Below, piece by piece: positions 1 to 64,000 of a DNA stretch of 64,000 bases. The first letter of the stretch is position 1, and each line of letters starts with the position of its first letter. The notes under the pieces were generated by a model, which saw only the letters and a program-made list of their open reading frames with translations, searched no databases and had not been told where the DNA came from. The translations under genes were made by a program, and so were the position numbers. The DNA comes from Arabidopsis thaliana (Eukaryota > Streptophyta > Magnoliopsida > Brassicales > Brassicaceae): positions 20,445,971 through 20,509,970 of the forward strand of contig NC_003070.9 in the NCBI RefSeq assembly GCF_000001735.4, written 5' to 3'.

Positions 1-1399
1 AAGAGATATACACTTGGAGAGGATAATGAACCATTAGGTGTCCCCAAGTACTAAACTAGACCTCTACGGTGCCAAAGAAAGGTTCCGGAGTTATGAGTGG
101 TCACCTCTCCTACCTCTTTGAAAGACATGTATATCGCTTTAACTCCTTAATTATTGATTCTTGTGTGTAAGGGCAGGCAACCTATGCAAATAGACAAATT
201 CATATTTTTCATCGTGATCATAGTAAATACTACAATTTTTTTTTTTTTTTTTTTTTTGGTAAAATATTACAAATTTAGCAAAAGACATGCAAAGATTAAA
301 GACGCTATGATAAGAAAGAAAACTAATCGGATATATAACTAAAAAGACGTTGAAAATGGCAAATATCAATCATCAATCCAAATAATATTCATATACCTTT
401 CATCTATGAACTAAGGTTTTTTAACTAATATATATATATATATACCGTATGATTACACTGTCAAACTAAAGTATAAAATGCAACAATAGAAAATATGAGA
501 AATAAAATAAAATATATTAATTATTTGCTTTTCAACTACTTTAATATCTTAATTTACCATGAGAAAGAAATGAAAATATGAGTCGAAATAAAAAAAGAAA
601 AGAATAAGTAGTTTGAGAACAATTTTTTAAAAAAGGGTAAAAGACTAGAACATATAGTCAATTGATCATCTACACATGTTGTTGTTAGAAGAAAAAAACC
701 AAAAGACCAAAAATCCAAAAAGGAATTTCTCTTCACATTATGTGTATGGCCATAAATAAAAACTTATCTATCTATCTCGCGGGAGGAAAACAAACTGCTC
801 GTGTTGGTGCTTTTGTAATTCGTCTTTTCTTATGTATTATCTTTAAGAAAAGTCTTTTGCATTGTGCACCTACACAACATTCCGTTTTACTAAAAGTTAA
901 TATACCAAATTGCAAATAATTCAGCTCCAGTTTACTCTTGTTTATTTAGTTTGATTTTGGGTGCATTTGATATCTTTTTCATCGAACTTATGTAAATTTT
1001 CTCTAATAATCGTAAACTTTTTCTAATAATCGTAAATTTATTATCGTCAAATATTCCAATTTGTTATTGAAATGTTTTCGTAATATACCTCAATTTCAAA
1101 TTTAAATATTTTATTTTAATTTTAAAATTGCGTAACCGTAATTTTAATTTTAAACTTGCTCACCCTAAGATGGGTTTTATTTTCTCCCGAATTTAATATT
1201 TAATTTACTAAAAATGATATGATAAGCCTTTATGTATGTAAACTTTTTTTCTTACCATTTTTTTTAATACTTCCATTGCTCTTTTTTTCTGACGTCTTCT
1301 TTAATTTATTCTACTCTATACATATCTGCCATATATGTGTATATAGAGAGAAATATACTTCAATTCGTTTCCAAACCTATACTCTCCTCTCTCACAAAA
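1..1399. other. Intergenic, AT-rich left flank
   Basis: No gene is supported here. The first 150 bases are less AT-rich than the rest and could be the tail of a neighbouring gene, but no convincing exon is visible. A poly-T run lies near 237-257 and a short (TA)n stretch near 429-444. The last 60-80 bases before 1400 are the likely promoter/5' leader of the kinase gene. An upstream ATG at 1337 is in frame with the kinase start. Confidence 0.5.
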
Positions 1400-4300
1400 A
1401 TGAACAACACCAAAATGGAAAACAAAAGCCATAGCAACCACCACCGGTACCATCATCTATCATCCCGGAGCCACGAGCAAAACCAGCGTGGCCTAATTTC
1501 GATAAATGCCATAATCATCATTGGCATCTCCATTATCTCCATATTCATAATCCTTGCAATTCTCCTAATAATCATTTTACTTCATCGACTTAAATCCGCA
1601 AGAGTCAAAGCACAAGAATTATCTTGCAAAGAAAGCTTCAACAACATGAACAATGGTGGAGCTTCCACCAACTACAGCTACACTTCTAGCCCTGGTAAAA
1701 CACCTAAACATTCATTCCATAATTTTGTAAAGAATCATAAGTTTTTAATTCAAAATCAATCAGCAATGAGTGGAGATTCTCATATCTTTATATCAGTATT
1801 GAATTACTTCCACATCCAATGTGTATTTCTTATTCGAACTTTAATGTTCTTGTTAGATGACATCAAGAGAGATTGTCTATACTCAAGAAACCCAACATCG
1901 TTCAGACAATTACCCCCACAGACAAAAAGTTGTAGGAGAAGCCGAGCCGAAGGAGTAGAAGTGTACACATACAAGGAATTAGAGATTGCAACAAATAATT
2001 TCAGCGAGGAGAAGAAAATCGGAAATGGAGATGTGTACAAAGGAGTACTAAGTGATGGAACTGTTGCGGCCATTAAAAAGCTTCATATGTTTAATGATAA
2101 TGCTAGTAACCAAAAGCATGAAGAACGGTCCTTTAGGCTTGAGGTTAGTCGTGCCCACTTCATTTATTGTCCATTTTTTCTTATCTACTCTTGGTGTGCT
2201 TATTTATTGTTTCCATGTTATCAACACATGAATTTAATATATTAGTCATAAAGAATATCTAAATTGAAATTTTGAATAAAATACCGTTGCATTGAAACTT
2301 TTGAAACTTTGAAATGTATTATAGTTAGTTACTCCATGTAGGTGACTCACGAGACACCGGATTAGACATACCTCTCCTCTACAATTATAAATATGATCAC
2401 TTGTGATATTTTAGTAAAACAATTTCTACAAAGAAAAATCCTTCAAATGATATTTTCAAGTTTATGTTCAATTTGCAAAAATATTGTATGTTTAATCCAC
2501 AATATAATTAGCCGCCACTACATTAAGTTTGTTAAATTATGATAAATCATATATTAAATTAAAAAAATTGTGACGAGGAGTACCCATTTGCTTTTAAAAT
2601 TTTAAAACTCTAATGTCTGTGACTGTAATGTTTTAAAAAAAAAATACATATGAGTATTATATTACAGATAAAATTCTGTTTTACAGATTTGATTATTTTT
2701 GTAATTTTGATGTAAACTTTAATTCGGATATAAATATATATATTTAATAGACAATGGAGTAGTTTGTGTTTTGAAAAACATATCTTAAAAGTGTTAGCTC
2801 AAAATACATTTATCCTTTCTTGGGATTATACAATATATATGTTGACCAATAGAATTGTTTTTGAAGATTCCTCTAATTGACATGCCCCTTTCAGAATGTG
2901 CTGGGATTTTTTTTTCTTTGGCATTCATGTGCTAAAATTTATAAAAATCTAATCATTGCACACATATTTTGGTCCGTGTTTGTTTCTGTATATATTTTAG
3001 TAGAGAAAAAGAAAGCAACCTTTGCCAAAAAAAAAAAAAAAAGTACCAACGGCAACAAAAAAAAAAAAGTACCAAACTAAGTGGATTTGTTTATTAATTA
3101 TTTAATTAGTAGTAACTAAAAAGTCTATCATGAATACGCTATCATGAATACATATTAGTATTCATGAATACATACTACATACTAGTATAAGTATTCATGA
3201 TTGACTTTTTCGTTTTTTTTCTTCTCTTTATTTATCATTAAGAAACGAAAAAGTCAATTATGAATACACTAGTATTTGTTTCTCATAAGTACAGTAAATA
3301 CATACAATCTTTTGCACATCATTTTGTGTGATACCATTAAGTTTGTCCATACATAAGCGAATATAATCTTTTAATGTGCAGGTTGATCTTCTTAGTCGAT
3401 TACAATGCCCATATTTGGTGGAATTACTTGGATATTGTGCAGATCAAAACCATAGGATCCTGATATATGAATTTATGCCTAATGGTACTGTGGAACATCA
3501 TCTCCACGATCATAATTTTAAGAATCTAAAGGATCGACCTCAACCATTAGATTGGGGAGCTCGGCTTAGGATCGCCCTTGATTGCGCCAGAGCCCTAGAG
3601 TTTCTTCATGAGAATACAATCTCTACTGTTATCCACCGGAACTTCAAGTGTACCAACATTTTGTTGGATCAAAATAATCGAGCTAAAGTTTCAGATTTCG
3701 GATTAGCCAAAACCGGATCCGATAAACTAAACGGTGAGATTTCAACAAGGGTTATTGGCACCACAGGATATCTTGCTCCAGAGTAAGTAACACTTCACAT
3801 AATTGTTTCATATTTTTGCAAAACAATTTTTTTTACAAAATATTAGCAAAGTGTGTTGATCCATTAGTGGTTGTTGACTATCAATAGTGTGTCACTTTTG
3901 AATTTAAAAGATGGATTATGATCAGTCAATTGCTCTTAACATAACCATTTAAAAACTTATTGGGATTGAGATAGGTATGCCTCTACTGGAAAGCTTACTA
4001 CAAAATCAGATGTTTATAGTTATGGTATTGTGTTACTACAACTCTTAACGGGTCGCACACCGATCGATTCAAGACGTCCACGGGGACAAGATGTCCTTGT
4101 CTCTTGGGTAAGTATACCGTAATTTATTTTCAGTAACATATTATCAATTTGAACTACTCAATAAACCTCCACGAGAACATGTGCACTTGTCTACACTTGT
4201 TTAGAAGTACTTATATAGCTAGTAATTAATTGTCAAACTGTGGTATAAATTTTCAGGCTCTTCCAAGACTAACCAATAGAGAGAAAATTAGTGAAATGGT

Positions 4301-4791
4301 GGATCCAACCATGAAAGGTCAATACTCACAAAAAGATCTTATTCAGGTCTGACTTCATTACTTCTTTCTATCTTTCCTTTGCAATGTGGAGTGTTGGGTT
4401 TTCCCTTAGTACATTCCTATATGACAAAGAAAGAAGCGTTTAATGTGGTTAACTTGGAAACATAGTGGATGTGGCTTCGCAACCAATAGACTATCTACCT
4501 TTGTTGTTTGATCCACCACAACATTTATATAACCATTGAACTACTAATGTGTGGATGACATACGCTATCGAGAGGAAATTTGTATATGGGCAAGAGTTGT
4601 GAATATATTTTATGAAACAGGTAGCAGCCATAGCAGCAGTGTGTGTGCAACCAGAAGCAAGTTATAGACCGTTGATGACGGATGTTGTTCACTCGCTCAT
4701 TCCCCTTGTTAAAGCTTTCAACAAAAGTACTGATTCTTCTCGGTTTCCTAGCCGTAGAGAAAGCTTGTCATTTGATGATATTATGCCATGA
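1400..4791 (+). CDS. Membrane-anchored receptor-like kinase, probable pseudokinase (At1g54820-type)
   Basis: Six coding exons: 1400-1694, 1857-2143, 3382-3782, 3975-4107, 4257-4346, 4621-4791, giving 458 aa. Residues about 33-62 form one long hydrophobic membrane segment after a short His/Ser-rich N-terminus; there is no signal peptide or ectodomain. A kinase domain follows: shortened glycine loop IGNGDVYKG, lysine in [15 protein letters not shown] hinge, VSDFGLAK (D299) and a [12 protein letters not shown] activation segment. The catalytic loop reads HRNFKCTN, so the HRD aspartate is Asn (N281). With the short glycine loop this suggests a pseudokinase acting as scaffold or signalling partner at the plasma membrane (inference). 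The first intron, 1695-1856, is 162 nt with no in-frame stop, so retention would give 512 aa. An in-frame ATG at 1337 is an alternative start. The family is RLK/Pelle; the ligand and pathway are unknown. Confidence 0.85.
3115..3290. repeat. AT-rich hairpin repeat inside kinase intron
   Basis: Within the 1.24-kb intron 2144-3381, the segment 3191-3217 is complementary to 3243-3268 with few mismatches, around a 25-nt loop. A related ATCATGAATAC motif recurs several times at 3128-3200. This looks like a small foldback or MITE remnant. No clear target duplication was identified. Confidence 0.5.
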
Positions 4792-5224
4792 CACTCTTTT
4801 GTTTAATATGTATTAATTTCTCTCTTTTAAGTTGAGATTCTCGTTGTTATTGTATATTTGTATAGGTAAATGAATCCATTTATCTTGTACTATAACTTAT
4901 ATTAGTGTTGTTTAATTGCCTAGAAGTCACTCATTCTAAGTCCACCAATATTCGTATAAAATATTCACAAGACTTAATGTCTTCATCCTTCAATATATCG
5001 AGAAGTCCATGAATCTCAGACTACTAGGCCAATTCGTTGTGGGCCTCGTGGCCCAGTAATAATAATTATTAAAAAAGTATAAAGGGAGCTAAGCTAAAAT
5101 GATTTTTTTAATAGATTCGAAAATAGAAAGTAAGCATTACCTTTTAAAAACCTTCTCCTACGAAACGCCATCTGTCTTCTAACTCCTTTTTATTAAGTTT
5201 CTTAAAGAAGGTTAAAGAAAAACC
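4792..5224. other. Intergenic between kinase and NF-YC3
   Basis: Holds the 3' end of the kinase gene and the upstream region of NF-YC3. I see no ORF or repeat of note. Confidence 0.5.
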
Positions 5225-5234
5225 CTATAAAATA
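5225..5234 (+). promoter_or_regulatory. TATA box of NF-YC3
   Basis: CTATAAAATA lies 5225-5234, followed about 50 bases later by a pyrimidine-rich leader. A spliced 5'UTR is likely: donor after 5340 (TTTGAG/GTAATC) and acceptor at 5689 (TTCTCTTAG), leaving 12 bases before the ATG. Confidence 0.55.
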
Positions 5235-5701
5235 AATATCCCAACGAAGGCGATAAAACCCAGATTTTCCAGATCTTAAATTCTCTCCTCCCCCAATTCC
5301 ATCTTCGCAAATTCTCCAGATTCTTCCGTCAATCTTTGAGGTAATCAATTTTCTCTTAAATTTCCCAACATTTTTTCTGGGTTTATTTCATAATCAAAGC
5401 TTTTGTCTTCAATTTATTTGTTATCGAGGGCTAAAAAAACTTTGATTTATGATCGTTTCTCTTGTTTTGATGAAATGTATTTTTATTTTGTTAATTTCAC
5501 TACTTTTGCATTCTTTTGTCTGATTTTTATCTTGTCTGATTATTGTTTTGTCTGATTTTTATCTTGTCTGATTATTGTTAATGTGTTTAAGTTGTGTTTT
5601 TTTTTTGTTTTCAATATGAAACTTATAAATTCATTAGTGTTTTTGATGATAGAATTAAAATTAAAAACTTTGAAAAATGTTTCTCTTAGTTTGGTAGAGA
5701 A

Positions 5702-6355
5702 ATGGATCAACAAGGACAATCATCAGCTATGAACTATGGTTCAAACCCATATCAAACCAACGCCATGACCACTACACCAACCGGTTCAGACCATCCAGCT
5801 TACCATCAGATCCACCAGCAACAACAACAACAGCTCACTCAACAGCTTCAATCTTTCTGGGAGACTCAATTCAAAGAGATTGAGAAAACCACTGATTTCA
5901 AGAACCATAGCCTTCCATTGGCAAGAATCAAGAAAATCATGAAAGCTGATGAAGATGTGCGTATGATCTCGGCCGAGGCGCCTGTTGTGTTCGCCAGGGC
6001 CTGCGAGATGTTTATTCTGGAGCTTACGTTAAGGTCTTGGAACCATACTGAGGAGAACAAGAGAAGGACGTTGCAGAAGAATGATATCGCGGCTGCGGTG
6101 ACTAGAACTGATATTTTTGATTTTCTTGTGGATATTGTTCCTCGGGAGGATCTTCGTGATGAAGTCTTGGGTGGTGTTGGTGCTGAAGCTGCTACAGCTG
6201 CGGGTTATCCGTATGGATACTTGCCTCCTGGAACAGCTCCAATTGGGAACCCGGGAATGGTTATGGGTAACCCGGGCGCGTATCCGCCGAACCCGTATAT
6301 GGGTCAGCCAATGTGGCAACAACCAGGACCTGAGCAGCAGGATCCTGACAATTAG
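5702..6355 (+). CDS. NF-YC3: NF-YC3, CCAAT-box factor subunit C (HAP5)
   Basis: Single coding exon, 217 aa. The N-terminus is Gln-rich ([10 protein letters not shown], residues 35-50). A histone fold covers about residues 70-148, with the family signature [16 protein letters not shown] and [19 protein letters not shown]. The C-terminus is Pro/Gly/Tyr-rich ([10 protein letters not shown]). NF-YC pairs with NF-YB through the histone fold, enters the nucleus and forms CCAAT-binding trimers with NF-YA, or complexes with CONSTANS. NF-YC3, -4 and -9 are known redundant regulators of photoperiodic flowering, light and hormone responses. The sequence matches NF-YC3 rather than NF-YC9: it is shorter and reads [14 protein letters not shown] probable 349-nt 5'UTR intron lies at 5341-5689, and a 3'UTR intron ending near 6452 (TTTCCGCAG) is possible. 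The protein shows no defect. Confidence 0.96.
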
Positions 6356-6830
6356 CTTGGCCTAATAAACTGTGAGTTCTTGGTTTAGATTTGTGCTTTA
6401 TCGTTACATGGACACAAAACTTGATTTGATTGTTCTTGTTTGTTTTCCGCAGAGCCGTCTAATTCGAAGCTCTCCCCGGTGGATCTACTCAAGAAGAAGA
6501 ATGTTAATAGAAAACTATTGCGACATAAAAAGTTTGGTGTAGTAGAATAATTTCTGTTTTATGATCCATGGATTTATCTATTGTTATTCAGTTTGGTTTA
6601 TCTTGTCATCAAACTGTTTTCGGTCAATGTAACAAATTCATAAACTGAGAATTGAACTTACAAAAGGCTAGATTACTACTTATAAAGTTCAAAGCTACAG
6701 TGATATTGTAAACTAACCAGTCCTTACACATAGTTTTCAAAATGGCTTAGCTCGAGTTTAAATAGTCCGTACTTATCCCTACCCATAACCAAAACCAAAA
6801 ACCGACGCTTCCTATATCACTACCAAACGT

Positions 6831-7962
6831 TTACACAGTTTGTTTCTGCAAGTTTTTCATTACGACTCCTTCAAGAATTCCATCTGTTCCAAAGTTGCCA
6901 GAAAACTCGTGTGGATGGACAGGACCGGGGAGGCGGAACGAGACAGAAAAGTTACCGGGAGGGCAGAGACTCCGCGTTTGCATTTCAAACACATGAGAAT
7001 ACCGTTTAACTCGCTTCCCGCCTGTTGTAGTGACTCCTCTAACTAGTACCTTCCCATTGTCTTCTACTTCACAGCTAAAATATCCTGCAATATCTCACAC
7101 TCATCAAATCAAGAAACTGGTTTAGTGGGATGAGAGATCTTCTAGATAAAGCAAAAAGTAACTCACTTTCATCTCTTTTCACACCAGGAAGCGATACACG
7201 GAAGAGATAAGCGTCATCACATTCACCAATGTCCATCAGTCCCACCATTAGTCCACCATGAGCTTCAGATTTCACCTCAGGTTTTGCAGCAACATCACTT
7301 TCTTCACCGCTAGTGCAAGTACCCGCATTATCCTCTTTCACAGGTTCCACGCTCTCATCAATCTCAACCTTAACCTCATTAGCTGCAACAACGCCGTTAC
7401 TTTTAGTTACATCAACACTAAGGCTCAAAGCAAAGCTATCCAATCCCGTAAGCCGCTTAAACCGCGCAACACATTCTTCTCTCATACAAGAAGTATCTGG
7501 ATCATTAATGAACACAATGCTCCGGATAAACTTAAACTTATGCCTAACATGGGTTTCAGGGTGCAATTTTCGCGGAAAAAGATCCACGAAAAGAGGGTAA
7601 TCCCTGTTCGAATCATTGCGTTTCGCATTGAAATATTCACGTAACTTTTTCGGCTTCATGACTAGAGACGGATCAACATTTCTAATAATGTGATAATACA
7701 CACGTTCTAGCTCAGCTCTCTTCATAAGTGAGCCACTTAACTCATCTACCACAACATTCTTCAACGCTTGAATCTGAAAAGCTGATTGCTTTGGACGATG
7801 ATGTTGTTTTCTTAAATCTGGTCCAAAGTAAGTTCCTATGATGAAATGTAAGAGAAACAACTTGTCTTCTTCAATATCCAATGAAATTAACACACTTTCT
7901 TCTTGTTCTTGAGAGTTTTCAGCTACTAAAGGAGACACGATCTCAGGCATTGTATCACTCAT
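6831..7962 (-). CDS. IDM2: IDM2 / ROS5, alpha-crystallin-domain anti-silencing factor
   Basis: Two coding exons on the minus strand, 7167-7962 then 6831-7084, giving 349 aa; start MSDTMPEIVSP at 7962. The long N-terminal region has no named domain that I recognise. An acidic linker around residues 195-235 leads to an Hsp20/alpha-crystallin-type beta-sandwich (about 237-349) with VGLMDIGECDDAYLFRVSLP, RLPGPVHPHEFSGNFG and TDGILEGVV. IDM2 is known to work with the histone acetyltransferase IDM1 and with MBD7 and IDM3 in a nuclear complex that lets the demethylase ROS1 reach target loci. It is not a heat-shock chaperone gene in the ordinary sense. A probable 5'UTR intron is 7966-8220. It is divergent from the paralogue at 8470, with coding starts about 0.5 kb apart and leaders under 0.25 kb apart. 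Confidence 0.92.
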
Positions 7963-8220
7963 ATCCTAAACACACAACACAACATCAAAAGTTTGATTCT
8001 TTATGAGTGTTTATACAAAAAGATTGAAACTTTAATAGAAAATTTGAAAAATACTGGACATGCAATAAGAAATTATAACCAAATTGGATAAAAATTGGAC
8101 ACATTTCGTATCAAAATGGGTGGGAAAAAACGAAACTTTTTAAGGAGATTTAAGAAATTGAAGCAAATAGAAACATAATTTGTTGATAAATAAACGAAAT
8201 TGAGATAAAATGTTACTAAC

Positions 8221-8469
8221 CAGGAGTGTAAATTTAGGGTTGCTGCTTAGTGAATTTCGTTGTCTCTCATCAGAGAAACAGAAAGCGACTTGGGAAAAAA
8301 ACTCAAGACATGGCAAGAAGAGGGTAAAAATGGTATTCTTTCGGCACTGATTTGTCCACGTGGCGATTATACCAAATGTACATCTTAAAGAAAATTAAGA
8401 GAAAAAAAAAAAAAAATCAACAAAGCTTCTCGGAGATTTTTGCCGGCGACTTCTGAAACATCGTCTCCG
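8221..8469. promoter_or_regulatory. Compact bidirectional promoter of the IDM2 pair
   Basis: The first leader exon of IDM2 (minus, upward from 8221) and the leader of the plus-strand paralogue (downward to 8474) face each other here. Any shared promoter is therefore under 250 bp. The segment includes a GCCACGTG-like stretch (TCCACGTGGCGA, 8355-8366) whose ACGTGGC core is G-box/ABRE-type. No TATA box is obvious. Confidence 0.45.
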
Positions 8470-10024
8470 ATGAGGTAAAGTAACTAATTTTTCTCAAAAA
8501 TTCGTCAGTTTTGTTTCTACTCTTGCTCTTATATAACCCAAGTTTGTGTATTTTCGTTTGATTCTGTGAAAGATTTAATTTTTCTTTATGGGTTTTGTAC
8601 ATTTTCACTGATTGAAATTAGGTTACTTTTGGCTAAAAGTCTGAAACTTTGATGAAATACTTGTGTGCCAAACTTATTTTCAGGTTTAAAACTTAAACTT
8701 ATGTCTAAGATAGTATAATATTCATTACTTGGCTAAACCCTTGCTTACAAAATTGGGTCAGACTCATGTGTGTATCTAACATTGTTGTGTAAGACCTTTT
8801 CGATAACATAAAAGAGGACAAATGATGAATGTTGCCTCTTCGTTTGTCTAATTTGTGGTCATGAAAGTATAAGAAGTTTCCGTTTGTATGAATATTCGTA
8901 AGCATTAATAGTGGTTATACATCACAAGACTTAGCTTGCTTATTGGATCTTAACCAATATAGTTCAATCTCTTGCTCTCTTACTGATTCTAGAATCTAGC
9001 TACCTCTATAGCCTTATAATGTTTCAAAGATTAAGCCTTTTTAGTCCGCTGCTGTTTTAAAGAATCGTTGTAGTTTCGTGAGTGATTCTGTTATATAGCG
9101 AATCTGAGTCAAGTGTATGATAAAAGGAATTGTTGTGCTTCAGGTCTTCAAGTGGTCTAAATGGGATGAGGGAAAACAACAGTTTTCCGGATAACACAAG
9201 GAACCCACAAATTCTTGAAGTGACTCCATTGAACAGTATGCCTTACATTGGTCCAGTAACTCATGCATCCATGTCGAGTAACAGGATGAATGATAGTGTA
9301 GAGAAAGTAGGAGGGCCTGCGATGATATTTCTGCCTTCTGACTCAAGTTCAGAGTTTTCTAACCTTATCAGTCAAACGAAAACCGGAGTTGCTCTCACGG
9401 GAAGTGCTGCAATGGGGAAGATTGGACTAACGATTGGGTTGGTTGATATTGCTGAATCCGAAGACTCATATTACTTTCGTGTTGCATTGCCTGGTGTTTC
9501 AAGGGATGAGAGTAAGTCTTACCACCTTTCCATATCTTTGTGAAGTTTCCAAATGACATGCCAAATTATCATTTCTAAAGCTAGTTAAAGATATTTGTTC
9601 ATTCAGAGCAAATATTATTTGCACATAGATTTGAGAAGTTTCAGCCTTGTGTTATAAGTGTGTTTACTCAATTATTTCCTTGCACACGGTTTATAAGCGT
9701 GTTTATGAGGTGCTTTGAGCTTTGTTTCGTGTGCTTTTACTTGTCTTCTGCTGAATCTGACTTGTTAAATATGCAGAGGAATTCAGCTGCGAAATAGAAC
9801 CAGACGGTAAGATTATGATAAAGGGAGCAACAACGACGGGGGAGCAGACAGTTTGCAAACACAATCAGATCTTCAAAATGCTAACACAGAACTTATGCCC
9901 ACCAGGCCACTTCACCATCAACTTTCAGCTTCCTGGTCCTGTGAGCAATGAAGAATTTAACGGTAATTTTGGGTCAGATGGTGTACTTGAAGGCGTAGTG
10001 AAGAAGGTGTACTACGAAGACTGA
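8470..10024 (+). CDS. IDM2-like alpha-crystallin-domain protein (At1g54850-type)
   Basis: Three coding exons: 8470-8474 (only ATGAG), 9144-9511, 9777-10024, giving 206 aa. The 5-nt first coding exon is inferred because the ATG lies just before the donor GTAAAG and joins in frame to give [12 protein letters not shown]; an internal ATG at 9162 is the fallback start. Residues about 93-206 form an Hsp20-like domain close to that of IDM2: [60 protein letters not shown]. The last intron sits at the same position and phase as in IDM2 (after LPGV-RDE), so the two share ancestry. The long N-terminal half of IDM2 is missing. Function is unproven; a nuclear anti-silencing partner or small chaperone is possible. 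Confidence 0.8.
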
Positions 10025-10499
10025 ACAGAAACAACAAATGGAGATGGATTTGTTGAGTTTTAAAGTAAGCTAGAATCACTGCAGCTTAAGTAGGATTTTC
10101 TTTTTGTTGGAAGCTACATTGTCATCACAAAGATTGTTGATTAGTTTATGTTACTTTGTAAAAACTTAACTATTTGATACTTGATATGCCTGATGAAAAA
10201 AGAATTGGAGATGATATGGTAAGGGAATTATGATAGGAAATCAATTACCTAAAATTCAAGAACTCAAATCTTTATTTTGTAAAAATCAACTTCCACAATA
10301 CCTACTACATTTGTCTACTCAATTACTTAACTTCTACAAGTAATCATATAGCTAAAAAAGCAACAAGGAAAATTTCTATGCCTTCACAATAACACTATAA
10401 CTTAACTTCCATACGTTATTCACCTCACCTAATATTATTTATAGTTTCATGATTCAACACATCTGTAGATTAATATTCTTTGAATTAGTGGCATAACTT

Positions 10500-10770
10500 A
10501 TGCCCTCTAGGGCCCTTCACCATCTGTTTCCAGCTTCACTTTTGTTAGCAACGAAGATGCTAGGGGTAAATTCGGGTCAGATGGTATACCTTAGGGTATA
10601 GTGAAGAAGCTTAACTATGAAGACCGAACAGCACAACCGATTGAGATGGATTTGTTGAGTTCAATACAGTAAGCTAGGATCATTGCAGCTTATGTAGTAT
10701 TTTCTTTTTTCTTGTAAGTTAAGATGGTGAAAGATTGTTTATTGGTTTATGCTTTTTCATAAAAAGTTAC
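10500..10770 (+). pseudogene. 3'-end pseudogene copy of the IDM2-like gene
   Basis: About 200 bases from the end of the last exon and 3'UTR of the preceding gene (around 9898-10150) recur here at reduced identity: GGGCCCTTCACCATC, AAATTCGGGTCAGATGGT, GTGAAGAAGCTTAACTATGA, then GAGATGGATTTGTTGAGTT. The coding part has an in-frame stop (ATACCTTAGGGT, where the gene has CTTGAAGGC) and lacks the upstream exons. It is a truncated tandem copy of a host gene. Confidence 0.8.
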
Positions 10771-10906
10771 TTGATACGAAATATGCATGACCAAAATATT
10801 AATAATTATAATAAAAGTGGATTATTGAAAAAACGTTTTACGTGATCACAGCGTTTATTCTACCATAATTTTGTTAAAATAACTGAATCTATAGTAACGA
10901 CTTTTC

Positions 10907-11174
10907 TGTTGAATAGTATATAATATTCTATAAATAAAAACAATAAAGAAATAAAGAGAGACGAGAGAATTTGAGTGAAATAAACTTCACTTATTTGACT
11001 TATATCTTACAATGAGCAAACGAACGTATTTATAGTAGAAATTTACGTGGAAACAAGTCGTAATTGGATAAGGAGATAAACACTAAATTATTTGGGGAAT
11101 AAGTAATAATGGATAATCACCAAAAGTATTATCTACTCTAATATTTTCCTATTTATTGGTGAGTTGTTTCCACA
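10907..11174 (-). mobile_element. Possible solo LTR, broken fossil
   Basis: A 268-bp block runs TGTTGAATAG to GTTTCCACA, so each strand reads TG...CA. On the minus strand it carries a TATA-like CTATAAATACG near 11025 with an LTR-like leader. No coding part or clear target duplication is seen. Assignment to the copia group is a guess from size and layout. It looks like an old solo LTR. Confidence 0.35.
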
Positions 11175-11551
11175 TCTCTATATTTTAAAAATATATTCAT
11201 ATAAACTTGCGGTCATTATGATCATGATGTAAAATGTGTAAATTCATAGACATCTCGTCACAAATACCATAAGGTCATCAATCAACTATTCAAATTCGAT
11301 CATGAATACAGTTTCATATCTCTAGAGGATTGAAATACATAAAATATGACTTAAAACTTACATTCACTCCCAAACCATAATCAGATTTTTTTTTTTAATT
11401 TTGGATTATTATAACTAATGTCTTCTACGTCCCACACTAACTTCTGTTGTACTTCTTAATTTAGTTATGATGTGTTTTTTTTACTATTCGTTAAAAACAA
11501 AGGGTAAAAGATACAAAAGAGTCTTCACACAAAAACACAACAATCACTAGC
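11175..11551. other. Intergenic / 3' region
   Basis: AT-rich DNA between the LTR-like block and the 3' end of the GPI-anchored protein gene. Nothing recognisable. Confidence 0.4.
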
Positions 11552-12464
11552 TCAGAAGAGCACAAGGCAACTAAACAACAACCCCATTAGCCCTAAACCA
11601 GCCATTACTCTCACAGACGTCGCCTTGCCAGCAGCAACACCAGCTGTAAAGCTTCCACCTGGAGTACTTGTCGTCAATACAACCACCATCCACTCTTTCT
11701 CCGACCCAACACCAGCCCCGACATACCTCGAATCATTAAGATACCGAGCATAACCAGTTTGGGTGTAATTAGTTAAAGCCAAAGTCGGGATCCGGTTAGG
11801 GATACAGACAGGTAAGATCAATCCGTCACGGGTAGTGTTTGGGTCGATTTTGCATTCAGAGAGAATGTCCTGGTAGTTCGTCAGCCGTGGAGGTACCGAG
11901 CCAGGAGTAACCGTGCTCGCTGTGGTGTGGTTTGTGCATGGCTGATCTTCGAGCTTGTCGGCGATCTCATCAGCCACACAATCAGCCTTCTCATTCTTGG
12001 CAAATGGAGGAACTCTTTGAGCAGTTCGGTAGCTGTTTAGGCCTTGAAGAAGATTATCCTCGGCCTCTACAACATTCAAAACACAAAAATAATGATCTAT
12101 GAATGAGAAAAATTCCATCTACACGATTTAAATGAACATGCATGGGGATGACATTGTAAATTCCAATATTATGAGCTTAAAAGTAATTACCAAAGACCTG
12201 AATAAATGTTATTATACATATATTTACAAAACGATCATCTTGTAATCCTTTTTTTCCGGTGAAACCATCTTGTAATCTCAAAACACGTATTACATATGTA
12301 AATATTTATTCAAGAACGAGTTGTACAAATACATAATGTAAATACACTAAGAAAGAGATAGATAGCCAATACGTACGGTTGGAGACAACACAAGTGGAAA
12401 TCAAGGAGAAAATGAGAAGATGAATGATGTAGAAAGAGAGAGACATCTTAGTAATCAAGACCAT
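11552..12464 (-). CDS. GPI-anchored extracellular protein (At1g54860 / At5g19250 family)
   Basis: Two exons on the minus strand, 12377-12464 and 11552-12066, giving 200 aa from the ATG at 12464 (MVLITKMSLSFY); the second ATG at 12446 gives 194 aa. The N-terminal hydrophobic stretch SFYIIHLLIFSLISTCVV is a signal peptide. The mature part has LLQGLNSYRTAQRVPPF, several Cys and potential N-glycosylation sites (NHT, NTT, NYT, NDS). The C-terminus ends in a hydrophobic tail (VMAGLGLMGLLFSCLVLF) after a small-residue stretch AAGKATS, typical for GPI addition. It therefore sits on the outer plasma membrane face. The family is annotated only as uncharacterised GPI-anchored proteins; no enzymatic motif is visible. 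It is divergent from the reductase at 13041. Confidence 0.85.
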
Positions 12465-12682
12465 TCTTCTTCACCCAATTTCTGATTCTTATATATTCTT
12501 GCTTTCTCTGGTAATAAAAGCAGAATTAAGCGATAGGCAAAGGCAAAGAGAATGTAATTTTGTTGGTCCTGTACTCTATTTGTTTATAGTATCTTAAAGG
12601 TCTAGAATTAGCTTCTCTTGATAAGAATTTGCTAAAGTGACAAACACTTGGCACCGAGGAGGTTTCGTTTTGCCAAAAGACG

Positions 12683-12942
12683 ACGTGTATTAATGCACAT
12701 CCTCTTCACGTGTCATGCATGCACAACAACAAATTCGAGTTAAAATATATATGTATATATACATATAAGGTATAGTTTTTTTTTATTTTCATATAAGGTA
12801 TAGTTATCCGATTATATAGTAAAATTAAATTTTAATTAATAAATCTTCTTAACGAAGAAATTTGTCAGTGTGTGAAGGAGACATTGTGTTTGTCCATGTC
12901 ATACGGATCACCACAAATCTGGCCACGTTTACCAACACGTGT
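12683..12942 (+). promoter_or_regulatory. ABRE + RY seed-type promoter module
   Basis: A G-box/ABRE CACGTGTC at 12707-12714 overlaps an RY palindrome CATGCATG at 12714-12721. Further ACGTG cores lie at 12683-12688 (ACGTGT) and 12936-12942 (CACGTGT). ABRE plus RY is the known binding context of ABI5-type bZIP and ABI3/FUS3 B3 factors in late embryogenesis. The module is 90-350 bp upstream of the reductase start, and on the other side faces the GPI-protein gene. Confidence 0.7.
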
Positions 12943-13040
12943 ATCCTCCTCCGACCATGTCATGTTCCTCAACCTGCCACATGTCAGATCCTATGTTGAG
13001 ATATATTGCTACTTCAATGTAGCATGTTGTATATATGGCC

Positions 13041-14447
13041 ATGAATGTGTTGTGTCGAGTGTTCACTTCGTCAAGAGTCTTATCATCAAACGTTACGTTC
13101 TCGTTTTCTCAAATTCCAAACAATACCAAGAAACCTCTACTTGAAAAGAGAAGATTATCGCCGCGTGTGTGCCTAAGAGCGATGGCGTCTGAGAAACAAA
13201 AACAACATGCACAACCTGGCAAAGAACATGTCATGGAATCAAGCCCACAATTCTCTAGCTCAGATTACCAACCTTCCAACAAGCTTCGTGTAATTTTTTA
13301 TAACCTTTAGTTTGAGATCAAAATATTACATAATTTCAAATCTTTACGTACCATATTCATTTTTCGAGTACGTAAATTTGTATATGCATATTGGTATATA
13401 TTTCATAAGATAATTTGATCTCAATTCAAATTCACTCAATTAGCTAATTATTTTAAAGGATTTGAGATTTTAATATTTCTTTAACAACATGGATGTAAAT
13501 CAGGGTAAGGTGGCGTTGATAACTGGTGGAGACTCTGGGATTGGTCGAGCCGTGGGATACTGTTTTGCATCCGAAGGAGCTACTGTGGCTTTCACTTACG
13601 TGAAGGGTCAAGAAGAAAAAGATGCACAAGAGACCCTACAAATGTTGAAGGAGGTCAAAACCTCGGACTCCAAGGAACCTATCGCCATTCCAACGGATTT
13701 AGGATTTGACGAAAACTGCAAAAGGGTCGTTGATGAGGTCGTTAATGCTTTTGGCCGCATCGATGTTTTGATCAATAACGCAGCAGAGCAGTACGAGAGC
13801 AGCACAATCGAAGAGATTGATGAGCCTAGGCTTGAGCGAGTCTTCCGTACAAACATCTTTTCTTACTTCTTTCTCACAAGGTGGCACACGTGTGATATTT
13901 TGTTGTGACGAAGTCAAACCTACGTGTGGTTGTAATTGATATATTCCATTTTAATTTTGTTAGGCATGCGTTGAAGCATATGAAGGAAGGAAGCAGCATT
14001 ATCAACACCACTTCGGTGAATGCCTACAAGGGAAACGCTTCACTTCTCGACTACACCGCTACAAAAGGAGCGATTGTGGCGTTTACTCGAGGACTTGCAC
14101 TTCAGCTAGCTGAGAAAGGAATCCGTGTCAATGGTGTGGCTCCTGGTCCAATATGGACACCCCTTATCCCAGCATCATTCAATGAGGAGAAGATTAAGAA
14201 TTTTGGGTCTGAGGTTCCGATGAAAAGAGCGGGTCAGCCAATTGAAGTGGCACCATCCTATGTTTTCTTGGCGTGTAACCACTGCTCTTCTTACTTCACT
14301 GGTCAAGTTCTTCACCCTAATGGTAAGTAAAATAACACAGATTGATATATTTAGATATGACGTTATAGGCAAGTGGCGAACTTGGTGTCAACTTAAATTG
14401 TTTTTGGTGTTTTTGTTTGTGTAGGAGGAGCTGTGGTAAATGCGTAA
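13041..14447 (+). CDS. ChlADR1: Chloroplast NADPH-dependent aldehyde reductase, SDR family (At1g54870)
   Basis: Four exons: 13041-13289, 13504-13880, 13964-14322, 14425-14447, giving 335 aa. An in-frame ATG at 13035 adds two residues. Residues 1 to about 45 are Ser/Arg-rich and lack acids, like a chloroplast transit peptide. The core has the classical SDR signatures: cofactor loop TGGDSGIGR, NNAAE, catalytic Ser in NTTSVNAYKG, and YTATK as YxxxK, then RVNGVAPGPIWTPLIP and a C-terminal GGAVVNA. The family reduces reactive aldehydes with NADPH in plastids and is known to be seed-rich. The ABRE/RY promoter fits that. The reading frame is clean. Confidence 0.9.
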
Positions 14448-16463
14448 GCGTGGAGTGGACAAGACCGGTCTTAACGTCTTAGACCATTAAATATGATATG
14501 ATGATGTTGTTTGAGTTTAGGGGCTTTTTGTTATGTTGGTAATGTGTTACGTCCGTATATGTTGGTAATGTGTTGCGTCCGTACCTTCTGTAGCAAAAGT
14601 ATGTGTTTAATAAAGACTTTACCTCGACAATAGTCGGGGCCTGTTCCCTTAAAACTAATATAGAAGTTTTGTGCATAAATTTGTTTTACTTCATATATTT
14701 TTACAAATTTTAGTTTCGTTTCGAACAAATTCAGATCAATTATATAAAGTATAAAATATACGCAATAAAAATTGTATACATATATTAACATTTAGATAGT
14801 CACATATATTAAATTTTATAAAATTTGAAAATAGAATTAAATTTTTTTATCATGAGCGTTTCAATTTAACATATTATATGTTAATATTTCACAGAATTGA
14901 TGATAACAAAAAGTTGCAAAAAAGTATGATGCGTAAATTTGTATTTATTAAAAGCTAATAGAAGATTTTTTTGCAATAAATTCTTATTGTAAAACTATTC
15001 AATATATCAGGTATTTATATTCATGGAAAAATTATTTATTGTAAAACTATCCTTCTACCGAATTTCATCAAGTGCAAGCTCCAACACATACATATTCATC
15101 CATATTAAAATTGAAGATAGGCGCCTTAATAAGCTCCAACTCTTCCTCAATCTCACTCACGAATGATCCTATCACCCTCGTTTCCTCCATACTCGGCTCA
15201 TCTTCAAGACTATTCAAACTTGTTATCCCCTGTGATACAATTGAAAACGATTCAAGAATGGACACTTTGATATTGCAAACTCCAAAAATCTAGTGTGGTG
15301 ATAACACAATGAATTGAACTATTCAGTAATGTTTAATTATGTCATGCTACATTTATTTGATTTTCATAACTAAAAGTTGTCCGCCGATTAGATTCTATCG
15401 TACATCAGATGATTCAATTTCGCGTATCATTCTTCACTTAAATATAATTTAGATTCTTTTATCATATAACAATACAATAATGTTTATATCTCTTCCTCCA
15501 GAGTAAGTTTTGCTATGTTGATTGTTATATCTCGTCCTCAATGGTTAACCAAAATTACATGTTCCATCTTATGAAAGTCCTTCGCCATGAGTTTGATATT
15601 TGAGAATATTCTATTATTCAACTATGAAGACTCATTCTTCCATTATTATCAACTAAAACAATTAAACTAAATAACTAGAAATCTCCATTAAATAATTTAA
15701 AAGACACTATTGATTTTCTATTGATTTGAAGAAAAATCCTTTACAAGAACAATATTCTCAATTTCATTTATCTAATTCTTGAACTTCGATTACTAAAACA
15801 AAATCCGCGTTTGATACAAAATCTTCCTAGAAATTTTGTAAGTCAAAATTGTTATAGCTTCCGCACTCCATCCACTTTCGAGGATGAAATACACGTAAAG
15901 TTTTCTTATGAACGATTGCCAAACGTCTATCGCAACTTTATCATATAGTCAACGAGAATGGCACATGCGATTTAAAACAAACATTGACTCCTAAGTTAGT
16001 GGAATTATAACAAATGTACACTTCCCCCTACTTTAAATTTTCAAATTATGAATTCGTTTTACGTAAATTAAATTCATATGATAAATTTTGAAACAAAATA
16101 ATCATGGTTTTAATAGTACGTTAGAATGTATTTCTTTTTAAAATATCAATTTGGAGTTTGATTTTAATTTCAAGTTCTGCGCTACTTATTGTTACCCCAC
16201 AGACTACGAATAAATTATGTAAATCTTAAGAAGAATATATGGGGAATAACAAATAAACACTAATGAATAAAATAGATTTGGTAAAATTCCACAATAATAG
16301 TAAACTAATATCTTTGACCCTAGATCCGCGATTTCGCACACACGATCATGTGCATAGTTGCGAAGTACCTTAACCAGTGACGCCGAGTCAATAACACGTA
16401 TTAACAGATAAAAGAACCATACAATTAAACCTAGTAAAAATAAACATTTGTTAAAGGATTCAA
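14448..16463. other. Gene-poor AT-rich tract after the reductase
   Basis: A 28-bp tandem doublet (TATGTTGGTAATGTGT..CGTCC) lies in the reductase 3' region at 14532-14583. A minus-strand ORF at 15068-15265 (65 codons, acidic, start MSILESFS) may be a gene fragment, but I recognise no family and give it no CDS status. The remainder shows nothing clear. Confidence 0.4.
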
Positions 16464-16974
16464 GATTCTCAATGCGATAAGACTTTTCTATCACTATATT
16501 TTCACAAAGTCAACACTCAACATGAAATGTTAATGTTAGATCAGAGTATATATTAAAAATAGTAAAATGTTTAATCTTATATGGATCTTAACTCTTGAAT
16601 TTTTTTTCTGAGAATCTTGACAAAGAGAAGTACAAGCAAGTAGATCATTCGAAGACATCTTTATTTTTTCTTAACCCTACCAAACCCAAAACTCAGTTTC
16701 CGATTTTCATATGTTTTGACTATCCTAATCCATGTGGCGTGGAATGGACCTAAAATCACACCAAACTAATTCGTATGTATGCTATAGAAAAGAACTTTAC
16801 CATATTAAGTATATTAATATTAATTCAATCCAACTAGGATACACTTTTTAGGTCAAAATCCAACTAGTATATTACATATTGAAAACAACCCCCAAAAAAA
16901 CTCGATGTAGTAATGCCGCCGTATATTAGAGGATTGACTTTACAATAAACATATTAACATTTCGTTTTAAAAAA
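16464..16974. repeat. Segmental duplicate, copy 1, left part
   Basis: About 510 bp matching 22026-22557 with scattered differences, beginning ATTCTCAATGCGATAAGAC and ending with AACATTTCGTTTTAA. The match stops here in copy 1 and resumes at 19484. Confidence 0.85.
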
Positions 16975-17078
16975 AGTAACGTGTGTGTGTTTGTGTCGGT
17001 GTGTACATAATACTTACGAAGGAATTATTAAAGTGTGCCTAATTAGGAAATTCCAACTTGGTAAGCATGCATGCTTTC

Positions 17079-17088
17079 TATAAAAAGA
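17079..17088 (+). promoter_or_regulatory. TATA box of the Root_cap gene
   Basis: CTATAAAAAG lies about 50 bases upstream of the ATG at 17137, so the 5' leader would be short. Confidence 0.55.
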
Positions 17089-17136
17089 GACAACATGTGG
17101 ACACAATAATTCATTTCCCAAGAGAAGTAAAAAACA

Positions 17137-18437
17137 ATGAAGGGAGATCTGAGAAATGGGGTTTACGTTGGATTGGTGGTGATGCTCTATGCGTGTATTG
17201 TCGTTGTACAACTCGAAGCAGCGTTGGAAACAAAGACATGTTTCCAAAGGAAGAGTCCATGTTTCCTAAAGAAGCAAACTTGCCCAAAGCAATGTCCTTC
17301 GTTTTCCCCTCCCAATGGCAGTACCAAGGCATGCGTCATCGATTGCTTTAACCCTATTTGCAAAGCCACTTGCCGAAGTAAAGTACCAATACTCTTTCTG
17401 TTTCATAATAAGTGCCGTTTTAAGATTTTATTTCTTTTCATAAAATGTCGTTTCATATCTAATAGAGAATTTTCAAATTAACCTTCAGATTTAGTCATAT
17501 TATTTTAGCTTATTAATTAGAGAGATAGACTTACGTATAATTACATTGTTCTTTTAATATGTATGAAAAATGCTATAACAAAATGTTCTTAATATAACAA
17601 TATAATGTCGTACTGAAAATAATCATTGTAACAGATAGGAAGCCTAATTGCAACGGCAAAGGATCAGCATGCTTAGATCCACGTTTCATCGGCGGAGATG
17701 GCATCGTCTTCTACTTTCATGGAAAACGCGACGAGCATTTTGCACTAATCTCTGACGTTGACTTCCAAGTCAACGCACGTTTCATTGGTCTTAGACCTAA
17801 TGGTCGGGCCAGAGATTTTACGTGGATACAATCCTTAGGTCTAATCTTCGGCCCCAACAGCAAAACCTTCTCACTCGAGGCTACAAAAGCCGAGAAATGG
17901 GATCACCAAGTTGACCACCTCCGTCTTTCCTACGAAGGAAAAGAGATCTCTTTACCAAAAGGAGATACATCAGTGTGGAGTCCTCCTCTAGGAGACTATA
18001 TAAAGATCGAGAGAACTTCTGACATAAACTCCGTGTTGGTCACGTTACAAGACATTGCCGAGATTTGGATCAACGTGGTTCCGGTGACAAAAGAAGACGA
18101 CATAATCCATAAATACGGGATACCGGAGGATGACTGTTTTGCTCATCTTGAGGTTCAGTTCCGGTTCTTGAAGTTGTCATCAAACGTGGAAGGTGTTTTA
18201 GGAAGAACGTATAAAGAAGATTTCAAGAATCCGGCGAAACCTGGCGTTGCTATGCCGGTTGTTGGTGGCGAAGATAAATACAGAACAGCGTCACTTCTTG
18301 AAACAAGTTGTAATGCATGTGTTTACTCTGGTGGCTCAAGAAGTTTGGACAAGATTGAGCCATTGTTGCTGAATCAAAACACTGTTGATTGCACCGGTGG
18401 ATCCAGCAGTGGTGTTGGAATCTTTTGCAGAAAATAA
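17137..18437 (+). CDS. Root_cap / LEA-related secreted protein (At1g54890)
   Basis: Two exons, 17137-17377 and 17635-18437, giving 347 aa. Residues about 8-29 (NGVYVGLVVMLYACIVVV) are a signal peptide. A Cys-rich segment follows (CFQRKSPCFLKKQTCPKQC), then a central beta-rich domain (GGDGIVFYFHGKRDEHFALI). The C-terminal Root_cap-type domain has MPVVGGEDKYRTASLLETSC and ends CTGGSSSGVGIFCRK. Proteins of this family are called root cap or LEA-related; they are secreted, and no biochemical role is established. The gene lies inside a block that is otherwise duplicated: it and its flanks (16975-19483) are absent from the second copy at 22-24 kb. The frame is intact. Confidence 0.88.
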
Positions 18438-18630
18438 AGAAAATTGAGCTAAAGTTTTGTGTTTGGATAAATATTTATTAATATTACCATTGGGGTTTTG
18501 AATTTGTTACGTGGTTAAAACACTTTTTTGTTAGATACGAAAATCAATTGAGTTGACTTTGGAGGTGGATCAGCGGCGATCTAGAAACCATTGTATTAAA
18601 AGCATAATAAAAACAAAAATAGAAAAAGCA

Positions 18631-19083
18631 ATAATGATAGATGCAAAAAATGTAATTAATGGTGGCATTTAGAGGTTTGTACACAAATTTATTGGGTGGT
18701 TAACCTAATTTTAACCAAATATTTCACTAAATACTTTCTAATTTATACTAGAGATAGTTCATCTATAAAGTTTATAGGGTCACATGACCACTTTAATTTC
18801 TTCTTATCTCCGCCCCTTAATTAGATTAATTTTCTGTTTCACATCAAGATAAAAAAAAAAGGCAATAATAATTGATGCAAAAATATAATTATTGGAGACA
18901 TTTGGAGGTTGCCAGGTTTGTATACAAATGATATCCTAATCTAATTTTAACCAAATGTTTCACTAAATTCATTCAAATTTATACTAGATATAGTTCATTT
19001 ATTTATTTTAGAGGGTCACATGACCACCTTAACTTCTTCTTAGCTCCGCCCCTAAGTTAGTTTAATTTTCTGTTACACATTAA
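18631..19083. repeat. About 220-bp tandem duplication downstream of the Root_cap gene
   Basis: Two diverged tandem units, about 18631-18850 and 18862-19083. Both share GATGCAAAAA, TTTAACCAAAT, TTTCACTAAAT, TTTATACTAGA, AGGGTCACATGACCAC and CTCCGCCCCT. Function unknown. Confidence 0.75.
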
Positions 19084-20258
19084 AAACAATTTCACAAACC
19101 AATCCTCTTTGAAAAATTCTAAAACATTCAAAATAAACAAATTTGCTAATAAATGTTTTGGTTCATCAAATATAAATTACATTTGCAAAGTGTTTATACT
19201 TTATAGAGATAACAACTTTACCATCGTACATCCTAACTTGTGTTTATACGATAATCTAAAAAGTGATACAATTGCTCAAATATTAGTTCCAAAGATGCGA
19301 TTGTAGGCTTCAACGATGTCGGGTAATTTTTTTTTTTTCCACTTGATTTGAGAAACTGGTGGTTGCTTCCACTGTTCTTTGTAAAATAGATACATCATGC
19401 CAAATCTTATTATCAATATACGAGATCGGAAAGGAAAAAGGATGAAGACTCACCTAATTTAATTGAAATTCTTATTGATTTGCAATATCTAAGATTGGCA
19501 AATTGTTAATAATAAATAAATGGAAAATCATGTAAACGTATTTAAATACAAAATATCAATTTTTAATAATAAATAAATATTTTATTTTTAGCAAATTGTT
19601 ATATAATTTTCAATGTAAGCATTTGTTATCCTTATTTTTTTCGTAAAATGTTAGTTATGAATATTCTATTATTAAAAAATGAATATTTTACCACATGAAA
19701 AGTTACCTGAACTCAACATATTGTATAGTTTAGGTCTATGGTTTAAACGTTTACCTTGCAATTTTTTCAGAGATGTAAACTTTGTTAAGTTCATATGTTT
19801 GGAGTTTTTGAGATTTGTTTTGCCTTATAAAACTTGATAAATATTAAGCTATAAACTTTATAATATTTTTGAATATTATATTGTTAATTTTAGTATAAAG
19901 AGTCAATACACCATCTTTATCTTAAAAGAAAACTACATGAATGTATAATAATAATTAATATTTATTTCGAATTTAGTTTATCTTTTTCTCCAAATTTTGA
20001 ATTTAGTTTTGATTTATTAAAAATATAGCTTTTAATTTATATCAGGAAAATGTCATATTACATATACATAAACTGTAGATTTTATATAAATAGAAGAAAT
20101 GTACTTTTCAACTAAAACTTATAAATATGGTAGTTTTAAAAATGACCCCCTTTTCCTACCTTAGTAAACTATTTTTTATTTCTATATTTTTAATTTATTA
20201 TGAACACTTATAACAACAATTTAGTAATTTTTAATTGTTAATAAAAAAATTGATAAAT

Positions 20259-20520
20259 CTTTATTAATATCAATATTATTGTCAGACAAAAGAGATTTCT
20301 GATTGTCTAGATGAATTGTTGCCACTTGAACGTCTTTATCAATATCAATATTATTGTTACACAAAAGAGATTTCTAATTGTCTAGACATGAATTGTTGTC
20401 ACTTGAACGTATTTATCAATATCAATATTATTGTCAGACCTGGCAATAATCTAGACCTGAATTGAATTGTTGTCTAATTATCTAGACCTGAATTGTTGTC
20501 ATTTGAACTTCTGTCCGGGT
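20259..20520. repeat. Three-unit minisatellite, about 75-90 bp each
   Basis: Units start near 20259, 20331 and 20409 with TTTATCAATATCAATATTAT and include AAGAGATTTCT, TTGTCTAGA and GAATTGTTG..ACTTGAACG. The third unit is altered and longer. The duplicate at 23348-23425 has only one unit, so the array expanded in copy 1 or collapsed in copy 2. Confidence 0.75.
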
Positions 20521-20624
20521 CTGGATTTTGTCATGGAGGTTAGTATTATATCTCCCAAGCACTTAATTTGACTTACATTATAAGATAATTAATTAATCAA
20601 GTCTTTTACATTCATTTCATCGGT

Positions 20625-21060
20625 TATTGGAAATTGTAGATAATATTGACATAAAACACATCTTGTACAAACTTGAGCTTGCTAGTATTTGTGGGATATA
20701 TTATAAAAACCTATACGATAAAGGCACAAGAATCCTTGCTTGATCTGATTCAGACATGATTACTCTCAAGAAATCCTTGCGACTCTCAAATCATCACATT
20801 GTTGAAAAGATAAAGATAGCTAACATCCACAAAGAGATTGATTTGGAAATTGAATTAGAAAGAAATGTCTTGAGTATATATATATATATATATATTGTTA
20901 TATTTTTTACCTATCATTTATTCATAATATTCCTAAAGATCTATGCGTTTATATGCTAAGATCTTCTACCACATGTATAAATATGAAAACACTATGTCAA
21001 TAATAATTATCAGTTTAGCCAGGTTTCGATCTTGGGACATATGAGTTATGAGCCCACCAC
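20625..21060 (+). mobile_element. Copia-type LTR fossil, copy 1
   Basis: The block starting near TTGGAAATTGTAGATAATATTG and ending next to GGTTTCGATCTTGGGACAT parallels 23563-24040, where a primer-binding-site-like sequence is better kept. Broken and old; it travelled with the segmental duplication. Confidence 0.5.
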
Positions 21061-22025
21061 GATTCCTTTTTCCAATGTATCTGCTTTAATACAACTCATA
21101 TTTGCAACTCACACTCTTGTTATCGTGTTCAATATTGGCATAAATACTTCCATTACAATTTTTAGAGGTAAATTAAGTAAAACAAATTGAATAAAAACTA
21201 TTATAAATGAAAAGAATAAAAAGAAGGATTTATAAATAAATACAAAAATAAAATTAAAAAGTTATTATAGATCAAAATATGAGGATATGCAAAATTTTGT
21301 CTATAAATTCTATCATTGATTTTTTATAAAGATTTCATCAAAAATATTATTTTTCTGGCAATAATTCAAAATTTATGTTGACTTGAAATGAAGTGATCAA
21401 TATTGATTAGTTAATTTAGAAACAAATTAATGTATTATTGGATGATTGACTTTAAAATATTTCTTAAATTTTAATGTTATTTATTTGATGATATCTAAAA
21501 GGATAAGCTTTTTGTAGCTATTGGATTTGAAAATGTTAATACTCGATAATTGTGCTACGTGTCTTACTTTAGAATATTGATGTTTGCAATGTCCTATTTA
21601 TTGCGTCACTTTTCACTCGTGTCTTTAAATTTTCTTGTATTCCCGTCTTCTCGGGTTCTTCTACGGAAGAACAATTATATGTTCTTCATTCAAATTTTAT
21701 TTTTCTACATTTTTTTGTTAATCCTTAAGTCAAATAATTAAACAAAATAAACACAAACCGTAAAACGTATAATGACAAATAATAAGGTTGTCATTGTTGT
21801 GCACCTCCTCGTCATTATCATCAATGGATATGAATTTACACTTCATTTTGTGGTTTATAGCTTGTTTCCATACAATATTGATATAGGTTTTTCTCATAAA
21901 ACAAATAGCTCCATATGATGAAATTTCTTGCTTAATGTTGTTGCTCATGTCAACCAAAATTACTGTAACATTCAATGTCGAAGAAGATTGATTGTTACAG
22001 TGACTGCAATAGTAATGAACAACAA
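21061..22025. other. AT-rich spacer between duplicate copies
   Basis: About 1 kb with no convincing gene. A minus-strand ORF (21730-22056) crosses into the duplicate and shares its first residues (MIEKSYRIEN) with another ORF at 16204-16494. That sharing comes from the duplication and is not evidence of coding. Confidence 0.4.
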
Positions 22026-24010
22026 AATTCTCAATGCGATAAGACTTTTCTATCACTATATTTTCACAAAGTCAACACTCTCAACATAAAATGTTAATGT
22101 TAGATCAGAGTATTAATTAAAAATAGTAAAATGTTTTATCTTATATGGATCTTAACTCCTGAAATTTTTTCTGAGAATCTTGACAAAGAGAAGTACAAGC
22201 AAGTAGATCATTCGAAGTCATCTTTATTTTTTCTTAAACCCTACCAAACCCAAAACTCAGTTTCTGATTTTCATATGTTTTGACTTTATCCTAATCCATG
22301 TGGCGTGGAATGGACCTAAAAGCACACCAAACTAATTCGTATGTATGCTATAGAAAAGTAATTTACCATATTAAGTATATTAATATTAATTCAATAAACC
22401 ATAAAAGCACACCAAACTAGGATACACTTTTTTGGTCAAAATCCAACTAGTATATTAGATATTGAAAATAAACCGCAAAAAAAAACACTCGATGTAGTAG
22501 TGCCGCCGTATATTAGAGGATTGACTTAACAATAAACATATTAACATTTCGTTTTAAACATATTAATATCTAAGATTGGCAAATTGTTAATAATAAATAA
22601 ATTGAAAATTATGTAAACGTATTTAAATTTTAAATACAATATCAATTTTTAATAATAAATAAATATTTTAGTTTTACCAAATTGTTATATAATTTTCAAT
22701 GTAAGGATTTGTTATCCTTAATTTTTCATAAAAGGTTAATAATGAATATTCTAATATTAAAAAATGAATATTTTACCACATGAAAAGTTACCTGAACTCA
22801 ACATATTGTATAGTTTAGGTATATGGTTAGAACGTTTACCTTGCAATTTTTTCAGAGATGTAAACTTTGTTGAGTTCATATGTTTGGAGTTTTTGAGATT
22901 TGTTTTGCCTTATAGAACATGATAATATTGAGCTATAAACTTTATAATATTTTTAGATATTATATTGTTAATTTTAGTATAAAAAGTCAATAAACAATCA
23001 TTATCTTAAAAGAAAACTAAACGAATGTATGATAATAATTAATATTTATTTTAAATTTAGTTTATCTTTTTCTCCAAATTTTGAATTTAGTTTTGATTTA
23101 TTAAAAATATAGCTTTTAATTTATATCAGGTTAAATGTCATATTACATATATATAAAATGTAGTTTTTATTTAAATAGAAGAATTGTACTTTTCAAAATA
23201 AAACACATAAAAGGGTAGTTTTAAAAATGACACTTTTTTCTTCCTACCTTAGTAAACTATTTTTATTTTCTATATTTTTTTATTTTATATGAACATTTAT
23301 AACAACAACTTGGTAATGTTTAATTGTTAATCACAAAACCTTGATAAATCTTTATCAATATCAATATTATTGTCAAACAAAAAAGATTTCTAGTTGTCTA
23401 GATATGAATTGTTATTACTTGAAATGTCGTCCGACTATAGATTTTGTCATGAAGGTTAGTAGTTAATTGTATAAGTTAAAACAATATATCCCAAGCACTT
23501 AATTTAACTTCCATTATAAGATAATGAATTAACCAAATCTCTTACATGCATTTCATCAGTTATTGGAAATTGTAGATAATATTGGCATAGAGCACATCTT
23601 GTACATTCTTGAGCTTGGTAGCATTTAAAAACCTATACAATAAAGACACAATAATTTTTGCATGGTCTGATTTAGACATGATTACTCTCAAGAAGCCCTT
23701 GTCATTCTCAAATCATCACATTGTTGAAAAGATAGCTAACATCCGCAAAGAGATTGATTATGAAATAATTGAATTAGAAAGAAATATCTTGAGTATATGA
23801 GACACTTTATAGTATAGATATATTGTTATATTTTGTACCTATAATTTAGGCAAAATATTTTATAAAAGATTTATGCGTATATATGCTAAGATCCTCTACC
23901 ACATTACCACATGTATATATATATGAAAACCCTTGTTAATAATAATTATTAGTTTATAACCTTTCTACATGGTATTAGAGCCAGGTTCCGATCATGGGAC
24001 ATGTGGGTTA
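22026..24010. repeat. Segmental duplicate, copy 2 (uninterrupted)
   Basis: Continuous block matching 16464-16974 followed directly by 19484-21060. The junction is near 22557-22565. The 2.5 kb with the Root_cap gene is missing here. Confidence 0.85.
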
Positions 24011-24260
24011 TGGGTCTACCACGCTTCCGCTATGTATTTTTCATTCTCGATGAGTTATGGACTTGGTTTTCATTCTCGAATGAATCATTTGACACTTGAC
24101 TATCACTTTGTTTGAGAATAAGTTCAAGCCAAAACTCGTCGCGTTTCACACATAATCTCGATAACCAAGCTAGCTGACGCGCTCACGAAGTCTTTTCGAT
24201 GCGTTGATTTACAAGATTGGACTTTGCAAACTACGTTCATCTTGAAGGGATGTATTAGTA
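23563..24260 (+). mobile_element. Ty1/copia-type fossil, copy 2
   Basis: An LTR-like block (23563 to about 23969) is followed by TGGTATTAGAGCC at about 23971, close to the usual tRNA-Met primer site. Downstream, 24110-24260 resembles the end of a copia RNase H region (a LADALTK-like segment). Most of the internal region is absent. The element is broken and clearly old. Confidence 0.55.
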
Positions 24261-24945
24261 TAAATATTATTATTATTTTTTTTTAACTGCGATTAAATCT
24301 CTTTGTAAAAAACTAGCTTACGATAAATATGCAAATTAAAGTTTTGTGAAGTGAACCGAATCGGTTTTGGTCAAATTTATTTACTTTAGGTGAACTGGTC
24401 ATCATGCTTTTAAGATGCGCTTAATTATTGAGTCGATTCGATTTGTCGGATTATACCAAAAAAATGAATAAAATATATATCAAAATTCTTCGAAAATCAA
24501 TAGCCTAACTAAATCGAACTTATAAACATATAACCAAACTGATATAACAAAATCGAATCAAACCAAATATTTGTTCGAATAACTCGGGTAGAATATTTAA
24601 AAATCGATTAACGGAAAAATCAGAACCGTTTGACCCCTACTAACCCAACCTCGCACGCTTTTTTAAATCATTCTTATAAACCATAACCGTCGGTTTTCGC
24701 AAATTCTAACATCCGCATTTGATGCGTTTAGTCAAGAGCCTTAACATCTTTTTAGACTAGAATAACAATTAACGTATTTTACGAATGGAGTATAAAACAA
24801 TGCAATCATTGAGAAATCGCACAAGATTCAAGTGCGCAGGGTAAGCTATCCTGCGCACCCACCCAGCAACTAGGCGGAGCTTAAAACTACCGACTAAAAC
24901 CGAAGCTTTCAAAATCCATCCGTTAAAAACTGGTTTCCCGATCAA
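24261..24945. other. Upstream region of the synergin-like gene
   Basis: AT-rich. About 24340-24650 has a repeat flavour, with alternating CGAATCGGTTTTGG and reverse-type ACCAAAC/AATCGAA motifs, as in degraded non-autonomous DNA elements. The last 150 bases are the likely promoter and 5' leader of the next gene. Confidence 0.35.
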
Positions 24946-27900
24946 ATGAACGGCCTCGATTTCTTCTTCTCCCCCTCGCCAATTGTCGATACATCCACAG
25001 GAAACAACGGCGGGGATGATGATTGGGGAGATTTCGTCGACTCTTCCGATGCTTTCGATTCAGATCGCAACGGTGCTGATTCATCACATAATCGGATCGA
25101 GTCGGAGAAGAAGAGTCAGGCGAATTGGGTTACTTCTCGTGGTCCAGTGCCACTCTCTGTGTTCGGAGAAGAAGAAGAAGACGATACAGAATCAAGTGCG
25201 TCGGTTCCATCGTTTGGATTCTCATTCGATTCGTTTTCCAGTAAACGCAATGATAGCAACGGATCTGTGAATAGAGTAGTGGATTCGAATACAAATCATA
25301 CTGTTGAAATTAGTGGTTTGATCCCAAATCTGTATAGAAAGAACGGACATAGTGATAACAATCATGGGAATTCAGGTGGATTCAATGTAGATCTCTCAAG
25401 TTCGAATCGTAAAATCGAGAATTCAGCTGTTAGCTTGGAGACGAATCCTTTGAATTTGGGTACAGAAAGGTCTGTCAAGGCGAGCAATGTGCTGAATTCA
25501 AGTACTATTGAGGTCACATTGGATCCAAATTATTCAGATTTGGGATTTGCCGATAAAAGTGACGATGATCTTGATGGTTGGGAGTTTAAGACTGCTGAGT
25601 CTATGTTTGGAACTCTTGGTGGAAGTTATAAGGTATGTTGTAGATAAGCTTACGCCTTTTCTTATTGTTCTCTAGTGAGGAAATTGTACTTGTTGCGTAG
25701 AGCAATTTGTAATGTTTTGCTATTTGTATAGTTTTTTTAAGATATATTAAGGGAGATGAATCTTTACGTTGACATTTTGACATAGTCAGCAAGATGTTGT
25801 GATGCGCTTTTACATATCTGTATTCTAGCAGGAGGAACGAGAGAAAGCGGTCCAGAATACAGCGGATGTAAGTTCAGGTGTTTGGAGTTCACCTGCTATA
25901 AATGGAACAGGTCCAAATTTTGATACTGCTAAAGTAGATGCAGTTAAGTTAGTGGCTGAACGGGAAAATGGAGATGATGACCCTTGGGACAATGGCGGAT
26001 GGGAGTTTAAGGTTGCTGAAGCGAAAGAGCCAAAGCGCGATTTAACTAACAAGGTACAAGGCTCATTTCATAAAAAATATCCTTGCATTGGCAGAGGGTA
26101 CAAGCTTTACTTGTCATGTGTTTTCAGGAATCTAACGGCTGGGGGTTCGGATTTGGTTTTGAACCCGTTTCTAAACTTGAAACAACCAACTCTTTTCAAT
26201 CAAGTGTTGAGAAAGAGACGAAAAAGATGGAAAATGGCTCGATTTCCTTTCCAAGCAATGGAGATGTGAATTCTGGAGGAACTTCTTGGGCCTTTAAGCA
26301 GCCATCTTTGGAAATTGGAAACGAGAAAGAGGTAATTTCTGTTTTAATCCGCACAGGAATTGATTCTGAATCTGGATAACACATGATGTTTCTTATTTCC
26401 AACAAAAAAAAGGGCTTAACAGATATTTTGTCTGCTGGATTTGAAATGACTAGTTTTGACTTTTGATGGTATTGTTACTCTGATCTTGGGTAATCTGTCA
26501 TATCTACTAAATGTTTATAACTGACATGCTATTCATCTGTAACTTTGCTTAACCTTCGGTTGGTATATTACTACCTCGGGTTGAACATTAATTAGGTCCA
26601 AACATATAGAACTGCTGCTAAGATTTGCCTTTGTTTATATATAATTTCTTTTATTTTTTCCGAGGCTGAAACCTCTATACAAATTGTTTAGCTTAATGGA
26701 ATTGCCTTTTCACCTTCCTGATTTTGTACTTACTTGTTCTCAGGAAAAGGAAGTACAGACAGGCAAGCCCAAGGGAGTCTTGCCATTGTCCTTTTTCGAG
26801 GATGAGAAATCGGAAACCTCTGACACTTTGGTTCATGAAGATAGTTTTGTTTTAGCCAGCGATTTTCCTGTGAGAGAGAAAACTAAGGCTCCAAGTCCAA
26901 CTGTGTCCATCAGTGACTTAATATCCAGATTATACAGTCAGGTGGAGGAGAAGAATGCTGTTAATATTTTAGAAAACTCTGCAACTGCTTCTAATGAAGT
27001 AAATGGTGAGGATGATTCATGGGAATTTCAGGGCCCCAAAATGCCCATAACAGATTCAGGCATAGCAGAAGGTGCTGATGATTTTGACAGTACTTGGGAG
27101 TTTCAAGGGCCTTCTCCAGCCTTGAAAATGTCTGACGTCACAGAAGTTGTCGATGAGTTTGACGATGATTCATGGGAGTTTCAAGGTCCAACACAGCCTG
27201 TGAAAGATTCCATGTCGAGGATAGGAGATAATGGTTTGTGGGAATATAAACATAGTTCTGTCGAAAATGAAGTTGGGAATCAATCCTCTGTTCCAAATGG
27301 TTTTGGAGAATTGCATGATAAAACAGTAATTCGGATAGAGCCTAATGATTACCAAGATCTCTTTCATAAGCTGAAGATTGAATTATACCACATTGCTCTA
27401 TATCATCTCGAGAAATTAAAGGTCAGCAGACTTTTTGTGTCTGCATAACATTTTCAGAAAACTAATTTAAAAGACCTTTTCCTTCATAACATTTTCTTGT
27501 ACATCCTATCTTTTAATTTTCGTTTCATGATTTGAAATTTTGTTATTGAAGGAAGCTCGTGACAAGGCTGCGGATTCTGATGAAGTTCAAAAATGCGACA
27601 GTGAAATCGAGGTAGGTATATTCAACGTTTTCCTAAATCTTGCTTAGCGAATCATGGGAATGCTGCAAAGTCACTATAGTTATTGAATATCACAACTAGG
27701 AGACCCTTGACAGATAACTTATGAATTTAGAAGGCAATTGTCATCTGAAACTTAATTATGAGTTATTATGCAGTGGCTCCCTCCTATTTTTTTGCTAATT
27801 CCTGATATTTTTTCTTATAGGATCTGCAAAACTTGCTGAACAATGATGTTTTGATCAGTGGAGTCAACCTAGAAAGTCTTCAACCAGGATCTTCTGGCAT

Positions 27901-28928
27901 GACTGAACTTTATAAGGCTCTCCAGGAGCCAAAGTTTCGAGAACTTGATTCAGAAGATCTCCTGACAGAGAGATTGTTATCAGTTAAGTTCTGTCGGAGT
28001 TCTCGGTGCCCTGTATATTGAGATGAATGGTTTTAACGTGAAATATTTACACTGAAGAAATAATGAACATTTTTTCATAGGCAGAGAAGGACTGGAAATC
28101 AACAATCGAACTACTCAAACACGCCACACTGACCCTGAAGATCATAAACTTGGGTTCTCTTGAGCAACAGTCGAAATACGCTTCAACTTGGTTTGAAATT
28201 TCTTCGACCTGTGCTCAAGAATTGCGACATGCTGCATCCATTTGGAAGCAGGTGATTAAAAATGATGTCCAAGAAGAAATCCTATCTAAACCTCAAGGTA
28301 CCAACCATTAGCCCATTAATCCTCTTGCATTGAGGCCATTTTCATCCGTGACTTATTCTGATTCTGTGTGACCAGGGAAGAGCTATGCTCTCTCAGTGGG
28401 AGAAATTTACAGAGTAGTAAAAATTCTGAGAGCATCAACCAGATTATATAAACCGTGGATTTTATTAGCTCCAACATCATCCAATGTGTTGGCTGTTCTG
28501 GATGAGTGTTTGAAGTTGTGGTTGAGCTCTGGGCTAGTAGAAGCTCTGCTGAATAGTCATGACGATTCTGCCGATCAACTTCTAGAATCAATCAAGTATA
28601 TAAACGAAGTTGACGCTTTCACGCTCTACACGTGCATCACCTCAGCCACATCACCCACATGTTACATTTCTGGGCTAAATACTGACATAGTACCAGGTAC
28701 GCTTATTCTAGAAATTGTGTTTAGAAAGATCATATAGACCTAAATGATGCAACCGCCATGATCCGAAACTCTGAATATGCTTACTTCATTCGGATCTGTG
28801 AAGCAGGAATCAAGACGGTGGAGTGGAACGGAGAGCATTACTTGCTACCTCTTGCGAATATATGGGCCAATCTGATCAGCCGCGATCCACCGAACCTTCC
28901 TGGCCACCATTTTCCTATTGTCTCTTAG
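24946..28928 (+). CDS. Synergin-gamma-like acidic protein with WxxF motifs (At1g54920)
   Basis: Nine exons: 24946-25632, 25829-26053, 26128-26331, 26744-27421, 27552-27611, 27821-27982, 28081-28297, 28376-28696, 28807-28928, giving 891 aa. The acceptor at 25829 is a CTAGCAG tandem; the alternative gives 890. The N-terminal 530 residues are acidic and low-complexity, with repeated Trp-Phe motifs: DDWGDFVDSS, GWEFKTAES, GGWEFKVAE, GWGFGFEP, SWAFKQP and three copies of WEFQGP. The C-terminal part (about 560-891) is helical and conserved-looking, with FHKLKIELYHIALYHLEKLK and WSSGLVEALLNS-like segments. WxxF and DxF-type motifs bind clathrin adaptor ears, and the layout recalls animal synergin gamma/aftiphilin. 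A role in post-Golgi or endocytic traffic is therefore my inference; I know of no demonstrated function. Confidence 0.82.
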
Positions 28929-29593
28929 AATAAAGAAGAAACATACACTACACTCATAACTCACCCGGCAAGCTATTCTCACCGCAGAGCATTTTCGACC
29001 AAAACAAATATACACCTATACTTATTTGTTTATAATGTTTGATTTGTTTTGGTCGTTGTATTGTAATTTATATCGAATGGGTTTGGGTTTCATTAATTGA
29101 GAATATTCCCAGGTTTTACGGAGGATTTATTTTTGTATCGAACGAAGCAATAAGTCAGTATAATGATTTCATTTATTTTTACAATGTCACAGTAAAATCT
29201 TCCAACGTAATGGTGTTCTGAGGTTGCAGAGATTCACATGGAGTTGAAACAAGGAATATGCAAGCGTAAAGTGGCATCTAAATCAGAACACTTTCTAATT
29301 TTCTATGCAGGGATTGTCCATGTGCTAAACTTAAATGGTATCAAGATTGATGAAACATGTCAAAGCTGTTATGCAGCACCTGAATCTATCAATTATTTTG
29401 TGACTCTCTCTCTTTAGTATGCCTTTGATGCTAAATCCTTCCTGTGAATGTATGTGTTTTGAAAGAGCCTTTTGCAGAGAAGTAACTGATTTAGCTTACC
29501 TCATTGCAAATTGTGAGGTCTCAGCCTCATAAAGCTTCATCTGTTTCTCTACTTCAAGTAACTGTTTCCAGAGACTGTCTGTGATTAGAAGGA
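28929..29593. other. 3' region and gene-fragment tract before the LTR-derived insertion
   Basis: Contains the 3'UTR of the synergin-like gene to about 29220, then 370 bases of unclear origin. From 29505 to about 29574 it repeats part of the last exon of the GRF-finger gene (32405-32474): GAGGTCTCAGCCTCA, AAAGCTTCA, CTGTTTCTCTAC, TCAAGTAACTG. It is a partial duplicate, with no intact gene. Confidence 0.6.
29505..29574 (-). pseudogene. Fragment of the GRF-finger gene's last exon
   Basis: About 70 bp at roughly 85-90 % by eye to 32405-32474, same orientation. It sits immediately left of the LTR-derived insertion, suggesting a local duplication before the insertion. Confidence 0.7.
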
Positions 29594-29598
29594 AACCT

Positions 29599-29892
29599 TG
29601 TAACGACCGCGTCCCGCGTTCATAAAAAAGGCCGGTTTGTTTTAGGAGAAAACTAGATCATGGTCGAGGAACGGACCAAAATACTTAGTAGGAAGAACGA
29701 GAAAGTTCAAGCCGAACCAGCTAGGTGAGCTGGACAAGCTGGATGAACTAGATAGGTGAGCTAAACCAGCTGTAAGACTAGCTAGCTCAGCTAGGTGAGC
29801 TGACCGTCAGCTCGACTGAGCTCGGTGAGCTAATCAAGTACTGACCCAGCTGGGTGGTCCGGTCAGCTGACACTCGAGCTGGTGGACTGTGT
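29599..29892. repeat. Left arm of about 300-bp inverted repeat
   Basis: Inverse of 31563-31864 with few differences. It is rich in AGCTNAGCT/GGTGAGCT units, which make each arm locally repetitive as well. Confidence 0.9.
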
Positions 29893-29990
29893 AATAAGAG
29901 AGCGATTATAGAATTTAGCCTCGTAAAGGCAATTCTATGTTGAATCGCCTTTACGAGGCTAAATTCTATAATCGCTCTCTTATTACACAG
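29887..29990. repeat. Perfect 44-bp inverted repeat, 16-nt loop
   Basis: 29887-29930 (starts CTGTGTAATAAGAGAG, ends CTCGTAAAGGC) is exactly complementary to 29947-29990. It marks where the tails of the two oppositely oriented LTR units meet. Confidence 0.92.
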
Positions 29991-30974
29991 CGGAAGTCTT
30001 TCTAACCTTGGTTTAATTCTAACCAACTCTTGTACCGGTTTTATCGTCTTTGTTCCTTAGACTTAGATCGATCCTTTACTCGGTCAAGACATGCATATGT
30101 TCGCTAACCATTCTAAGCCAAACAATCGCATATTCCTTTATCCTACTTTCACGGTCAATTACCAAACGTCTATCTTAACTAATAAGCTAGATCGTTACAT
30201 ACCTTGGTCAATATGCGGATTTGATTCCTTAGCCCGTTTGTCGCCTTACTCCATTCGTTCAACGACTCGTCATCGGTCGTGAATTGATGAACCAATCCCT
30301 ATCGTTACTTAGCCATACAACCAACCAACCCCACTGGTCTAAGTACAACGATAGAGATTGGGGATCGTACGATTCCCTTGGTTCACGATGGCCGAATCAA
30401 GCTCTTGGCTTATTGGTCCATTCGTTCTCCAAACGTACGCCCCTCCGGCTACATGGTGGACGATTGAGTCCTCGGCTTATCGAACCATCCATGTTTCTGT
30501 TCCGGTCGTTTAACACTACGACCGCCCACGGTTTACTAACCGTTTATCCGTCCGGTCCATGGTGGTCGATAAAGCTTTCGGCTTAATGATCCATCCATGC
30601 GGTCCGAACGATATCCTTATCACACCCAAGGGTCCGTGGATTCATCCACTGGATCATCGTAGGCTAGCCCATGAAATCTTTCTTCCGTCGGCCTTAGGTT
30701 TGCTCGCGGGTCCAACATCCGTTTTGTCCATCGGTTCCCACAGTGGACTTTCCCGTTGTTTATCCGTCGAGTCACCCTTTGGTCTTACCGATCTCTGATC
30801 GGTTTCACCATGGCTAAGGAGATAGATACATGAAGGCGACCGCGATGTTGATCCTATATGGTGAATCACGTTCCTTACCCATTCTTGGTGCTTTCTCCCT
30901 TTATCGGTAAGATTGCATCCATGGGGGACCCTTGGGTGTGTTCGGATGCACTTATCCTTGTGCTTCCTCGAACA

Positions 30975-31155
30975 CTTTTCTCGATCCATCTCATCCGACG
31001 ATCGGTCTGTCCGACCCGTTCCGTCAGACGATCGGCCTGTCCCATCTGACCCGTCCGACGATCGGTCTGTCCGATCCGTCTGGCCGATCCGATCCGTCTG
31101 ACGATCGGTCTGGCCGATCCGATCCAACGATCGGTCTACCAGATCCGATTCGTCT
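30975..31155. repeat. GATCGGTCTGKCCGATCC tandem array
   Basis: A short-period repeat, roughly 20-25 bp per unit, of CCGTCYGACGATCGGTCTG-type units. It is self-complementary because of GATC and CGATCG cores, and lies inside the long LTR unit. Confidence 0.8.
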
Positions 31156-31562
31156 CTAAGACGAACGGTCTACCCTCTCCATCCTCTACACTCCATCGAA
31201 CCGTTGGACCGGGAGGTAGCATGCGCATCAGTTCGGTCGAGTTATACTCGCCGAGCCGCACCCCCTTTCCGACCAACAACTCTAGGATGTGTTGGGACTC
31301 CTTTAAGAATGTTTTATGGTGTTTTGGATGTTGTGAGATGATGTGAAATGCCTTGGGCGTCCTCCCTTATATAGGAGGCGAATGGATGCTTCCCGAAGCA
31401 TCACATCCGGTTCTTGCACCCTTCCGAAAGGTCACATCCGTTCTTTGCATCCTTTCGAAAGGTCACATCTGTTCCTTGCATCCTTTGGGCGATGCAACCG
31501 TTCGTTGGTACCCGCTCGACCTTACACCTTTTGGCCGAGACACCTCTTCACCCGTGAGCTAC

Positions 31563-31864
31563 CACAGTCCACCAGCTCGAGTGTCAGCTGACCGGACCAC
31601 CCAGCTGGGTCAGTACTTGATTAGCTCACCGAGCTCAGTCGAGCTGACGGTCAGCTCACCTAGCTGAGCTAGCTAGTCTTACAGCTGGTTTAGCTCACCT
31701 AGCTTAGCTAGCTAGTTCATCCAGCTTGTCCAGCTCACCTAGCTGGTTCGGCTTGAACTTTCTCGTTCTTCCTACTAAGTATTTTGGTCCGTTCCTCGAC
31801 CATGATCTAGTTTTCTCCTAAAACAAACCGGCCTTTTTTATGAACGCGGGACGCGGTCGTTACA
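31563..31864. repeat. Right arm of about 300-bp inverted repeat
   Basis: Complement of the left arm at 29599-29892. It ends CGGTCGTTACA. Confidence 0.9.
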
Positions 31865-31955
31865 AGTCTACCCCCTTAAACTGAATTCGTCCTCGAATTC
31901 GGCGGGTGAGAGATCTTGTTTACTCCCTAACTTGGGACACGGGCGTTACAAACCT

Positions 31956-32090
31956 ACTGCTTGTCGAGTTTTGCAAAAATTGGAACTGTACTATCACCGC
32001 TGGAAGCAGAAGCTAAAGCCTTGTTACGTACAATGCAGCAAATGTGGATCAACATGGAGGGTGACTATAGTTAACTTCATTATCTGATTC
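31956..32090 (+). pseudogene. LINE-type RNase H (RVT_3) fragment
   Basis: Reading from 31956, one frame gives a piece with SPLEAEAKALLRTMQQMW, closely like the SPLEAEAxALLWAxQxMW motif in the RNase H domain carried by Arabidopsis LINE ORF2 proteins and related host genes. It ends in a stop within 30 codons. No other LINE part adjoins, so this is a truncated relic. Confidence 0.6.
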
Positions 32091-32296
32091 AAGGAAAGGA
32101 CAAAGACTACAAGCTAAATAATATTGTGGCTGTTATTTAGGAATATCACAAAATGCTTAGCCCTAAATAATACAAGTTTTACAAAACGTCGATCATCTTC
32201 AATATACAGATTATAGAAACATTCATGTGGAAGATAAGTCCATTCTCAGCTTCTTCTTCTGCTTCTTCTTCTACTTCTTCTTCTCTACGGAGCTGC

Positions 32297-33701
32297 TTAA
32301 TCCCTTTGCTTGTCAACTCTCACTTCCTTAGCTACTTTCCCAGCTATCTCCACCATTTTCTTCTGCGATTTCGCCATTTCACCAGAAACTTCTTGAACAC
32401 TTGCTGCAAACTCTGAGGTCTCAGCCTCACAAAGCTTCACCTGTTTCTCTACCTCAAGTAACTGCTTCTTAAGACTATGTGCTCTATCACGAAGCGACTC
32501 TAACTGCTTGTACGAACCCGTATAGGCAGTCAACGCCTCAACATGTTTCATAGATATACTCTCGAGATAGAGCTTCTCTGACTTATATTGCTCAATAAGT
32601 ACCATCATGGAGGAGCTACCTGAATATGAGGCCTCGGTTTCACCAGATGTCGCAGCTCGTTGATGTATATGCTCAGGTTTGTTGTTAGCATTCAAAACTA
32701 GATCGCTTGTGTTCTGAGAACTACTCTCTACGGCCTCCAATGCATTACCACACAAAGTCTCCACTTGAGTATCAAGATGTTTAGGGGCAACTGAAGGGAG
32801 TACTGGCTCTTTCGTCTCAAGGCGAACCGCATCGTCATACAGTGTAATCAAATCAAATGAAGGGACAATGCCTAGCAAAAAAACAACATAAAGGAATATA
32901 AGCACTCAAATGAAATGAAAAATTGCCTAGCATCAAGAACACCGGATAATGCACACACAACAACTTTGTTTGCTGCATTCCAAAATTAGTGACTGCCAAA
33001 ATGTAAAACAACTCACTGTTGGAGACCGATCCTTGATCGTTGAAACCTGCGAAAACCGGAATCGATTCCTTTCCCACAGTGACTGGATTCACTGGAAGAG
33101 TATCAACAATTCTGTTTCCAAGAGTATTAGACTCACTAGATGAAGCTGGATTCAATTCTAATTCAACCACAACTCCAAGTCTGTTCCTTTTCACATTACC
33201 ATCAGAGTCCAACTCAGTTTCATGTAGCAAACTCTCACCATCCTCCCATTTAAAGAATCCACAATCTCCTAAACCCTAAAACAAAACAACTTTTCAAATC
33301 AGACTCTTATTGTAATGAAAAAGAGTTTCGTTTTCTTTTGTTACCTTCTTAACGCAGCAAGCAAAGTAAGAACGTTGAGTGTTTGGTCCATGAATGAATG
33401 TTACTCTTTTACAAGGCCCTGCGCCACAAGGACAAGTAGGAAGAACAGAGAGTGGCTCAGATTTGATACTTACTTGATCACACCACTTGAAATATCCACA
33501 GCTTGGGCATGTGTAGAATCTCCTGTTTGGGTTTTTCTCAGTTTTAGAAGTCACAGTGTTGCAAGGTCCGGCGTTGCAGGGACAGTGAATGTCCGGCGGA
33601 GAAGGGGCTGCGGCGGCGGTGGGTTTCGTAGTGGTTTTGAGAGGACAGTTTTTGGCCCAGTGGCCTGGTTGATGACAATGGAAGCAATCGCCACTGGACA
33701 T
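32297..33701 (-). CDS. Zinc-knuckle and double GRF zinc-finger protein (At1g54930)
   Basis: Three exons on the minus strand, 33345-33701, 33017-33275, 32297-32871, giving 396 aa. Residues 6-19 are a CCHC knuckle (CFHCHQPGHWAKNC). Two GRF fingers follow: CPCNAGPCNTVTS...RRFYTCPSCGYFKWCD (about 41-75) and CPCGAGPCKRVTFIHG...RSYFACCVKKGLGDCGFFKW (about 88-130), the second crossing the first intron. The C-terminal 130 residues are a long Leu/Glu/Lys coiled coil (SLRDRAHSLKKQLLEVEKQV). GRF fingers bind single-stranded nucleic acid in several DNA-repair and topoisomerase proteins, and the knuckle also suggests nucleic-acid binding; the plant role is unknown. Part of the last exon is duplicated at 29505-29574. 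Confidence 0.88.
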
Positions 33702-35719
33702 GGCTGATCAGAGGAAGTAATAGTCGTCGACTCGTCGTGCTCCTCTCAGATTCTCTTTTTCAAATACTTTAAGTTTTTTCTTCTTAATTTTTAAAAATTT
33801 CAAAAAAAAAAAAAAAAAAAAGGTCAAGACATTTGAGAGTAGACAAGACGGGTGAAATAGCTTTGTTCTCGATTTGGGAGATTTTTTTCTTAGTCACAAC
33901 GGTCGTTAAATCTTTACAAAAGATAACATCATCATCTCTATATAATTTTGAATAAACAAAGATAAAATTGAGTTGTAACATTAAGTTTGTTTTGCTATTT
34001 TGCCAATAGTTTTATATTCATCGTAATTTAGTGAGATTCCTCTTTGTTACAATACTTTGACATAATTATTGTTTTTTTTTTTTGACATAGTTATTGTTAT
34101 TGATGGACAAATCCAAAAATAAGCAAATTTATGGGTTCGCTAAGAATTTGCAGTTCTTTCTTTATCAAAATAAGTTTCAGCTTATATTTAAAAGTTGTAA
34201 AAAATAATTTATAACACCAAAACTAATTTTTGTTTGTTTTGGTCATAGTTTAGATTCTGTATTTCGTTTTTTATTAAGAATTTTTTAAATATAATTTTAT
34301 ATAAATTCTAAATGAAATGTGAACAATTATATATATCTATGATATTTCATATAGTGGCTTCCACTGTCTCTGTCTCAACAATAATTCTTATGTACTCTTT
34401 TAATTTATTATTTAAGATCAATAATAATTGTATTAATATTAGTATTGATGATATATAATAAGCCAGAAATGTGATACTATATGTAGACATTTGTTTTTCT
34501 CACCAAAAATAGAAGGGTCAAAACTTATAATGTTGGAAAAAAGACATGGGTTTGACATGAAAACAAATGTCGACGTGGTGTGTGGTTGCCTAGTAAGCAA
34601 CTACTTGGAATCAGGTTCATAATTCAACTATTATTGTAAGGATTAGTTTCATGACAAAATTTATTTTTCACACAGGACTGTTTTAAAAGTGGATCTTATT
34701 AGAAAACCAACGAGTATATATTCATTAAAAATAGTTAATAGAATAGTGATGATTAACATAAGAAGAAACAAACCTTTTAGTAGGGGTGAATCCGGGTGAT
34801 CAGCTGAAAAAAACAAAGGGTGAGTTTCAAATAAGTGTTTTATAACTTCTGGTAAGATTATTTTTTTAGGTAGTTTATATGCTAAAAGTAAAGAAAATTG
34901 TATTTATAAAGAAATTTTCACACAAATTTTCTTATTCAAATAATTACCAATTTTTCTTCTTCTTTATTATATGCTATAAATTCTATTTATATATTTATGT
35001 ATACTACTTAAATTCTAATCATCAAATAAAATAATACTGAACAACTACTATAATATTACTAAATTAGTAGATTTTCAATATTTTATTTTTGCTATATTAA
35101 ATAATTTGTTAACTTTCTAAAATATTACATAGATAATATGTTTCAATAATTCAAAACATTAGAAACAGTATTAAAAACTAAGGTAAATATTTTGATAACA
35201 ATTTACTTTTGAAACAGCAAAAGAATTTTTAAAAATGAAATGGGTTTTGATTTTAAATTGTAGAAGCAGAGGACATATATTAATCAAATAAAGAGTAGAT
35301 CATTCCCTTATCAAGATAAAACATAAACATGCATGAGTTGATACTTTTCTTTATATAATTTTTCCCTAAAAACAAATTATATATTCTTTTCTTCTTTTGC
35401 TAGCTATTTTCTTAATTGTGAACCAAATTATATACTATTTCATTGTATATCAATAGTTTCTTTAACCAAAAAAATAAAAACTGTCTCTATGTATATATGT
35501 AACATAATCAGACCAACCTTAAAGAGAGAGAGAGAGAGAGAGACATGTTGACTTTCCACACCAACGTGCGTCCATGCAAATGAGCCCTTTCTCTTTGCCA
35601 AACGCACACGCAGAAATCAACACATGCGTGTGCATATAAAGCTTCTGATCATACAAATAAAGATGCGTGTACAAAATTATAGGTATAGGAGCGAGACACA
35701 AGAGAAATATTACCAAAAA
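33702..35719. other. Intergenic, AT-rich
   Basis: About 2 kb between the GRF-finger gene start and GUX4. A poly-A run lies near 33803-33822, and a (GA)n tract at 35524-35543 sits in the GUX4 promoter or leader. No gene is supported. Confidence 0.5.
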
Positions 35720-38571
35720 ATGGGGACAAAAACCCATAATTCTAGAGGGAAAATCTTCATGATCTATCTAATCCTAGTCTCATTGTCACTTCTAGGTTTG
35801 ATCTTACCTTTTAAACCTCTTTTCCGGATTACTTCTCCATCTTCAACGTTACGGATTGATCTTCCATCGCCGCAAGTCAACAAAAACCCGAAATGGCTTC
35901 GACTCATCCGTAACTATCTACCAGAGAAAAGAATCCAAGTCGGCTTCCTTAACATAGACGAGAAAGAGCGTGAGAGCTACGAGGCTCGTGGACCGTTGGT
36001 ACTTAAGAACATCCACGTGCCGCTTGATCATATACCCAAGAATGTCACTTGGAAGAGTCTTTACCCGGAGTGGATCAACGAGGAAGCTTCTACCTGTCCG
36101 GAGATCCCTCTCCCTCAGCCAGAAGGTTCTGATGCTAACGTGGACGTTATTGTTGCTAGAGTTCCATGTGATGGTTGGTCGGCGAATAAAGGGCTTAGGG
36201 ACGTTTTTAGGCTTCAGGTTAATTTGGCCGCAGCGAATCTAGCCGTCCAAAGTGGGTTGAGGACGGTTAATCAGGCGGTCTACGTTGTATTCATCGGCTC
36301 ATGTGGGCCTATGCATGAGATTTTCCCGTGCGATGAGCGCGTGATGCGCGTGGAGGATTATTGGGTGTATAAGCCTTATCTCCCAAGGTTGAAGCAGAAG
36401 CTTCTCATGCCTGTTGGTTCATGTCAGATTGCTCCTTCATTTGCTCAATTTGGTAAATTAATATTTTTTCCCTCTTTATCTTTGGAGAACTGTTTAAAAA
36501 AAAAAGATTATAACCTTACATTTTGACATATTATCTCACCATTTTGTTTGCATAAATAACAATAATCCTTTATTCTTAACATGTTATATAGATTTCACTT
36601 TTAATTAGTCTTTATAGGTAATGTTCGTAACTTCGTATCTTTTTTCTGGTTAAGTTTTTGGTGAATCATTATTGCTAACTCGTACTTGTTTTTAATGAAA
36701 AGTTGGTAAAACCAATAAGAGTTTAATGGTTGGTGCGATTCATCGTGCCTCACAGTATGCATATATAGTTTTGTTGACGTAATCTGAAGTCTTAACATTG
36801 ATTCTTTTTGCATATTTAAATAGCACACAACCATTGTTTTGTACGTTCACATATGACATTAACATTTTGTGTCCAAAAGTTTTCTAACTAAAATCATTTT
36901 TTTTTTCTACTTTTAGAATTATAGATGTGGATGATAAACAAAACTATCAATTACTTCAAATTGAAGCTGAATGATTAGATTATATTATTGTAGAACACTT
37001 TTAATTAATTTCTGTAAATTCTTTCCGGAAAACCTTTAATAAATATTTATTACAACCAAGATAATAACGTATGTCAACGTGGATATATATACACATTAAT
37101 TATAAATCTTATCATCATAATTAATCATACCCAAATTTAGCTTGAAAACAATTAGGTAGGGATTCAACAACCTTATACCTGCTTACCACAAACCCTACTG
37201 ATTCACCAAATTTCCTCTTTCTACTCTTTCTTTCAACACCTCTATTCAATTTCCATATTCATTATCTCACGTGTACCTTTTGAACTATTACTATTTACAG
37301 GTCAAGAAGCATGGAGACCAAAACATGAAGATAATCTTGCATCAAAGGCAGTCACAGCCTTACCCCGTCGCTTACGGGTTGCCTACGTGACAGTACTACA
37401 CTCGTCAGAAGCCTATGTTTGTGGGGCAATAGCTTTAGCGCAAAGTATAAGACAATCAGGATCGCATAAGGACATGATTCTCCTCCATGATCATACCATA
37501 ACCAACAAGTCTCTTATTGGTCTCAGCGCTGCGGGATGGAATCTCCGGCTAATCGACAGGATCCGCAGTCCTTTTTCGCAAAAAGACTCTTATAATGAGT
37601 GGAACTATAGCAAATTACGTGTGTGGCAAGTAACTGACTACGATAAACTTGTGTTCATAGACGCAGATTTCATCATCCTCAAGAAACTTGATCATCTCTT
37701 CTACTATCCACAACTCTCAGCTTCAGGCAACGACAAAGTGTTATTCAACTCCGGAATCATGGTAATGCAGCCAAATACTGGTCTTAAATTAATTTTACTT
37801 TTTTGGTAAAACGTTCTAAATGATAAAAAATGATATGGTCATCTATATATGTTGACGTATTTGGCCTAAAAATACTAAATATTTTAAACAAAATTCATGC
37901 CACACATCCCTTGAACAGAATTTGTTGAAAATTGGTTTGTTTTTGGTTTGCTGATCAAATATTCTTTTTTTTTTTCTGCCTTAGAAAACAATTTTTTTTT
38001 TTTTTTAAAAAACAAAATTTATATTTTGTGGTTTTCGGGGGAAAAAATGTATTAGCTAAGAATGTACTAATTGTTTTTCTCTTGACATCAGGTTCTCGAG
38101 CCATCGGCATGTATGTTTAAAGATTTAATGGAGAAATCGTTCAAGATTGAGTCATACAACGGAGGAGACCAAGGATTCCTTAATGAGATATTTGTATGGT
38201 GGCACAGGTTATCGAAACGAGTGAACACAATGAAGTACTTCGACGAAAAAAATCATCGAAGACACGATCTTCCTGAGAATGTAGAAGGTCTGCACTACTT
38301 GGGGTTGAAACCATGGGTATGTTATAGAGACTATGATTGCAATTGGGACATTAGCGAACGACGCGTGTTTGCAAGCGATTCTGTGCACGAAAAATGGTGG
38401 AAAGTGTATGACAAAATGTCAGAGCAGTTGAAAGGTTATTGTGGTTTGAATAAGAATATGGAGAAGAGGATTGAGAAGTGGAGAAGAATCGCTAAGAACA
38501 ATAGTTTGCCTGATAGGCATTGGGAGATTGAAGTGAGAGATCCTAGGAAGACGAATCTTCTTGTTCAGTGA
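35720..38571 (+). CDS. GUX4: GUX4 / PGSIP4, GT8 xylan glucuronosyltransferase family
   Basis: Three exons, 35720-36452, 37301-37761, 38092-38571, giving 557 aa. An in-frame ATG at 35624 would extend it by 32 residues, but 35720 (MGTKTHNSRGK) puts the membrane anchor where type II Golgi enzymes have it (about residues 12-31, IFMIYLILVSLSLLGLILPF). The GT8 domain has RVAYVTVLHSSEAYVCGAI, the metal-binding DAD in VFIDADFIIL (D365-D367), NSGIMVLEPS across the last intron, and a C-terminal HYLGLKPW with acidic and basic residues. GUX proteins add glucuronic acid to xylan in the Golgi from UDP-GlcA. GUX1-3 have well-shown roles in the plant; GUX4's role is less clear. All key motifs are kept. Confidence 0.93.
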
Positions 38572-40024
38572 GAGGGTAATAGCTTTTTGATTTTTATTGG
38601 AGTCTTAAAGGACATTTGGGAACTGGGAATTGAAGAACCTTCTAATTCAAGAAAGGGTTTCGCTTTAGTATTTATAGTATGAAAATGTACAATGTAGAAT
38701 CTTACTTTGACGGATGAGAGTGGGATGTGGTAGACACCAAATGATCCTTTGAATTTTTCACATTGTTTTTCCTATATATTCATTTATTGATGTTTAAATC
38801 AATGAGAATTCTAAAATTATACTTATAAATTTTCTTGAGAAGACATGTCCCTCCTCTGATTTTGTGATATCATGTAAGTTGGGGAAATATTGAGGTGTAG
38901 TAGGAAGTTTTAAAAACAATTGGTTTGATCTACCGCAAAAATTAAAATGCATTTGATATTTCTGAGTTTATTTATGGTGGCTTGTAAATTTCTCAATGAC
39001 TCTTCCAACTGTTAAATCACTCGAAACTTTACAACATTTCCAATCAAATAATATTTTCGACAAGCGATTCAAATAAAATTTCGTTTATCAAAAATTTGCA
39101 GAAACTAACCCTTTCTGACCGTTTAGTGTTCGATCTTTTTTTTTTTTCGGCAAAGAGTGATCGTCGATCATATGCTAAACTTTTGTACCTAACCCTGAAT
39201 CCTGATGGGCTTATACAATTTTTGTAAACTTCAAACTAATTTATTTGTATGTTTACTCTAATATTCAATCAAATTAAAATGATTCTTATATATATCTAGG
39301 TCCAAGTAGAAATATCTCTAAAGGATTGAACGAGTCATTATAATTTCTTTTCAAAGAAGATGCATTCAACGGTTTGAACAAAAACCACTCGTGAGTTGAT
39401 ATTGCCAAGTACTTTCATCGAGTACTAGCAAAAGTAAATTTGTTTGAGAAATAAAAATATTATTTATTCGCTTTTGATTTTAAATCAATATGTGGCATTT
39501 AATTATATATTACAAGAAATATGTTTTGATTTATTTTATAAATCTACATAAAAAGAATATTTGAATTCAAATTAACTATAAGTCTAAAAGCATAAACATA
39601 GAAGGCATCATAGTGAAGAAGAGGACGACCGAAAATATCTTCCTTTTTAAAAAATATTTCGTGTTATGAAACAGATTGTCTTTTTATACATCGACTTGTG
39701 TTCCACACAACGTGTATATATACAGGAGACAAAAAAAAAAGCGACGTTAGACCAATTCAGCTTCATACACAAGAGTACAAGACATTCAAGAGTCAAAACA
39801 AAAAATTTCTACAAAGAAGTATATAAAATTACTAGTATACATTTTAGTGAATTTTGCCAATCAAAAATCAATAGTAATTTTTTCGAAATTCAAAGTTAGC
39901 GATATCACCCAGGGAACCTTATTGCATGTTCTTTACATATAAATACACACAACTTTGCATACCAATTGAAGTTGTAAAACTTAAGAGTTTAGAACTTCAG
40001 ATTCAAAAAAAATCCAAAAGAAGA
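38572..40024. other. Intergenic, AT-rich
   Basis: Contains the GUX4 3' end and 1.3 kb with no supported gene. CATATAAATACACA near 39935 is a TATA-like box for the peptide gene at 40025. Confidence 0.45.
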
Positions 40025-40346
40025 ATGTATATGGTTCGGCTAATAACTTTGATAATTCTCTTATTCACTACATCATCAAACACCGTCTTGGCTCGAGTAC
40101 TACACGATTACAAATCTCTAAGCAGAAGTAAGTTTCTACTTTCTAGTAATGAGAATTTCTTCTTTTCTCTCTTTGGTTTTTTATTTAAACATTTGTATTA
40201 AAATTTGTTTTGTTGGAGTAAAAACAGCAGAAGGAGTTTGGGATCAAAAGGTCCTCATGGAAATCAAGGGTGCTGTAGATCATAGTTATTCACCGCGTGC
40301 GGGCCAAAGAGTTGTTCCACCTAAAGTTTCCGAACCCGAAGACTAG
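40025..40346 (+). CDS. Small secreted peptide precursor A
   Basis: Two exons, 40025-40127 and 40228-40346, giving 73 aa. Exon 1 encodes a signal peptide (MVRLITLIILLFTTSSNTVLA) and ends in phase 1 at AA/GTAAGT. The acceptor AACAGCAG is a NAGNAG tandem, so TEGVWDQK or KGVWDQK can both be made in frame. Exon 2 encodes VWDQKVLMEIKG, then a C-terminus with DHSYSPRAGQRVVPP and SEPED. Exon-1 length (103 nt), phase, and the VWxxK motif are shared with the genes at 49142 and 51992. The build (signal peptide, variable middle, short Ser/Pro/Gly-rich end) recalls CEP/PIP signalling peptides, but the CEP core is not clear in this copy. No Cys is present in the mature part. Confidence 0.65.
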
Positions 40347-41549
40347 CGACAACTAATTGGTGGGGTGCAAAACGATCCATTCAACAAGAAACCCAAACCG
40401 AAATCATGGAGTAATCAACCAAAGTGTTGAGTCTTTCTTGAATTTTTTCTTTTCCTTTTATTATGCTAATAATGAAAATCAGTTTTCCTCATGTTTGGGA
40501 AGCAATCTCTACCCTTTTGTATTTCCGTTGCTTTTTGGAATCTTGGATTCTAACTATACTTTTGTAATATTTGTATTAAAAGAAAAGAAAAAAAGAGTAT
40601 AATCTACGATTAGTTCTTTCTAGCTTTAACTGAAACCATCTATTGGTATCAGTACATTGAATATACCATCTTTTCATGTCAAATTCATTACTATTTCACC
40701 TAGAAAGAAAACATTTGTCAAATAAAGGTAGTACGTCGTCTTCCTTATAAAGTAGGGGGCGAGAATGTAAAATGTAGAATCTTAGAGCATCTGCATTGGT
40801 GATCGGTGATCAAAGTGAAGTGTCTTTAGTTCGATTAAAATTTTAATTGATAAATTGTAAAAGTATTAAATCCAATAAGAAGGTTATATGTAGGTAGTAA
40901 GTGTCTTTAAGAGATGTCTTTAGAAATTAAACTAAGATGGACGAAGATTTACCACAAAAATGGTTTCTAAAATCTTAATCTTCTAAAATCATACACCTTA
41001 CAAATCCCTTGTATACTGAGAAACATTTTGGAGAAAAATGTAGAGTGAAACTAAGTAACGATTGCTTGCAAAATAAACAACACACAGTTATAATCGAGTT
41101 CACGGTCTCTAACCGCAACGTTTTGGGGGAAAACTCTTGCTCCCAAGCTTCAGTATATGAAAGAGATAACACACACCACTAACTAATAATGTTGTTCTTC
41201 GTTTTTTTGGTTTACAAAGAAAAAGATACAAGATAAAAGACAACAAAGAAGAAGAGGAATATTCCCATAAGTTATGCCATAGGTGTAAACAATGTACGTC
41301 ACTCAGTGATTGCGAGAATTCAGGTTGGACCTTTTCCAAATACGGGGCTAGGGAGAGAGATAGCTTCTTGACAACTTTTGAGACACTTCTCAGTTGCGAA
41401 GACATATAAAAGAATCCTAATTCATAGACATATATAAGGTAACTTGGAGAGATCTCATTTGTTTGTCCATGGAGTTCCTCATTGCTTGTTTATTACATGG
41501 TTTGCGACAAAGAACAATTTAACAACACAAGAGTTAATACGAGCATGGG
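40347..41549. other. Downstream of peptide A
   Basis: At 40787 the sequence GAGCATCTGCATTGGTG resembles the terminus of the MITE at 52712, but no matching right end was found, so it may be a one-ended remnant. A minus-strand 98-codon ORF (41109-41405, start MSSQLRSVSKVVKK) has no recognisable domain and is not called as a gene. Confidence 0.4.
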
Positions 41550-41805
41550 AAGTGAAAAAGTTGTATTTTATATGCAGAATGTGAAGAAACACGAGACCAT
41601 ATCCCTTCTTATTGTGCCCATATATATACAAAATCTTATCGATCTTAGGAGGTTTTTGCTCTGCCCTATTACCACCCTAGATTGGACGGATATGATTGTT
41701 CACTTCATTACCTCCATGCATAGCAAGCTGGAATTCATCATGATTCGGATGGTGTTTGACACCACGTGTATCATATATACGAACTTGAGGAGGCACTAAC
41801 GTTGT
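41550..41805 (+). pseudogene. LINE ORF2 zf-RVT C-terminal relic
   Basis: One frame reads KKHETISLLIVPIY, LDWTDMIVHFITS, then MIRMVFDTTCIIYTNLRRH. These align by eye with the family pattern ETxxHLFFxCPYS, TDWxxTIxxL, LLRMVFQTTIYxIWRERNxRRH at the end of plant LINE ORF2. Motif residues are eroded and there is no poly-A or upstream RT, so it is an old fragment. Confidence 0.6.
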
Positions 41806-42654
41806 TAACTTAACTCACACCTTATACAATCATTGTTAAGGAATTTTGTCTCTTTAAACTACAAGACATGCATTAGTTGGAAGGACTCATATGTCCCATT
41901 TTCGTAGTGATAATGACTACTTAGTTGCCACACCTCTAGTTTGTGATCGGATCTATTTTAGGTGTCTTTCAAAGTTTGGTTTTGCTTTAATTGTTATTCT
42001 TTAATTCCACTCCTCTACGTGGTTTTTTTGTTGAATGATAATTTTGAAATTTCAAGGAAGTAAAATAAAAATATATATTGGGAACAATGAGTAATTGAAA
42101 AAAAAAAACACAAAAAACCAAAACATAGCTTCGCCTGAGACGATGGGTAACGATTATGATCATTTTTCATGTATATAAACGGCACTCTATTAAAAATGCA
42201 TATAATGATAAATACATGGCATACGTTTTTGAGAGATAAATAAGTGAGTACAACATAGGTTATAAGTTCAATAAAGAAGAGGAAATTGTAGATATAAATA
42301 TCTTTAACCTCCTAAGATAATGTAACATGGCTGCGTCGATAAAATTGTAGATATAACGATTATGATCATTAAACATGAATCCCTGTTTTGAAAGTTCATC
42401 AAGACAAAAAAAAATGTATTAGCAATAAGTAAGCAATTATGAGGTATCCCCATCGAATGGAGATGATCATTATTTAAGAAATAGATAATTTATATACCTA
42501 TTTATATTTTCGAAGAACTACTTTATTAATACATATGATCCATCATATGCAACCCATGTTATAAGCAAATATAAAATTTATTATCTATTTTTTTTGTTGT
42601 TTTCGTACTTGAACTAGTCATAATAAACAGGATCACACAAACATAGGGAAAGTT
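41806..42654. other. AT-rich intergenic
   Basis: No gene or repeat with clear borders. The short sequence around ATTATGATCA occurs at both 42153 and 42359. Confidence 0.35.
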
Positions 42655-44190
42655 TTGAAAAATGTTTTTTTTTTTAACAATAGCTTTTCTCAAAAATACC
42701 CCATACCAAAATATTTTTAAAAATGCATCTCAATGTACAGTGGCTGAACCTCCAAATCATCCTTTATAAAACCTTTTATTTTTTTAAAAATAAACAATAA
42801 ATTTTGATTTTATAAGCATCTTTAGAAAACCTTCAAATATCTTTATAAAACCTTGTAAAAATGTTATAACTGAAAATGAATTGCGTTTGGTTGTAATTGT
42901 GCAAACGATTAGAGTAATTTGTAAAGAGGGCCATTTTAAAAATTTCCTAAGGAAAGATATATTTTATATTTAAAGGAGATTTGCAAAACTACCTTTTTTT
43001 TACTATCCTTTTGTAACAATACCCTTTTATGTTGTCCATTTTTAAAAATACCCCTTCCCTTAAACAAAATGACCAAATTACCCTCATCTAATAGAAACAT
43101 GCAATTGGAAACTAAACTTTTCCCGCCAATTTTTTTGCGCCAATTTTTTTTTTCCCCGCTAAAACAAAGTTTCCCGCCAAAAAACAAATTCCCGCCAATT
43201 TTGTTTTTCGTAACAAATTTTTCCTCAGCCAAAAAAATGATTTTAAAAATCCTTGTAAATATTTTTTGGCGGCAAATTGATTTACAAGGGATTTTAAAAG
43301 GATTTTAAAAGATTTACAAGAGATTTTAAAAAGGTTTTAAAAGATTTACAAGAGATTTTAAAAGAGTTTTAAAAGATTTACAAGAGATTTTAAAAGGGTT
43401 TTAAAAAATTTACAAGTAATTTTAAAAGGTTTTGAAATCCCTTGTAAATCTTTCAAAACACTTTTAAACCCTTTAAAAATCTTTACAAATCTTTTGTAAA
43501 TCTTTTAAAGCCCTTTAAAATCCCTTGTAAATATTGTAAAACCTTTTTAAAATCCCTTGTAAATATTTTAAAATCCTTTTAAAACAATTTTAAACCCTTT
43601 AAAAATCTTTAAAAGACCTTTGTAAATCTTTTAAATCCCTTTAAAATCTCTTGTAAATCTTTTAAAACCCTTTTAAAATCTCTTGTAAATCACCCTTTTA
43701 AAATCCCTTGTAAATCTTATAAAACCCCTTTAAAATCCCTTGTAAATCTATTTCCCGCCAAAAAAATAAATTGGCGGGAAAAATATTTTTGAAAACAAAA
43801 TTTGGCGGGAATTTTTTTTCGAAAAGTTTTGGCGGGAAATTTTTTTTCGAAAATTTTGGGCGGGAAAATTTTGGCGGGAAATTGATTTTGGAATATTTTA
43901 GGCGAAAAAATATTAATATTTCATTTTGTTAACCTAAAACAATTCTAAATAAGGGTAAAATGGTCATTGAAAATTTAAAGAGGGTAAAAATAAAAATGGA
44001 TAAAACAAAACGGTAGAGTTGAAAAGGAGCATCATGAAAAGGGCATTAGAAAGAATTTTTCTATATTCAAAATGATTATTAAAAAAATATTTACCTTGGT
44101 TCTTTAAAAAAAAAAATTTACCTTTGATATATGATTTTTAGAGTATTTCTAAAACAATATGAGATATTTCTGAAAAACCTAAATATGAAT
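42655..44190. mobile_element. Non-autonomous foldback DNA element, possibly MULE-type, perhaps nested
   Basis: The left part (about 42978-43090: TTTGCAAAACTACC, ACTATCCTTTTG, CCATTTTTAAAAATACCC, ATGACCAAATTACCC) and the right part (about 43935-44060) are inverse copies at moderate identity. Between them are GGCGGGAA/TTCCCGCC blocks in opposite orientation and a core of TTTACAAGAGATTTTAAAAG units. A weaker outer pair of inverse ends (CTCAAAAATACCCC near 42690; complement near 44140-44190) hints at one element inside another. No transposase is seen. The AAATACCC-type ends resemble Arabidopsis Mutator-like elements; family assignment is tentative. Confidence 0.55.
43270..43750. repeat. Satellite-like core array in two opposed orientations
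   Basis: From 43270 to about 43425 the 30-bp unit reads GATTTACAAGAGATTTTAAAAGG-like. From about 43430 to 43750 the same unit appears as its complement (CCTTTTAAAATCCCTTGTAAATC-like). The whole would fold as a long, imperfect hairpin. GGCGGGAAA blocks flank it on the right and TTCCCGCC on the left. Confidence 0.85.
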
Positions 44191-44245
44191 TAAATTTTTA
44201 ATTTTTTGACTAAACTAGTAATTGAATGGCCTAATATATAACTCT

Positions 44246-45305
44246 TTACAAAATAAATGTTACTCTCTTATTTTGCTTCTCAATTAATTTATAGAAGCTA
44301 TGCATGGAATGTAATAAGTTACCTTGTGCAGCCTTTTGCTTCTTGCGCCTCCGATGAATTAAGTATAGAACACAAAGGATAACAATAGCTGCGGCTATGA
44401 CTCCTACAGCTGTTCCAATTGTTTTGCCTTTACTTTTTTTTTTCTTTTGGGTTTTCTTGCTCTTCTCTTTTTTCTTCTTCGAACCTGCAAATTTATTGAG
44501 TTTATTTATATATCAAAAGGTTTGAGATTATGACTAATTGATCTAAAAATAATAGAATCAAGCAAGTTTTTGTAGTCTAGAGAAGAGTTTACTCTTGACT
44601 GAACGTCGCTTAGGAACTTCTTCATTCACAGCAACTTTTGAGCCATCGACTAGAGCTTGAAGACTTCGAGTTTTTCCAAGATCTTCAACAACAATAATCG
44701 ATGATCCTTGATCATTGGTAACCACAAGAAATGATTCATCTTCTTGTCTAAACAGAGTGAAAGCAAAACAATATCACGCTTGTTTCAAACACAAATTAAT
44801 TTGAGACAGTTTAAAACATTTAAAAGGCTTTTTAATTATATTCTATTATATATAATTTAATAAATCTTTATTATTAACAATGGTTTGAAAACATAAATTA
44901 TAGTTTATTGGGAAAAGGGTATTATAAAACAATTAAATTTTATATATTTTGGTTGATACAATATATAAAATAGTTTATATTCTTATTATACATATATCAA
45001 TATTTGTATTTATGTTTAATATATTAATTCCCAATAGGCTATAGATTTTGTAATTACGTACTTAATAATATGATAGATCGGAAAGATCGATGAGAATAAA
45101 TATATAATGAATACCTTTATAAATTTTTTTTGGATAACCTTTATATATTCTATATAACTTATTTTTCAATAATAGATATTTGCATGATTATGAGGTGCTC
45201 TTACTTTGAAAAAGCAGCTCTTGTGGAAAGAGAATATCCGAAAGCTACATAGAGAGAACCTAGTAGTACGAGGAGGAAGATGAGAGGAAAGTTGGTGGAA
45301 GCCAT
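44246..45305 (-). CDS. Small single-pass membrane protein with signal peptide
   Basis: Three exons on the minus strand, 45205-45305, 44593-44747, 44246-44484, join in frame to 164 aa. A possible donor at 44333 (GCACAAG/GTAACT) means a further exon might exist and the last 28 residues may be intron. Residues 1-24 are a signal peptide (STNFPLIFLLVLLGSLYVAFG). An acidic luminal part (QEDESFLVVTNDQGSSIIVV) leads to a Lys-rich stretch (about 86-107), then a membrane helix IGTAVGVIAAAIVILCVLYL (108-129) and a basic HRRRKKQK tail. Topology would be type I. I do not recognise the family. Support is the splice-consistent frame and protein-like layout. Confidence 0.6.
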
Positions 45306-45811
45306 TGCCTTTTGTTTTGCCAATGTGAGAAATATTTGTTGTATGAAAAAAAGAAAGAAGACTTTGGTATATATAGTAATTTTTCAACTTACATATTTGT
45401 CTCTACTTACTATTTTTTATTAATCAACTACAAATTATATACTCAGATAGTTAGGTGTTATTTGCGGCTGTCTTTTTTATTTTCCTTTAGTAGCTTATAT
45501 AGGCTGTCTTCATTTGACTTTAAAAGTTTCTTTGATTTTAAAATGTAATAGTATATAACAATGACAAAAACATATCGGTTTTAATACAACATGTAATAAC
45601 ATAAGTAGCACCTAAAAGCTTTGGTCTGATTTGATTATTAATGAAATGCTTGCAAATTTTATAATATGATGTAGTCTGAAACAAAATGTGTTGTAATGGG
45701 TTGCAAGTCGTCAAGTTCCCTGTATTTTATCCATTCTAAAGTTTGAGCAAATTATGAATTTTTATATATTTAAACTTTTTTTTATCATAAATAACGCTTT
45801 GCAGAACTAGT

Positions 45812-45849
<38 letters not shown>

Positions 45850-46505
45850 TTGGAGAAAAATCAATATTGCTTAAGGTCACGATAAAAAATAAATAAATAA
45901 ATGAAAAACTGAGGGCCACATTTTATTTAAATTTATAAATTTAATTAGGGCTATGTAATTTAGTGATATATTACAAATGTATATATATGTTACATGTTTC
46001 GTCTGTTTGTTTGAGATTCGTAACGTCACCATACAAGTTGATCGATTGGCTATTACATTTGATGATGTAGTTTATTAGAAAATCAATTATCTATGTTTAG
46101 TGAACGATTATAGAGGAAAATCAATAATATATGTTTTTCGAATTATATTAGTATATGTTTTTATTATCACCATTTGTACATTTAATTAGAAACAATATTA
46201 TGATTACTTTTTTCTGGTCTTAGAAATGGTACATTTGTTTTATCGTAGTCTTTATTAGGCACGACACTAACCGAGATGATCTGTACTCACTAAAGAAGTT
46301 TTAGATATGGTCTATAGTCTTTGTGGTCGATGTAGGAGTTTGAGGAGGAAGACTTGTAGTAGATTTACATGGGTGCAAGTATGACTTCCGCTGTAAATAT
46401 TTATAAGATATGTTTTGTTAAAGAGCAACTCTATTGGGAAAATAAACAAAAATGATATATTTTAAGGGACTTGTTTGTACCGTATTTATTTCTATCTTTC
46501 CATTT
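45306..46505. other. AT-rich intergenic with (AT)n
   Basis: A dinucleotide (AT)n tract lies at about 45809-45847. Otherwise nothing recognisable. Confidence 0.5.
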
Positions 46506-46865
46506 TTACTAGGAGTGGGCATTCAGGTAAGCGGGTCAGGTTTGGATAAAATCCGATCGAGTACGGGTTTTTTGGGTAGAGAAGTTTAGGATCCAATAGG
46601 ATAAATCTAAAATATCGGTTCGGTTTCAGTTCGGGTCTAATCGGATTCAGGTCGGTTTGGGTCGGTTTGGGTCGGTTCGAGTATAAATTTTTGGGCTCTT
46701 TTCTAGAACCGATACCCGAATTTTTGTGTAAATATCCAGATTTTTTGGGTAAATATCCGAATTTTTGGATAAAATTTAATTTTTTTCAAATAAAATATTC
46801 GAATATTTTCGGATATGGGTTCGTGTCGAGTTTGGATTCGGGTCAGGTTCGGGTCGGGTAAAGGA
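46506..46865. repeat. GGGTCGGTTTGGGTCGG-type dispersed repeat
   Basis: Starts AGGAGTGGGCATTCAGGTAA and ends GGGTCAGGTTCGGGTCGGGT. It holds many short CGGGT/TTCGG units and inverse CCGATACCCGAA. This composition is typical of degraded short DNA elements dispersed in Brassicaceae; no clear TIR or target repeat. Confidence 0.5.
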
Positions 46866-46921
46866 ATTTAGGATCCAATGAATAAATCTTCAGTTTCAGG
46901 TCTAATAAAATACCATTAATT

Positions 46922-47035
46922 ATGGTGATAAACGCCGATAAAGTACCATACTGGTGATAAACGCCGATAAAGTACCCTAAATTACCTATATTGGTGATAA
47001 ACGCCAATAAAGTACCATAACTTATGGTGATTATA
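46922..47035. repeat. Three-unit tandem repeat GGTGATAAACGCCGATAAAGTACC
   Basis: Cores of GGTGATAAACGCC(G/A)ATAAAGTACC occur near 46924, 46952 and 46992, with a partial TATGGTGATTATA at the end. Spacing is uneven. Confidence 0.75.
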
Positions 47036-48132
47036 TATACTGCAAAATCATTGACCAGTATAGCATGACCAAGCTAAACATCACATTAAATATAATTGTA
47101 CATAAGAGTCATTATCACACACCGAACCTAATCTCGCCACACTACAGAGAGGCTGACATGCGACTCACATGTTAGGAGTTCCACCAACTCAGGTCAGATA
47201 ACCCAGTACTAAACAAATTTACATTTGGTCAACCCTATAAATACTTCCACATTTCCCACAAATATTTAGGAAAAATCTTTTTTCTACACAACAAGCTACT
47301 TATAATACCTTAAACACGAAACCCCAGCACCGGAGATACTACCTTAAATGCTTATACTCTTCCAACTTTGTAAAAGCTTACAAAATGGCAGGCTAAACCA
47401 TGGACAATCCTCAATCCAACATATATAATTAAACTCTCTTTTCCACATTCCTTCATGTTATCTAATATTGATGTCTTAGTTCATACTTATGTTATTACAA
47501 GATTATGAGCACACAAGAAATTTCATGACGTTTGGCAATGTGCCTAATCCTCAATAATTTTCAATAGAAAATCTTACACCAAGCTTTGCCTAAATGGAAT
47601 TATTCGACACTAAGACACCCCTTAGTTCGACATCAACAAATTCTAATGAACTTGAGACTTAGATTAACACCTAATCTAAGAATCACTCTCTTTTTCTCAA
47701 GAGCAAATGCTCAACCCTCTCAAGTTTTTCTCTCCTTGACGGCTCTACCAGAAACCTAACATAGCATTTCTCTATTTATTCTCAGAGATCACGTTACCAC
47801 CAACAGTAAATGAAAATATCCTTTTTGTAAACTAACAACTATTACGTTTTGATGTTACTTCCAAATATATTTCCTTTGATATGAAACTATATATCCACAT
47901 ACATATAGATGGCAAACTCTACTCTCCAATAGAATTGTGCCACGTCAGCCTCGTTTTTTTGCTGAAATGTTTTAGTGCATCCTGTTATACTTTGTACTTT
48001 CAACTTAAGCGTTGGAGAGTTTTTTGAATAACACATGATCTTCATCTAGCACTTCCCCAAGAATTTTGTACACAAGGTAACTAAAAACCTTTAATAAGCT
48101 AATTTGTTTTATTCTTACAAAACCAGGCATCT
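47036..48132. other. Gene-free tract, perhaps LTR-like
   Basis: A TATA-like CTATAAATACTTCC at about 47236, followed by a leader-like stretch, hints at a decayed LTR. No ends, primer site or coding part could be fixed. No gene is supported. Confidence 0.3.
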
Positions 48133-48148
48133 AAAAAGATTGTTTTGA

Positions 48149-48874
48149 CATATTATGGCGTGGAAAAACTGACATATTCAAACCTTCTTTCTCGACAAAA
48201 GACACATGGAATCATCTTAGAACAACGTCTCTCACCGTCACTTGGCACAAAGGCGTTTGGTTTACTCATGATACTCCAAAGTTCTCGTTTTGTGTCTGGT
48301 TGGCAGCTCATAATAGATTACCAACGGGGGATCGAATGATGAAGTGGATTGGTGGCGCAACGGGAACTTGTGTACTTTGCGATAACAACATCGAGACTAG
48401 AGATCACCTTTTTTTCTCTTGTCCCTTTGTTTCAGAAATCTGGGCAGTGATAGCAAAAGGCATCTTCAAGGATAAGTATTCTACGGATTGGTCACAGCTT
48501 CTCGATCACGTCTCAAACGCAAACCAAACTCAGCTTGAAAGCTTCCTCTCTCGGTCTGCGTTTCAAGCTACTGTCTACACCATTTGGGGGGAACGGAACG
48601 GGAGAAGACACGGGGAGGAACCACACTCCACAACTCTTCTCACGACTTGGATCGACAAGCATATTAGAAACAAGATTTCCACTATAAGAAGGATGGGGGA
48701 TAGGCGGTATGATGAGGCTTATCAAGCTTGGCTCATTTCTCGGACTTAAGTTCTTTTTTTCTTCTTTCTCAAAGATCTTCTTCATAAACTTATTTCAACC
48801 TTACGAAGCACTTCGTTGTAACACCGACTATTTTTTCTTTTGAGTATAATTTAACATTAGATTCAAAAAAAAAA
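48149..48874 (+). mobile_element. 5'-truncated LINE insertion with target-site duplication
   Basis: A 726-bp insertion flanked by the direct repeat AAAAAGATTGTTTTGA (48133-48148 and 48875-48890). It begins inside ORF2, runs in one open frame to the stop at 48749, has a 3'UTR of about 115 bases, and ends in a poly-A run. The frame encodes the C-terminal zf-RVT region: TKDTWNHLRTTS, WHKGVWFTHDTPKFSFCVWL, AAHNRLPTGDRMMKW, CVLCDNNIETRDHLFFSCPF, then TVYTIWGERNGRRH. The perfect flanks and open frame make it young. It lacks RT and endonuclease and is dead on arrival. Confidence 0.92.
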
Positions 48875-49141
48875 AAAAAGATTGTTTTGAAATTGCAACT
48901 AAATACGCTAATTTTGCATTAAAAATACGTGTGTTCTTGTTTTCATTGTAATTAATATTTATATAAATTGTCAATCACAATAGTGATGATAATCATTAAT
49001 TAATTAAGATAATTAATATTTTCAAAATCAGAGAGGAAAAGTAATACTAACATACGTAACCTGAGCTCATTCCTCCCTATATATGTATATGTATTACCAG
49101 ATTTACGTTAAAATATTCATAATACAGATTAACGAAAAAAA

Positions 49142-49462
49142 ATGAACAACGCGGTGATTTGGTTAATTACTTTGGTATTTCTAATGTTCTCTGCAACGTC
49201 AACCAGAATTGTGGCACATATACCATACATATTTCCAAAGACAAGTAAGTTTTCTAAACCTCACAAAACTTTATGAATTTTCTTTTGGTTACAATATTCA
49301 AAATTAATTAGTTCTTGTTGTTATTTTTTAAATATTGGGGAAGAAACAAGAGAAGCGGTTTGGGGTCAAAAGATAATGAGAGTGAAAGATTCATCTCGGA
49401 GGCAGTACTTCACAGCATGCACCTGGATCCGTTGGATCATCCCACCAGCCAATAAGCCCTAG
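49142..49462 (+). pseudogene. Small secreted peptide precursor B, probably decayed
   Basis: Exons 49142-49244 and 49353-49462 would give 70 aa. Exon 1 (103 nt, phase 1) encodes a signal peptide (AVIWLITLVFLMFSATSTRI) and HIPYIFPKT, very like copy C. Exon 2 opens with AVWGQKIMRVKD. Relative to copy C a net 2-nt difference just after this shifts the frame. The expected C-terminal motif survives only in another frame (STSQHAPGSVGSSHQP), while the actual frame reads RRQYFTACTWIRWIIPP. Either the peptide motif is lost or it has been replaced. The upstream CCTCCCTATATATG TATA region is shared with copy C. Confidence 0.6.
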
Positions 49463-50992
49463 CCACGATCCCATGTATTTTGATAATTTCAAGTCTTTTA
49501 TCTTTATGTGGAACATTACTCTCGTTTTAGTATCACATGCAATTTAAACTAGTCGCAAATAATATTCTTGCGTTAAAAATTAGAAGATCGGTGATTGTTG
49601 GGTTTCGGATCACAAGGTGAAAAGGGAGATAAGGGTATTGTCAAATTTAATTGAAACTATAGTTACACTACTTTTGTAAAACATGTATGTGGAGGGATGG
49701 ATACACATGTGTGTATATATCACGTAATTATTTTTTTATTTTTCCATCTCACATATTTGCAAAGCATGTATATTTGTAAATGATGCTACAATATTTATGG
49801 TTTGTGGTAGTTGTTTCTTCTCAATAAATGTGGTAATTATGTAAGTTTAGCCATTGCGAGTAATTATGCATACACATCATTTTTCGGTTGGTTTTTTCTA
49901 CTGACCTTTTAATTTAATAAGATAATATTTTAGTTGTCTATATGCAATTCTTCAACTTCAATATTAGAAAGCTTAAAAAATCGTACACTAGAGATTAAAA
50001 ATCAGCTTCTCCAAGAGTGTATCCGTTAGTTCTTTCAATTGCAGAGAACATTCATCACACAGTACGAAAAGGGCATCTACGAGTTCAGATTTTAAAAAGA
50101 TTTTGCAAATCAGGAGAAATTTTTGGGTTTTGGCAGGACCAAGTCATTGCTCGAGTGTGTCATCTTGCGCGTGATGGATATAATTTGCAATACAAAAGAA
50201 ATATTATTTTTATATAAATCATTACAAGTATTTTTAATTCATAGAATTCAAACGACTGATGAGTTATATCACAACGAAACAAAACAAAAACTGGAATTTG
50301 TTTTTTACAAATCCACGCGGTGCTTGTATAGATGAACAAAGGTTCTTTAACTCTGAAGCGCGTTTTATTCAATGCATAAGTTTTTGTTTAAACTTCTGAC
50401 GTTTGGACTTGTCATTGTGACTTCTCCACAGAAGAACTATTAAATTAAGAAAAAGATGTTTGACTTGTATAGAAGACTTGGTAAACTAGAACTTCTATAG
50501 GAAAGAGAATTATCCTCTATAAAGAAATATTCATTAGTTGACACGAGATTAAAATACATAATATTGTAGCTAAATTAAGAAAAAGAAATTTCTAAATCTT
50601 CTTTCTTACATTTTTATTCGTAAAAGTTTCTTTGACAAATATTTACTATATAACATGAAGATTAATATAACTTATAAAATATTCCAAATATTTATATTCC
50701 TTATCACAATAATCTAATATATAAAGACAATAAAAGAAAATTATAATACAAATTTTTTATTGAAAATGAGTTCATCCTCGACATGGCGGGGGATCATAAC
50801 GTAGAACACACAATTTTAGTATTAAGTAAAAATGAAACATAAAATAAGTAAGGGAAAACATACCATTTTCCTTTCACGGCTCTCAAATGTCATTGCACCC
50901 GTGTTGTGTGTTGGTACCGCCATATCGTTGTTGTCCTTCATATTCTTTGAGTTTGTGTGTGAAAGGAACTGTGTCTCCTACATACTCCAATA
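49463..50992. other. AT-rich intergenic
   Basis: A short mixed ORF near 50017-50217 has no recognisable domain. Otherwise empty. Confidence 0.4.
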
Positions 50993-51365
50993 TTAAATGA
51001 AGCCTTTCCAAACTTCACCGTTTAAATCCTTTGGCAGCTTCTTCACTTCTATCCAGTTTTGCTTCCACTCGTACAAATTGTTTTTGTATAGGAGGCCATT
51101 GTTTGGCTCAAGAACTCGGCACGTACGCGATTCGTATGTTTTGACTTCCAATTGAAATCTTGCTACGAAATAAAATTAGAAAACATATATTAGACGATGT
51201 CTAAGTAAAAGTAGTTTTAATGAAAAACAAAATATAATGTCTACTTACCACAAAGATTTTGTACCATGTCTCTTTCACATCATTTGGAAGGTGTGGAGAT
51301 TGCGGATATGGACTTGAATGGTGATTATAATTTTTTTTGTTTTGGAATAGACTTGGTGATGCCAT
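50993..51365 (-). pseudogene. Unclassified spliced ORF or gene remnant
   Basis: On the minus strand an ATG at 51365 opens MASPSLFQNKKNYNHHSSPY, reading to KETWYKIFV before a good donor (GTG/GTAAGT, about 51250). About 70 bases on, after an acceptor TTTCGTAG, a frame with RFQLEVKTYESRTCRVLEPN, LYEWKQNWIEVKKLP and NGEVWKGFI runs to a stop at 50993. The two pieces do not join in the same frame with the sites I can see, so this is either broken or needs another splice site. I do not recognise the family. Confidence 0.3.
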
Positions 51366-51991
51366 TTTTTTTTGTCTAAACCTACAATATGGAAATAATA
51401 TACATTCTTTTTCTTTTTTGGGTCTATGTCTGTATATTCTTTTAGGCCAGAAACCATGGTCTTTTATATAGTCTCTTCCCAAGTATTACTCGAACTGGCA
51501 ACGTCGAAATTTTGTTTATGAATTTTTGTGAGTTAAGGTATTGACAATTGATAATAGTATTAAAATTGTTAATGTAAAAAAAAACGATGTTAAAAATTAA
51601 CTGAAAACCGAATCAATTACTAGTCGCTCCATCTTTTTTTTAAGAGAATATGGTTAGTTATTGAAAGATGATTCTTTATTGATCATAAGTGGCAAGGTAC
51701 AATAGAAATCATATCTTAAGTTTCTCGTAAAAGTAAAAACACCACAACTGAACTTCAAAGAGAAACGAAAAGACCAGTTAAGACAAATTTTAGAACGCCT
51801 CAAGCGTGGAACTGTCTTTGGTGATACGTCATACCGCCTTTATTGACAATTCTTAAGCCACCCTATGTTGTCAAATATATGTTGAACCATCTGTATTGAC
51901 AATTTTTACTGATACAATAAAGAAGGTATCACCTTCCTCCCTATATATACAGAGTTACGTTAAGAAATTCCTAATACAGATTAAGGGAAAA
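51366..51991. other. Upstream region of peptide C
   Basis: AT-rich. The TATA-like CTATATATACAG at 51942-51953 and the following TACGTTAAGAAATTC..TAATACAGATTAA match the corresponding leader of copy B (49078-49135). Confidence 0.5.
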
Positions 51992-52293
51992 ATGAATAAA
52001 GCGTTGGTTTGGTTAATTACATTGTTATTTCTAATATTCTCTGCAACACCAAACAGAGTTTTGGCCCATCCACCATACATATCTCCAAAGACAAGTAAGT
52101 TTATAACACTGACAAACTACATGAATTTTCTTTTGCTTATGAATATTCATAACTAATCAGTTCTTGTTGTTATTGCAATATTGGGAAAGGAGCAAGAGAA
52201 GGGGTTTGGGATCATAAGATAATGAAAGTGAGAAAGATTGGAGTTGGAGCCAGTAACTCAGGGCATTCACCTGGAGCCGGCGGCATCCCCTAG
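51992..52293 (+). CDS. Small secreted peptide precursor C, CEP/PIP-like
   Basis: Two exons, 51992-52094 and 52199-52293, giving 65 aa. Exon 1 is 103 nt, phase 1, and encodes a signal peptide (LVWLITLLFLIFSATPNRVLA) and HPPYISPKT. Exon 2 encodes KGVWDHKIMKVRKIG, then the C-terminus VGASNSGHSPGAGGIP. SGHSPGAGG resembles the CEP core (PGHSPGxGH) and, less closely, the PIP core (SGPSxxGxGH); both are known secreted, proline-hydroxylated plant signals read by LRR receptor kinases. The usual final His is absent and the peptide ends GGIP. It is the best-preserved member of the three-gene family and shares promoter and leader sequence with copy B. Function is inferred from form alone. Confidence 0.65.
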
Positions 52294-52711
52294 CCCCAAT
52301 CTTATTGTCAGTGTTGTTTTAGTTTCATGCGATTTAAATTAGTATCATAAAACACACAGCCTTGGCCAAATGACCATACAAGACTCCAAGTATTTGTAAT
52401 AGACCTTCCAAAGTAAACAGAGGATCCTCAAATACATCATCAAATTAATGTTTTCACTACAAAATAAAAAGTTTGTTGCATCAAAAAATGAAATAATACT
52501 AATTTAAATTATTGATTGATAATAGGTATAAAAATTGTATTTTAACATTCAATTGCAATAATTTATGCTATTATTGATATGTGTGGCATGGATTCATTAA
52601 AGTTGATGAATAACTAGATCCATTTGCATTATTTTCACCAAACAAAAACAATTCCATGGAAAATACAAAATTCTAATAAAATCAAGACGGACGGTAGAAT
52701 TAGAACCCTAA
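52294..52711. other. Downstream of peptide C
   Basis: AT-rich; nothing recognisable before the MITE. Confidence 0.4.
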
Positions 52712-52938
52712 GAGCATCCACATTGGTGACTTTCTTAAAAATGTCTTTACTAATTTATTATAAAAAAAATACTATTTTAATTTTGAGGTATTTATTAGCC
52801 ATGTATGGTGTCTTTTAAAGATAAAAAAAAATGTCTCCACAGAGACATAGAAGACACGAGTCTCTCAGTTAAAAGCACTAAATAACATTTTTTTTTTAAT
52901 ATTTGAAGATACCGTTTTTTTTGGTGCAATGAGGATGG
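52712..52938. mobile_element. PIF/Harbinger-type (Tourist-like) MITE
   Basis: 227 bp from GAGCATCCACATTGGTG to GTGCAATGAGGATGGTC. These ends are imperfect inverted repeats (GAGCATCCACATTGG versus GACCATCCTCATTGC). TAA lies at both borders (52709-52711, 52939-52941), the usual 3-bp target duplication. The interior is AT-rich and non-coding. Confidence 0.75.
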
Positions 52939-53089
52939 TCTAATGTTTCAAGCAACTCGCTTTTTTTTTTGTTGTCATTCGAAATTAATTAGAGCTCAAA
53001 TGAGTCATTCCTGAGGAATGTTGTTTACATAAATGATATGATGCAGTTGGACACGAATCTTTCGAGCCAAGTTATTTGCTTTAATATTT

Positions 53090-53360
53090 GCACTATAAGA
53101 AATTAAAGATAAAAAAAAGCTTGTAAACTCTTTCTTGTCGCTCTGCAATTCTTCCAAGATTACTGAGAAAGCCGATCATTCGGTTGGGGAAGACACCATC
53201 TTCACCAAATCTAAACAGTCTGTGAAAAACGCCACATCTTAATTATCAACATTAATCATACATTTTATTGTCCATAGGAGGGCTTCCACTTCTACATATA
53301 GAGAGAATAGGTTTCGTCTGAGGTTTGCAACTTCCAATATTGGTGTCTCTCCATTCAAGC
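53090..53360 (-). pseudogene. LINE-type RNase H (RVT_3) relic
   Basis: The minus strand reads EALLWTIKCM, then FFTDCLDLVKMVSSPTEW and ILEELQSDKKEF. This matches the plant RVT_3 pattern EALLWAMKCM...FxTDCxDLVKMVSSPTEWPAF. It is interrupted by at least one frame disturbance between the two motifs, and no poly-A is seen. An old fragment of a LINE or LINE-derived gene. Confidence 0.65.
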
Positions 53361-53443
53361 AACTCACCACTATGGTCAAATTTGTAAATTTGTGATAACT
53401 ACTAGTTTTTTTTTTCTGTGTGCAAACGATAACTACTATTTAA

Positions 53444-53488
<45 letters not shown>

Positions 53489-53952
53489 ATTGTAAAGAAA
53501 TCTCTAATATATTTATGAAGATTATATTATACATTATATTTTGATTATGGATATTAACGTGCATTTTCTGGAAGTAAGCTTTAAAATTGCAAAAAATATA
53601 ACCGGTAATTGATTGGTATAATTGTATTATAGAAAAACCTTTTAACCTTTTTTTATAAATACTTATAAAGTTATAATAATTTAAATATACTTTTCAAAAA
53701 ATCTTTATAGTTCAAGGCTTTTTGTTTTCTTGCAAATTTCTCTTCAATAAATTAACAGTTTATGCTTATTTTTTTTCTTTCTATATATTATTTTCATCGT
53801 TTCTCATGGAATATACTTTTAAATTATTAAAATTTTGAAAATGGAATCTTCTCCCCCTTTTTCCCCAACGCTCTCATCGTCATAGAAATCTGAAATTCGC
53901 CAAAGCCATCGTAGAAAAGTGGAGAAGAAGAATCTCTTCGCAACCATTTCAA
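53361..53952. other. ANP2 upstream region with (AT)n
   Basis: (AT)n at about 53448-53486. The ANP2 leader starts somewhere after 53850. Confidence 0.5.
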
Positions 53953-56900
53953 ATGCAAGATCTCTTCGGTTCAGTTCGCCGCTCACTTGTCTTCCGTTCT
54001 ACCACCGACGATGAGAATCAAGAGAATCATCCTCCTCCGTTTCCTTCTCTCCTCGCCGATAAAATCACTTCCTGTATCCGCAAATCAATGGTTTTCGCCA
54101 AATCCCAGTCACCTCCGAATAACTCCACCGTACAAATCAAACCTCCGATTCGGTGGCGGAAAGGTCAGTTAATTGGCCGTGGCGCTTTTGGTACTGTGTA
54201 TATGGGAATGAATCTCGATTCCGGTGAGCTTCTCGCCGTTAAACAGGTTAGTTTGAGTTTGAAATTGTTATCCGGTTTACTGATTCTGATTTTGAAATTA
54301 GCGTCACTTTAATGGTTCTTATTTGTCATTAATGGAATCTATAGGCTTAATCACAGATTTCTACTTCGTTTTTGGTTTTGGTTGTCACTGTATTTAGTTT
54401 CAGATTGATTATGGTCAGATTTTGGAATTCAGGGTTTTAAGCTCTTAGACTTGTTTTTGAATCTTTTTCTCAGGTTCTGATTACATCTAATTGTGCATCC
54501 AAGGAAAAAACTCAGGTTCATAAACAAGCCTATTTGTTTCTTGTTGATATTGTGCTACATTTTTTTTACATTACATGACTTTCTTATTTTGGTGAACAAA
54601 AGGCTCATATTCAGGAGCTTGAAGAGGAAGTGAAGCTACTCAAGAATCTCTCTCATCCAAATATAGTTGTAAGCAATAACGTTATTGTTTTGTTGCAATG
54701 CTGATTGATTCAGTGTGTTTGTGTTTTCTTTTTTATAACTTTTGCATTCTTTGTTTGGCCTTAGAGATATTTGGGTACGGTGAGGGAAGATGAAACTTTG
54801 AATATCTTGCTTGAATTTGTTCCTGGTGGATCTATATCTTCACTCTTGGAGAAATTTGGAGCCTTTCCTGAATCTGTAAGTCGCTCTGTTGAAAAACTAT
54901 TGGGTTTCCTGAAATGTTGATGATGGTAACATCTTTAAACTGTTTGAAAAAGGTTGTTCGGACATACACGAACCAACTGCTTTTGGGATTGGAGTACCTT
55001 CATAATCATGCCATTATGCACCGTGACATTAAGGTACCTATTGTTGTATCTTTGCGTTTAAAATATCTCGTATCCTTGCCCTGCTTATCTGAGGTTCTTC
55101 TATTCTCACTTTCTCAGGGTGCTAATATCCTTGTGGATAATCAAGGATGCATTAAACTTGCTGATTTTGGTGCGTCCAAACAGGTAGCGGAGTTGGTAAG
55201 TCAATTTTTAGTCTCCAACTTCTACTTCAGTAAAACCATTCTGCTCTCAGTTTTCTAGTCTTATTCAAGTTTTTCATATAATATACTCCTTATCATGATT
55301 TCGATTAATATACTTGAGTTTTCTCTAGGCTACTATTTCGGGTGCCAAATCTATGAAAGGAACTCCCTATTGGATGGCTCCAGAAGTTATTCTTCAAACC
55401 GGGCATAGCTTGTAAGCATTACTTCAAACATGTTTGTAATTGCTAGGTTACATGCTTTGTCGCCAATCTAATATTACCTTGGTTATTCTATGCAGTTCTG
55501 CTGATATTTGGAGTGTAGGATGCACAGTGATTGAAATGGTGACTGGAAAAGCTCCTTGGAGCCAGCAATATAAAGAGGTACTTAATTTTGTATGCCTTGT
55601 TATCTATGAATAATTCTGTTTCTTGAACTTCTGTGGATATATATTCTTTTCAGATTGCTGCTATTTTCCACATTGGAACGACGAAATCGCATCCTCCAAT
55701 CCCTGACAATATCTCCTCTGACGCAAATGATTTTTTGCTCAAGTGTCTGCAGCAGTACGTTACTTTAAACTCATAAATTAATATTAACTTATGTCACTTC
55801 TTTTGCTTCTTGTCTTGTTGATTGCTGAAACACTGTCCTGTCTTGGCAGGGAACCAAATCTGCGGCCAACCGCTTCTGAGCTGCTAAAGGTGAAATGGTC
55901 AACAGAGTAAATGAAATCCAATCAGGTCTCATATTTCAATGAGTCATAAATGTTATTGCTTTTCTTTTATTGGCAGCATCCATTTGTTACGGGCAAACAG
56001 AAGGAATCTGCGTCTAAAGATCTTACTTCATTTATGGTGAGTTCACATTATCCATCTATAGAATATCATTTTAGTTTTTACTTAAGGACTTTTGATAGGA
56101 TATCTCTTTGGGTACAAATTTTCAGGACAATTCATGCAGTCCTTTACCATCAGAGTTGACTAACATTACGAGCTAGTAAGTGCTGAGGTGAAACCAAAAC
56201 TTTTAAGCTGAATTTCTGACTGCTGATCGTTTTCTTTCTTTTTCTTTCTTACAGTCAAACATCTACGAGTGACGATGTAGGAGACATCTGTAACTTGGGT
56301 AGTCTGACTTGTACACTTGCTTTCCCTGAGAAATCAATCCAAAATAACAGTTTGTGTCTGAAAAGTAATAACGGGTATGATGACGATGATGATAATGATA
56401 TGTGTTTGATTGACGATGAGAATTTCTTGACATATAATGGAGAGACTGGCCCTAGTCTTGACAATAATACTGATGCCAAGAAGGTAATCTTCTGTGTGAT
56501 TAACCTTTCTCATCTATATTTCAGATGATTTTTCGAATAATTAAACCATTTTCGGTTTCATATTATTTCAATACAGAGCTGTGATACCATGAGTGAGATC
56601 TCTGATATTTTGAAGTGCAAATTTGACGAAAATTCTGGAAACGGAGAAACAGAGACGAAAGTTAGTATGGAAGTTGACCATCCATCATACTCGGAGGATG
56701 AAAATGAGCTGACTGAGTCGAAAATCAAAGCTTTCTTAGATGACAAGGTGGCTCATTGATAATGTTATGTTTCCTCATTGCATTTATATTCTACTCAGAA
56801 GTTTATAAACATTGACTTGGTTGTGAAATATCTTAATCGTAGGCTGCAGAGTTAAAGAAGTTACAGACGCCTCTGTACGAAGAATTCTACAACGGTATGA

Positions 56901-57617
56901 TCACATGCTCCCCCATCTGCATGGAGAGTAACATCAATAACAATAAACGAGAGGAGGCACCTCGTGGTTTCTTGAAACTGCCTCCAAAAAGTCGGTCTCC
57001 GAGTCAGGGCCATATTGGTCGATCACCTTCTAGAGCAACAGATGCAGCCTGTTGTTCCAAGAGTCCAGAAAGTGGTAATAGCTCTGGTGCCCCGAAGAAT
57101 AGCAATGCAAGTGCTGGTGCTGAACAAGAATCAAACAGTCAAAGGTAAGTCCAATAACAGTTATTGTTCTTCTTCAAAATTGAGGTTTAACATTAATTAT
57201 CTAGATTCATTCGTTGACGTTAAGTAGGAACTAAAACTGTAGTAGTGTGATTGCTTGTCTTAAGATATGATTGCCCTCCATTGCTAGCAATTGGTTCAAT
57301 GGTGACATTTATCTCCTTTTCTTAAACATCTGGAATTGAGTTGTTTTTGGCTTTGCAGTGTCGCGCTGTCGGAGATAGAGAGGAAGTGGAAGGAAGAGCT
57401 TGATCAAGAACTTGAAAGAAAGCGAAGAGGTAACTGCATTTTTCATGAATTCTTCGTCATTTTTGTGGTTTCTCATTTATAGACCACACATCATACGTAT
57501 TCAAACTCAAATGTTGTTGCAGAGATTACACGGCAAGCAGGGATGGGATCATCCCCGAGAGATAGAAGCTTGAGCCGACATAGAGAGAAGTCAAGATTTG
57601 CATCTCCAGGCAAATGA
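53953..57617 (+). CDS. ANP2: ANP2, MAPKKK (NPK1-related protein kinase 2)
   Basis: Seventeen exons: 53953-54246, 54474-54515, 54603-54668, 54765-54875, 54953-55033, 55118-55195, 55329-55411, 55496-55577, 55654-55754, 55850-55889, 55977-56036, 56126-56175, 56255-56483, 56577-56747, 56843-57144, 57359-57429, 57523-57617; 651 aa. The kinase domain starts at about residue 68: glycine loop [12 protein letters not shown] (74-85), catalytic lysine K97 in LAVKQ, HRDIKGANILVD (D196), LADFGASKQ (D214), [11 protein letters not shown], and subdomain [14 protein letters not shown]. The C-terminal half is acidic then basic ([23 protein letters not shown]-like helix), the regulatory tail. ANP1-3 are known to act with HINKEL/TETRASPORE kinesins and the MKK6-MPK4 cascade in phragmoplast expansion, and in stress signalling. 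All catalytic residues are present. Confidence 0.95.
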
Positions 57618-58801
57618 TCTGTACAAAAGAAAAGCAGCCAATTTTGCACTTTTGTCTGTAAGGCTTGTATTGCTTTTGATCTTTCGATTTGCTCATCTAG
57701 TATATATGATATAGACATAAAATTGTGCCAACTTAAAGTTTGAATATATATAGATAGCTAAACTATTTGCTTAAGTAGGGTGTGATGTGAGAATGTTGGT
57801 GCATATTGAGTGTTAAGCCAACCACAGAACAAATATTTTCGAGAAATTATCGAAAGCTTTGTTTACTTTCGAAAGCTTCGTCTTCTCAGTGTCTCCAAAA
57901 TCTATTCTTGTGTGAACGTACGCTGAATTTGCTTTCTACTCAAAGTGCTTCGCATAGGGGTAGCGGGTAGGTTTTTTACTCATGTGGCTTCATGGTAAAC
58001 GTTGGTGGGTTATTCATTTTTGCGATAACTGAGTTTGTGTTCTTGTAGAATGAATTGAGACTGATGATAATTGTACAAACTCACGAAAACGGAGATTCAT
58101 CACCGCATAAGGTTTTAAAGGCCAAAAATGCAATATCTTATATAAGTTTCAAGGGAAATGGTGATTTGAGTGGTATACTTGTAGAGTACCAAGCGATTTG
58201 TAAGGAGAACCATGAATGAATTGTCGGGATACAATTGCCATTGTTTGGCCTACAAATCCAATTGAATGCACATGTTTAAAGATTCGGTGTATTTATCTGT
58301 TTGTTTAATCTAGTTTCTTATGGTTTGTCAGTTTTAGACATGAAATTAGTTGTTAAGTTTAAGTACTTTACAACATATATATATGGGTTTAGATAGACTT
58401 CTCTAGTCTTTATATATTGGACTTTATGTGGCCTCCAATAAGTATAACCTAAACCTTGTTATATGAAAACAAACCAATCCGTCTTAATATTATTTTGTAG
58501 CTTTTCTAATCGACAAGACCCTATGCATAACCAAAGTCTTATACCACGGAATAACGCCACTGCATGAAGGCTGAAGTCAAACTTTAGTAAAAAAAAAACC
58601 CGTATTTTTCCAAGTTTTTACAGGTTTATATCTATACAGAAAAACAACAAAATCGGGTAACAGATGAACGACATGTGCTTTATAGTTTCTCTGCCCATAT
58701 TAATTAATTAATGGGACGACCAAATTTTCCAACCACAGTTCTACGATCCTTTGGTCGGCGCCGTGTGCATGCATGGTTGTTAATGGCCAAGATGTCTTTT
58801 A
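57618..58801. other. Intergenic between ANP2 and PRP1
   Basis: ANP2 3'UTR, then about 1 kb with no supported gene. (TA)n near 58373-58384. Confidence 0.45.
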
Positions 58802-58818
58802 ATCGTGCATAACACTAT
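58802..58818 (-). promoter_or_regulatory. Root-hair element (RHE) match upstream of PRP1
   Basis: The minus strand reads ATAGTGTTATGCACGAT, a full match to the known root-hair cis-element consensus WHHDTGNNNNKCACGWH. It lies about 210 bp upstream of the PRP1 start. A TATA-like CTTATATAACCCC at 58914-58926 is correctly placed downstream. Confidence 0.75.
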
Positions 58819-59029
58819 TACAATCCCAAACATGACTAAATACATTAGTCACCTTTCAAGAAAATATTTTCTATTTTTTTTTTCTATCAAAAATTTTAAT
58901 ACCCTAAACATTTTCTTATATAACCCCATTTGATGAAATCGTTTTCCTCATCCCACTTAGGCACTTTTACAAACACACAAAAAAAACAAGAACTAGCTAA
59001 AAGGCAAAACACTAACCACGCGCTCCGCA

Positions 59030-60268
59030 ATGGCTATCACACGTGCCTCCTTTGCGATTTGCATCCTCCTCTCTTTGGCTACCATTGCTACTGCTGATTA
59101 TTACGCTCCCTCATCTCCTCCGGTTTACACTTCACCGGTTAATAAACCCACGCTTCCACCTCCGGTTTACACTCCACCGGTTCACAAACCTACCCTTCCA
59201 CCTCCTGTTTACACTCCACCTGTCCACAAGCCTACACTCTCACCTCCGGTTTACACTAAGCCAACTCTACCACCTCCGGCTTACACTCCACCGGTTTACA
59301 ATAAGCCAACGCTCCCAGCTCCTGTCTACACTCCGCCTGTTTATAAGCCTACACTCTCCCCTCCGGTTTACACTAAGCCAACTCTCTTACCTCCGGTTTT
59401 CAAGCCTACACTCTCTCCTCCAGTTTACACTAAGCCAACTCTCTCACCTACGGTTTACAAGCCAACACTCTCTCCTCCGGTTAACAATAAGCCAAGTCTC
59501 TCGCCTCCGGTTTACAAGCCAACACTCTCTCCTCCGGTTTACACTAAGCCAACTCTCCCTCCTCCGGTCTACAAAAAGTCTCCAAGCTATTCTCCTCCAC
59601 CTCCATTTGCACCAAAACCAACCTACACTCCACCCACCAAACCATACGTCCCAGAGATCATTAAAGCCGTTGGAGGCATCATCTTATGCAAAAACGGCTA
59701 CGAAACCTACCCTATTCAAGGTATAAAAAACATAATAATATACAGACTTCATGATTTAATATCTTTAATTATTACAACATTTTTGGTTTCATAACCTTGA
59801 AATTCGAGGTCGAGGACCGTATACTCGGGACAACGCGGTTAATAATACAATATGGCATGGCCTAAATCATCCATCCTAAATGGACTAGGAAATACCGGAA
59901 ATTACGAATTTACTAATTAGAAAATTTGGTTGATTAATTTCATGTACGTAGGAGCGAAAGCAAAGATTGTGTGCTCGGAGAGGGGGTCATACGAGAAGAG
60001 TAAGAACGAGGTTGTCATCTACAGTGATCCAACTGACTTTAAGGGATACTTCCACGTGGTGTTAACCCACATCAAGAACCTATCTAACTGCCGTGTCAAG
60101 CTCTACACATCTCCCGTCGAGACTTGCAAGAACCCAACCAATGTCAACAAGGGTCTCACCGGAGTTCCCTTCTCGATGTACTCCGACAAGAACTTGAAGC
60201 TCTTCAACGTTGGTCCTTTCTACTTCACCGCCGGTTCCAAGGCTGCTCCCGCCACTCCCAGATACTGA
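59030..60268 (+). CDS. PRP1: PRP1, proline-rich cell-wall protein
   Basis: Two exons, 59030-59720 and 59952-60268, giving 335 aa. Signal peptide 1-22 (RASFAICILLSLATIATA). Residues about 25-205 are a repeat region of PPVYT(K/P)P(T/V) units: PPVYTPPVHKPTL, then SPPVYTKPTL and SPPVYKPTL forms. The C-terminal domain (about 210-335) has spaced Cys (ILCKNGYETYPIQ, VCSERGSYEK, SNCRVKL, ETCKNPTN) and is of the Pollen Ole e 1/extensin type. PRP1 is a known root-expressed structural wall protein; Pro is probably hydroxylated and Tyr may cross-link. The tract is repetitive in DNA, so copy number may vary among accessions. Confidence 0.95.
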
Positions 60269-61404
60269 TCATCACATTTTGATTTATGATGATGATCTTG
60301 CATGGCATTATATATGACTATATGAGGTCTCTTTAATCAATTTATTAACTGATTTTTTTCCCTTGAAAATGTTCTTGTTTGTTTGTTCCAAATTCATTTG
60401 ATTCGTTGCATTCTATCTTTAATTTATAATAAAATTGTAAGAGGTATGTACATCATTGTTTGACTTATGCGAGTGATTATGCATGAGAAATTTAATATTG
60501 ATATGTACTATTTTGAAGATGATAAAAGATACATTGGTTAAAGTTTTATTTTATTTCACCAAAAAAAAGTTTTTGACCATTGCGTCAACGCCTGTATACA
60601 CCTCTGTACATATAAACAACATTTCGCCTATCTTTAAAAACCAAAAAGAAAAAACAACAAAAGTTTAGAAGGGTCATGCTCTTGTCATTAACTATACATT
60701 AACTGCATCTTACAATTAAATAATTGATTATTTTGGTGAATCTTGATGCTATTAATATCATGCTATGTATGAGTATTAACAATTTATATATGTTAATTAC
60801 ACTGTTAAAATAGACTTAAAAGTGAGGGATAGAATCATTCAACTCATCTATAACTTGAAAACATGTCTTTTTAGTGATCCATGTACCGAGCGGGACGGTA
60901 GGCAGAAACAGAATGTAAAGGCAAAACATGTTGGTTAATGGGGGGAGAATTGATAAGACATGTTCATGATTATATCGAAGAAAAGTGTGTGTGTGTGTGT
61001 GTACGCGACTAAGGTCATGTAAATCTTATAATGGCTTCTTTAGGGTGGATTTTGGTGATTCTTGGAAAACTAATTTTGTGATAGAATTCTATCTCTTTAT
61101 AAATTTGTGTTTTTACCATCGTTCAGTCTCTAACTGAAGAGAAAAAAAGTATCTCTGTGGTATTATTTTCTCTTCTTCTGGATAAAATTCTTGGAAGAGA
61201 CACTTTTCAAAATTTGCAATTATGAACCTTTAGCATTGAAACTTTTTTTTTTTTTTAAAGATTCGATATGTTTTCAATTAGATCATATCTTAGTCATTTT
61301 GGGACATCCAATAAAATTGGAATGACGATACACACCATATATTAAAATAGTTTTCAGTCATATATTGTGACAAGCATGATGATATATGTTCTCATATTTT
61401 GTCT
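60269..61404. other. Intergenic between PRP1 and the PMEI gene
   Basis: (GT)n at about 60986-61001 followed by GTACGCG. No gene supported. Confidence 0.45.
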
Positions 61405-62299
61405 TCATCCTCCAACAACTTCGGTGGCTCCAAGAGCAAGAAAAATGAGCTTCTCCATACGCAATGTCATCTCTATGAGACTCTTCGAAGTCACGTCTTC
61501 GTTTTTCCCGATCACCTCCTTCACTCGCTTTGTTTCGTCGAAACAAATCATAGCATCATAGTTGGCGGTGTCTGGAGATACCTTGAGCTCTGAAGCAGCA
61601 CTCTTGAGAGACATTACTATGCGAAGGAAGGAATCTTGGCACTCCTTGAACTGTTCCTTCAGAGCCGGTATCTTTTCTATTGCTCTATCTGCAGATTTCA
61701 CCAACAACTTGGCATAGGGTAAGTCAATGCCCCTGATCACGACTTCCGCAAGTGGGAGCTGTAGATTAAAAGATTATCATTTTTAAACTGCAATGTGTTA
61801 TTGGTAAATATTTAATACTAAGAACGAGTCACAAATATAATTGGAATAGTATATCTATTTTGTTTGTTAAGCTGTGAAAATTGTTTCCACAACTTTTTAA
61901 CAATTCACGACTATATATCATTCAAAATTTTGTTTTTGCAAGACCCTATGCACATATCTAAATATAGATGATAAATAAAACATAAGTTCAAAAATTTAAT
62001 CAACAACCCTTACATGTTAACATATGATAAAACATAATTAAAATATGCAATTTAAAAACTAATTTAAGGTGGATATGTGGGTTTGATATTATTACCAAGC
62101 CAGTGGCGGAAGCCGCAAGAGGATTGGCGCTCAACGTTTGCAAACAAAAGGTTTTGTCTTCAACGGATTGCATCTCACATAATTTATCTATGTATTTTGT
62201 GGAGGTCAAGGCCGAAGCAGACACTATGAGAAATTGTAACAAAACTGCCACTGAAAGGACGAAGAAACAATCAGAAGAAGAAACTATTTCCTCTACCAC
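61405..62299 (-). CDS. Pectin methylesterase / invertase inhibitor (At1g54980-type)
   Basis: Two exons on the minus strand, 62096-62299 and 61405-61758, giving 185 aa. Signal peptide about 1-30 (FFVLSVAVLLQFLIVSASA). The PMEI four-helix bundle has the four usual Cys as two pairs: KLCEMQSVEDKTFCLQTL and EQFKECQDS ... AMICFDETK. The family binds plant pectin methylesterases or acid invertases one to one in the cell wall or vacuole; which one cannot be told from sequence. It is shorter at the C-terminus than many members but keeps all four Cys. Start at 62299 gives a good hydrophobic leader. Confidence 0.85.
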
Positions 62300-62393
62300 T
62301 TGTGTACAAATTGTGAATTTATTTTTTCATGTTCTTGCATTTACTTTATACCTTGTAAAGTGATCGGCAGAATCTTTTTCTTCATGATTTGTT

Positions 62394-62530
62394 AGCATCT
62401 AGTAAAGAACGAAATCTGACCATTATATATTTTTCCTTATGATTCAGCATCTATAGTAAAGAAATAAATCTGACGATTAATTATACATTTTTCCTCATGA
62501 TTTAGCATCTATAGTAAAGAAAGAAATCTG
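62394..62530. repeat. Three-unit direct repeat, 60-70 bp
   Basis: Units with AGCATCTATAGTAAAGAAAGAAATCTGA and CATTTTTCCTCATGATTT start near 62394, 62448 and 62507; the third is partial. They lie just upstream of the PMEI gene. Confidence 0.8.
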
Positions 62531-62874
62531 AGCAATATAAAATAATTTCCATTTCTAGAGTAAAAGAACTGATTTTTGACAATATATTTTCCTTGTTAAT
62601 TTTTATCATACTATAAGCTTTACATATTTGATTATGTTTTATTAATTGTATTTTTTAATCATCACGTTTTGTTAATTCTGTAGAAGTAGCAAGCTGTAAT
62701 TAAAAAAGTTAGTTAAACATATGATATCAATATCATGTTTTATTTACCTTTCGCTATTTAAATATGAAACTCTGTTGTGGGCTAATACCTGTAATCAACT
62801 TTTAGTTCAGTACAGAAAGGTTGTAATACAAAAAAATCCAATTTAAACCTAGGGCTGTGTATTGAAACTAGATT

Positions 62875-63060
62875 ATAACCCGCGGTATACCGCGGAGACA
62901 ATTTTTTTAAAAAATTAGTATATATAAAGTCTGCAAATTATATTTATCTATAAAATATTTACATTTTATAGTTTACAATTGTTATTAAGTAACATCCTTC
63001 CAAACCCGTTCCGCCAAACCCGTCCCGTTAAAAAACTCCGCGGTACACCGCTAATTTAAA
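62875..63060. repeat. CCGCGG palindrome repeat
   Basis: CCGCGGTATACCGCGG at 62881-62896 is a perfect 16-bp palindrome; a near copy (CCGCGGTACACCGC) lies at 63039-63052. The pair frames about 170 bp with CCCGTTCCGCC...CCCGTCCCG. It resembles ends of dispersed Brassicaceae short elements, perhaps Helitron-related; family uncertain. Confidence 0.6.
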
Positions 63061-63069
63061 TAAATATTT

Positions 63070-63290
63070 TATGGGATTGCAATTATATTTTAGTTTGTCA
63101 AATAAATTTTTTTTTTAAATAGTTGTCAAAATCTAGTTCAAATATTGGAGAAATAAGATTTAGTGAACTGATAGTAAATGTATTTATTTGCGTTTTGCTC
63201 ATTTTAAGGGATTGCAATTGTATTTTGGTTTGTCAAATATTTTTTATTTTAAATAGTTTCCAAAATCTAGTTTAAATTTTGGAGAAATTT
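63070..63290. repeat. About 85-bp imperfect direct repeat
   Basis: GGGATTGCAATT(A/G)TATTTT(A/G)GTTTGTCAAAT... to ...AAATCTAGTT(C/T)AAAT.TTGGAGAAAT occurs at about 63074-63151 and 63209-63288. Confidence 0.75.
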
Positions 63291-64000
63291 GCGTGATATA
63301 TGGGATTAGAATATATTTGGAATATGTTTTGTTTGTTAATCAATTTATTGCCAAAAGAAAACCAATAATTAAAAGCCAGGGGCAGGTATTGTAAATAAGT
63401 TCGAACTCTAGGATTTATTTCACAAAATGGCTGCAAAAATATATATATAGATAAATATTTGGGGGTGTTTGGTGGTGTTTCCATATTTTGGAGATTTGTT
63501 GAGAGTTGGATAATTGGTGATTTGGTCTGATTGGTTAGATTTTTATTTTTTTATAAAGAAAATAATGGGAGGTTTGGTTAGATTTATTAGAGTGATTTAG
63601 AAATAGTAATTGGTATTTGATTAGACTTATTAACAAAAGAAAGAGAGTTAACAATAATAATTAAGAACATTTTCTCTCCTATTTTCTGTGGTGGTTAGAG
63701 ACGAATCAAAACTGATGCAGAAAAAACAAATTGGACATCGACGAGAGACAAATGCTCTGTGAATTAATGACTTCAGTCATCTCTTTCTTGAGAACATTGG
63801 ATGGATAATTCCTCATTTAAGGGATTTATAAGGAAATGTGTCATTTTCTCTTGGTAACATGAAAGAAACTGAATATTTGGATATATTTCACAATGGTTCC
63901 GGGAGAGAATGAACAAGGTATTCGAAGCTTTAGTTCTTTGTATATGCTTGAAATTTGAACAACAATCTCATAGGAGTTAATCCAATTTGAATTTGTGAAC

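Follow-up and report, generated by a model that had tools for sequence, protein, structure and literature searches.

Probable PROSCOOP-type peptide genes in a 64-kb window of the Arabidopsis thaliana genome

To which family of signalling peptides do the three short two-exon genes A, B and C belong, which lie close together in the window analysed here (the whole 64-kb stretch of contig NC_003070.9)? A first-pass annotation had read them as a three-gene family of small secreted peptides with a CEP/PIP-like end, forming a poorly described subgroup.

Gene anatomy and the wider family

The analysis itself shows how the genes are built, that they belong by sequence to one family, the register of the SxS motif and the frame offset of B. 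Common to A (40025), B (49142) and C (51992) are an ATG start and a 103-nt exon 1 that ends in phase 1 at AA/GTAAGT and codes a hydrophobic stretch judged from the sequence to be signal-peptide-like (hydrophobic core, VLA-like end). Introns of about 91-111 nt, depending on the acceptor, are followed by second exons opening with GVWDQKVL (A), AVWGQKIM (B) and GVWDHKIM (C). The architecture first described, with a signal-peptide exon of 103 nt, a phase-1 donor, an intron of about 100 nt and a (G/A)VW(D/G) opening, was therefore seen again in all three copies. The count of three genes stood only in part, since A and C are intact and B is frame-shifted before its epitope, a defect that the first-pass annotation did not notice.

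40025..40127, + strand: A exon 1, signal peptide, 103 nt, phase-1 donor AA/GTAAGT (exon-1 profile E 1.7e-17)
40128..40227, + strand: A intron; the frame is also kept by other AGs (e.g. 40218, 40230, 40233)
40228..40346, + strand: A exon 2, stop TAG 40344-40346; 73-aa precursor
40272..40310, + strand: A predicted SCOOP 13-mer AVDHSYSPRAGQR (SYS); mature ends are a prediction
49142..49244, + strand: B exon 1, signal peptide, 103 nt
49245..49352, + strand: B intron to an approximate end; with an AG ending at 49343, 49352 or 49355 the frame is the same
49353..49462, + strand: B exon 2 in the VWGQK frame, stop TAG 49460-49462, SxS lost
49392..49430, + strand: B epitope remnant, out of frame, HLGGSTSQHAPGS
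51992..52094, + strand: C exon 1, signal peptide, 103 nt
52095..52198, + strand: C intron, end at 52189, 52192, 52198 or 52201, all in frame
52199..52293, + strand: C exon 2, closed by TAG 52291-52293; depending on the acceptor the precursor has 64-68 aa
52240..52278, + strand: C predicted SCOOP 13-mer GVGASNSGHSPGA (SNS), tail GGIP; mature ends are a prediction

B is related to C as a tandem duplicate, the two sharing 80% identity over query positions 1-298 of 302 nt. Its exon 2 has two bases fewer than that of C (GAGAGT--GAAAG vs GAAAGTGAGAAAG), and the VWGQK frame, which ends in YFTACTWIRWIIPPANKP, carries no SxS epitope. Because this two-base difference puts the epitope out of frame, B is probably a pseudogene in the reference genome. 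The acceptors also differ among the copies. Of the 12 family copies with a W anchor, 8 have an AG whose end lies 11 nt ahead of the TGG in VW, and A keeps this AG (40226-40227); C and B have CAA at the same place, so that C must take a neighbouring acceptor, with its AG ending at 52189, 52192, 52198 or 52201.

The three genes are not a private family. Genome searches found 10 further copies at 7 other loci, giving a family of at least 13 copies, and a 103-nt exon 1, which 9 of the 13 share, does not mark out A, B and C. Within the window an exon-1 profile of six rows, A, B and C among them, matched B (E 1.7e-22), C (5.2e-22) and A (1.7e-17), the next window match standing at E 0.5. The first alignment of exon 2, of five rows, has W, K, K and both serines of SxS as invariant residues, and an S-x-(S/T) lies at W+15/+17 in 12/13 copies; B has none in its VWGQK frame. 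Counting from exon 1 is the fairer procedure, because the anchor of the acceptor survey demanded S at W+15; on this count 12/13 copies have an open W-x14-S-x-(S/T) in the 610 nt that follow exon 1. None of the 13 has one when the opposite strand is read, and among 2000 pieces drawn at random from the window 85 do. A midpoint-rooted tree built on 11 proteins places A and C together with the copies at Chr4:18.39 and Chr5:14.20 (97/95), in an inner order that is unresolved. Several paralogs contain cysteine, in some cases within SxS; the A and C precursors contain none. Two weak genome matches, at Chr2:4.99 Mb (E 0.137) and Chr5:7.206 Mb (E 1.76), each with one stop, were dropped by eye, and no Pfam family matched A or C. 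Taken with the anatomy, this wider family supports the original view of A and C as putative precursors of small secreted signalling peptides.

Relation to the chromosome 5 PROSCOOP cluster

SCOOP peptides (SERINE RICH ENDOGENOUS PEPTIDES), ligands of the receptor kinase MIK2, are reported to carry SxS as their signature (PMC8448819, PMC11331138); a minority of PROSCOOPs have SxT. As in the window genes, where the motif reads SYS in A and SNS in C, the chromosome 5 PROSCOOP cluster combines a signal-peptide exon, a phase-1 intron and an SxS epitope in the next exon. When an exon-2 profile of five rows was searched against the window together with the 40-kb cluster, the first six non-family matches all fell in the cluster, albeit weakly (E 0.051-2.2); four were SCOOP exons, one was unclear and one lay on the other strand, and the first non-family match in the 64-kb window came at E 6. 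The residues flanking SxS scored 233 in sum against 11 cluster 13-mers, compared with 81.8 +/- 24.4 for shuffles with the serines held (0/3000), a total taken over 13 rows that are paralogs rather than independent samples and over cluster registers picked by the G/A content of their tails. Row by row, p exceeded 0.05 in 7 of the 13 (up to 0.38), with 0.058 for A and 0.020 for C, and local scoring against SCOOPs gave p 0.18 for A and p 0.075 for C relative to shuffles. The A 13-mer agrees with the cluster 13-mer PVRSSQSSQAGGR, which we take to be SCOOP12, at 6/13 places; both serines and the final R are among them.

The exon plan of the cluster was read in the same way. Twelve start codons were taken, and after two internal starts and three judged not to encode signal peptides had been left out, 5 of the 7 signal-peptide ORFs kept showed a phase-1 GTTAGT donor after 106-121 nt. 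An AG in matching register, 2 or 8 bases ahead of the dibasic codons, was present in all 9 SCOOP exons examined of the 11 listed. Two epitopes of the cluster are the SCOOP10 peptides that have been detected by MS/MS in leaf apoplast (PMC9784617). The two-or-three-exon plan of PROSCOOP genes is matched in the window by the phase-1 intron after the signal-peptide exon, and the small precursor, the C-terminal SxS epitope and the arrangement in tandem clusters in Arabidopsis are likewise shared. The first 14 members described have precursors of 72-117 aa without cysteine (PMC6382344), a size range that includes A (73 aa) and lies above C (64-68 aa).

The resemblance is not complete. The exon-1 profile found no match better than E 2.8 in the chromosome 5 cluster, and the signal peptides therefore do not link the two groups; exon 2 opens with GRRLM in the cluster and with VWDxK in the window genes. 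The published epitope is 13 residues long and rich in serine and glycine (PMC7846792); the C 13-mer has 3 S and 4 G, that of A has 2 S and 1 G, and the epitope tails of the cluster are more glycine-rich than the A tail. A putative protease site precedes the published epitope and is dibasic in SCOOP12 (PMC7846792; SCOOP12 cleavage, PMC8448819). The GRRLM-type dibasic site of the cluster is absent in A and C: no dibasic pair precedes the epitope in A, and in C just an R-K stands directly before it.

The copies at Chr1:13.836-13.854 Mb are presumably AT1G36622-AT1G36640, and a Nature Plants paper of 2023 reportedly lists 50 Arabidopsis PROSCOOPs. AT1G36622-AT1G36640 are named as SCOOP-like in one report (PMC8448819). 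For locus names of the At1g5495-, At4g3961-, At5g5145- and At5g361- types, guessed from position, no literature tying them to SCOOP was found. At1g54940 and At1g54926 occur in the literature, and three other locus names tried were not found there; At1g54926, which is not placed on the window, is entered as 'Unknown' in an embryo-sac table (PMC2246279).

Weighing the alternative readings

Were A, B and C instead CEP- or PIP-type genes acting via CEPR or RLK7-like receptors, a reading we consider very unlikely, their ends would be the place to look, as PIPs have an SGPS core with a GxGH end and CEPs a C-terminal SPG(I/V)GH (PMC4526919). A motif check found neither in A, B or C, so that the affiliation first proposed is unsupported; the element that is conserved is an SxS at fixed distance from W, not SPGxGH. 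A ends in PKVSEPED and C in SPGAGGIP, the full end of C being SNSGHSPGAGGIP followed by TAG 52291-52293. The likeness of C to the CEP core did hold: its GHSPGAG, set against the GHSPGVG of CEPs, scored 42 (0/400 shuffles) on a reference of 12 CEP domains from the same genome, higher than its SCOOP score of 35. SPGAG is found in no other copy. The Chr5:14.20 Mb paralog, which ends in AGQGH, a GxGH end, has a weak CEP score (p 0.045), and the remaining 11 rows gave p >= 0.195. Sixteen CEP-like matches sit in open frames of 82-276 residues, with a stop inside in 2/16, which fits, but does not prove, CEP-like loci without an intron there; the window genes have an intron before the epitope. No PIP locus was compared, because the joined CEP-PIP query matched through its CEP half only, and the PIP comparison is one of motifs. 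A small secreted precursor is shared with both families, joined in the CEP case by a C-terminal peptide and, in C, by GHSPG-G. Membership was rejected for the family as a whole by motif and, for CEP, also by local scoring, C alone scoring well. We also consider very unlikely a further reading, in which the VWDxK genes form a PROSCOOP lineage apart, processed at a signal of their own that replaces GRRLM, and C carries a hybrid epitope (SxS plus GHSPGAG) that both MIK2 and a CEP receptor could read.

An unlikely reading, yet one with which a PROSCOOP origin is compatible, is that A, B and C are decaying relics without function today. It would account for B being out of frame, for the loss of the usual acceptor AG in B and C, and for a second Chr4 copy whose exon 1 lacks an open donor, and in exon 1 of B and C dN is close to dS (0.171 and 0.192). 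Against it, A and C retain signal peptide, donor, frame, W, both lysines and SxS, and A keeps the family acceptor. Coding constraint, which speaks for the PROSCOOP reading where it is seen, is not visible everywhere in the family. In exon 1 pooled pN/pS was 0.65, and the closest pair, formed by the copies at Chr1 13.839 Mb and 13.854 Mb, had dN 0.014 and dS 0.205; the exon-2 comparison suggested in the first-pass annotation was divided, with a pooled pN/pS of 0.82 on the one side and dN 0.098 and dS 0.060 for the closest pair on the other. A point against the PROSCOOP reading is that W-boxes were not enriched upstream, with 1, 0 and 1 in the 1 kb before A, B and C vs 1.22 per kb in the window. 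The absence of detectable similarity between the signal-peptide exons and those of the chromosome 5 cluster, and VWDxK at the place of GRRLM, would also suit an orphan family of secreted peptides that arrived at SxS on its own and signals through a receptor different from MIK2. We regard this as quite improbable: exon plan, phase and epitope place are the same as in the cluster, the epitope flanks together are nearer to the cluster SCOOPs than shuffles are, and published PROSCOOPs are themselves described as divergent outside SxS (PMC11331138).

Proposed action and meaning for the family

It is likely that A and C are PROSCOOP-type genes, acting in a scheme of secretion and MIK2 recognition, with B a related duplicate whose epitope is out of frame. 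Judged on their sequences, A and C are ordinary members of a known, large and described immune-peptide family, SCOOP; 'poorly described subgroup' may be a fair label for the VWDxK type. Secretion, processing, receptor and output are taken from the published SCOOP family. Each gene would make a precursor of about 64-73 aa, in which exon 1 would supply the signal peptide for entry into the secretory pathway, and exon 2 a conserved pro-segment (VWDxK...K) followed by the SCOOP epitope with its SxS. Apoplastic proteases would then free a peptide of about 13-15 residues, which would bind the LRR receptor kinase MIK2 via its two serines, and recruitment of BAK1 would lead to immune or growth outputs (ROS, calcium, MAPK).

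The general picture of plant peptide signalling stays unchanged by these genes. One reference-genome copy, B, is shown to be out of frame. The candidate genes move from CEP/PIP to SCOOP/MIK2, and a MIK2-dependent ROS or root-growth test is therefore the right assay for them. The VWDxK sub-type raises a testable question of its own, namely what processing route is taken by precursors that lack the GRRLM site.

Gene plan and spread of the family

The first-pass annotation proposed a two-exon plan for three small secreted-peptide genes (A, B and C, at 40025, 49142 and 51992, + strand), and this was borne out: each has a 103-nt exon 1, a phase-1 donor AA/GTAAGT and an intron of about 100 nt, after which exon 2 opens with (G/A)VW(D/G). 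The A precursor is 73 aa long; that of C comes to 64-68 aa according to which acceptor is used. When the genome was searched with protein queries from A, C and three paralogs, 13 family copies emerged.

Family copies and ORFs flanking A, B and C (bare coordinates are window positions)
Chr1:20445971-20509970 (the window): A, B and C, three family copies
Chr1:13.836-13.854 Mb: three family copies
Chr2:10.286 Mb: one family copy
Chr4:18.392-18.393 Mb: two family copies
Chr5 9.834, 14.203, 20.504 and 20.905 Mb: four lone family copies
37156-37809: glycosyltransferase-8 ORF (Pfam), one flank of A, B and C
53839-54312: kinase ORF (Pfam, under cut-off), other flank
54893-55258: kinase ORF (Pfam), other flank

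The flanking ORFs presumably belong to GUX4 and ANP2. A phase-1 exon-1 donor lies at 94-103 nt in 12 of the 13 copies; exon 1 of the second Chr4 copy (Chr4:18392993-18393460) is without an open donor, and exon 2 of this tandem copy reads EERVWDKIVIKEIKIDVGGSNSRRAGQG. An open W-x14-S-x-(S/T) lies 3' of exon 1 in 12/13 copies, B being the sole miss, against 0/13 on the reverse strand and 85/2000 random window pieces. The second place is T in one copy (SCT), as in a minority of published SCOOPs, the plant immune peptides with an SxS signature (PMC11331138, accessible part).

Pooled pN/pS, from overlapping pairs, was 0.65 for exon 1 (66 pairs) and 0.82 for exon 2 (55 pairs). The closest pair had dN 0.014 and dS 0.205 in exon 1, and dN 0.098 and dS 0.060 in exon 2; exon 1 of B and C had dN 0.171 and dS 0.192. 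On these small counts the signal-peptide exon therefore looks constrained across the family and exon 2 just weakly so; no constraint is visible in the B-C pair.

Comparison with the Chr5 PROSCOOP cluster and with CEP

A cluster of SCOOP precursor genes (Chr5:17.952-17.992 Mb) was placed by two SCOOP10 peptides reported in leaf apoplast in the accessible part of PMC9784617, and many of its exons read GRRLM...SxS...G-rich. Its gene plan agrees with that of the window family: five of seven signal-peptide ORFs (from 12 start codons, less two internal starts and three unlike signal peptides) show a GTTAGT donor in phase 1 at 106-121 nt, and in all nine cluster SCOOP exons examined an AG lies 2 or 8 bases upstream of the dibasic codons, in matching register. 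When a profile of five family exon 2s was searched against cluster and window, the six best non-family matches, at weak E values of 0.051-2.2, all fell within the cluster (four SCOOP exons, one unclear, one on the other strand); the top non-family match inside the window had E 6. With serines fixed, the flanks of 13 epitopes (predicted SCOOP 13-mers; B in its other frame) gave a summed score of 233 against 11 cluster 13-mers chosen by eye, with register set by the G/A content of the tail, compared with 81.8 +/- 24.4 for shuffles, none of 3000 reaching 233. Because the rows are paralogs, these are not 13 independent tests; single-row p was 0.006-0.38, exceeding 0.05 in 7/13.

Unlike the cluster, the family has no GRRLM opening, its exon 2 having VWDxK, and similarity between its exon 1 and cluster signal peptides was not detectable with an exon-1 profile (best cluster match E 2.8). 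Before the epitope, A has no dibasic pair and C only R-K. A CEP/PIP-like end had been proposed earlier, and in unrestricted local comparison C scored higher with CEP (42; 0/400 shuffles) than with SCOOP (35; p 0.075). CEP p was 0.045 for the Chr5:14.20 Mb copy and at least 0.195 for the remaining 11 rows; SCOOP p spanned 0.005-0.762. That Chr5 paralog (14.2024-14.2028 Mb, - strand) ends RGSTSGSAGQGH, joining SxS to a CEP/PIP-like GxGH end, with 7/13 residues identical to the cluster epitope DFEGSISGQAGGG.

The cluster also holds two alike signal-peptide exons, MATKTSN...AK(H/R)LQ, 71% identical (Chr5:17962042-17962146, -; 17964439-17964543, +), possibly of another secreted-protein family. Proline-rich frames carrying RRKL and SRS motifs occur at Chr5 17964920 and, more distant, 17954157.

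Copy B and its pairing with C

B is best described as one half of a tandem pair with C, and as frame-shifted; their likeness spans exons and intron and extends into some of the 3' flank and a short piece of the promoter that holds a TATA-like site. Just upstream of the epitope B is two bases shorter than C, so its VWGQK frame continues into YFTACTWIRWIIPPANKP and its epitope HLGGSTSQHAPGS sits outside that frame. The splice-acceptor AG present in 8/12 anchored copies is removed in both by a common change (49341-49355; 52187-52201); in C further AGs close by (52187-52201) preserve the frame. For B, 49401 is a candidate acceptor, the sole AG of 12 tried that gives an open HLGGSTSQHAPGS frame, with the VWGQK segment skipped. 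About 0.4 kb upstream of B, an open frame of 204 codons that carries a zf-RVT domain (48135-48749, +; E 1.8e-24) is probably a LINE-type remnant and may bear on the tandem duplication.

Probable place among PROSCOOPs and predicted action

The Arabidopsis PROSCOOP tally has grown from 14 to 23, 28 and 50, the 50 spread over 19 loci, with 1,097 in Brassicales (PMC11331138, accessible part). Their kind being already known, A, B and C are at most additions to the PROSCOOPs, and may well be among the 50 listed; a literature search by locus name, whose reach did not extend to that list, turned up no publication in which these loci are linked with SCOOPs. In the available portions of the sources, SCOOP12 is inactive without its last arginine (PMC7846792), and A likewise has R at the matching place; STMP4 with one SxS residue missing does not inhibit root growth (PMC8448819), which bears on B because B is without an in-frame SxS motif. 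By analogy with published SCOOPs, as described in the accessible parts of PMC8448819, PMC7846792 and PMC11331138, a freed 13-15-mer of A or C should bind MIK2 through two serines and, once bound, should recruit BAK1.
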